The notes beneath the pieces are model-generated. The model was given only the letters and a program-made list of their open reading frames with translations, was not told where the DNA came from and searched no databases. Shown in pieces: positions 1-38,110 of a DNA stretch of 38,110 nt. Origin of the DNA: an uncultured Chloroflexus sp. Its GTDB lineage: Bacteria; Chloroflexota; Chloroflexia; Chloroflexales; Chloroflexaceae. Position 1 is the first letter of the stretch, and every line of letters begins with the position of its first letter. A program made the translations under genes and the position numbers. Location of the stretch: the NCBI RefSeq assembly GCF_937129525.1, contig NZ_CAKZNK010000030.1:1-38110 (forward strand). The letters are read 5' to 3'.

Positions 1-78
1 GCGGTGCTGCGCCCACTTCGCGCGCGGTGCGCGGCGTGGCGGTTCAAATTCGCTGCGCGCCGCGAGCCGTAGCCGTTT

Positions 79-888
79 CTATCGTTCACGCAAGAACTCA
101 CCGATCAGTGCTGCGACTGTCTGCGGCTGCTCTAGATGAACGGCATGACCGGCTTCGGGCACAATGACGTGGCGGCTGCGCGGTATCTGCGCCACCATGC
201 GTTCAGCAATAGCGCAATATTTGGTGTCGAGTTCGCCGGTAATGAGCAGAGTTGGTGTGGCAATCAGCGGCAGGGACTCCCACAACGATGGCTGGCGACC
301 TGCGCTCATCCCGCGCAGTGCGTTGGCGTAGCCGTGAGCGCTGCCGGCTAAGCGTTGCGCTCGCTGCGCTGCCCGAGCCGCCACCGGTAGCCGCTGTTGC
401 GAGGCAAAGATCGGTTGCGCGGCCCAGTAGTCAACAAACCACTCCAGCCCCTCTCGCTCGATTCGTTCGGCTAACGCTTCATCGCTTGCCAGGCGAGCTG
501 CGCGTTCGACCGGATCGGCTATCCCCGGTGAGGATCCGATCAAGATTTGTCGTCCAACTCGCTCAGGTGCGTTGACCGTTAGCAACAAACCGATCCTTCC
601 ACCCATCGAGTAGCCGCAGAGGTCAACGCGGGTCATGCCAAGATGATCGAGGAGCTGGATGAGATCACTGACACACCGTTCAATAGCATACCGAGACGGA
701 TCGCGCGGCGCTTCACTGCCGCCGTGCCCGATCAGATCGACGATAACCAGTGTTCGTTGTGACGCCAGCGCCGGAACTAACGGTTGCCAGGTCTGGCCAT
801 TACCGGTAAATCCGTGGAGCAAGAGCAACGGTGGTCCTGAACCGTCTATTGCAACCTGAAACGTAAGATCGGCGAGCGAAATCTTCAC
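79..888 (-). CDS. menH: MenH-like alpha/beta hydrolase
   Basis: Alpha/beta-hydrolase fold protein of 269 residues from the chosen start. Numbering from the upstream ATG at 903, it shows the oxyanion-hole motif LLHGFTGNGQTW (about 28-39), the nucleophile elbow GYSMGG with Ser99, an acid Asp226 in GELDT, and His253 in EAGHAVHLEQP. The HGFTG and GYSMGGR wording is typical of MenH, which removes pyruvate from SEPHCHC to give SHCHC in menaquinone synthesis. Other carboxylic-ester hydrolases share the fold, so the substrate is inferred. A GTG start at 888 is preferred over the ATG at 903 because GAGGA lies 5 bases before it. The gene is divergent from lon and has no menaquinone neighbours in view. 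Confidence 0.72.
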   Translation of the reverse strand: MKISLADLTFQVAIDGSGPPLLLLHGFTGNGQTWQPLVPALASQRTLVIVDLIGHGGSEAPRDPSRYAIERCVSDLIQLLDHLGMTRVDLCGYSMGGRIGLLLTVNAPERVGRQILIGSSPGIADPVERAARLASDEALAERIEREGLEWFVDYWAAQPIFASQQRLPVAARAAQRAQRLAGSAHGYANALRGMSAGRQPSLWESLPLIATPTLLITGELDTKYCAIAERMVAQIPRSRHVIVPEAGHAVHLEQPQTVAALIGEFLRER

Positions 889-938
889 TGTATTCCTCAA
901 CATTACAATGAACTGATAACGCGCAATCTATCACTCTA

Positions 939-947
939 TGCTACACT
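939..947 (+). promoter_or_regulatory. Extended -10 promoter for lon
   Basis: TGC-TACACT is an extended -10 element about 70 bases before the lon start. No convincing -35 box is visible, which fits the extended -10 class. The same TATGnTAnnnT form recurs at several other promoters in this window. Confidence 0.45.
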
Positions 948-1016
948 GAACGTACAATCATGACAATGCGCAGGCGCATCGTTCATCGGTTTCCCAACCC
1001 TGCGCAGGAGCGAGAT

Positions 1017-3449
1017 ATGACCACGACTCCGGCCAACCAACAATCAAGACCACCTGCTACCGGCACTACTCTGATTGAACGGCTGGTGTTACCCCTGCTC
1101 GACAGCGTTTTGTTTCCGCAGATGCTGGCGCCCCTGTTCGTGAGTGATGAACGGGCGATTAATGCGGTCGAGCAGGCTGTCGCTGGCGATCGGATCGTGC
1201 TGGCAGTAGCCGTTCGCGGCCCAACCGAAGACTTTTCGGTGGGGATAAACGATCTGTATACGGTTGGCGTTGAGGCGATCGTGCAGCGGATGCGGCGCCT
1301 GCCCGATGGCACGTTGAGTATCGTGCTCGAAGGGCGCCAACGCATGCAAATTGTCAGTGCGGTGAGTGAACATCCGGCGTTGCGCGTGCTGGCTACGCCG
1401 CTGGAAACGCCACCGCTCGACGACGACTCGGCGTTGATGGTCGAAGCGCTGAGCCGCACCATCTTGACTACCTTCGAAAAAATTGTGCGGCTATCGCGCA
1501 ACTTGCCCGACGATGCTTACCTCTCGGCCCTTAACAGCGCTGAACCTGGCGAACTGGCCGATATTATCGCCGCATTATTGCCCATTTCGGTGGAGGATCG
1601 GCAAAAGATCCTTGAACTGGTCGATATTGAGCAGCGTCTGCGCCATCTCGAAGTGCTGCTGGCGAAAGAGCTGGATTTGCTCGAACTGGAAAACCGCATT
1701 CACAGCCAGGTGCAGCAAGAGGTCGATCGCAGTCAGCGCGAACTCTTCCTGCGCGAGCAGTTGCGCGCTATCCAGCGCGAACTCGGTCAGGAAGATCCAT
1801 CGCGCCGCGAGCTGGCGCTCTTGCGCGAACGCGCCGCCGCAGCCGGCTTGCCTGCTCACGCAATGGCTCGCTTCGAGGAGGAATTGGCCCGCCTTGAGCT
1901 GATTTCGCCAATGTCGCCTGAGCATGGGATGCTGCGCACGTACCTTGACTGGCTCATTTCGCTACCCTGGAGTAATGCCAGTCCTGAGAATCGCGACCTG
2001 CGCGCGGCGGCTGCCGTGCTCGAGCGCAATCATTATGGCTTACGGAAAGTCAAGGATCGCATCCTCGAATACATCGCCGTGCGGCAGCTTGCCGGGCCGG
2101 CTCGCCGCGCGCCCATTCTCTGTTTTGTCGGTCCGCCCGGTGTCGGTAAGACCAGCCTCGGTCAGAGTATCGCCGAAGCCCTTGGTCGCCGCTTCGTCCG
2201 CCTCAGTCTCGGCGGCGTGCATGACGAAGCCGAAATTCGCGGTCACCGTCGCACATACATTGGCGCTTTGCCAGGCCGTATTTTGCAGCGCATGAAGGTT
2301 GCCGGCACTATCAACCCGGTCTTTATGCTCGATGAAGTCGATAAGCTGGGGAGCGATTTTCGTGGCGACCCAGCGGCAGCGCTGCTCGAAGTGCTCGACC
2401 CCGAACAGAACAGCACCTTCAGCGATCACTATCTCGATCTCCCTTATGATCTGAGCCAGACCCTCTTTATTACGACCGCCAATGTGGCCGATGCCATTCC
2501 TGATGCCCTGCTTGACCGGATGGAGCTGGTTGAGTTGCCCGGCTATACCGAAGACGAGAAGTTGCACATTGCCCGGCGATTCCTCATTCCACGACAGATG
2601 GCCGATAGCGGCCTGCCGCCGGCAACTCTTCGCTTCGGCAATGAAGCGATCCACGCCATTATTCGTAACTACACATACGAAGCCGGTGTGCGCAATCTCG
2701 AACGCGAGATTGGCGCCATTTGTCGCAAGGTGGCTCGCCGTATCGCCGAAGGAAAGCGCCATCCGCGCCAGATTACGCCGCGCGCCTTACCGAAGCTACT
2801 CGGCCCACCTCGCTTTGAGATCGGCAAGATCGATCCAAAAGATCAGGTTGGGGTTGCCATCGGTATGGTCTATACCAGCGCCGGGGGTGATATTATGCCG
2901 GTGGAAGTGGCCTTGATGGAGGGGAAGGGTAATCTGCTCTTGACCGGTCAGCTTGGCGAAGTGATGCAGGAATCGGCGCAGGCGGCGCTTTCGTTTGCGC
3001 GCGCCAATGCCAGCCGGTTGGGCATCGAGGGACGCCATTTCGACAAGCTCGACGTACACGTTCACGTCCCGGAAGGCGCGACTCCCAAAGACGGGCCTTC
3101 GGCGGGGGTGACTATCGCCACTGCGCTGATCTCGGCGCTCACCGGGCGCGCGGTGCGCCACGATATTGCAATGACCGGCGAGATTACACTGCACGGACGC
3201 ATCTTGCCGATCGGCGGCGTGAAAGAGAAGGTGCTTGGCGCCTATCGGGCCGGGATTCGCCAGATCATCTTACCCAAACGCAACGAGCACGATCTGGCCG
3301 AAATTCCGGCTGTCCTGCGCCGACAGTTGACCATTCATCTGATCGACCGCATCGAACAGGCGCTGGATCTGGTGCTGGGACCACCTCCACCCAAAGAGCC
3401 GCGCCGCGCCCCGCGTGTTATCCCTCGTCGGCACGACGATGATGACTAA
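1017..3449 (+). CDS. lon: ATP-dependent protease Lon
   Basis: Cytosolic AAA+ serine protease that degrades misfolded and regulatory proteins. The 810-residue protein has the N-terminal substrate-binding LAN domain (about 20-210), a coiled linker, the AAA+ module with Walker [10 protein letters not shown] (372-380) and Walker B FMLDEVDK (Asp439/Glu440), and the C-terminal protease domain. The Ser-Lys dyad is visible as Ser695 in KDGPSAG and Lys738 in GGVKEK, 43 residues apart as in E. coli Lon (679/722). The ATG at 1017 is chosen over the in-frame ATG at 960 because AGGAG sits 6 bases upstream and the N-terminus then matches the family. The C-terminus ends in an Arg-rich then Asp-rich tail (RRHDDDD). 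Confidence 0.97.
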
Positions 3450-3464
3450 ACCGCGATTGCATTG

Positions 3465-3859
3465 CTATGCTTTACCGGAGTACGCGCTAGTCGTGCCCTT
3501 TGTCGGATCGAGCATGACCAGGACTGGCGCCGACGCGCCCACCGGATCGAGCAGGAGCGCATCCATTGCCGCAGCCAGCGCTGTCAGGTCAACCCCGCGG
3601 TACACTCCCGGCAAGCCATTCAACCGGCGCATTGCTTTGCGCCAGTTCAGCGAAAGCCCCGTCGATTACCCTGCTGCCATTTCACCAGGGCCGCTGCGGT
3701 CTGGATCAATGCCTTGAAAAACTCGGCGTCAGTTCCTTGCGACACTCGCCAGCAGTCTTCCCACTGCTCGTGGGCATGCCAGTATGCGCCGGCATTGAAG
3801 AGCTGAATCCCGGCAACAAAGTGATCCATCTCGAAGGTTAACTCATCCACATCAGCCAT
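3465..3859 (-). pseudogene. DUF309 protein, frameshifted
   Basis: The 5' part encodes a DUF309-type helical protein, with FNAGAYWHAHEQWEDCWR and the motif FKALIQTAAALVKWQQGNRRG, and then meets a TGA at 3649-3647. In the -1 frame the family resemblance resumes at once: LNWRKAMRRLNGLPGVYRGV, then a helix, ending at a TAG at 3467-3465. The joined product would be about 131 residues, the usual DUF309 length. One base appears to be missing around 3650-3660. The ATG at 3859 with GGAAGG 9 bases upstream is a better start than the GTG at 3889, which overlaps the stop of the glycosyltransferase. It may be a real mutation, a sequencing error or, less likely, recoding. The molecular function of DUF309 is unknown. 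Confidence 0.7.
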
Positions 3860-3885
3860 ATCCGCTGACCTTCCGCGCCATACGT

Positions 3886-4989
3886 TCACCCATCTAACAA
3901 CACCTCGAGCGTCCGTTGCGCGCAGGCTTCCCAGGTAAACTGACGCGCGCGCGCCAGGCCACGAGCGCGCAATTCAGCGCGAAGGTTGGGATCATCACTC
4001 AGTCGCATAATGGCAGCGGCAATCGCATGCGTATCGCGAGGATCAACCAGCAACGCCGCATCACCAGCGACTTCGGGCAGTGAAGAGATGGCGCTGGTAA
4101 TCACCGGTGTGCCGCAAGCCATTGCCTCTAGCACCGGCATGCCAAAACCTTCGTAGAGCGAGGGGAAGATAAACGCCAGCGCCCCGGATAGCAAAGCCGG
4201 CAGATCCTCTTCCGCCACATAGCCGATAAAACGAACCCGGTGATCGATACCCAGCTCGCCAGAGCGGCGCTCAATCGGCTCGCTCAGCCATCCTCGCTTG
4301 CCGGCAATCACCAGATCGAGATCGTAGCCGGCAGCGATGGCATGGGCCAGCGCCTCGATCACCCGACCAAGATTCTTGCGAGGTTGCACTGTGCCGATGT
4401 AGAGTAGGTACGGTCGCTGCGTCAAACCGTAACGAGCGCGGACAACGGCGATCCGCGCCGGATCAACGGGCGATACAAACGTTGCGCTCAGCCCCAGATG
4501 CGTCACCGTGATCCGGTTGGGATCGGCTCCATACCACTGCACCAGATCGCGCCTGGTTGCGTGGGAAATGGCAAGCACATGGCGGGCAGCCCGCAAACTC
4601 CAGCGGGTCGTCAATTCGAGTTCGAGCCGGCGACGCGCGGTGTGCGCCTCTGGAAAGACGCGATACCCGACATCATGAATTGTTACCACTGTCGGCGGAT
4701 GCAACAGCGGCACTACATGCGCCGGCACGAACAGCACATGGGGCCGCGCCCGCCAACTGGTCGGCCCCAGCCCCAGGTGCGTCCAGAGACGCGGCAGGCG
4801 AATATCGCGCGTGTGAGCGCGCTGACTGAGCGGCGGCAACCGCTCACGGTGGCCGTTGATGTAGAGACGCAACGTCACATCGGCTGGCGCAATCCGATCA
4901 AGCGCCGCAATAATTTCGTAACTATACCGTTCAGTGCCGGTTCGTTGCGCAACTGTCACGCGACTGGCATCAATGTCAATCATCACCAT
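3886..4989 (-). CDS. Family 4 glycosyltransferase (GT-B fold)
   Basis: Retaining GT-B sugar transferase of 367 residues. The N-terminal acceptor domain starts with an unusual MIDIDASRVTVAQRTGTERY segment of the type seen in mannosyl- and rhamnosyltransferases (RTGTERY loop). The donor-binding C-terminal domain has YIGTVQPRKN at about 197-206 and the E-x7-E motif Glu280/Glu288 in LYEGFGMPVLEAM. It probably adds a nucleotide-activated sugar to a cell-surface glycan or glycolipid. Acceptor and donor cannot be read from the sequence. It is divergent from the PHP gene across only about 50 bases, and its likely -10 element ends 8 bases before the ATG, so the mRNA may be leaderless. The frameshifted DUF309 gene follows directly. 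Confidence 0.88.
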   Translation of the reverse strand: MVMIDIDASRVTVAQRTGTERYSYEIIAALDRIAPADVTLRLYINGHRERLPPLSQRAHTRDIRLPRLWTHLGLGPTSWRARPHVLFVPAHVVPLLHPPTVVTIHDVGYRVFPEAHTARRRLELELTTRWSLRAARHVLAISHATRRDLVQWYGADPNRITVTHLGLSATFVSPVDPARIAVVRARYGLTQRPYLLYIGTVQPRKNLGRVIEALAHAIAAGYDLDLVIAGKRGWLSEPIERRSGELGIDHRVRFIGYVAEEDLPALLSGALAFIFPSLYEGFGMPVLEAMACGTPVITSAISSLPEVAGDAALLVDPRDTHAIAAAIMRLSDDPNLRAELRARGLARARQFTWEACAQRTLEVLLDG

Positions 4990-4993
4990 ACCG

Positions 4994-5011
4994 CTCTATG
5001 GTAGCATAGAG
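4994..5011. promoter_or_regulatory. Palindromic bidirectional promoter
   Basis: Arms CTCTATG and CATAGAG flank GTAG in the short gap between two divergent genes. Each strand carries an extended -10 within the palindrome: TGG-TAGCAT (plus, 4999-5007, for the PHP gene) and TGC-TACCAT (minus, 5006-4998, for the glycosyltransferase). Initiation on the minus strand would fall about 2 bases before the ATG. Confidence 0.45.
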
Positions 5012-5041
5012 AAGGACAGACATTTTTGCGTGGAGCACAAC

Positions 5042-6103
5042 ATGAACTATCCCTTCATATATCCTGGCGCCATTCACATGCACACAACGTACTCAGACGG
5101 TTCGGCTACTTTCCCCCACCTCATCGCGGCAGCCCGTGACGCCGGCCTTCGGTGGGTGATCGTCACCGACCATGATACGCTCGAAGGCTTGCCATTCGCC
5201 GGCTGGCACGACGATGTGCTGGTCATTGTCGGGCACGAAATCACTCCCGATCACAATCACTTCCTCGCCCTCAACGTTGACACGGTGATCAGCAATCAAC
5301 TACCACCGCAACAATTCATCGACGAAGTCTATCAACGTGGCGGTTTTGGCATCATTGCCCATCCCGATGAACGAGTCCGAAATTCATTCAAAGACATCTA
5401 CCGCTGGGATGACTGGACAATCGACGGGCCGAGCCAGCGCGAGGGCCGGGTCGTTGGCCTCGAACTGTGGAATCTGATGAGTGATTGGGGTGAACATCTG
5501 ACCGAGCGCAACAAGCTGGCGCTCGTGCTCAATCCGCGTCTGGGAATAAGCGGGCCGACTCTGGCGACGCTATCGTGGTGGGATCGGCTCAACATGGCCG
5601 GACGCCGCACCTTTGGAATTGGCGGCGTAGATGCCCACGGCTTTAAACGCCGGGCGCCATGGGGAGAGATTGAAGTCTTTCCCTACCCGTGGATTTTCCG
5701 CACGTTAACCAACTACATCTTGCTCGCTGAACCGCTCAGTCGCGATGCAACCACAGCCACGAACCAGGTCTACGCTGCGCTCACGGCTGGTCGCTGCTAT
5801 GTTGTCAACCGGCTCGATGGTGATGCGCCATCAATCATCTTCCGCCTCAGCCGGCCAGGCGAAATTGTCGAAATGGGTGACACCATCAGTCTGGACAGAG
5901 GGCCATTACTGGTCGAGGTTGATGTTGGCGCCGATGCATATGCGCGGCTGATCGTAAACGGCGAGGTCATGACCAGTGGCATTCGTCGCATCCGGCAGAC
6001 TGTTGCCGAAGATGGTATTTATCGCGTTGAAGCGTATTGGGGTGGCAAACCCTGGCTCTTTACCAATCCGATCTTTGTTACTGCCGAAGAATCAGCTCGT
6101 TGA
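5042..6103 (+). CDS. PHP-domain metal-dependent phosphoesterase
   Basis: Member of the polymerase and histidinol phosphatase superfamily, 353 residues. Metal-ligand motifs are visible: HMHTTYSDG (His12, His14, Asp19), VTDHDT (Asp43, His44), GHEIT (Glu66), a later AHPDE and GVDAHGF. Such stand-alone PHP proteins hydrolyse phosphoesters, including nucleotide and 3',5'-bisphosphate substrates, in the cytosol. The substrate here is unknown. The last 90 residues form a beta-rich tail (VEVDVGADAYARLIVNGEVM) resembling the sandwich often appended to these enzymes. The start is set at ATG 5042, preceded by GGAG, rather than at 4934, which would overlap the divergent glycosyltransferase. The stop overlaps the convergent regulator gene by 12 bases. 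Confidence 0.88.
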   Translation: MNYPFIYPGAIHMHTTYSDGSATFPHLIAAARDAGLRWVIVTDHDTLEGLPFAGWHDDVLVIVGHEITPDHNHFLALNVDTVISNQLPPQQFIDEVYQRGGFGIIAHPDERVRNSFKDIYRWDDWTIDGPSQREGRVVGLELWNLMSDWGEHLTERNKLALVLNPRLGISGPTLATLSWWDRLNMAGRRTFGIGGVDAHGFKRRAPWGEIEVFPYPWIFRTLTNYILLAEPLSRDATTATNQVYAALTAGRCYVVNRLDGDAPSIIFRLSRPGEIVEMGDTISLDRGPLLVEVDVGADAYARLIVNGEVMTSGIRRIRQTVAEDGIYRVEAYWGGKPWLFTNPIFVTAEESAR

Positions 6104-6799
6104 AGGAGGGTCGCCAGTCTCGACTTCGATAGTGCGCGCCAATCGTCGATCAAGCGGCGTTGGTCCTGACTGTCCGACCTGCACGGTCAGCGGCCCATCA
6201 AACGGGGCGCTTGCCGTCACCACCACCCGCGCGCCGGGCACCAGCCCCAGATCGGCCAGGTAGCGCAATCGTTCGGCAGCCTGATCGCGCACCCGCGCGA
6301 TCCGCGCCGGCTGATTGAGCGGCAAATCGGCCAGCCGAATAGCGCGCGTAGTGGGTAACACCCCATCAATTCCGGGGATGGGGTCGCCGTGCGGATCGAA
6401 ATCGGGATAGCCTAGCCGTTCGGCAATCCGCGCTTCGAGCTTTTCACTGATATGGTGTTCGAGCCGCTCGGCTTCCTCGTGAACCTCATCCCAGCTATAA
6501 CCGAGCGCCTCAACCAGATAGAGTTCGAGCAAACGATGGTGCCTGATCACCTCAAGCGCAATCCGTTCGCCGGCTGGCGTCAACACCACTCCCTGATAAG
6601 GAGTATGCTGCACCAGATTCATCTCGGCTAGTTTCTTGATCATTCCGGTTACCGAGGCCGGGCGCGAACCGCGCTGCTCACCGAGCAACGTAGTTGTCAC
6701 CGCCCCCACCTGTTGTTGGAGCAAATAGATGGCCTTCAGATAATCTTCAATTGCCGGCGTAATCCGATTCGGCAGATTGGGATCGTCAATTGGGGTCAA
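6092..6799 (-). CDS. DtxR/MntR-family metal-dependent repressor
   Basis: Winged-helix repressor of 235 residues with three parts: an N-terminal DNA-binding domain (IEDYLKAIYLL, then the recognition helix SRPASVTGMIKKL), a dimerisation and metal-binding domain (RHHRLLELYL and VHEEAERLEHHIS), and a C-terminal SH3/FeoA-like domain (about 160-232). At the two positions that separate Mn- from Fe-sensing members it has Asp (in IEDY, as MntR Asp8, versus Met in DtxR) and Glu (in AERLEHH, as MntR Glu99, versus Cys in DtxR). This suggests manganese sensing. B. subtilis MntR lacks the SH3 domain, so this is a mixed architecture. The start is probably TTG at 6799, with AAGGAG 7 bases upstream. Upstream in-frame ATGs would give a non-conserved 42-residue extension. 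Confidence 0.88.
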   Translation of the reverse strand: MTPIDDPNLPNRITPAIEDYLKAIYLLQQQVGAVTTTLLGEQRGSRPASVTGMIKKLAEMNLVQHTPYQGVVLTPAGERIALEVIRHHRLLELYLVEALGYSWDEVHEEAERLEHHISEKLEARIAERLGYPDFDPHGDPIPGIDGVLPTTRAIRLADLPLNQPARIARVRDQAAERLRYLADLGLVPGARVVVTASAPFDGPLTVQVGQSGPTPLDRRLARTIEVETGDPPSTS

Positions 6800-6845
6800 G
6801 GCGCGTCTCCTTCTGGCGGCGCAAAACCCAACATTTACAGGCTTC

Positions 6846-6890
6846 AATGTACCATAGAGCGGCTTGTTCCTGCAACGGGCGTGGTACAAT
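6846..6890. promoter_or_regulatory. Divergent overlapping promoters
   Basis: On the minus strand TTGCAG (6875-6870) and TACATT (6851-6846) are 18 bases apart with TGG before the -10, facing the metal regulator. On the plus strand TGG-TACAAT (-10 at 6885-6890) faces the enoyl-CoA hydratase gene. The -35 on the plus strand is weak (TTGTTC, short spacing). Confidence 0.45.
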
Positions 6891-6977
6891 CGGGAATACA
6901 TGCCGGAGTAGCTACATCTCATCAAAGCCCGATCTAGATGCAGCCAGGATTACCGCCTGGGCAAAGGAGAGAAGCAT

Positions 6978-7754
6978 ATGAGCGAAGCGCCACTGGTCAT
7001 CAGCTCGATTGAAGGTCCGATTGCCATTCTCACCCTCAACCGACCCCAGCAACTGAATGCGCTCAGCCCCGCCCTGATCGACGATCTGATTCGCCATCTT
7101 GAGATGTGTGACGCCGATGAGTCTATCCGCGTCATCATTATCACCGGGGCAGGGCGCGCCTTTGCGGCGGGAGCCGATATTAAGGCGATGGCTAACGCCA
7201 CCCCTATCGATATGCTTACCAGCGGGATGATTGCGCGCTGGGCCAGAATCGCCGCGGTGCGGAAACCGGTGATTGCTGCGGTTAACGGCTTCGCCCTTGG
7301 CGGCGGCTGCGAGTTGGCGATGATGTGCGACATCATTCTGGCGAGCGAAACAGCGCAATTCGGGCAGCCTGAAATCAACCTGGGCATCATTCCCGGCGCT
7401 GGCGGCACGCAGCGTCTGACGCGCGCACTTGGCCCATACCGGGCAATGGAAATGATTTTAACGGGCGCTACTATCAGCGCGCAGGAAGCTCTGGCGCACG
7501 GCCTGGTCTGTCGTGTCTGCCCGCCTGATAACCTGCTCGATGAGGCGCGTCGAATAGCGCAAACGATTGCCGCAAAATCGCCACTCGCTGTCCAGTTAGC
7601 CAAAGAGGCGGTGCGATACGCCGCCGAAACGACCGTGCGCGAAGGTCTGGCCATCGAGCTACGCAACTTCTATCTTCTCTTTGCCAGCGCCGATCAGAAA
7701 GAAGGGATGCAGGCATTTATCGAAAAGCGCGCCCCTCATTTTAGTGGACGCTGA
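6978..7754 (+). CDS. Enoyl-CoA hydratase/isomerase (crotonase family)
   Basis: Crotonase-fold enzyme of 258 residues that adds water across trans-2-enoyl-CoA double bonds in beta-oxidation or related acyl-CoA routes. The oxyanion-hole segment AFAAGADIKAM (61-71) and NGFALGGGCELAM (103-115) are present. Both catalytic glutamates of true hydratases are present too: Glu112 in GGCEL and Glu132 in PEINLGIIPGAGGTQRL. That argues against a pure isomerase or a dehalogenase. The start ATG follows GGAG at 10 bases. It is monocistronic as far as visible, divergent from the metal regulator. The preferred chain length cannot be told; short-chain (crotonyl-CoA) is most common for this subtype. Confidence 0.92.
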   Translation: MSEAPLVISSIEGPIAILTLNRPQQLNALSPALIDDLIRHLEMCDADESIRVIIITGAGRAFAAGADIKAMANATPIDMLTSGMIARWARIAAVRKPVIAAVNGFALGGGCELAMMCDIILASETAQFGQPEINLGIIPGAGGTQRLTRALGPYRAMEMILTGATISAQEALAHGLVCRVCPPDNLLDEARRIAQTIAAKSPLAVQLAKEAVRYAAETTVREGLAIELRNFYLLFASADQKEGMQAFIEKRAPHFSGR

Positions 7755-7801
7755 TACTACAGGGGCGGCCAGTTATTCCGCAATACGCCAAGGACACAGC
7801 T

Positions 7802-10267
7802 ATGGATATATACGAGCGATTGCGATCTCTGGAACGTGAAAATGCAATTTTGCGTCAGCAACTTTCCATCCTGCGCGCACAGTTCACTGCCAGTCTGGCC
7901 GCCCACGACATCCCCTTCGATGCCGTATTCCACCAGTTGCCAATTCCGATGGTGCTCTTCGCGCCTGATGGCATGGCCGTAGCCATGAACCGGGCGAATG
8001 AGCAACTGGTGGCCACACCGATTGATGAAGTGGTGGGGAACTACAACATCTATCACGATCCGGCAGCTCAAAAACATGGCTTCGTCGCCGCTTTTGAAGC
8101 GGCTCGCCGCGGCCAGGTGGCTGCAATGCCGCCAACCCCCTACGATACCGCTGAAGCAGAGCTGGAAGGGCGAACGATTGATCAGCAGTTTTGGTCAGAA
8201 ACAACCTACTTTCCGATCTACGATCACATGCACCGGCTCGTCCTGATCGGCGAAATGAACCGCGACGTGACCGATTGGGTGCGGATTCGTGAAGAAGAAC
8301 AACACCTTGCGCGCGAGCTGCGCGATCGCGAGCAACGCCTGGCTATGTTGTTCAATCAACTCACCCCTGGAATTGCCATTCTCGAAGAAAGTGGCCGGAT
8401 TCTCGATTGCAATCGGGCGCTTGGCGCTATGCTGGGCTATGAGCGCGATGAGCTGATTGGCAAGATGATCATGCACCGTACCCATCCCGACGATCGTGAA
8501 CGTGATCTGGCCTTGTGGGAAGAATTGCTTGACGGCAAACGGGATAGCTATACACTGGAAAAGCGCTATCTGCACAAAGATGGTCATATCATCTACGGTC
8601 GGATGACCTGTTCGGCAGTGCGTAATGAAGCCGGCAAGATCACATTCTTGATTCGCCTGGTTGAAGATATTTCGGCTCAGCGCAAAGCTGAAGCAGATCT
8701 GGAAATGGGCCGTCGTCTCTTGCAGGACATTATCAATCAGATTCCGGCATTGATCTTTGTAAAAGATGCTGAGGGACGCTACTTGATGGTCAATGAGCGA
8801 CTGGCTCATTTCTCAGGCTATACACCGTCGGCAATGATTGGCAAGCGCGATGACGAGCTGTTTCCTCCGGCGCTGGCCGATTACTACGTGAGCTTCGATC
8901 GTGAAGTCATTCGCCAGCGCCGACCAATTCAACGCGATGATGATCGCTGGACGGCTGATGGGCTAACGGCGTTTACCACTATCAAGTTCCCCCTGTTTGA
9001 TCATGAGGGTCGCATCTACGGCATTGCCGGCATTGCGCTCGATGTCACCGAACGGCGCCGTATGGAGCGCGAACGTGAGCGCATCGAACAGCAGTTGCGC
9101 GAGACTCAACGCCTTGAGAGTTTAGGTGTCATGGCTGGCGGGATCGCGCACGATTTCAACAACCTGCTGGTTAGCGTGTTGGGGAATGTATCGCTGGCGC
9201 TCAACGAGCTTCTACCCGATCATCCTGCTTATCATCTACTAATCCAGATTGAACAGGCAGCGCAGCGGGCTACCGAATTGACCAATCAATTATTGACCTA
9301 CACTGGTCGCCATCAAATTGATATGCAGCAACTCGATCTGGCGCGCATAGTGGAAGAGATGCAGACGTTGCTCCGCAGCCTCTTGCCGCGTCGAGTGGAT
9401 TTGATCGTCCAGCCATCGCCGACGCCCTTGCCGATCGAAGGCAACATTGCTCAAATCCGCCAGGTGTTGATGAATCTGGCCATTAACGGCGCGGAAGCGA
9501 TTACCGGATCTGGCACTGTCACCATTGCCACCGACCAGCGCGATCTAAACGAGCAAGACATGGCACAAATGGATCTCGGCGCTGAGCAGCCGCCCGGTCG
9601 ATACGCGGCATTGATCGTGCAAGACACCGGTCACGGCATGGACGATGTCACCAAAGCGCGCATCTTCGATCCCTTCTTCAGCACTAAATTCACCGGTCGC
9701 GGCCTGGGTCTGGCCGCGGTCAACGGGATCGTGCGCGCGCATCGCGGCGCGTTACAGATTGTAACGGTGCCCGATCAAGGCGCAACCTTTACCGTCTTCT
9801 GGCCGCTAACAGAACGCGTCGTTGAACCAGCCCCATCACCAACCGAATCGCCGCCGCAAGTAGAACCGACTTCTTCAGTGACGATCGATGTAGCTCGTAC
9901 TGCCCTGATCGTCGATGACGAACCGGACGTGCGCAGGGTAGCCGAACGCATGCTGCGGCGAATAGGCTTCACGGTCTATGAAGCGAGCAATGGTGAACAG
10001 GCCTTGCAATTGCTTGAACAGTATAGTGAGCAGATTACCCTGGCCTTAATCGACTTGACCATGCCAGGGATTACCGGCGATGAACTGGCTGCCATTATCG
10101 TCGAACACTACCCTGCATTACGGATTATCTTGATGAGTGGGTTTGCGCATCAGGAAATACCGGCGCATTTGCGGGCCAGCGGCAGGGTCTCTTTTCTTGC
10201 CAAACCATTTACTGTCGCCACACTTACTTCGGCTGTGACAACGATATTGTCATCGCATGCGTTATAA
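7802..10267 (+). CDS. Soluble PAS hybrid sensor histidine kinase
   Basis: Signal-transducing kinase of 821 residues with no membrane segment, so it should sense a cytosolic cue. The order is: a short coiled coil (3-27), three PAS domains (about 40-160, 178-300, 300-420; the second with the PAS/PAC wording GYERDELIG and HKDGHIIYG), and a dimerisation helix with phospho-acceptor His450 in GGIAHDFNN. Then come the ATPase domain (N box NLAINGAEAI, G1 DTGHGMD, G2 GRGLGLAAV) and a C-terminal receiver with acidic ALIVDDE, phospho-acceptor Asp751 in ALIDLTMPG, and the conserved Lys in LAKPF. The GIAHDFNNLL form marks the HWE/HisKA-like class common in hybrid kinases with a terminal receiver. No output domain follows, so it probably passes phosphate to another protein. 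AAGGA precedes the ATG by 7 bases. Confidence 0.93.
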   Translation: MDIYERLRSLERENAILRQQLSILRAQFTASLAAHDIPFDAVFHQLPIPMVLFAPDGMAVAMNRANEQLVATPIDEVVGNYNIYHDPAAQKHGFVAAFEAARRGQVAAMPPTPYDTAEAELEGRTIDQQFWSETTYFPIYDHMHRLVLIGEMNRDVTDWVRIREEEQHLARELRDREQRLAMLFNQLTPGIAILEESGRILDCNRALGAMLGYERDELIGKMIMHRTHPDDRERDLALWEELLDGKRDSYTLEKRYLHKDGHIIYGRMTCSAVRNEAGKITFLIRLVEDISAQRKAEADLEMGRRLLQDIINQIPALIFVKDAEGRYLMVNERLAHFSGYTPSAMIGKRDDELFPPALADYYVSFDREVIRQRRPIQRDDDRWTADGLTAFTTIKFPLFDHEGRIYGIAGIALDVTERRRMERERERIEQQLRETQRLESLGVMAGGIAHDFNNLLVSVLGNVSLALNELLPDHPAYHLLIQIEQAAQRATELTNQLLTYTGRHQIDMQQLDLARIVEEMQTLLRSLLPRRVDLIVQPSPTPLPIEGNIAQIRQVLMNLAINGAEAITGSGTVTIATDQRDLNEQDMAQMDLGAEQPPGRYAALIVQDTGHGMDDVTKARIFDPFFSTKFTGRGLGLAAVNGIVRAHRGALQIVTVPDQGATFTVFWPLTERVVEPAPSPTESPPQVEPTSSVTIDVARTALIVDDEPDVRRVAERMLRRIGFTVYEASNGEQALQLLEQYSEQITLALIDLTMPGITGDELAAIIVEHYPALRIILMSGFAHQEIPAHLRASGRVSFLAKPFTVATLTSAVTTILSSHAL

Positions 10268-10324
10268 TAACCAGGCTTTACGCTCACGGCAGAAGTGCTG
10301 GTGATCAGCGATGAAGGAGGTCTC

Positions 10325-11677
10325 ATGGCTTCGGTGGCCGTGCCCGAAACTGATACCCGCCGCGCAATTATGACCGTGCTGTTTGTCGGCGTCTTCATGT
10401 CGGCGCTCGATTCGGCCATTATCGGGCCAATCGTACCGGCGCTGCGCGCAGCCTTTGCCATCGACAATACACAGGTCGTGCTGGTCTCGATCATCTTCAC
10501 CCTCTGTTCGCTCAGCAGCACTACATTGATGGCCAGCCTCAGTGACCGTTACGGACGGCGGAACGTCTATCTCCTCAACGTATTCGGCTTTGCCATCGGC
10601 TCACTGTTCATCGCCCTCTCGCATGATTTGACGATGGTGTTGCTCGGGCGCGCATTGCAAGGCGTCTGCGCCGGCGGTATTACCCCGACCGCCAGCGCTG
10701 TGATCGGTGACGTGCTACCATCAGCCGAACGCGCGAAGGCACTCGGTCTGATCGGCGCAACATCAGGCATGGCTTTTCTCGTTGGTCCGGTAATGGCTTC
10801 GCTGATTCTGGCCGTCGCTGACTGGCAGTGGATCTTCTTACTCAATCTCCCGGTGGCTGCCGTCGTGATCTTTCTCGGCTGGCGGGCGCTCCCGCGAGCA
10901 TCCGTACACCGAAGTGAAGATAACACCACCTTCGACTGGCAGGGTCTCGCGCTGCTCGTTCTGATCCTGGTCAGCGCGACTCTCGGTATCAATCAGCTTC
11001 TCGACCGATTGCTGGGCATCACCATCTGGCCGTGGCTCTTCTTGCTGGTCGCCGTGCTTACCCCGATTCTGGCCTGGCGTGAAATGCGCGCGCCATCACC
11101 ACTGCTGCCTCCCAGACTGTTTACAAATCGGCAATTGCAGATTGTTTACCTGCTGGCTGCCGGTTCTGGGATCGCGATGGGCAGCATCATCTTCATCACC
11201 TCGGTGGCAGTCAATTTTGGCGTCCCGATCAGTCAGGCCGGATTCTTCTTGCTGCCGCTGGTCTTCCTGGCTTCGGTAACATCAATCATTGCCGGTCGTA
11301 TGCTGCCGCGGATCGGCGGGCGCATGGCCATGCTCACCGGCTACGGGCAGCTCACCATCGGCACGGCGCTGCTCGGTCTACCGTCAGCTCCCTTCTGGCT
11401 CTTCGTGGTGGCTACCCTGATTATGGGTAGCGGTTTAGGGATTGTGGTCGGCGGTACGCTGCGCGCGCTGGTGCTCGAAGAGGTCGCTGCCGGCGATCGC
11501 GGGGTCGCGCAGAGTGTAATCAATATCTCAATCAGTATTGGCACGCTGATTGCCGTGGCTCTCATGGCGAGCATCGCCGATAGCTTTGATCTAACAACAG
11601 CCTATCTCGTGTGCGCAGGCGCAATGGCACTCATGGCTGTGATCAGTCTTGCCCTGCGCCGTCAGTACAGCAAATAG
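10325..11677 (+). CDS. MFS drug/solute efflux transporter
   Basis: Polytopic major facilitator superfamily protein of 450 residues with about 12 predicted membrane helices. Recognisable signatures are ALDSAIIGPIVPALRAAF in helix 1 (motif D1-like, typical of drug:H+ antiporters), SLSDRYGRRNVYL in the loop between helices 2 and 3 (motif A), and GATSGMAFLVGP in helix 5 (antiporter motif C). These suggest proton-coupled export. The substrate is not predictable. The start is ATG 10325, which has a full AAGGAGGT 3 bases upstream; an upstream in-frame ATG at 10295 lacks this. It follows the hybrid kinase by 57 bases and is followed by an inverted repeat that may end transcription. Confidence 0.9.
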   Translation: MASVAVPETDTRRAIMTVLFVGVFMSALDSAIIGPIVPALRAAFAIDNTQVVLVSIIFTLCSLSSTTLMASLSDRYGRRNVYLLNVFGFAIGSLFIALSHDLTMVLLGRALQGVCAGGITPTASAVIGDVLPSAERAKALGLIGATSGMAFLVGPVMASLILAVADWQWIFLLNLPVAAVVIFLGWRALPRASVHRSEDNTTFDWQGLALLVLILVSATLGINQLLDRLLGITIWPWLFLLVAVLTPILAWREMRAPSPLLPPRLFTNRQLQIVYLLAAGSGIAMGSIIFITSVAVNFGVPISQAGFFLLPLVFLASVTSIIAGRMLPRIGGRMAMLTGYGQLTIGTALLGLPSAPFWLFVVATLIMGSGLGIVVGGTLRALVLEEVAAGDRGVAQSVINISISIGTLIAVALMASIADSFDLTTAYLVCAGAMALMAVISLALRRQYSK

Positions 11678-11686
11678 CCGCAGAAC

Positions 11687-11738
11687 CGCAGAGGCGCAAC
11701 GTGTTTCGCTACAGGCATCAACGCGCTGCGCCTCTGCG
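11687..11738 (+). terminator. Inverted repeat after MFS gene
   Basis: Arms CGCAGAGGCGCAACG (11687-11701) and CGCTGCGCCTCTGCG (11724-11738) pair over 15 bases with one mismatch, around a 22-base loop. There is no T tract, so it may be a factor-dependent terminator or a dispersed REP-like element. The core CCTCTGCG is shared with module B of the terminal repeat array. Confidence 0.45.
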
Positions 11739-11795
11739 TTCTATCTGTGCTATCCTGTCCGGCAGCAATAACAGGCCGGATTATAAGGATAAGCA

Positions 11796-12947
11796 ATGAC
11801 CATGCGGGTCGCTCTGATTCACGATTATCTTAATCAATACGGTGGCGCCGAGCGCGTGCTTGAAGCGCTGCACGAACTCTTCCCTACCGCGCCGATCTAC
11901 ACCTCGATCTTTGATCCGGCGACGATGCCGGCTACATACCGCGCGTGGGATATTCGCACCTCGTTTATGCAACGCCTGCCGGCGTGGCGCACTCAGTTTC
12001 GCCGTTATGTCGCTCTGTACCCAACAGCGTTTGAGCGGTTTGATCTGACCGACTACGATCTGGTCATCAGCAGTTCCAGCGCCTTCGCCAAGGGGATCAT
12101 CCCGCGACCCGGCGCGCTCCATATCTGCTACTGCCACACACCCATGCGGTTTGCCTGGCGCACCGATGATTATGTGGCTCGCGAACAGATTAACGGCATG
12201 CAGGCCAAACTGTTGCCATTTCTGCTCAATTACCTGCGGATTTGGGATACAGTCAGCGCCAATCGAGTTGATCTCTTTGTTGCCAACTCGCGCGAAGTAG
12301 CCGGACGAATTTCCCGTTATTATCGCCGACCGGCAGTTGTGATTCCGCCGCCAGTCGATTTACCGCCATACGAACCGCAACCACCCGAAGATTTCTACCT
12401 CGCTGGCGGACGACTGATCCCGTATAAGCGGCTGGAACTGGCCATCGAAGCATTCAACCATCTGCGCTTACCGCTCAAGATCTTCGGTGATGGACGCGAT
12501 CGCGCCCGTCTCGAACGCATGGCTGGTCCCAACATCGAATTTCTGGGTTGGGTTGACGAAACGACCCGACTTGACCTGTTTGCTCGCTGCCGCGCCTTCA
12601 TCTTTCCCGGTGAAGAGGATTTTGGCATCACACCGCTGGAAGTACTCGCCGTCGGACGACCGGTCATCGCCTACGCTGCTGGCGGCGCACTTGAAACCCT
12701 GATCGAGGGGGTAACTGGCCGGTTCTTCTACCAGCCTACCGCTGCTGCGCTGGCTGCCGCCGTCGCGCTGTCGCGCACCGATCCGGTCGATACGCTCGCC
12801 CTACGCCAGCATGCCGAGAGGTTTGGTCGCGAACGTTTCCTCAGCGCAATGCGCTCATTTATCGATGAAGCGCTGGCAGCCCAACGCGCCGGTCGCCTGG
12901 CTGAATTTGAGCAGAGTCTCGGCGGGCAACGCCCAATCATCGTCTAA
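11796..12947 (+). CDS. Family 4 glycosyltransferase, polysaccharide-type
   Basis: GT-B sugar transferase of 383 residues. The N-terminus MRVALIHDYLNQYGGAERVLE is the typical opening of WbaZ/mannosyltransferase-like GT4 enzymes. Other landmarks are CHTPMRFAW (113-121), the donor-domain start AGGRLIPYKR (203-212), and E-x7-E as Glu274/Glu282 in GEEDFGITPLEVLA. It likely adds a hexose during O-antigen or exopolysaccharide assembly at the inner membrane face. The start has AAGGA 6 bases before the ATG; the ATG two codons downstream is also possible. It precedes the Wzz/CpsD block by about 200 bases, which supports an exopolysaccharide role, but a separate promoter lies between them. Confidence 0.9.
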   Translation: MTMRVALIHDYLNQYGGAERVLEALHELFPTAPIYTSIFDPATMPATYRAWDIRTSFMQRLPAWRTQFRRYVALYPTAFERFDLTDYDLVISSSSAFAKGIIPRPGALHICYCHTPMRFAWRTDDYVAREQINGMQAKLLPFLLNYLRIWDTVSANRVDLFVANSREVAGRISRYYRRPAVVIPPPVDLPPYEPQPPEDFYLAGGRLIPYKRLELAIEAFNHLRLPLKIFGDGRDRARLERMAGPNIEFLGWVDETTRLDLFARCRAFIFPGEEDFGITPLEVLAVGRPVIAYAAGGALETLIEGVTGRFFYQPTAAALAAAVALSRTDPVDTLALRQHAERFGRERFLSAMRSFIDEALAAQRAGRLAEFEQSLGGQRPIIV

Positions 12948-13042
12948 GAAGCCCCTTTCCGGTTATCTGCCCCCGATTGCCGGTCGGCTGCCACGACCTT
13001 GCAATTCTGGCAGTCGGGTAGCCGAATGGTGACAGGGCAGAG

Positions 13043-13071
13043 TTGCGTAACAGTGAGGCGTGAAGTATAGT
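13043..13071 (+). promoter_or_regulatory. Promoter for exopolysaccharide operon
   Basis: TTGCGT (13043-13048) and TATAGT (13066-13071) are separated by 17 bases, about 80 bases before the first chain-length gene. The spacing is ideal and the -10 matches at five of six positions. Confidence 0.5.
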
Positions 13072-13150
13072 AAGATGTTCAGCGAAAGGAGCATTGCCTC
13101 CTGTCGCCCAACGATCAGGCCGACTGTACGGCAGGTAACAAACTTACGCT

Positions 13151-13780
13151 ATGGAACTTACTACCTTTATACGCATTGCTCGTCGCTTCTGGTGGCTGAT
13201 CATTATTCCAGCACTGACTGCCGGTGGCCTCAGCCTGTGGTTTGATCTGCAACAGCCGACTCGCTATGCGGCAACCGCTCGCCTTTTGTTATCTTACCCG
13301 GTAACAGATACTACTGATACTGTTGAGAACTGGCAGATCATCGAATATCTGATCGACGACTTACCACAGGTATTGAGCAGCGCAACCTTTGCGGCCAGAG
13401 CGCAGCCGTTGCTCAGCGCGCGCAATGTCAATTTGACGCTCACCGAGATTCAGCAAGGGTTGCGGATGACACCGCTTCACCGCGCCGTTGATTTGCGCGG
13501 TGAGGCTACATCGCCAGAGGCAGCGCGCGCGCTTGTCGAGGCTGCCATTGAATTGTTACACAACGACGGTTTAACTTTCTGGGGACGGAGCGGAAAGCTG
13601 AATGTCGTCGTGCTCGATAGTCCTGACACTGCTCAACCAACAACGTCCCTGCGCGCTATGCTCATCGATGCCGCCCTGCGCGCTGCATTAGGTATTGTGG
13701 CCGGATTCGCGCTGGCGGTTACCGCCAGTTTGTTCTCGTCGGCCAGGGAGGAAGGATTATGGAAATCCGCGACTATGTAA
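13151..13780 (+). CDS. Wzz/YveK-like chain-length protein 1
   Basis: Membrane protein of 209 residues with the hairpin topology of polysaccharide co-polymerases. An N-terminal helix (about 13-32, FWWLIIIPALTAGGLSLWF) and a C-terminal helix (about 170-192) flank a periplasmic or external domain rich in YAATARLLL and SPEAARALVEAA motifs. Such proteins set glycan chain length and activate partner BY-kinases. It is shorter than E. coli Wzz and lacks a fused kinase, as in the two-protein Gram-positive arrangement. The end overlaps the next gene by 22 bases, so the two are translationally coupled. No good ribosome-binding site is seen before the ATG. Confidence 0.75.
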   Translation: MELTTFIRIARRFWWLIIIPALTAGGLSLWFDLQQPTRYAATARLLLSYPVTDTTDTVENWQIIEYLIDDLPQVLSSATFAARAQPLLSARNVNLTLTEIQQGLRMTPLHRAVDLRGEATSPEAARALVEAAIELLHNDGLTFWGRSGKLNVVVLDSPDTAQPTTSLRAMLIDAALRAALGIVAGFALAVTASLFSSAREEGLWKSATM

Positions 13781-14412
13781 ATGTGCTGGTCAAGCGCTGG
13801 TGGGTAATCGCCCTGACAGCAATTGCCGCAGTTGCCAGCGCTTACGCGATCAGTAAACTGCTCCCGCAAACGTTTCGCTCGCAGGCTGTCTATCTGGCGC
13901 TGGCCAATCAAGCCGACAATGGCCTTAACATTGTATTGCGCAATTCGATGAACAGTTACCGCGAACTGGTCATGCAGCCAAGCGTGCTTGACCAGATCAG
14001 TCAACAGATCGGGCTTGACATCAGCGGCGAGCGATTGATGGAAGATGTCAATATTCAACCCCGCCCCGATGAACAGAAGATCGTGATCGAAGTCGATCTG
14101 CCCCGGCTCGATCAATCGCAGGCGCTGGCCGACGCCGTCGGCGAACGGATCGTGGCTGAAGTGAACCGGATCAACGCAACTCTTGAGGGCACTGCGCGCA
14201 TTAATGTCACCCGGATTCAGCCGGCTCGCCTGGTTGAGATTCGCCCGAACACCCGTATAAACATGCTGGCTGGGGCCATTTTGGGATTGGTGATCGGCAT
14301 CGTGCTGGCCTTCGCGCTCGAATATCTTGACGATACGTTGAAAACGTCCGAAGATGTAGAACGCTTCGTTGGTCTGCCAACCCTGGGCGCCATTCCACTG
14401 GCCGAGCGGTAG
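13759..14412 (+). CDS. Wzz/YveK-like chain-length protein 2
   Basis: Second co-polymerase protein, 217 residues: MEIRDYVNVLVKRWWVIALTAIAAV is a classic Wzz N-terminus with helix about 14-33. A helical outer domain follows, then a C-terminal helix (about 172-192, GAILGLVIGIVLAFALEYLDDTL) and a cytosolic tail EDVERFVGLPTLGAIPLAER. That tail matches the region which contacts and stimulates the cognate BY-kinase. GGAGGAAGG lies just before the ATG. It is closer to the canonical family than its upstream neighbour and is likely the direct partner of the CpsD-like ATPase encoded next. Confidence 0.85.
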   Translation: MEIRDYVNVLVKRWWVIALTAIAAVASAYAISKLLPQTFRSQAVYLALANQADNGLNIVLRNSMNSYRELVMQPSVLDQISQQIGLDISGERLMEDVNIQPRPDEQKIVIEVDLPRLDQSQALADAVGERIVAEVNRINATLEGTARINVTRIQPARLVEIRPNTRINMLAGAILGLVIGIVLAFALEYLDDTLKTSEDVERFVGLPTLGAIPLAER

Positions 14413-14423
14413 GCTGAGGCCCA

Positions 14424-14471
14424 ACAGTGCGCAGCGCAACAAGGGTATGCATGCCAGGTAGCGCGCACTGT
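14424..14471 (+). other. Stem-loop between adaptor and CpsD-like gene
   Basis: ACAGTGCGC (14424-14432) and GCGCACTGT (14463-14471) form a perfect 9-bp stem around a 30-base loop that itself contains GCATGC. There is no T tract. It could modulate the expression ratio of the two flanking genes by partial termination or mRNA processing. Confidence 0.35.
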
Positions 14472-14538
14472 CATACCGATGACTCAGATACGCTGGCGCC
14501 TTCGCGCCAACACTGAAAGACAGGCAGGAGTGATGCTC

Positions 14539-15177
14539 GTGACATCGTCGCCCGAGCAGGTGCTGATCACGCTACGTGAGCCGGCTTCCGCTGCCGCCGA
14601 AGCGTACCGCACCTTGCGCACCAATATTCTCTTTTCCAGTCTCGACAAACCGATCCATACGCTGTTGTTGACCGCTGCCGAACCAACCCCAGAAAAGAGT
14701 CTGACCGCCGCTAATCTGGCCGTTACAATGGCGCAGGCCGAGCAGCGGGTCTTGCTGGTTGACTGCGATCTCCGCCAACCAATGCTACACACTATTTTTG
14801 GCCTCTCGAACGAACACGGTCTCACCAGTTCGATCCTTGATCAGGATGCGCCGCTGGCCATCCAGCCGACCGAGGTGGCCGGTCTCAGTCTGCTGCCTAG
14901 CGGACCACTCCCACCGCGTCCTGCCGATCTACTCGGGTCGCGCCGCATGGAACATCTGCTCGCGCGCCTGCGCCAGACTGCGGACATCGTCATCTTCGAC
15001 ACACCCCCGGTACAGAATGTCACCGATGCGCTCGTGCTGGCCACGCGCGTTGATGGCGTTTTGCTGGTGGTGCAAGCCGGTCGGTCGCGGCGCGACCGGG
15101 TGCGTGAAGCGCGTCAGAAGCTGGAAAAGGTCAAGGCAAATGTACTTGGGGTAGTGCTCAGCGGCGCGCGCACGTGA
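14539..15177 (+). CDS. CpsD-like BY-kinase family ATPase, degenerate P-loop
   Basis: P-loop protein of the CpsD/CapB bacterial tyrosine kinase and MinD superfamily, about 212 residues. It shows AAEAYRTLRTNILF near the N-terminus, Walker A' LLVDCDLRQPMLH and Walker B IVIFDTPP. The Walker A position reads AAEPTPEKSLTAANLA, where the family has PGEGKST: the lysine and serine remain but both glycines are gone. The C-terminus ends in LGVVLSGART with no tyrosine cluster, and the protein has only one Tyr. Canonical autophosphorylation is therefore doubtful; it may be a structural partner of the Wzz-like proteins. The start is probably GTG 14539, 8 bases after GGAG. ATG 14533 (only 2 bases away from GGAG) and the far upstream ATG 14479 are alternatives. 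Confidence 0.8.
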   Translation: MTSSPEQVLITLREPASAAAEAYRTLRTNILFSSLDKPIHTLLLTAAEPTPEKSLTAANLAVTMAQAEQRVLLVDCDLRQPMLHTIFGLSNEHGLTSSILDQDAPLAIQPTEVAGLSLLPSGPLPPRPADLLGSRRMEHLLARLRQTADIVIFDTPPVQNVTDALVLATRVDGVLLVVQAGRSRRDRVREARQKLEKVKANVLGVVLSGART

Positions 15178-15289
15178 TGGTCGCGCCACCACCCGGCAAG
15201 AGATTCAGAACCGGCGTGACAGATGCGTCGCGCCGGTGTCACTCAAGTCAGGGTCTTGGCGCATCCCTACACCACCGGTGAGGAGTATT

Positions 15290-15976
15290 ATGCAACCGAC
15301 CATTCTCGTCGTTGATGACGAAGCCAGCATTCGCAATGTCGCCAAAGCGTACCTCGAACATGCCGGGTATCGCGTTTTGTGCGCAACTACCGGCCCCGAA
15401 GGCCTGCAAATGGCGCTTGAAGAGCAGCCCGACCTGATCGTGCTCGACTTGATGCTGCCCGGTATGGATGGGATGGAGATCGCTGCCCGCCTGCGCGAAC
15501 GGTCTGATGTCTACATTCTCATGCTCACTGCGCGTAGCGATGAAATGGATCGAGTGGCCGGGTTGCGCGTCGGCGCCGATGATTACCTGACCAAACCATT
15601 TAGCCCACGTGAACTGGTGGCTCGGGTTGAGGCTATCTTGCGCCGGAAACGCGGTAAACCGGTCAAAAGTTCACTGATGCGCTTCACGCACCTCGAGATC
15701 GATCCCGATGCGCGTGAAGCGCGCGCTGCCGGCCAGCTCCTTGAACTGACGCCAACCGAGTTCGATTTGCTTCTCGCCCTCGCCCGCAACCATAACCGCG
15801 TGCTCAGCCGTGAAGACTTGATCGAGAAGGTGTGGGGCGCCGACTTTTACGGCACTGACCGCGTGGTCGATGTCTACGTCAGCCAGGTGCGCCGCAAAAT
15901 AGAAGCGCTCACGGGCGAAAATCTCATTCGCACTGCTCGCGGTGTGGGGTATCGATTCGTTGACACCCCGCTGTAA
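15290..15976 (+). CDS. OmpR/PhoB-family response regulator
   Basis: Two-component transcription factor of 228 residues. The receiver domain (3-118) has the acidic pair in LVVDDE, the phospho-acceptor Asp53 in IVLDLMLPGMDG, the conserved Thr in MLTAR and Lys in LTKPF. The C-terminal winged helix (about 130-225) has LTPTEFDLL, the recognition helix region ARNHNRVLSREDLIEKVWG and the wing ARGVGYRF. ATG 15290 is preferred since GAGGAG precedes it closely; an in-frame ATG at 15236 would add 18 unconserved residues. The cognate kinase follows after 34 bases. Its position next to exopolysaccharide genes makes them possible targets, but no binding-site repeats were established. Confidence 0.95.
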   Translation: MQPTILVVDDEASIRNVAKAYLEHAGYRVLCATTGPEGLQMALEEQPDLIVLDLMLPGMDGMEIAARLRERSDVYILMLTARSDEMDRVAGLRVGADDYLTKPFSPRELVARVEAILRRKRGKPVKSSLMRFTHLEIDPDAREARAAGQLLELTPTEFDLLLALARNHNRVLSREDLIEKVWGADFYGTDRVVDVYVSQVRRKIEALTGENLIRTARGVGYRFVDTPL

Positions 15977-16010
15977 GGCGTCCCGTACCTTCGTTGATGG
16001 ATACAACACC

Positions 16011-17063
16011 ATGATCCGCTTTTGGCGACAACTTCGCTGGCAAATCATCGGCGCGCAGATGCTGGTCGTCATTGTTGGCGTGGTCACACTCAGCTTCGCT
16101 GCCAGCGCCTTGCTCGAACGGACAGTTCCGCCCGATCAATTCATTGCTGTCCAGGCTACCGTAATACAGGCGCTCGCACTCGCCGCCGTGGCTGCCACTA
16201 TTGCCGGCCTTACCACCAGCATTTTGCTCGTGCAAGCCATTCTGCGCTCACTGCGCAGCCTTGCGTATAGCAGTCAGCGGATCGCTGCCGGACGGTACGA
16301 TGAGCGCGTGGCCGTGCCGGCCAGCGATGAATTACGGGTTGTTGCCGAAAGTTTTAATCAAATGGCCGCTGCGCTCGAACAGATCGAACAACACCGGATC
16401 ACCATGATCGGCAATGTTGCCCACGAGTTGCGCACACCGCTGGCCGGTATCGAAGGCTATCTTGAAGGGTTGATTGATGGTGTCATGCCGGCTGAAACTG
16501 ATACCTTTCTCGAGATGAAGCAAGAGGTACGCCGTCTGCGCCGGCTGGTTGACGATTTACAAACTCTCTCGCGGGTTGAGGCCGGTCAGATTACCCTTAC
16601 CTTCACAACCTTCGACATCAACGAAGTGATTCGCCGGGTTATTGCTCAGATCCAGCCACAAGTACTTGACGGTTGCTTGCAGGTGATCTGCGAAAGCGCC
16701 GAACAACCACTGCTCACCCGCGCCGATCCCGACCGCGTTGCCCAGATTCTGCTCAATCTGCTCGGCAATGCGGTGCGCTATACTCCCGAAGGCGGCTGCA
16801 TTATCATCCGCTCGGCTATGGTTGACGAACAGGTGCAGGTAAAGGTGGAAGATACCGGCATCGGTATCGCCCCTGAACATCTCCCCTATATCTTTGAGCG
16901 ATTTTATCGCGCCGATCCGTCGCGCGCCCGCACCAGCGGCGGCAGCGGTATCGGTCTCACCATTGCGCGCCATCTGGCCTGGGCAATGGGTGGCGATATT
17001 AGCGCGGCCAGCGCCGGCGTCGGTAAGGGCAGCACATTTACGTTGACGTTGCCAAGAGGATAG
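16011..17063 (+). CDS. Membrane sensor histidine kinase (HAMP)
   Basis: Partner of the upstream response regulator, 350 residues. Two membrane helices (about 12-34 and 50-74) enclose a very short external loop of some 15 residues, so it may sense a membrane or wall-related cue rather than a soluble ligand. HAMP (about 75-127, RSLAYSSQRIAAGRYDERV) is followed by HisKA with phospho-acceptor His138 in NVAHELRTPLAGIEGY. The HATPase domain has N box NLLGNAVRYTPEGG, G1 DTGIGIAPEHLPYIFERFYR and G2 GGSGIGLTIARHL. The ATG at 16011 is used; its ribosome-binding site is weak. The pair resembles BaeSR/PhoR-like systems, though the stimulus is unknown. Confidence 0.93.
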   Translation: MIRFWRQLRWQIIGAQMLVVIVGVVTLSFAASALLERTVPPDQFIAVQATVIQALALAAVAATIAGLTTSILLVQAILRSLRSLAYSSQRIAAGRYDERVAVPASDELRVVAESFNQMAAALEQIEQHRITMIGNVAHELRTPLAGIEGYLEGLIDGVMPAETDTFLEMKQEVRRLRRLVDDLQTLSRVEAGQITLTFTTFDINEVIRRVIAQIQPQVLDGCLQVICESAEQPLLTRADPDRVAQILLNLLGNAVRYTPEGGCIIIRSAMVDEQVQVKVEDTGIGIAPEHLPYIFERFYRADPSRARTSGGSGIGLTIARHLAWAMGGDISAASAGVGKGSTFTLTLPRG

Positions 17064-17306
17064 GCGTGACAGGCGCAACCCCTGCCCAGATCGTTACCAG
17101 ACGCCGGTAACCGGTGAACGCAAGGCGCCCCCTGCTCAAGACCACCAATGCCCCTCGGCGCCCGGTTATAACGTTGGCATGCACAGCTTGAGCGCGTGAC
17201 ATATCCAATCTATCGCTGGTGAGGTGACGTGCTGAAAAGCGCCATTGACGCCCTGTAGCGCCAGCGCATACCGTTGCCAGGCAGAGATGTGACAAACCCG
17301 CTGCAA

Positions 17307-19607
17307 CTACCCTGGCAACACTGGACAAAATGCCGGTGGATTTTCTGGCGGTGTGACCCCGAAATAGGCTTGCATGATCTGCGTGACCGCCGGCACTGCG
17401 ATTGTTGAAGAACCGTCGTTCAAATCGCCCACACCCTCAACCAGCACCACCACCACAATCTGGGGATTGTCATACGGCGCAAAACCCACAAACCAGGCGT
17501 GGCTCTGGCGCACCAAACGGCCATCAGCGTTCGTCAGCAGCGGCCCAAACTCGGCGGTGCCGGTCTTGCCGGCGATTCGCAATCCCGAACAAGCCTCGCG
17601 CGCCGCCACACCGAGACCGTCGGTAATCGAAGACAGCAAACCCTGGCGAATCACAGCCAGATGTTGTGGATCGATCGGCGCGCGACCGAGCGGTTCTGGG
17701 AGGATCTGCTGCACGAGCTGACCATTCTCGTCAACAATTCGATCAACGAGATGCGGGCGATAGAGCGTGCCATCGGTAGCGATCGCGCTAGCCGCCACGG
17801 CCAGTTGCAACGGCGTAACCTCAAGATACCCTTGCCCAATGGCGGTATTGTAGGTATCGCCCGTCGTCCACGCTTCACGCAAGACCTGCGCCTTCCAGGC
17901 TCGCGTCGGCACCCGACCATTGGCCTCACCTACCAGATCGATCCCCGTTGTTCGGCCAAAGTTGAACCACGACAGACCTTCGACCATTTGATCGATACCG
18001 AGGCCGGTTATCCGCAGCGTGCGCTGATCGAGATTGGTTGCCTGATCGTTACCACCGGCCAGACTGGCAAAAAAGACGTTTGACGAGAGGCGCAAGGCAT
18101 CGCGAACGTCGATCAGGCCATTGTCACGGTTGCGCACCGAATTGGGCAGGATAAACTCGGCGCCACTCCGCTCGATCAGGCGCAGCAAACCGGGATCGCG
18201 CAATCTCGTATCAGCAGTAATAATATTTTGCTGTAACGCCACCGCCCCGACAAACTGCTTCAGCGTCGAACCGGGCGGATACAGACCGGCAATTGCCCGA
18301 TTGGTAAAGGGGGCGAGGCGCTGCAACTCGCGCTGCGCTTCGGCGCTCGGTGGCGCCAATAAGTCGCGTAATTCATTGGCCCGCGCCGGATCGACCCACA
18401 CATTGTTGTCGTAATCGGGCAAACTGACCATCGCCAGCACTCGTCCATCACGCGGATCGAGCGCCACCGCTACCCCAGCTACAATCGGCTCATACTCGCG
18501 TTTATAGGCCTCGCGGGCAGTCCGTCGCCGCTCTTCACCCACATTGATCCAGCGTTGCAGAATGCGCTCGACTTCAGCCTGAAACCGGGCATCGATGGTC
18601 AATATCAAATTGTGCCCATTGGTTACGGCACGCAACGTCGTCACATTGCTGACCGGTCGTTGCAAGGCATCGACGAGCAGCGAGTCAATTCCCATCTGAC
18701 CGCGCAAGATGGTCTCGTAAGCGCCCTCTAAACCATCCTTCCCGATCTGATCGCTGGGCAAATACGGCGGCAGGCCAACACTGGTGGGATCGATCTGCTT
18801 CGTGATCAGGCCACAAGTTGGCGCATTGGCAACAATATCAATAAAACCACGCAGCCATGAACTGGCCGGATTGACTGCCACCAGTTCACACGAGTTGATC
18901 CGCCCAACATAGCCTAACAGATGCGAAAGGGAAGGGATTTCGCCGCTCAGCGGATAACGACGGCGAAACCCTTCGATCACGCGCGCGCCAGGCAGATAGT
19001 TGGCATTTTCGCGCAAGGCCAGGGCCAGTTCCGGAGCAATATCCTCTTTGATCACAACCGGCTGATAATTGCGCGCATTCACCTCCTGCAAGAGTCGTTC
19101 TACCGGATTCACCAGCGTTACCACCTCGCGATAGGCCTGTGCAACCGTCAACGCGCGCAAGGTCTCGGCTGGCGCAATAGTTAGCGTTAAGACATCTGCC
19201 GGCATCGGCTCTGGCAACGGCCCCAGGTCGGTCAATGCAGCGCGCAAACCGGGATTGGTTACAATCGCGCTGGCCGGATCAACAATCAGTGTTGACGGTA
19301 ATTCAGCAATTTGCGCCAGCCGGGCCAGCGTCATCAGGCGCTGCTCTGGCGCGCTACTGGCCGATGGCAATTGACCGGGCACCACTGCCAGATTGTAGAT
19401 CGGCACACTTTCGGCCAGCAGCAAACCACGCGCATCGAAGATCTCGCCCCGTCGCGGCTGATTGGTGAGATAGCGGCGCGTGGTCACTTCAATATCGGCG
19501 CCAAACCGTTGGGTATCGGTCTGCGCCAGTTGCAACTGCGCCAGGCGCGCTACCAGCGCCACGACCGCAAGCAAAAGCGCAATTCGCAACGCTATTAATC
19601 TCGCCAT
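17307..19607 (-). CDS. mrdA: Penicillin-binding protein 2 (transpeptidase)
   Basis: Class B penicillin-binding protein of 766 residues, the cross-linking enzyme of the elongasome. It has an N-terminal anchor helix (about 5-25), the dimerisation or pedestal domain, and the transpeptidase domain. All three active-site motifs are seen: Ser447-x-x-Lys450 in PPGSTLK, Ser508-Ser-Asn510 in LSSNVFF, and Lys681-Thr-Gly-Thr in GKTGTAEFG. It is longer than E. coli PBP2 (about 630) because of an extended pedestal region. It is the last gene of mreB-mreC-mreD-mrdA, 75 bases after mreD. No strong ribosome-binding site is visible before the ATG. Confidence 0.93.
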   Translation of the reverse strand: MARLIALRIALLLAVVALVARLAQLQLAQTDTQRFGADIEVTTRRYLTNQPRRGEIFDARGLLLAESVPIYNLAVVPGQLPSASSAPEQRLMTLARLAQIAELPSTLIVDPASAIVTNPGLRAALTDLGPLPEPMPADVLTLTIAPAETLRALTVAQAYREVVTLVNPVERLLQEVNARNYQPVVIKEDIAPELALALRENANYLPGARVIEGFRRRYPLSGEIPSLSHLLGYVGRINSCELVAVNPASSWLRGFIDIVANAPTCGLITKQIDPTSVGLPPYLPSDQIGKDGLEGAYETILRGQMGIDSLLVDALQRPVSNVTTLRAVTNGHNLILTIDARFQAEVERILQRWINVGEERRRTAREAYKREYEPIVAGVAVALDPRDGRVLAMVSLPDYDNNVWVDPARANELRDLLAPPSAEAQRELQRLAPFTNRAIAGLYPPGSTLKQFVGAVALQQNIITADTRLRDPGLLRLIERSGAEFILPNSVRNRDNGLIDVRDALRLSSNVFFASLAGGNDQATNLDQRTLRITGLGIDQMVEGLSWFNFGRTTGIDLVGEANGRVPTRAWKAQVLREAWTTGDTYNTAIGQGYLEVTPLQLAVAASAIATDGTLYRPHLVDRIVDENGQLVQQILPEPLGRAPIDPQHLAVIRQGLLSSITDGLGVAAREACSGLRIAGKTGTAEFGPLLTNADGRLVRQSHAWFVGFAPYDNPQIVVVVLVEGVGDLNDGSSTIAVPAVTQIMQAYFGVTPPENPPAFCPVLPG

Positions 19608-19682
19608 AGCAGGAGGTCAACCTTTCTGATGGTAAGCCGCAAACCGGTCAAGCAGCCTGCCAAACCGCGCCGGATCGTCTGG

Positions 19683-20216
19683 TTACCGGTTCGTCCGGGT
19701 AAGCCAATGCACAATCGCTACGACCGGCAGGGTGGGAATGAGTGCCAGCAACAACGAGGGCAATACAACAACCAGCGCATATGCCTGCCAATCGCTGTCA
19801 ACCGGCAAAACGATCAGATAGAGCGTCACCTCATAGATGACTGTGCCAGCGGCCACTGCCAGCAACGGCACCAGCGGGCGTTCGACGGCAAACCGTCGCG
19901 CCACCAGACCCACAACCGCTACCGCCAAGAGTTGGGCAACCGCATGACTGCCAAGCGGCAACGCGCTCAACAGATCAAGTGCCAGCCCACCGTAAAAGGC
20001 CCACCACAACCCTCGCATCAGGCCACGCACCGGCTCTGACGTACCTGCGCCAACCAGCGCGCGCACCAGCGCCAGCACCAGCAACAACGGCACACTAAAA
20101 CCACTCGGCCCGGTCAGCAACGTCACCTGCACGAGCGCCAGCGCCAGCAAGATCAGCGCCAACCCCAGCTCGCGCGCCAGCCGTTCTTCTATTCGTCTTG
20201 GCTGAGAATCACCCAC
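19683..20216 (-). CDS. mreD: Rod-shape-determining protein MreD
   Basis: Small integral membrane protein of 177 residues, with about five to six hydrophobic helices (LGLALILLALALVQVTLL at the start). The length and position between mreC and mrdA fix its identity, since MreD is poorly conserved. MreD links MreB/MreC to the wall synthesis machinery in the membrane. The start is a GTG at 20216, overlapping the end of mreC by 28 bases, so the two are probably translationally coupled. No better in-frame start is seen before the first helix. Confidence 0.88.
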   Translation of the reverse strand: MGDSQPRRIEERLARELGLALILLALALVQVTLLTGPSGFSVPLLLVLALVRALVGAGTSEPVRGLMRGLWWAFYGGLALDLLSALPLGSHAVAQLLAVAVVGLVARRFAVERPLVPLLAVAAGTVIYEVTLYLIVLPVDSDWQAYALVVVLPSLLLALIPTLPVVAIVHWLTRTNR

Positions 20217-21097
20217 ACGTAGCGCACCTGATCTGGATCGACAAATGGCCGAATCTCGCCAATCTGACGTTGCCCTTCTTGTTGCACCGTTTCTATCGAA
20301 CCGATCGGAACTGCCGCCGGCATCGCCGCCAGATCGAGCGGGAGGTTAAGGGTGCCGCTGAGGCCGGCAGTGACCACGTGATCGCCAACCCGTAGCGCCG
20401 CGTTACGGTCGATCAATTCAACCCGCAACCGCGAGCCACGCTGCCACTGCCCCTGCATCAAGCCAAGTGGAGCGCCGTCGGGCTGCAACAACCGCACGCT
20501 AAGCTGACTGCTAATATCGGTGATCATCAAGACATCGGCTGTGCGCGCGCCAACCGTTTCAACAACCCCGACGAGAGCCGGCGGACCACCCGGCTGTTGA
20601 CCGATCACAGCCATCCCCACCTGCACCCCATCTTCTGTGCCGCGGGCAATGGTTAATACCCGTCGCGCTGCTTCAGGCGCGCGCGCCATCACTTCTGCGC
20701 CCAGTACCTTCCAGGGGTAAGAGCGGGTGATTGACAACTGCTGACGCAGAAAGATATTCTCAACTCGCGCCTGCTCGAGGCGCAGCACTTCGCCGGTCAG
20801 ACGGGCATTTTCTGCTTCCAGCTCGGCAATCCGATTCTGCATCGCCACCACGTCGCGCGGCGTGGCCCACCACGTCTCAAGCTCAATCCGGCGCGCCATC
20901 AACCAGCCCATAAGGGGCTGCAAGGCTTCGCGCGCGGAAAGCCGCGCCGGGGTGATAACACCCTGGCGATCAAGGACGATCAAGAGCGATCCAGCCAGAA
21001 CCAATCCTATCGCCAGCAGTATGACCCGCCAGTAACCACGATCGCCGGGTCGTTCGCGCCGTAATTTGAGTGGACGATCATCAAGAAAATCGCGCAT
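20189..21097 (-). CDS. mreC: Rod-shape-determining protein MreC
   Basis: Scaffold protein of 302 residues: an N-terminal anchor helix (about 23-43), a coiled coil (about 80-125, QNRIAELEAENARLTGEVLRL), and the double beta-barrel MreC domain with VIARAPEAARRVLTIARGTEDGV-like wording. The barrel has the usual VGDHVVTAGLSG and PIGSIETV segments. It bridges MreB and MreD to PBP2 outside the membrane. GGAGAT lies inside the last codons of mreB, and the ATG starts 3 bases after the mreB stop. Confidence 0.93.
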   Translation of the reverse strand: MRDFLDDRPLKLRRERPGDRGYWRVILLAIGLVLAGSLLIVLDRQGVITPARLSAREALQPLMGWLMARRIELETWWATPRDVVAMQNRIAELEAENARLTGEVLRLEQARVENIFLRQQLSITRSYPWKVLGAEVMARAPEAARRVLTIARGTEDGVQVGMAVIGQQPGGPPALVGVVETVGARTADVLMITDISSQLSVRLLQPDGAPLGLMQGQWQRGSRLRVELIDRNAALRVGDHVVTAGLSGTLNLPLDLAAMPAAVPIGSIETVQQEGQRQIGEIRPFVDPDQVRYVWVILSQDE

Positions 21098-21100
21098 GCG

Positions 21101-22180
21101 TTATCTCCGCACCCGTCGAGTGGCCTGGGTGCGCATCAAGATGTCTTGATAAACGCTGTTATCGAAATTTTCCACCATCTTGCCGGCGCCGCGCGCCACA
21201 CACGAAAGCGGATCTTGCGCGATATGCACCGGCATCTTTGTCTCAGCGGCAATCCGCTTGTCAAGGCCATGGAGTAACGAGCCGCCGCCGGCCAGCATAA
21301 TCCCGTGTTCCATAATATCGGCTACCAATTCCGGGGGCGTCTCTTCCAGCGCAGCTCGCACTTCAGCCACAATCGCGTTGACCGGGCCGGCGATCCCCTC
21401 ACGCAATTCGACCGAGCTAACTTCAATCGCCTTCGGCAAACCGGTCAGCAGATCGCGCCCGCGCAGCACCACTCTAATCTCTTCATCAAGCGGATAGGCT
21501 GACCCTGCCGCAATTTTTGCCTTTTCAGCCATTCTTTCGCCGATCAAGAGATTATACTCACGACGAGCAAATTGAATGATTGCTTCGTCAATCTCGTCTC
21601 CGGCGATCCGAATCGAATGATTGATTACAATGCCGCCCAGCGCAATCACGGCGATCTCGGTTGTACCGCCACCAATATCGACGATCATCGACCCGATCGG
21701 CTCTTCGACCGGCAAGCCGGCCCCGATGGCCGCCGCCATTGGCTCTTCAACGACGTAAGCTTCGCGCGCTTTGGCATTCAACGCCGCCTCGCGCGCAGCG
21801 CGCTTCTCAACTTCGGTCACACCCGAAGGCACGCCAACCACAACCCGCGGACGCGGATCAACCAGCGGCAGCGCGCCGTAAGCATGGGCTTTCTTGATAA
21901 AGTAGGCCAGCATCTGCTCAACCACATCAAAATCGGCGATCACACCGTCTTTGAGCGGTCGCACTGCCACGATGTTGGCCGGTGTCTTGCCCACCATCGC
22001 CTTGGCCTCGGCCCCGACCGCATGCACCTTCTTCGTGCGGGTATCGATCGCGACCACCGAAGGCTCACTTATCACAATCCCTTTGCCACGCACATGCACC
22101 AGCGTGTTGGCAGTGCCTAAATCAATCCCCAGATCGCGACTAAATGCGCCAAAAATTGTATTGAAGGGGTTGAAACCCAC
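21101..22180 (-). CDS. mreB: Actin-like rod-shape protein MreB
   Basis: Bacterial actin of 359 residues that forms membrane-bound filaments guiding lateral wall synthesis. It has phosphate-1 DLGTANTLV (20-28), a GVPSGVTEVEKRA segment, phosphate-2 IVDIGGGTTEIAV, the adenosine motif MLAGGGSLLHGLD, and a short amphipathic N-terminus (VGFNPFNTIFGAF). The GTG at 22180 is preferred because GGAG lies 7 bases upstream and the product then fits the family. An ATG at 22243 would add 21 unrelated residues. It is first in the mreBCD-mrdA operon. Confidence 0.95.
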   Translation of the reverse strand: MGFNPFNTIFGAFSRDLGIDLGTANTLVHVRGKGIVISEPSVVAIDTRTKKVHAVGAEAKAMVGKTPANIVAVRPLKDGVIADFDVVEQMLAYFIKKAHAYGALPLVDPRPRVVVGVPSGVTEVEKRAAREAALNAKAREAYVVEEPMAAAIGAGLPVEEPIGSMIVDIGGGTTEIAVIALGGIVINHSIRIAGDEIDEAIIQFARREYNLLIGERMAEKAKIAAGSAYPLDEEIRVVLRGRDLLTGLPKAIEVSSVELREGIAGPVNAIVAEVRAALEETPPELVADIMEHGIMLAGGGSLLHGLDKRIAAETKMPVHIAQDPLSCVARGAGKMVENFDNSVYQDILMRTQATRRVRR

Positions 22181-22280
22181 AAGCACACTCCGTGTATCAC
22201 CGCATCGACAGCCCATTGCTGTCACTACCAGCTCGACCAGCACAGGGGTCTGGTTCCGGTTGCCCGGATTGAATCGCTAT

Positions 22281-22289
22281 ATTATAGCA
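22281..22289 (-). promoter_or_regulatory. Extended -10 promoter for mreB operon
   Basis: On the minus strand TGC-TATAAT (22289-22281) is a perfect extended -10 about 100 bases before the mreB start. The -35 region is poor. Confidence 0.6.
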
Positions 22290-22345
22290 TACCGGTCAGA
22301 AGCGATGGGAAAAGGCCTGCGCGGTAGCAGACTGCGCCGCGTCAT

Positions 22346-22374
22346 TTGACTTTTCGGCAGCTTTATGACACAAT
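22346..22374 (+). promoter_or_regulatory. Promoter for chelatase fusion gene
   Basis: TTGACT (22346-22351) and CACAAT (22369-22374) are 17 bases apart. They would give a leader of about 150 bases before the GTG start at 22529. Confidence 0.45.
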
Positions 22375-22528
22375 TGCTATGCTGCTTCGTTGCAGGCAGA
22401 TGTGTTCGCTGTGAGCATTGCCGTAGGTCAAGTTCGCCCGTCGGATGATGAAAATGCTGCTTTTCAATACTGCGCGGCATTGCTGCTATGGCTTCTGGCT
22501 CACGCTGAGCTAGAAGATTTTTGTTGTC

Positions 22529-24619
22529 GTGAACATCGTAAACCTTCCACAACGACCGGTTTATCCATTTTCCGCCATTGTCGGCCAAGAGCGGCTCAAG
22601 CGCGCCCTGATTCTCAATGCTATCAACCCGCGCATCGGCGGGGTCTTGATACGCGGCGAGAAGGGCACAGCCAAGTCAACTGCGGTGCGCGCGCTGACGC
22701 GCCTGCTGCCATCGATCAAGGTCGTGGTCGATTGCCCCTACAGTTGCGATCCTGACGCGCCCGCAACGCTGTGTGCCGATTGCCAGGCCCGGCTTGCCCA
22801 AGGCCTCTTGCCGACGATGGTGCGACCAACCCGGCTGGTCGAATTGCCGGTCTCCGCATCGGAAGATCGGGTGGTTGGTTCGCTTGACCTCGAACACGCA
22901 ATTACCGAAGGTCAGCGCCGGTTTGAGCCTGGTTTGCTGGCGCAGGTCAACCGTGGCGTGCTCTACGTCGATGAGGTCAATCTCCTCGATGACCATCTGG
23001 TCGATCTGTTGCTCGATGCGGCGGCGATGGGTGTTAACACCGTCGAACGGGAAGGGGTCAGCGTTTCCCATCCGGCCCGGTTTATCCTCGTCGGCACCAT
23101 GAATCCCGAAGAGGGCGAGCTTCGGCCCCAACTCCTCGATCGATTCGGGCTGGCAGTGGAGGTTGTCGGGTTGACCGATGTCAATGATCGGGTGGCCGTC
23201 ATTGAGCGCCGGATGGCTTACGAGGCCGATCCCGCCAGCTTCATCCGACAATGGCATGAAGCCGAAGAGTCGCTGGCGCAACGGATCGCTGCCGCTCGCG
23301 CCCTCTTGCCGCAGGTACGTATCGACCGCACCGATATGGCGGTGGTCGCCAGCCTCTGTATCGAGATGAGCGTTGATGGCCATCGGGCCGATCTAACGAT
23401 CCTGGAAACGGCGCGCACTCATGCCGCCTGGAGCGGTCGGCGGACACTGGCAGCCGAAGATATTCGCCTGGCCGCTGAGCTGGCGCTTCCCCATCGAATG
23501 CGGCGCCAGCCCTTTGGCGAGGTCAAACTTGATGAGCAACGGATGGCCAGTATCCTCGATCAATATGGCAAACGGGCCGAGGAGATCAGCGCTCAGGCTG
23601 AGGTAAAAAAAAACCTTGACTTAAATGATGTCGGCAATAATAACGATGAGGGCGGCAACGAGAGCGGTGGTGGCAGCACAACCGTTCCGGTTGGCGGCGC
23701 CGGCATGCCAGAAACGGCAACCCCTACCGACGAGCGTCAGACCGGCGGCGCCGAGTATAAGGCGAATGAGATCTTCAAGCCGCGTCGCCTTGAAGCGACG
23801 CCAGATCGCGCCCAACGTCGCGCCCCCGGACGCCGGTCGCGCACGCGAACAAAACGCAAACAGGGTCGCTATATCACCAGTCGCCGCGCCGAGCGCGTCA
23901 CCGATCTGGCGCTTGACGCAACCTTACGCGCAGCGGCTATCTATCAGCGCAAACGACGTATCGAGCTGCGGCATACCATTGGGATACCGCACCGCCGTCA
24001 CCCGAAGATCCTTATTAAACGATCTGATTTGCGCCAGAAGGTGCGCGTCCGCCGCACTCGCAATGCCGTCTGCTTCGTGGTTGATGCGAGCTGGAGTATG
24101 GCCGCCGAAGAACGGATGCAGGCCACGAAAGCCGCTGTGCTCTCGTTGTTGCGTGATGCGTATCAGCGCCGCGACCAGGTCGGCCTGATCAGCTTCCAGC
24201 GCGACTATGCGCGCATCCTGCTACCGCTGACCAACAGCGTCGAGCTGGCCCAGCGCCGGTTGCAATCGATGCCCACCGGCGGCAAAACGCCGCTGTCACG
24301 CGGCCTGCTCACCGCTTTCGAGCTGCTGGAACGGGCTCGCCGACGCGATGCTGAAGTGGTACCGTTGATGGTACTATTAACTGATGGGCAGGCCAATGTT
24401 GCAATTTCTGACCTGCCACCGCAACAGGAAGCGTATCGGATTGCCGAGATGATCGCTGCGCACCAGATTCATGCAATTGTGATCGATACCGAGCATCCGA
24501 GCTTCGAACGCGGTTTGTCACGACGATTGGCCGAACATCTGCGCGGAGTCTATTACCGATTGGAAGATCTGCATGATGATGGCCTTGTCCGGGCTGTGCG
24601 ACAGCAAATGCGCGTATGA
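22529..24619 (+). CDS. ChlI-ChlD-type fused chelatase subunit (AAA+ and VWA)
   Basis: Medium-type subunit of magnesium/cobalt chelatase, 696 residues. The N-terminal AAA+ domain has Walker [10 protein letters not shown] (43-51), Walker [11 protein letters not shown], sensor [18 protein letters not shown] and the usual Cys-rich insertion ([17 protein letters not shown]). A low-complexity linker rich in Asn, Gly and acidic residues follows (about 362-400), then a basic stretch ([18 protein letters not shown]). The C-terminal von Willebrand A domain has a complete MIDAS: Asp519-x-Ser-x-Ser523 in VDASWSM, a Thr in [10 protein letters not shown] and Asp in LLTDGQANV. The AAA+ and VWA parts together power metal insertion by a BchH- or CobN-type large subunit, not present here. 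GTG 22529 is the start; its ribosome-binding site is weak. A nine-A run sits at the domain junction. Confidence 0.9.
23605..23619 (+). other. Candidate -1 frameshift/slippage site
   Basis: Nine consecutive A residues (23605-23613) read in frame as gtA-AAA-AAA-AAC, giving an A-AAA-AAA slippery heptamer. After a -1 slip the next codons are AAA, CCT and TGA (stop at 23617-23619). The product would be 363 residues, containing the whole AAA+ domain. Loss or gain of one A in the transcript also gives a stop within four codons. A GAGGAG lies about 20 bases upstream. No strong downstream hairpin is obvious. Confidence 0.55.
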
Positions 24620-24704
24620 CGCGGGTCAGTGTGCGCTCGACAACCGGAGAGCGGGCGCCGCAAACATATTTGGTTAACCTTTTACGCGAGGAGGAAGGTA
24701 GGCA

Positions 24705-26267
24705 ATGACGGATCAGGTACGTAGGGATGAGGTCGCTGCGGGCGAGCTGCCTGACACGCCTCTTGCAGCAGCACATGCTCCGGCGGCTGAAACTGCCGTC
24801 GCCGCATCACAACAGTCGGCAGAGGCGGTGACGCCTACCCCTGAACAGGAGGCGGATCAGCCCGTCGCCGCAGGGGAGGTTGACGCGCCGGCAGCCGCGG
24901 CCTCTACCACGGCGGACGATGGCGCGGCAACCGGCGCCGACGAGAGCGCGGCAACCGGCGCTAGCTTCACCCCGGTGAGCGATCAGCCGCAAAAGCCGCG
25001 CCGGCTGAAGGATTTGCAGCCCGGCATGGAACTCGAAGGCAAAGTAACATCGATCGCGCTGTATGGAGTGTTTGTTGACATCGGCGTTGGGCGCGATGGT
25101 CTGGTTCATATCTCAGAGATGAGCGACCGTCGGATCGAAACGCCTTCGGAAGTGGTGCAGATCGGTGATACCGTCAAGGTGTGGGTCAAGAGCGTCGATA
25201 GCAATGCCCGCCGGATCAGTCTGACAATGCGCAATCCGGCTCAGGTCGAGGCGCCGCGACGCCAGCGCCAGCCGCAACCACCACAACCACGCCGCCAGGA
25301 GATTGACCGCGAGAAGCTGGTAAGCCTGCGCGTTGGCGATGTGGTCGAAGGCGTGATTACCGGCTTCGCGCCTTTTGGCGCGTTCGCCGACATTGGGGTC
25401 GGCAAAGATGGGTTGATCCACGTCAGCGAGCTGGCCGAAGGTCGGGTTGAAAAGCCGGAAGATGCCGTCAAGGTTGGCGAACGCTACCAGTTTAAGGTGC
25501 TCGAGATCGACGGCGAGGCTGCGCGCATCAGCTTGAGTCTGCGCCGCGCCCTGCGCTCGCAGCGCATGCAGCAGCTTGAACCAGGCCAGATTGTCGAGGG
25601 CACGGTCAGCGGTATGGCCCCCTTTGGCGCGTTTGTCGATATTGGTGTCGGTCGCGATGGTCTTGTGCATATCTCCGCGCTCGCGCCGCATCGAGTAGCC
25701 AAGGTTGAGGATGTGGTCAAGGTTGGCGATAAGGTGACCGTTAAAGTGCTCGGCGTTGATCAGCAGAGCAAGCGGATCAGTTTGACGATGCGCCTCGAAG
25801 AAGAGCAGCCGTCAACCGCAGCCGACACCCCCGCAGCGACTGAAACGGTCGAATCTGAGGCGCCGGCCCGCGATAGTCGCCGTAACTTTGATCGCTACGC
25901 TGCCGCTGCTCAGGCAGCGCGTGAGCGCAGCGAGCGCGGCGAACGCAGCGAACGCGGCGAGCGCAGCGAACGCGGCGAGCGCAGCGAACGCAGCGAACGT
26001 CGTGATCGCCGTGAGCGGCGCGCGGCAAACGCAGCAGCAGAAACCTATGTGGTCGGCGAAGATGACGATGAGACGTTCGAGGGGAACGCAACCCTTGAAG
26101 ATCTGCTGACGAAATTCGGTGGGTCGAGTAACCGCCGCGACCGCGACCGCGACCGCGACCGTCGCCGCCGCGATGACGATGACGACGACGAGCTAGAGCG
26201 TCCGGCGAATCGCCGCCAGCGTGATGCGATTCGGCGCACGCTTCAGCAAATCGGTTACGACGAATAA
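24705..26267 (+). CDS. Three-domain S1 RNA-binding protein
   Basis: Protein of 520 residues with an Ala/Glu-rich disordered N-terminus (1-95), three S1 OB-fold domains (about 107-176, 210-279, 294-363; each with GxFxDIGVGxDGLxHxS wording) and a charged disordered tail. The tail has ERSERG hexapeptide repeats (407-431), Arg-Asp alternation (478-488) and an Asp run (490-495). It resembles ribosomal protein S1 in the core, which binds mRNA at the 30S subunit, but the tail is atypical. A second S1 homologue or RNA chaperone is an alternative. AGGAGGAAGG precedes the ATG. A perfect hairpin follows the stop. Confidence 0.88.
25923..25994 (+). repeat. 18-bp coding tandem repeat
   Basis: Four tandem 18-bp units of the form GARCGCAGCGARCGCGGC encode ERSERG repeats in the tail of the S1 protein. 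The unit itself contains two 9-bp subrepeats, so copy number could vary by slippage without breaking the frame. Confidence 0.85.
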
Positions 26268-26288
26268 TAGCGCTCTGGCAGGATGGGC

Positions 26289-26316
26289 TGCCTGCCGGCG
26301 CGATTGCCGGCAGGCA
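26289..26316 (+). terminator. Hairpin terminator after S1 gene
   Basis: TGCCTGCCGGC (26289-26299) and GCCGGCAGGCA (26306-26316) form a perfect 11-bp GC-rich stem with a 6-base loop, about 20 bases after the stop codon. There is no T tract. The following 240 bases up to the rpmH promoter hold no gene that I can recognise. Confidence 0.6.
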
Positions 26317-26554
26317 AGCGCTCGTTACTCGATCATCGTAGCTGCGATGTGACGCAATGGCACCCAAAGGCAGGCTGCGCTATGCTATTTGTCAACGTTC
26401 ATCGGCGCAGATAGCCTGTCACGCCAGATACGGCGTTGCCCGTTTTTAATGACCAGAGTCGCGCTGGCGCGCGCAAGCGCATTGGTGGCGCGCAGGTGCA
26501 GGCAATTGGCGCGCGTGTCTGGCATGCCGCATCGACCAGTCACGCCGCAGCGGT

Positions 26555-26584
26555 TTGACATCAATCCGGCGCGACGAGTATAAT
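26555..26584 (+). promoter_or_regulatory. Consensus promoter for rpmH operon
   Basis: TTGACA (26555-26560) and TATAAT (26579-26584), 18 bases apart, are both perfect sigma-70 hexamers. The leader to the rpmH ATG is about 40 bases. Confidence 0.85.
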
Positions 26585-26632
26585 GACAGCAGTTTTTATT
26601 AACAAATAGACAATCTTTGAGGAGTACATACA

Positions 26633-26806
26633 ATGCCTAAACGAACCTGGCAACCGAAACGCATTCCGCGCCGCCGCAAGCACGGTTTCCGCGCGCGAAT
26701 GGCCACCAAAGATGGGCGCGAAGTGCTGCGCCGCCGGCGCCTGAAGGGGCGCTGGAAGTTGACCGTCAGTGATGAGCGGCGAGCAGTGCGCCGCGGGCAT
26801 CGCTAA
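26633..26806 (+). CDS. rpmH: Ribosomal protein L34
   Basis: Small basic 50S ribosomal protein of 57 residues. [20 protein letters not shown] and the following [18 protein letters not shown] are the L34 signature. Most L34 proteins are 44-47 residues; this one carries about 12 extra C-terminal residues ([13 protein letters not shown]). GAGGAG lies 8 bases before the ATG. It is the first gene of the conserved rpmH-rnpA-yidC-jag cluster. Confidence 0.95.
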
Positions 26807-26898
26807 AGCGTAAATGGAACGGGTTATCGCCAACAAAGTCGCTCTGCGCGGCTGGCCAACGCGCCATCAACGGTCGATAGCCCGTTTGTTTTACATCC

Positions 26899-27306
26899 AT
26901 GCGACGCGCAAATCGGCTTCGCCGGCCCAATCAGTTTCGCCGCGTTCGCGCCGAAGGGCGCGCGCTGCTGTCGCCATGGTTGGCGCTGACCGTCGCCGCC
27001 GGGCGGCGCAACCTTGTCCGCTGTGGGTTTATCGTCGGACGGCGGATCGGTGGCGCTGTGCAACGCAATCGCGCCCGCCGACGTGTCCGCGAGGCAGTGC
27101 GCTTGCTCATTCCTTCCCTTGCCACCGGCTACGATCTGGTGTTCGTCATCCGGTCGCCAGAAGTGATTGATGCGCCGTTCAGCCAGTTGCAAGCCGATAT
27201 TGTCGCGCTATTACAACAAGCCGGTCTCCTGCCGGCACCGGAGCAAACATCAATCGCTCCAGCCTCACAAAGTTTATATCCACTTGACGAACGGGGATCA
27301 CAATGA
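26899..27306 (+). CDS. rnpA: RNase P protein component
   Basis: Protein cofactor of the ribozyme that trims tRNA 5' leaders, 135 residues. It shows RLRRPNQFRRVRAEGR at the start and the hallmark RNR motif in VQRNRARRRVREAVR (about 54-68). The C-terminal 25 residues are an unconserved tail. A stop codon lies a few codons upstream in frame and there is no other start, so ATG 26899 is used despite a poor ribosome-binding site. The TGA overlaps the yidC ATG (ATGA), so the two are coupled. Confidence 0.93.
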   Translation: MRRANRLRRPNQFRRVRAEGRALLSPWLALTVAAGRRNLVRCGFIVGRRIGGAVQRNRARRRVREAVRLLIPSLATGYDLVFVIRSPEVIDAPFSQLQADIVALLQQAGLLPAPEQTSIAPASQSLYPLDERGSQ

Positions 27307-28247
27307 ATATCTGGTCGGCATTTGTTGGTCTACTTGAACAACTGCTGCTCTTCTTCTCATCATTGACTGGCAACATGGCGTTGGGGATTGTCCTCTTTAC
27401 CATTGCTGCCCGCCTCTTTATCCTCCCACTGACCCTCAGCTCACTGCGCTCGAGCCGTCGCATGCAAGAGGTGCAGCCGATCCTGAAAGAGATCCAGCGC
27501 AAATACGGGAAAGATCCGCAACGCTTGCAAGAAGAGACTCTGCGCGTTTACCGCGAGCATAAGATTAATCCAGTTGGCGGCTGTCTGCCCTTGCTCTTGC
27601 AATTGCCGATCTTCTTCGGCGTCTATCAGGCTGTCTATCATCTGATGGTGCCGGAACAGCGCGTCAACCTGAGCGCCGCTGCCGCCGAAATGCTTAAAGA
27701 TGAACGGCTGGCCCAGATTCTGGCTGCGCCCTTCTTTGGCATGGATCTTGGCGTGCCAGCGTTTGGCCCCAACGGATTTGCCGGCTTTGCCTATCTCATT
27801 TTGCCGGTGCTCTCGATTGTGTTGCAATTGATGCAGCAGTTGATGGCAACGCCACGAGTGCAGGATCCACAACAAAAGGCGTTTACACAGGCAATGCTGA
27901 TCATGCCCTTCGTCTTCGGCTATATTGCCTTTACCTTCCCCACTGGCGCGGTGCTCTACTGGGTGATCAGCAGCGTTATCGGCGTCATTCAACAATATTT
28001 CACCTCAGGCTGGGGATCGCTGGCCAACTACCTGCGCTTCCTGCCGCCCGACAATCGCCCTGTTCCCAGCCTGACCCTTGCCCCGGCAGCCGCCGGTCAG
28101 CCTGCTGAGACGCAGCCAGAGATGCCCAAAGTCGATTTCTGGTCGGTGCTGCGACCGTTGACTGAAGCGCCGGTTGAATCGAGCGAATCGGCCAGTGAAG
28201 AGCAACGCGCGCCCCGCCAGCAACCTAACCCGCGCCGTCGCCGCTAG
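27303..28247 (+). CDS. yidC: Membrane protein insertase YidC/OxaA
   Basis: Oxa1-family insertase of 314 residues that helps place proteins in the cytoplasmic membrane. The first helix pair has the hydrophilic-groove arginine (Arg37 in TIAARLFILPL). This is followed by the cytosolic helical hairpin (QPILKEIQRKYGKDPQRLQEETLRVYREH), NPVGGCLPLLLQLPIFFGVY, and later helices including FPTGAVLYWVISSVIGVIQQ. It lacks the large periplasmic domain of E. coli YidC, as in Gram-positive SpoIIIJ types. The C-terminal tail (about 255-314) is Pro/Gln/Arg-rich and ends in a basic patch typical of ribosome contact. Confidence 0.95.
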   Translation: MNIWSAFVGLLEQLLLFFSSLTGNMALGIVLFTIAARLFILPLTLSSLRSSRRMQEVQPILKEIQRKYGKDPQRLQEETLRVYREHKINPVGGCLPLLLQLPIFFGVYQAVYHLMVPEQRVNLSAAAAEMLKDERLAQILAAPFFGMDLGVPAFGPNGFAGFAYLILPVLSIVLQLMQQLMATPRVQDPQQKAFTQAMLIMPFVFGYIAFTFPTGAVLYWVISSVIGVIQQYFTSGWGSLANYLRFLPPDNRPVPSLTLAPAAAGQPAETQPEMPKVDFWSVLRPLTEAPVESSESASEEQRAPRQQPNPRRRR

Positions 28248-28294
28248 CAGGTCTACAGGAGTTGAGAGACGGTCAGCGTGACCGAGAGGTGTTT

Positions 28295-28960
28295 ATGAAG
28301 CGCATCGAAATCAGCGCGCGCACCGTCGCCGAAGCCGTCGAACTGGCACTGGCCCAATTGGGTCGCGATCGCGACGAGGTGGCGATTGAAGTTCTCGATC
28401 CCGGTGAGAATGGTGATGAAGCCCTGGTGCGCGTCACCGTCGTGGAAGATGATGAAGAACGACCTTCCGTTGAGAAGGTGAGTGAGATCGCCCAGCGTAT
28501 TCTGGAAGATCTGCTCGAACGAATGGATATCCAGGCTTATGTGACCGCCGTGATTTCGCGCGTTCCCGGCCCGCAAGGCGACACTGAAGCCACGATTACG
28601 TTGCACGTCGAAGGCGCCGATGAAGAAGCAATGGGTCTCTTGATCGGGCGCCGCGGCGAAACGCTGCGCTCGCTGCAATTTTTGCTTAATCTGCTGGTGA
28701 GCCGCCGGGTGCAGGTCTGGCCGCAAGTGGTGGTCGATGTTGGCAATTACCGCCAGCGTCGCCAGGAATCGCTGGAAAGCCTCGCTCGCCGCATGGCCGA
28801 ACGGGTGCGCCAGACCGGTCGGCCCATTATGCTAGAGCCGATGGCTGCTTACGAGCGACGCATCGTCCATCTGGCGTTGCGCGACGATAAAACGATTTAT
28901 ACCGAAAGTTCTGGCGAAGGCGAGAATCGCAAGATTGTGATTTATCCTGCCAAGCCGTAG
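28295..28960 (+). CDS. jag: Jag/KhpB RNA-binding protein
   Basis: SpoIIIJ-associated protein of 221 residues: Jag-N domain (1-50, RTVAEAVELALAQLG), KH domain with the GRRG loop (118-121 in LIGRRGETLRSLQ), and R3H domain with Arg188-xxx-His192 in ERRIVHLAL. It binds RNA and is linked to cell-elongation control in Gram-positives, usually as a partner of KhpA. ATG 28295 is chosen as GAGAGG lies 6 bases before it; the in-frame ATG at 28262 is less likely. It ends the rpmH-rnpA-yidC-jag cluster and is followed by a strong hairpin. Confidence 0.93.
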   Translation: MKRIEISARTVAEAVELALAQLGRDRDEVAIEVLDPGENGDEALVRVTVVEDDEERPSVEKVSEIAQRILEDLLERMDIQAYVTAVISRVPGPQGDTEATITLHVEGADEEAMGLLIGRRGETLRSLQFLLNLLVSRRVQVWPQVVVDVGNYRQRRQESLESLARRMAERVRQTGRPIMLEPMAAYERRIVHLALRDDKTIYTESSGEGENRKIVIYPAKP

Positions 28961-28994
28961 TTGAACAGCTTTGTCGGGCGCCGGTCGTGGTGTA

Positions 28995-29021
28995 GAGTGC
29001 GGCAGATGATCTGCCGCACTC
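28995..29021. terminator. Perfect hairpin after jag
   Basis: GAGTGCGGCAGA (28995-29006) and TCTGCCGCACTC (29010-29021) form a perfect 12-bp stem with a TGA loop. It lies 35 bases after the jag stop. Being symmetric, it could also end a minus-strand transcript. A short T-rich stretch (ACTTTTG) follows on the plus side. Confidence 0.7.
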
Positions 29022-29028
29022 GTGGTAG

Positions 29029-29271
29029 TTACTTTTGCCATCTGCCCACAGGAATTGCATGCCGGTAGCCGTAAGCGGCGCCCGCCACTTGCCAGAATAG
29101 CTCTGGCGTAGAAGCCTGATCTCTCGGCCTGTCTTGCCCGCCATCCGGCTGCGCTACCGGCCCGGTCTGTGGCAGCATGTAGAGAGAATACCGGCGATTT
29201 CCGGGAACGGCAATGATGACTGGTCTGGCGATACTGGCTTGATCAGAAGCGCGCCACTCCTGACAGGCCAA
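29029..29271 (-). CDS. Small hypothetical protein or gene remnant
   Basis: Open frame of 80 codons on the minus strand that fills most of the jag-PfkB gap and stops 8 bases before the perfect hairpin. The peptide has a regular look (RPVIIAVPGNRRYSLYMLP, then ASTPELFWQVAGAAYGYRH) but matches no family I recognise. The only start is a TTG directly after an in-frame stop, with GAG-poor context. It could be the C-terminal remnant of a longer gene. No other gene is supported between 28961 and 29306. Confidence 0.25.
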   Translation of the reverse strand: MACQEWRASDQASIARPVIIAVPGNRRYSLYMLPQTGPVAQPDGGQDRPRDQASTPELFWQVAGAAYGYRHAIPVGRWQK

Positions 29272-29306
29272 CTATTGCCTGAAATGTTTGTACGACGCTA
29301 CGCACC

Positions 29307-30140
29307 ATGATTGATTTTGTTGCTATCGGCCACGTTACCCGCGATCTGTTGTCAGATAGCACAACCGCGCCCGGCGGCACTGCCCGCTTCGCTGCGCTGC
29401 TGGCGCAACGACTGGGCCTGCGCGCGGCAGTGTTGACTGCCAGCGCCGAGGCAGCGCCGCCAGGAGTGGCCTGGGAAACGATCCCAACCACGGTGAGTTC
29501 GACCTTTGAAAACCGCTATACCGCTGCTGGTCGTCGCCAGTGGCTGCACGCCGTTGCCCCCGCCATCCCTGCCGAGGCCGTGCCGCCGCGCTGGCGCACC
29601 GCACCCATTGTACTGATCGGGCCGGTATTGCACGAATGCGCGCCAACTCTGGCTGCCGCCTTCCCCGGTGCGCTGATCGGCGCAACTGCGCAGGGATGGT
29701 TACGGACATGGGAAGCCTCGCTGCCGGCGCCGATCCGACCACGACGCTGGCAACCGGATCCGTCTGAACTGGCTCGCCTGCACGTGCTCACGCTGAGCAA
29801 CGAAGATGTTGATGGCGATGAAGAATTGGCCGCTCGCTATGCGCGGATGGCGCCGATTGGCATCGTGACCCACGGCGCTCGCGGCGCAACGATGTTTCTC
29901 AACGGGAAACCGCATCATATTACCGCTTACCCGGCGCGCGAATCCGATCCAACCGGCGCTGGCGATGTCTTCACTGCGGCGTTTTTGATCCGCCTCTGGG
30001 AGGTTGGCGATCCGTTTGCCGCTGCCCGTTTTGCTGCCGCAGCAGCGGCTTGCGTTGTTGAAGCAACCGGCGACGCCGCTTTGCCCAACCGGGCGCAGAT
30101 TGCGCAACGGATGGCTGCAAATGGCGCGACCCAAGGGTAG
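29307..30140 (+). CDS. PfkB-family carbohydrate/nucleoside kinase
   Basis: Ribokinase-fold kinase of 277 residues. It has the N-terminal GHVTRDLL substrate loop, PGGTARFAALLAQRLG (22-37), and the C-terminal signature DPTGAGDVFTAAFL (214-227), in which Asp220 is the catalytic base and GAG forms the anion hole. It phosphorylates a small hydroxylated substrate with ATP in the cytosol. It is shorter than ribokinase (about 300) and the lid region is reduced, which fits the small PfkB proteins of unknown substrate common in Chloroflexota. No clear ribosome-binding site precedes the ATG. Confidence 0.85.
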   Translation: MIDFVAIGHVTRDLLSDSTTAPGGTARFAALLAQRLGLRAAVLTASAEAAPPGVAWETIPTTVSSTFENRYTAAGRRQWLHAVAPAIPAEAVPPRWRTAPIVLIGPVLHECAPTLAAAFPGALIGATAQGWLRTWEASLPAPIRPRRWQPDPSELARLHVLTLSNEDVDGDEELAARYARMAPIGIVTHGARGATMFLNGKPHHITAYPARESDPTGAGDVFTAAFLIRLWEVGDPFAAARFAAAAAACVVEATGDAALPNRAQIAQRMAANGATQG

Positions 30141-30235
30141 ATGGAGGTCGCCGACCGGATACGCCGTAGAACGGTTGGATTCCATCTGCGACTAGCGACA
30201 CCCGATCAACGGCGCAGCGATCTCTCACATCGGCG

Positions 30236-30370
30236 AGCCGGGCGCCGTCTGCCCGTAGCGGTAGCCCCCTCTCCTTCCACCCCATACTGACGCGGCGACC
30301 CACACATTCAGCCGGGTGCCGTCTGCCCGTAGCGGTAGCCCCCTCTCCTTCCACCCCATACTGACGCGGC
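30236..30370 (+). repeat. Two 61-bp direct repeats
   Basis: Copies at 30236-30296 and 30310-30370 differ at one base (C/T at the seventh or eighth position) with a 13-base spacer, giving a 74-bp period. Each begins AGCCGGG and ends TGACGCGGC. They fill most of the gap between the convergent PfkB and transporter genes. No gene or mobile-element end was recognised. Confidence 0.85.
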
Positions 30371-30414
30371 AGACGCGATCCCACACAACTCCATAGATTT
30401 TAGCCAGCGAAGTG

Positions 30415-32271
30415 TCAGCGCTCTAACCGGTACGGCACACTGGTTACAACCGTTCCCCGCAGGCGCAATGCCGTCTTGATCAGCAAACCGGTCTGGTTGT
30501 GGAGCAAATGCTCCCACCAGCGCGCTGGCACAAACTCAGGCAGAATGACCGTCACCACATCATCGCCATAGCGCGTCTCAACCTCTTCGATATAACGCAC
30601 AATCGGATTGATTAGCGAACGATACGGCGACTCGAGCACCACCAATGGGATCTCGCATCCCCAGTTCTTCCAGCGACTGCGCAGCTTCTCGGTGGCGTCG
30701 GGATCGAGATCAACATAGACCGCCGTGACGTTATCGGGCGCAATCGAGCGGGCATACTGGAGCGCCGGCAGCACGCCGCGATGAATGCCGCTCACCAACA
30801 CAATCGCGGTATGGCGGCGCAATTCGGGTGGCAAGATCGCGCCGCTTAGCGACAATTGCTCGGCTACGCGCCGATAATGCAGATTGATGGCACGGAACAT
30901 GACAACCAGAATCGGGATCGCGGTAATCACCATCCAGGCGCCGTGAATAAACTTGGTGACCATCAAGATCACCAACACAATACCGGTGAGCGTCGCGCCC
31001 ACCCCGTTAATCACCGCGCTGTAGTGCCATCCGGTCTGCTTCAGGCGCAAATGACGCCGCACCATTCCCGATTGCGAGAGGGTAAAAGAGGTAAACACAC
31101 CAACCGCATAGAGCGGCAGCATAGCAATTTCATTGGCCTGAAAGATGACTACTAGCAATGCCGAAAACGCGCCCAGCACAAGAATGCCGTTTGAGAAGAC
31201 CAGCCGGTCGCCGCGCGAGGCAAACTGGCGGGGCAAAAAACGATCGCGGGCCAGAAATGAAGCCAGCCGCGGAAAATCGGCAAAGGCAGTATTGGCGGCC
31301 AGCACCAGGATGAGCGCTGTAGCGATCTGAATGAAGACATAGATCGGCCCGACCCCAAAAATCGTGCGGGCAAGCTGAGAGACGATTGTTTCGTGGGTAA
31401 ACTCGTTGGGTACCGCCTGATGGGTGTACGCTAGCCACGTGATGCCGAGAAACATCGTCACCAGGAGGGTCACCATCCACGACAGCGTAATGGCAGCGTT
31501 CCGCGCCTCCGGTGGCTTGAAGGCCTGCACGCCGTCACTGATCGCCTCGATACCGGTCAGTGCAGTGCAGCCGGCGGCAAATGCGCGCAATATCAGCCAC
31601 AGCGAGAGCGCTTCACCGGTTGGCGGGATCTCAGGATCGATTGAATGCGTCACCGGCTCGGCGCCAAACATGATGTCATGCCCAATGCCGACAGCGATCA
31701 TCGACAAGATACCGGTGATGAAGGCATAGGTCGGGATCGAAAAGATGACACCACTCTCTTTGGCGCCACGCAGATTGGTGATGGTGACGATGAGAATACA
31801 AACCAGCGCAATCTCAACCGCATGGTCGCGTAAGGTCGGCATCCCCCAGTTGGTCGCCAGCGAGGTAATCGCGGCTACACCAGCCGAGATGCTGACTGCT
31901 ACCGTCAACACATAGTCGATCAACAAGGCGCCAGCAGCGATCAACCCTGGCAGATCGCCCAGATTGTCGCGAGTGACAATATAACCGCCGCCACCCTGCG
32001 GATAGGCCTTGATCGTCTGACGGTAGGAAAAGCCAACAATCATGAGCAGCAGCGCGATCGCTGCCGCAATCGGTAACGAGAGACCAAGCGCCGCGCTACC
32101 GCCAAGAATGAGAATGGTGAGAATGGCTTCGGTCGCGTATGAGACCGATGACAGTGCGTCTGACGAGAAGACAGCCAGCGCTGTCCGCTTGTTGAGCCGC
32201 TCCTGGTGTTGATGCTCGGTTGCAATCGGTCGGCCAACCAGAATGCGCTTGATCTGGGCGAACATAGCCAT
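30415..32271 (-). CDS. KimA-like potassium/proton symporter (APC superfamily)
   Basis: Membrane transporter of 618 residues with about 12 helices and a C-terminal cytosolic domain (about 465-618). The sequence is close in wording to B. subtilis KimA (YdaO, 607 residues): SSDALSSVSYATEAILTIL, SYRQTIKAYPQGGGGYIV, LLIDYVLTVAVSISAG, TALTGIEAISDGVQAFKPP and LVLAANTAFADFPRLA. KimA imports K+ with H+ at low external potassium and is shut by c-di-AMP through its cytosolic domain; B. subtilis kimA is also under a ydaO riboswitch. Annotation as an amino acid permease is the common alternative. AAGGA lies 4 bases before the first ATG. The leader carries a terminator. Confidence 0.88.
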   Translation of the reverse strand: MAMFAQIKRILVGRPIATEHQHQERLNKRTALAVFSSDALSSVSYATEAILTILILGGSAALGLSLPIAAAIALLLMIVGFSYRQTIKAYPQGGGGYIVTRDNLGDLPGLIAAGALLIDYVLTVAVSISAGVAAITSLATNWGMPTLRDHAVEIALVCILIVTITNLRGAKESGVIFSIPTYAFITGILSMIAVGIGHDIMFGAEPVTHSIDPEIPPTGEALSLWLILRAFAAGCTALTGIEAISDGVQAFKPPEARNAAITLSWMVTLLVTMFLGITWLAYTHQAVPNEFTHETIVSQLARTIFGVGPIYVFIQIATALILVLAANTAFADFPRLASFLARDRFLPRQFASRGDRLVFSNGILVLGAFSALLVVIFQANEIAMLPLYAVGVFTSFTLSQSGMVRRHLRLKQTGWHYSAVINGVGATLTGIVLVILMVTKFIHGAWMVITAIPILVVMFRAINLHYRRVAEQLSLSGAILPPELRRHTAIVLVSGIHRGVLPALQYARSIAPDNVTAVYVDLDPDATEKLRSRWKNWGCEIPLVVLESPYRSLINPIVRYIEEVETRYGDDVVTVILPEFVPARWWEHLLHNQTGLLIKTALRLRGTVVTSVPYRLER

Positions 32272-32361
32272 GTGTTCCTTGCTAATGTGCAGTAGAGAGC
32301 TTATGCAATCGATAATCGTCGATACAGTCAGGCCGGTTTGCGTAGCTTTTCAAACTTACAT

Positions 32362-32404
32362 AAAAAAACGGAACGCGATCTGCGCGCGGCAGTCGGCGTT
32401 CCGT
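32362..32404 (-). terminator. Rho-independent terminator in KimA-like gene leader
   Basis: ACGGAACGC (32404-32396) and GCGTTCCGT (32376-32368) form a 9-bp stem, with an inner CTGC/GCAG stem, followed by seven T residues (32368-32362). It lies about 60 bases after a good promoter and 90 bases before the transporter ATG, as expected for an attenuator. It could instead end a separate small RNA. Confidence 0.8.
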
Positions 32405-32418
32405 CGGCTGTCGGACGC
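32396..32418 (-). promoter_or_regulatory. Candidate antiterminator hairpin
   Basis: GCGTCCG (32418-32412) can pair with CGG-A-ACGC (32403-32396) with one bulged A. This occupies the 5' arm of the terminator, so the two structures exclude each other. An extra hairpin, GGTTGAT/ATCGACC with loop GTTT (32438-32421), lies just upstream. Confidence 0.5.
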
Positions 32419-32467
32419 ATGGTCGATAAACATCAACCTGCGCATCGTCATTGACGCTCGCCGAGCG

Positions 32468-32496
32468 ATCATAGCACTACCATCATTGAAAGTCAA
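32468..32496 (-). promoter_or_regulatory. Promoter for KimA-like gene leader
   Basis: TTGACT (32496-32491) and TATGAT (32473-32468) are 17 bases apart, with TGC directly before the -10. Predicted initiation is near 32461, giving a leader of about 190 bases. Confidence 0.75.
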
Positions 32497-32523
32497 TGCC
32501 TGTGACAAATTGCACAGACACGC

Positions 32524-32552
32524 TTGACACCATCACGTGACCGCGTTATGCT
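32524..32552 (+). promoter_or_regulatory. Promoter for ABC exporter operon
   Basis: TTGACA (32524-32529) and TATGCT (32547-32552) are 17 bases apart, about 40 bases before the ATPase ATG. It is back to back with the promoter of the KimA-like gene. Confidence 0.75.
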
Positions 32553-32589
32553 CTGAAAGGATTGCATACTTCATCACAAAGGCACGATA

Positions 32590-33537
32590 ATGAATGAACC
32601 GGCAATCGAAACTATTGATCTGGTCAAGCGCTATGGAACGCTAACCGCGCTCGATCACGTCAACCTGCAAGCGCCGGCGGGTCGCATCTACGCGCTGCTC
32701 GGCCCGAATGGCGCCGGCAAGACGACCCTGCTCAGCATTTTGACCACTCTGCTACCACCCACTGCTGGCAGCGCGCGCATTCTCGGTTTCGATGTCAGTC
32801 GCGATGCCGCCGAAGTGCGTCGCCGAATCGGGGTAACCTTTCAGGAAATGGTGCTCGATCCTTTGCTGACCGGACGCGAAACCCTCGACTTTCATGGCCG
32901 TCTCTACCGCCTGCCCGCCGCAATGCGTCGCCAGCGCATCGCCGAGCTGGTTGAGCTGGCACAATTGACCGACGCGATTGATCGTCCGGTGAAGAGTTAT
33001 TCTGGCGGGATGAAACGGCGGCTCGAGCTGGCCCGCGGCCTGATGACCGATCCGCAGGTGCTCGTGCTCGACGAACCAACGCAGGGCCTCGATCCACAAA
33101 ATCGGGTCAATATCTGGAACTATGTGCGCGATCTCAATCGCCAGCGCGGGATGACGATCCTGCTCACTACCCACGCCATGGATGAAGCGGAGGCGCTGGC
33201 CGATCTGGTTGGCATTATCGACCACGGTCGCCTGATCGTCTCCGGTCAACCATCCGAATTGATCGCTGCGATGGGTTCGGACGTGATCCGCGTGCGCGGA
33301 CAGGGCAACTTCGATCACGTGGCCGCAATTGCCGCTACCCTGGAAGGGGTGAGCCGGGTTGAAACCGATCCGGCTGATGGGCTGGCGCTGATCTATGCCG
33401 ACAACGGGAGCCGTCGCCTGCCGGCAATCCTGAACACGATCAGCAACAACGGTTTTACTATCGAAGATGTGACCCTGGCCCGACCATCGCTCGGCGATGT
33501 CTTTTTGCATTACACCGGCACGGCCCTGCGCGATTGA
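32590..33537 (+). CDS. ABC transporter ATPase (DrrA-like)
   Basis: Nucleotide-binding subunit of an ABC-2 exporter, 315 residues: Walker [10 protein letters not shown] (38-46), Q-loop Gln85 in TFQEMV, signature YSGGMKRR (137-144), Walker [14 protein letters not shown] (157-169) and switch His195 in TTHAMDEA. The C-terminal 90 residues form the extension typical of DrrA/CcmA-type ATPases. It couples ATP hydrolysis to export of a drug, lipid or glycan by the permease encoded 30 bases downstream. The substrate is not predictable. AAAGG lies before the ATG. Confidence 0.95.
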
Positions 33538-33567
33538 TACTAGACTGTGCTCGCAAGGAATGTTGCT

Positions 33568-34323
33568 ATGTACGCTACCTATGTCATCTGGACGCGCCAT
33601 ATGCGCAAGTTCGTCCACCAGACCGAAGAGCTGGTCGGCCTGGCGTTGCAATCGGTGTTGTGGGTTTTGCTCTTTGGCGTCGGCATGCGCGGCATGATCA
33701 GTGATGTTGGCGGCAGTGATTATATGTCCTTCATTCTGCCGGGGATCATTGCTCTGAGCGCATTGGGTGGCGCCGTTGGCGGCGGCATGGTGTTGTTAGA
33801 CGAACGCCTGCGCGGGATTGTGAAGGAGTATCTGGCGGCGCCGATCCCGCGGCTCAGCATTTTGTTGGGCAGCGCGGCCAGCACCGCGACCAAAGCGCTC
33901 TTTCAGGCCGCACTGATGCTGTTAGTGGGGCTGCTGATGGGGGCGCGGCTGGCCTTTCAACCATCGGGCTGGATCGGCGCGCTGATCCTGCTGGCAATCT
34001 TCGCCATTGGCTTCAGCGGGCTGGCCCTGGGGGTCGCAGCTATTTCGCGCAGCATCGCCGGCTACCACGGCATGATCTTCCTGTTCAACCTGCCACTGCT
34101 GTTTGCGTCAAATGCACTCTATCCGCTCGAGGTATTGCCGGCATGGATGAAGGTGATCGTGTTGATCAATCCGGCTACCTACCTGATCGATGCGGTGCGC
34201 GCGCTGGCCTTCGGCGTCGAAGCAACGCTGCCGCTCTGGCTTAGCGCGCTGGTACTCAGTGGCTTTGCCGTCGCAAGCATGGCGTTTGCGCTTAAACTCT
34301 TTCAGCGTTCGCTGCGGGCGTAA
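33568..34323 (+). CDS. ABC-2 type permease subunit
   Basis: Membrane component of the exporter, 251 residues with about six helices and no ATPase motifs. MSFILPGIIALSALGGAVGGGMVLLDERLRGIVKEYL and the segment FLFNLPLLFASNALYPLEVLPAWMK (with the conserved NP in VLINPATYLIDAVR) are typical of DrrB/NodJ-type ABC-2 permeases. ATG 33568 is used, 8 bases after AAGGA; a GTG at 33547 is possible but would put coding before that site. It is co-transcribed with the ATPase gene. Confidence 0.93.
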   Translation: MYATYVIWTRHMRKFVHQTEELVGLALQSVLWVLLFGVGMRGMISDVGGSDYMSFILPGIIALSALGGAVGGGMVLLDERLRGIVKEYLAAPIPRLSILLGSAASTATKALFQAALMLLVGLLMGARLAFQPSGWIGALILLAIFAIGFSGLALGVAAISRSIAGYHGMIFLFNLPLLFASNALYPLEVLPAWMKVIVLINPATYLIDAVRALAFGVEATLPLWLSALVLSGFAVASMAFALKLFQRSLRA

Positions 34324-34353
34324 CTCGCCGAATGTAGCGCCATCTGCCGCAGG

Positions 34354-35346
34354 CTAACCACCGTTGTCCGACGCTGGCTGACAACCGACCAGATTGGTGG
34401 GATCGATGTTCACGTCGCCCCGCCAGATCTGATAGTCAAGATGTGGCCCGCTGGCGAAGCCGGTGCTACCCAGCAAGCCAATCGTCTCGCCGGCGCGCAC
34501 CCGCTGCCCGTCGCTTACCGTCACGATGGCCAGATGCGAATAGCCCGTGCGCCAGACCTGATCGGGCGCCAGCACCCATATGTGATGACCGGCGGGATAA
34601 CTGTTCATCGTCACTTTGACCACGCCATCGTGAGTCGCCACAACCGGCGCATACCAGCTCGCACCCGGCTCGGCTACGCCATCACCATCGCTATCAATCG
34701 CGAGATCGATCGCGCCCCAGATATGAGCCGGGGCATGGGTTCCCACGCCATACCCTTGCGTGATCACGACCTGCCCACTGACCGGTTGCACCGGACAACC
34801 ATGCGGGCCGGCCTCGTCGAGATAAAAGCGAGCCGGCGCCATCGGTAACGGGTTGCGCGGCGCAGGGGCAATCAGCGGCGCTAACGCATCGGGTGTCGGG
34901 GTCAGCGCGAGGCGAGCCGGCATCGGCGAATCGATCACCGGCGATTCCGGCAAGGCCGCTGGCGCAACCGGCAATTGAGTCGGTTCCGGCAAGACTGCGC
35001 GCGCCAACGCGCCGGCCTGTTGCAGGATGACTGCCTGCCCGTGCCGTTGCCAGTCAGACATTACGTCAACTATCGGCAGAGACAGGGCCAGGGTTGCCGC
35101 CAGACCAGCCACCAACACCAGCGGTGTTCCCTCAAGTTGTGGAAGCGGTGATTGTGGCGGCCTTGAGGGCAGCAGCGCTGCCGGTGACAGGCCCAACACG
35201 AACGCGATAGCCTCAGCTTCGTGAGGGTTGAGACGGCGCATGCCATACTCAGCTTCGGCGATGACACGCGCCGGAATACCGCTCAACAAGGCCAGATCAA
35301 TCAGGGTCAATGCGCGAGCGCGACGAAGCAGGCGGAGGTGATGCAT
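34354..35346 (-). CDS. HTH-TM-M23 protein with degenerate active site
   Basis: Protein of 330 residues: an N-terminal helix-turn-helix of the Cro/RodZ type (8-60, ALTLIDLALLSGIPARVIAEAE), a membrane helix (about 75-95), a Pro/Ala-rich linker (115-170) and a LytM/M23 domain (about 185-318). M23 peptidases cut peptidoglycan cross-bridges using a zinc held by HxxxD and HxH. Here the first motif is HIWGAID (His208, Asp214, wrong spacing), the SHL histidine is kept (His271), and the last motif is HLD (His302, Asp304) instead of HLH. Between them is a Ca-loop-like DSDGDGVAE (218-226). It may be an inactive, regulatory homologue or an altered metal enzyme. GGAG lies 7 bases before ATG 35346. Confidence 0.82.
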   Translation of the reverse strand: MHHLRLLRRARALTLIDLALLSGIPARVIAEAEYGMRRLNPHEAEAIAFVLGLSPAALLPSRPPQSPLPQLEGTPLVLVAGLAATLALSLPIVDVMSDWQRHGQAVILQQAGALARAVLPEPTQLPVAPAALPESPVIDSPMPARLALTPTPDALAPLIAPAPRNPLPMAPARFYLDEAGPHGCPVQPVSGQVVITQGYGVGTHAPAHIWGAIDLAIDSDGDGVAEPGASWYAPVVATHDGVVKVTMNSYPAGHHIWVLAPDQVWRTGYSHLAIVTVSDGQRVRAGETIGLLGSTGFASGPHLDYQIWRGDVNIDPTNLVGCQPASDNGG

Positions 35347-35526
35347 TGATGTGCTCCATATTAAAGGCACGACTGCCACGAGCGTACCATATCCGCGCAA
35401 CGTCCAGTGATGACAGAATGAGTACAATTCGCGGCAGCGACGCGACAAACGGATACGGCACAACAGTAGCCGGCCTCGAGCGCGCCTGTTCCTCTCGGTC
35501 TACGCTGTCCTTGCCGCTTCAACGAC

Positions 35527-35549
35527 GAGCGTGACACGCCGTCACGCTC
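35527..35549. other. Perfect stem-loop upstream of M23 gene
   Basis: GAGCGTGAC (35527-35535) and GTCACGCTC (35541-35549) are perfect 9-bp arms around ACGCC, in the gene-free stretch upstream of the divergent M23 gene. No T tract follows. It could be an operator or a transcript end. Confidence 0.4.
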
Positions 35550-35585
35550 AGCGTGAACAATGCCCGCCATTTTGCGCCGACAATG

Positions 35586-35811
35586 CGCGCCCGTGAGCGG
35601 GGAGCGAACCGTCGGGATGATTGCCGCACATGCTCTGCGGAGATCAATGCGTGACATCGGGTAAGAGCGCGGCGCGCCGCGCCCCCTCCGCTCAGGCGTT
35701 GTTCCCGCTTGCCGCGGGAGCCATGCGCGCGAGCGGATGGCGCGCCGCTGGGGTGATTGTCGTTTCCGCTCCCCGTTGGGGAACGCTGATAACGAGCAGC
35801 GCGCGCTTTTT
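35586..35811 (+). other. GC-rich self-complementary region, possible structured RNA
   Basis: No coding frame is convincing here. GGGGAGCG (35600-35607) can pair with CGCTCCCC (35767-35774) and GCGCGC (35585-35590) with GCGCGC near 35800, bracketing about 200 bases. Inside are the hairpin TCCCGC/GCGGGA (loop TTGCC, 35702-35718) and a 16-base palindrome of GC only near 35669. The stretch ends in GCGCGCGCTTTTTT (to 35811), as a terminator would. It matches no RNA family that I can recognise. Confidence 0.3.
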
Positions 35812-35821
35812 TCAGACCATC

Positions 35822-35896
35822 TTGACTTTTCTGTAGTTATTTGTTATCATTACTGATAACAATAGAAGATATGATAACGATCTAAAAAGTGTTATC
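35822..35896 (+). promoter_or_regulatory. AT-rich promoter with overlapping operator palindromes
   Basis: TTGACT (35822-35827) and TATCAT (35845-35850) are 17 bases apart with TGT before the -10. The -10 lies inside a perfect palindrome, TTGTTATCA (35841-35849) and TGATAACAA (35854-35862). Two further half sites follow, GATAAC at 35873-35878 and GTTATC at 35891-35896. This is the layout of a repressor-controlled promoter. The first good gene downstream is the CPBP protease, some 500 bases away. The 470 bases between (35897-36368) hold no gene or element that I can support. Confidence 0.6.
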
Positions 35897-36368
35897 TTGC
35901 GCTATGCCTCACCAACGGTTTGCCATCGGTCGCGACCTGCGCCTGCCGCGCAATCAGCGCATTGCTTCCCGCTTCTTTAGCTCTGGCGTGGCTACTCTCG
36001 CCTGTTTCAGAGCGCATCGCTTTCCGCCAATCGCAAGGTTGCCCTTGAAGCGAGACATCGCTGGTCGCCTGCGCGCAGCGTTTACCGCTCGCCCACATCC
36101 CGGCATGGCGCAGCAGAACGGATACAATCGGCACAGCAGTCCGGCATGGTTCGCAATCATGCCTGCGGCGCTCAGCCGCTGGCGCTCGTAACGGCAGGTC
36201 ACGCGCTGCGCTGCCGCCTTGCGCGCCGGCATCCATTCCGCCGAACAGGCGATAGCTGTGAAGTCTGGACGTGTTCCGTCAAAGGAGGTTGTTCGCGCGG
36301 CCAGTATCTCTATCATCATCTTTCAATCCTCCATACCAATCGCTTTCAACATCGCAAGAGAGGCAACA

Positions 36369-37343
36369 ATGCTAGACTGGATGACTCGCAATCGACTGTA
36401 TGATCTGGCCCGCCAGGGTCAACGTCTCACGCCATGGTGGGGCGTGCTGCCGCTCGGCATCGTGATGATATTTGGCTCATGGTTGTTCGCTTTCCTTGTT
36501 GCAGTGGTAGAGATTGCGCTCTTCGGCCTGCCCGGAAGCGATACCTACGTCGCGCGACCGCCGCTCCTGGCCGGCCTCTTTCTCGGGTTAAACCTGGCGA
36601 TCTCGTTTGGCGCGATCATTCTGCTGGTCTGGCTGTGGGTGCGCTTCTACGAGCGGCGCTCGTTCGCAACGCTAGGTTTTGAGCGCAAGAATGCGCTATT
36701 CCAGTATGCGCGTGGCCTGATCATCGGCTTACTTGCTTTCACTACCACCATCGGGTTGATGGCGCCGTTCGGCTACGTCAGCGTTGAAGCGAGCGACCCA
36801 ACGCGGGTAGGTTTGGCAGCACTCGGCGGCGTCATCCTGGTCTTCCTCCCCGGCTGGCTGATTCAGGGAGCCGCCGAAGAGATCTTGACTCGCGGCTGGA
36901 TGCTTCCGGCGCTCGGCGCGCGCTACCGCCCCTGGGTAGGCATTCTGATCTCGTCGATCTTCTTCGGGATCATGCACGCGCTCAACCCCAATCTGACTGC
37001 GCTGAGTATGATTAATCTCATTCTGTACGGAGCTTTTGCCGCCATGTACGCGCTGCGCGAAGAGTCGCTATGGGGTATCTGCGCCTTCCACTCGATCTGG
37101 AACTGGACGCAGGGCAATCTGTTTGGCATGCCTGTCAGCGGCCAGGATCAGGATTTAGTTGGCAACCCGGGCACGATCTTCAATCTGATGGAAACTGGCC
37201 CTGACTGGTTTACCGGCGGCGCGTTCGGCCCCGAAGGCGGTCTGGTGACGACCATCGTGCTGGTGTTGAGTATGCTTATTATTGTCTTCTGGCCGAAGCA
37301 AGCGCTGACCAGCGCGCCTGTGGCGATAGGCGATAGGCGATAG
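36369..37343 (+). CDS. CPBP-family intramembrane metalloprotease
   Basis: Polytopic membrane protein of 324 residues with about eight helices, of the CAAX protease/bacteriocin-processing (Abi, PF02517-type) family. All three catalytic motifs are present: EExxxR (Glu170, Glu171, Arg175 in AAEEILTRGW), FxxxH (His203 in FFGIMHAL) and HxxxN (His241, Asn245 in FHSIWNW). The substrate is unknown; related proteins process prenylated peptides or bacteriocins, or act in immunity. GAGAGG lies 5 bases before ATG 36369. In-frame upstream codons from 36219 look non-coding. The last few residues (VAIGDRR) and the stop codon are encoded by the start of the heptamer repeat array. Confidence 0.9.
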   Translation: MLDWMTRNRLYDLARQGQRLTPWWGVLPLGIVMIFGSWLFAFLVAVVEIALFGLPGSDTYVARPPLLAGLFLGLNLAISFGAIILLVWLWVRFYERRSFATLGFERKNALFQYARGLIIGLLAFTTTIGLMAPFGYVSVEASDPTRVGLAALGGVILVFLPGWLIQGAAEEILTRGWMLPALGARYRPWVGILISSIFFGIMHALNPNLTALSMINLILYGAFAAMYALREESLWGICAFHSIWNWTQGNLFGMPVSGQDQDLVGNPGTIFNLMETGPDWFTGGAFGPEGGLVTTIVLVLSMLIIVFWPKQALTSAPVAIGDRR

Positions 37344-37363
37344 GCGATAGGCGATTGCCGATA

Positions 37364-38015
37364 GGCCCCACGGTGAGGGTAGCGATGGGCGGGGAGGGGG
37401 TAGGGGCGAAGCGCTGCTTCGCCCCTCCATCTGCCAGGAATAGCCGATAGCCGATAGCCGATAGCTGATAGCTGATAGGCCCTCTGCGACCTCCGCGACC
37501 TCTGCGGTAGGATCAATAGCCGATAGCTGATAGGCGATAGCCGATAGCTGATAGGCGATAGGCGATTGCCGATAGGCGATTGCCGATAGGCCCCACGGTG
37601 AGGGTAGCGGTGAGCGGGGAGGGGGTAGGGGCGAAGCGCTGCTTCGCCCCTCCATCTGCCAGGAATAGCCGATAGCTGATAGGCGATAGCCGATAGCCGA
37701 TAGCTGATAGCCGATAGGCCCTCTGCGACCTCCGCGACCTCTGCGGTAGGATCAATAGCCGATAGCTGATAGGCGATAGCCGATAGCTGATAGGCGATAG
37801 CCGATAGCCGATAGCCGATAGCTGATAGGCCCTCTGCGACCTCCGCGACCTCTGCGGTAGGATCAATAGCCGATAGGCGATAGCCGATAGCTGATAGCTG
37901 ATAGGCGATAGGCGATTGCCGATAGGCGATTGCCGATAGGCCCCACGGTGAGGGTAGCGGTGAGCGGGGAGGGGGTAGGGGCGAAGCGCTGCTTCGCCCC
38001 TCCATCTGCCAGGAA
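37364..38015 (+). repeat. Module A of the array (three 77-bp copies)
   Basis: Copies at 37364-37440, 37589-37665 and 37939-38015, each starting GGCCCCACGGTG and ending TGCCAGGAA. The first differs slightly (ATGGGC for GTGAGC). Each contains an 11-bp perfect hairpin, AGGGGCGAAGC/GCTTCGCCCCT with loop GCT (37402-37426 in the first copy), resembling REP or MITE-type palindromes. Confidence 0.9.
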
Positions 38016-38105
38016 TAGCCGATAGCTGATAGGCGATAGCCGATAGCCGATAGCTGATAGCCGATAGGCCCTCTGCGACCTCCGCGACCTCTGCGGTAGG
38101 ATCAA
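37478..38105 (+). repeat. Module B of the array (four 39-bp copies)
   Basis: Copies at 37478-37516, 37717-37755, 37828-37866 and 38067-38105, each GGCCCTCTGCG, a CTCCGCGAC core, then CTCTGCGG and TAGGATCAA. The inner CCTCTGCGAC/CCTCCGCGAC pattern is itself a degenerate 9-10-bp repeat. The four copies look identical. Confidence 0.9.
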
Positions 38106-38110
38106 TAGCC

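Follow-up and report, generated by a model that had tools for sequence, protein, structure and literature searches.

The chlD gene in the 38,110-nucleotide stretch of Chloroflexus DNA analyzed here (the window) very probably yields both a long and a short chelatase subunit by slippage at a run of nine adenines (A9). Normal reading through A9 would produce a 696-residue medium (D/CobT-like) subunit, and a fraction of decoding events would slip there, because the ribosome shifts by −1 on the heptamer A_AAA_AAA, because RNA polymerase inserts an extra A, or through both. Slipped decoding would stop two codons on in the −1 frame, resulting in a 363-residue small (I/CobS-like) subunit. The sequence itself, its rarity in the genome, and nucleotide-level selection are shown here, whereas the existence of both products, their ratio, CobN as the partner, and the slipping machine are inferred. 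That chlD genes can be recoded by a −1 frameshift is already known; in the known genes, termed fs-chlD, the small subunit is read without a shift and the medium subunit requires one, whereas in Chloroflexus chlD the unshifted product would be medium and the slipped product small. This reversed polarity, its repeated origin, and a possible split between two slipping machines are new as far as the literature searches show.

Architecture of the chlD Gene and Its Slip Site

The features of the gene are collected in Table 1. In a profile search, the long product passes the curated cut-off of TIGR02442 (putative cobaltochelatase), with 801.7 bits versus 779.45, and falls short of the Mg-chelatase D and I thresholds; the TIGR02442 model covers the long product only. 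The Walker A, Walker B, and DRF motifs are present and intact in the N-terminal half.

Table 1. Coordinates of the chlD gene, its domains, and the elements around the A9 run (window positions)
Feature	Position	Strand	Basis or comment
chlD/cobaltochelatase medium-subunit gene	22529..24619	+	ORF with GTG start; 0-frame long product of 696 aa
AAA+ (ChlI-like) domain	22562..23524	+	TIGR02030, residues 12-332
Shine-Dalgarno-like element CGAGGAGA	23578..23585	+	19 nt before the heptamer; duplex -8.7 kcal/mol; possible stimulator
A9 run	23605..23613	+	At the junction of the AAA+ and VWA parts
In-frame slippery heptamer A_AAA_AAA	23605-23611	+	Within the A9 run
−1 frame stop TGA	23617..23619	+	−1 frame reads AAA CCT TGA
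+1 frame stop TAA	23622..23624	+	Reached after loss of one A or gain of two in the transcript
Predicted short product, ChlI-like, 363 aa	22529..23619	+	Translation after a −1 slip or one added A
Variable linker, AAA+ to VWA parts	23620..24067	+	Alignment columns past the run; domain limits
VWA domain of the long product	24068..24412	+	PF00092, residues 514-628

The run is framed as GTA (359), AAA (360), AAA (361), and AAC (362), and coordinates and translation agree in both position and framing with an earlier reading of the window made from the sequence alone. The same holds for its claim that a −1 slip would give 363 residues and end at the TGA. According to the computed translations, the product ends in KKKP-stop when the transcript gains an A and in KKTLT-stop when it loses one. 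Because gain and loss of an A both lead to nearby stops, slippage in either direction would truncate the product at once, as that reading had also claimed. The identical 363-residue product, with the C terminus EVKKKP, would arise whether the ribosome slips by −1 or the transcript gains one A. The computed mass of this product, 40.0 kDa, matches the 40 kDa first proposed, whereas the full-length product comes to 77.7 kDa rather than 76 kDa.

Between positions 22200 and 24900, no match to Rfam was found, and promoter and terminator scans of the region returned counts at chance level. A terminator-like hairpin with a T tail is located at window positions 22492-22526, directly 5′ of the GTG start of chlD; such sites occur in chance number in the region.

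Polarity among Related Genes

Relatives were sought in 61 genomes, the genome of the window and 60 others, of which 59 match at E 1e-100; in an order-level search, 78 of 82 genomes match at 1e-112. The 118 loci classified comprise one group of 59 and 59 of a further 61 loci, among which L162 and L212 gave no N/C pair. An in-phase heptamer with both parts in the same frame is found in 42 of the 118, a heptamer with the D part in another frame in 56, and no heptamer in 20. Setting aside G013, G016, and G024, which have frame breaks inside the gene that are probably draft-assembly errors, leaves 41 reversed, 54 standard, and 20 slip-free genes. Within the order, the whole protein is in one frame in most members of family f1, to which the window belongs; in f2, f3, and nearly all of f4, the D part is in the −1 frame.

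By definition of the class, all 41 reversed genes, from 18 genera, carry an in-phase A_AAA_AAR heptamer. Counted from the start of the heptamer, every one of them has a −1 stop no more than 33 nt away, and 33 have it no more than 12 nt away. Of the 54 standard genes, 53 have a 0-frame stop at a distance of 24 nt or less. With a close stop in both arrangements, the small product would end just past the run either way. In the genus of the window, the reversed arrangement is consistent in eight of eight genomes, three of which are one-contig assemblies. Outside f1, reversed genes are seen in G065 (f4), G138 (f11), G248, the pair G260/G315, and the named MAG CSMAG_2311; G260 agrees with G315, and for the single drafts G020, G065, G138, G248, and CSMAG_2311 a sequencing error in the run could partly explain the polarity.

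A maximum-likelihood tree of 68 representatives (quick search) places all of the slip-site genes, standard and reversed, in one clade of Chloroflexota chlD (51 of 68 rows, SH-aLRT 97), and the 17 slip-free rows fall outside it. About eight changes of polarity are needed on this tree, at least six by starred branches, and some of these changes may be assembly errors since several reversed genes are single drafts. The tree indicates several separate origins of reversed genes, all sharing one design.

Two further sets of genes were noticed in the survey. The chlD-like L206 (G188) falls within the slip-site clade and has its D part in the +1 frame without an A-run slip site, possibly as a result of +1 recoding or error. 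Three archaeal loci, L092, L104, and L112, contain an in-frame chlD with an in-phase A6-A7 heptamer close to the junction, followed after 12-30 nt by −1 stops. These are possible reversed cases outside Chloroflexota, and could also have arisen by chance because the genomes are AT-richer.

Ribosome or RNA Polymerase

Pure −1 ribosomal frameshifting of the E. coli dnaX kind, stimulated by the Shine-Dalgarno-like element and/or by downstream structure, has about an even chance of being the full account of the chlD gene. Consistent with this account, the in-phase heptamer is kept in reversed genes with runs of only A7 or A8 as well, and a Shine-Dalgarno-like site of -7 to -10 kcal/mol is present 15-22 nt upstream in seven of eight genus members. 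The usual spacing in dnaX is shorter than the 19 nt of the Chloroflexus element. Reversed genes as a group, however, show no excess of Shine-Dalgarno-like sites (median -2.9 versus -3.0 for background) and no excess of structure downstream of the run (median z about 0).

A strong downstream hairpin as a general feature of the reversed genes is rejected on the latter result. The earlier remark that no strong hairpin is visible was roughly right. In the window, a 110-nt segment starting at the run has a folding energy of -37.4 kcal/mol (z -2.29), but its stem begins ~14 nt past the run, and the eight genus members fold differently in this region. A7 relatives in families f3 and f27 do have downstream hairpins, with mean z down to -4.84, which argues for the ribosome. 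The association of structure with short runs (A7-8 versus A9+) is seen among representatives of genus and run length (p 0.018) and fails when families are the units (p 0.17).

The alternative, in which RNA polymerase adds or drops A's and the out-of-frame mRNAs end early to give the small subunit, as with Thermus dnaX, is possible but on the whole doubtful. Three observations point toward it. First, the whole genome (4,479,672 bases, both strands) contains exactly one A9/T9 run, inside chlD, as if A9 were otherwise avoided. In 100 dinucleotide shuffles of the window, 0.10 such runs occurred per window, with one run in 8 of the 100, and scaling this rate by length, which is our own extrapolation, predicts ~12 per genome. 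The sole A9 is likewise in chlD in the genus-mates G001 and G005, and the chlD A9 is one of two in G003 and G006. Second, Thermus dnaX has an A9 with stops in both non-zero frames (PMC5009743, PMC1088944). Third, near +1 stops are enriched: a +1 stop within 24 nt is found in 29 of 35 reversed f1 genes versus a background of 0.24, and, among 51 genus and run-length representatives, in 36 of 42 with A9+ versus 3 of 9 with A7-8, measured from the run end (Fisher p 0.003; by family p 0.010, values that are optimistic because the representatives are related).

Against the polymerase stand the g5 genes, all five of which are without a near +1 stop, and the genes with shorter runs that still keep the design, namely the genus member G004, with A8 and the heptamer A_AAA_AAG at the junction, and two A7 reversed genes. 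In addition, one of the two E. coli-type heptamers, A_AAA_AAA or A_AAA_AAG, is always in phase, which a polymerase would not need.

Provided that slippage takes place, the ribosome is slightly favored as the main agent; a mainly polymerase-driven event appears rather unlikely, and a contribution of both more doubtful still. On balance, we lean to the ribosome as the machine.

Selection on the Run and the −1 Stop

In a codon alignment of the 35 reversed (in-frame) f1 genes, both Lys positions within the run have A as the last codon base in all 35 genes, with no AAG, the first being aligned as Gln CAA in three rows, whereas six other invariant Lys columns have AAA in only 10 to 20 of 34-35 rows and AAG in the rest. 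The codon that provides the T of the −1 stop is T-ending in 34 of 35 genes across seven amino acids; none of 193 control columns, each holding four or more amino acids, reaches 90% (maximum 85%). The stop itself is mostly TGA, with TAG in G029 and TAA in G018. In a weaker test by genus representative, a −1 stop lies within 12 nt in 12 of 18 (background 0.20) and a +1 stop within 15 nt in 12 of 18 (background 0.17). Synonymous randomization of the sequence after the run gives a combined Fisher p of 0.059 for the −1 stop (by genus, the genes being related and not independent), a weak result because Asp and Glu codons make a −1 TGA easy.

On this comparative evidence, the alignment shows that the A run and the −1 stop are both under selection at the nucleotide level. 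Both are kept beyond what Lys codons and the amino acid sequence call for, the comparison that the sequence-only reading had proposed as a check, and its central proposal, that A-run slippage lets one gene yield a medium as well as a small subunit, gains support from the f1 comparison.

It is improbable that the run is a fossil, inherited from a frameshifting ancestor by a gene that is now a plain fusion. The long product is indeed already in frame, and the C. aggregans and Rubrobacter proteins are cited as fusions (PMC3711429), but the run is kept at the nucleotide level across 13 f1 genera together with a new −1 stop, which is absent from the polarity of the ancestor, and the repeated appearance of the same design also speaks against a relic. 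A Lys-rich basic hinge required in the protein itself, with the A run following from AT-biased Lys codons, is very improbable indeed: Lys is conserved at the site and AAA is common in some genomes, but Lys elsewhere in the genes of 18 genus representatives is encoded by 120 AAA versus 168 AAG, the codon before the run, which specifies six different amino acids, ends in A in 30 of 35 genes, and the third codon of the run changes to Asn.

A Probable Cobalt Chelatase

The dual-product gene most likely encodes a class I chelatase that functions as a cobaltochelatase with CobN, as judged from gene content. A CobN is present in the genome (1217 bits in the genome search, 1223 bits as a protein) within the cobalamin cluster, and no match to the CobS or CobT models was found in the genome of the window at E 0.001, in a search whose control was positive in Caulobacter. 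Since CobN is present and CobS and CobT were not found, cobalt insertion is likely. The chlD gene is not adjacent to cobN; its neighbors are mreB and a gene for an S1-domain protein. CobN exceeds its cut-off in 27 of 61 genomes, and some genomes hold the slip gene without such a CobN.

The genome also encodes a BchI and BchD pair (Mg-chelatase) elsewhere, both over their cut-offs, with BchI in a Mg-chelatase operon, and a second, divergent I-like gene of 349 residues (L068, 8092-9138, G000 C79) that is under all family cut-offs. This gene adjoins a YifB-type gene, and no D partner was noticed beside it. Against a dual product, BchI or the second I-like protein could supply the small subunit. 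The suggestion that cobN might occur without a dedicated small subunit therefore stands in part: CobN is there and CobS and CobT were not found, but other I-type genes exist, so that it holds, by inference, for the cobalt enzyme only.

The slip site as a replacement for a missing chlI, considered over 37 genomes, is not a clean relationship; an extra, separate chlI at E 1e-60 accompanies a slip-free chlD in 5 of 18 genomes (G165, G247, G172, G201, and G216), and absence of the slip site thus does not neatly track presence of chlI. Intact Walker motifs as a sign of dual use were rejected as a discriminator because slip-free relatives have them too: they are intact in 41 of 41 reversed genes and in 53 of 54 standard genes, where only a truncated locus deviates, and all 20 slip-free genes retain Walker A and B.

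In G026, a second chelatase operon (L214, 3675-10287) has a chlI as well as a distinct chlD-like gene next to a lower-scoring CobN (922 bits). By coordinates, chlI is also adjacent to cobN in G011, G012, G033, and G036, with the D-like neighbor looked at in G026 only. Four of these genomes (G011, G026, G033, and G036) carry g5 slip genes, the genes without a near +1 stop.

In G003, which we take to be C. aurantiacus J-10-fl, the chlD gene at 153,639-155,723 fits Caur_0117, an identification by position and size. Caur_0117 is named bchI in the genome paper (PMC3150298) and appears as BchD-2, expressed mainly in lag phase, in a proteome study (PMC9316378). The same genome paper gives 'cobT (Caur_2578)' as a cobaltochelatase subunit (PMC3150298). 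In G003, the neighbor of cobN (L215, 5069-6124) matches TIGR03160 with 481.5 bits, the CobT that is a dimethylbenzimidazole phosphoribosyltransferase, and the listing of Caur_2578 therefore looks like a name clash.

Implications and Comparison with Known Systems

If the proposed reading of chlD is correct, the small and medium subunits of the Chloroflexus cobaltochelatase, misassigned in the genome paper, come from one gene, and a switch between ribosomal and polymerase slippage becomes testable between close relatives. Surveys detect recoded chlD by split reading frames, so that reversed genes look like ordinary fused genes. In PMC9227772, the search for fs-chlD genes relied on neighboring hits and allowed at most one frameshift. 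A broader reading is offered tentatively, as more doubtful than the dual product itself: Chloroflexota may conserve the need for two chlD subunits and not the decoding solution, the frame having flipped about eight times with new close stops, with A9+ lineages moving to polymerase slippage (both other frames closed, no hairpin) and A7 lineages staying ribosomal. The apparent 'fusion' chlD genes of databases would then include unrecognized dual-product genes.

Chloroflexus chlD and the fs-chlD genes (Antonov 2013/2020, Kuznetsov 2022) share their family, the place of the slip site, and its nature as an A run, as well as the same two predicted products and the same proposed role as a cobaltochelatase. 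Reviewed fs-chlD genes include those of Anaerolineaceae of Chloroflexota (PMC9227772), and chlD cassettes in E. coli reporters are described as giving 63, 40, and 10% frameshift product for 11, 9, and 7 A, respectively (PMC3711429). The Chloroflexus gene has the A_AAA_AAR site at the ChlI/ChlD junction and shares one clade with the genes in the −1 arrangement, but its medium part is not in the −1 frame. As its N and C parts share one frame, it would work like an fs-chlD gene in reverse and is not a plain member. The sequence-only reading, which took the gene to use the same trick as published chlD, was thus right about the slip and missed that the published cases have the opposite polarity. 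Relatives in the clade depend on this slip with the roles exchanged, which is counted here in favor of the dual product. The available text of PMC9227772 makes no mention of the reversed arrangement, and no published description of a reversed chlD was found in the chlD/Mg-chelatase frameshifting literature searched, most subscription papers lying outside the search.

The closest parallels in polarity are found in another gene, dnaX. Similar to E. coli dnaX, in which the stop is one codon past the −1 shift, the Chloroflexus gene has its long product in frame, a slip site of the A_AAA_AAR type, and an immediate −1 stop, which is conserved within a few codons. The conserved Shine-Dalgarno spacing and hairpin of E. 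coli dnaX (PMC5009743) are not evident in reversed chlD as a group. Heterogeneous transcripts are a feature of Thermus dnaX, and one genus of the reversed family, g5, differs from it in lacking the near +1 stop. Like Thermus thermophilus dnaX, Chloroflexus chlD combines an A9 run with a long product in frame and stops in both other frames. For dnaX, a reversal of roles at near 50% slippage has been described (PMC5009743, PMC1088944). Should the two products be real, chlD would join dnaX as a second housekeeping gene with dual output by either polarity, and perhaps by either machine.
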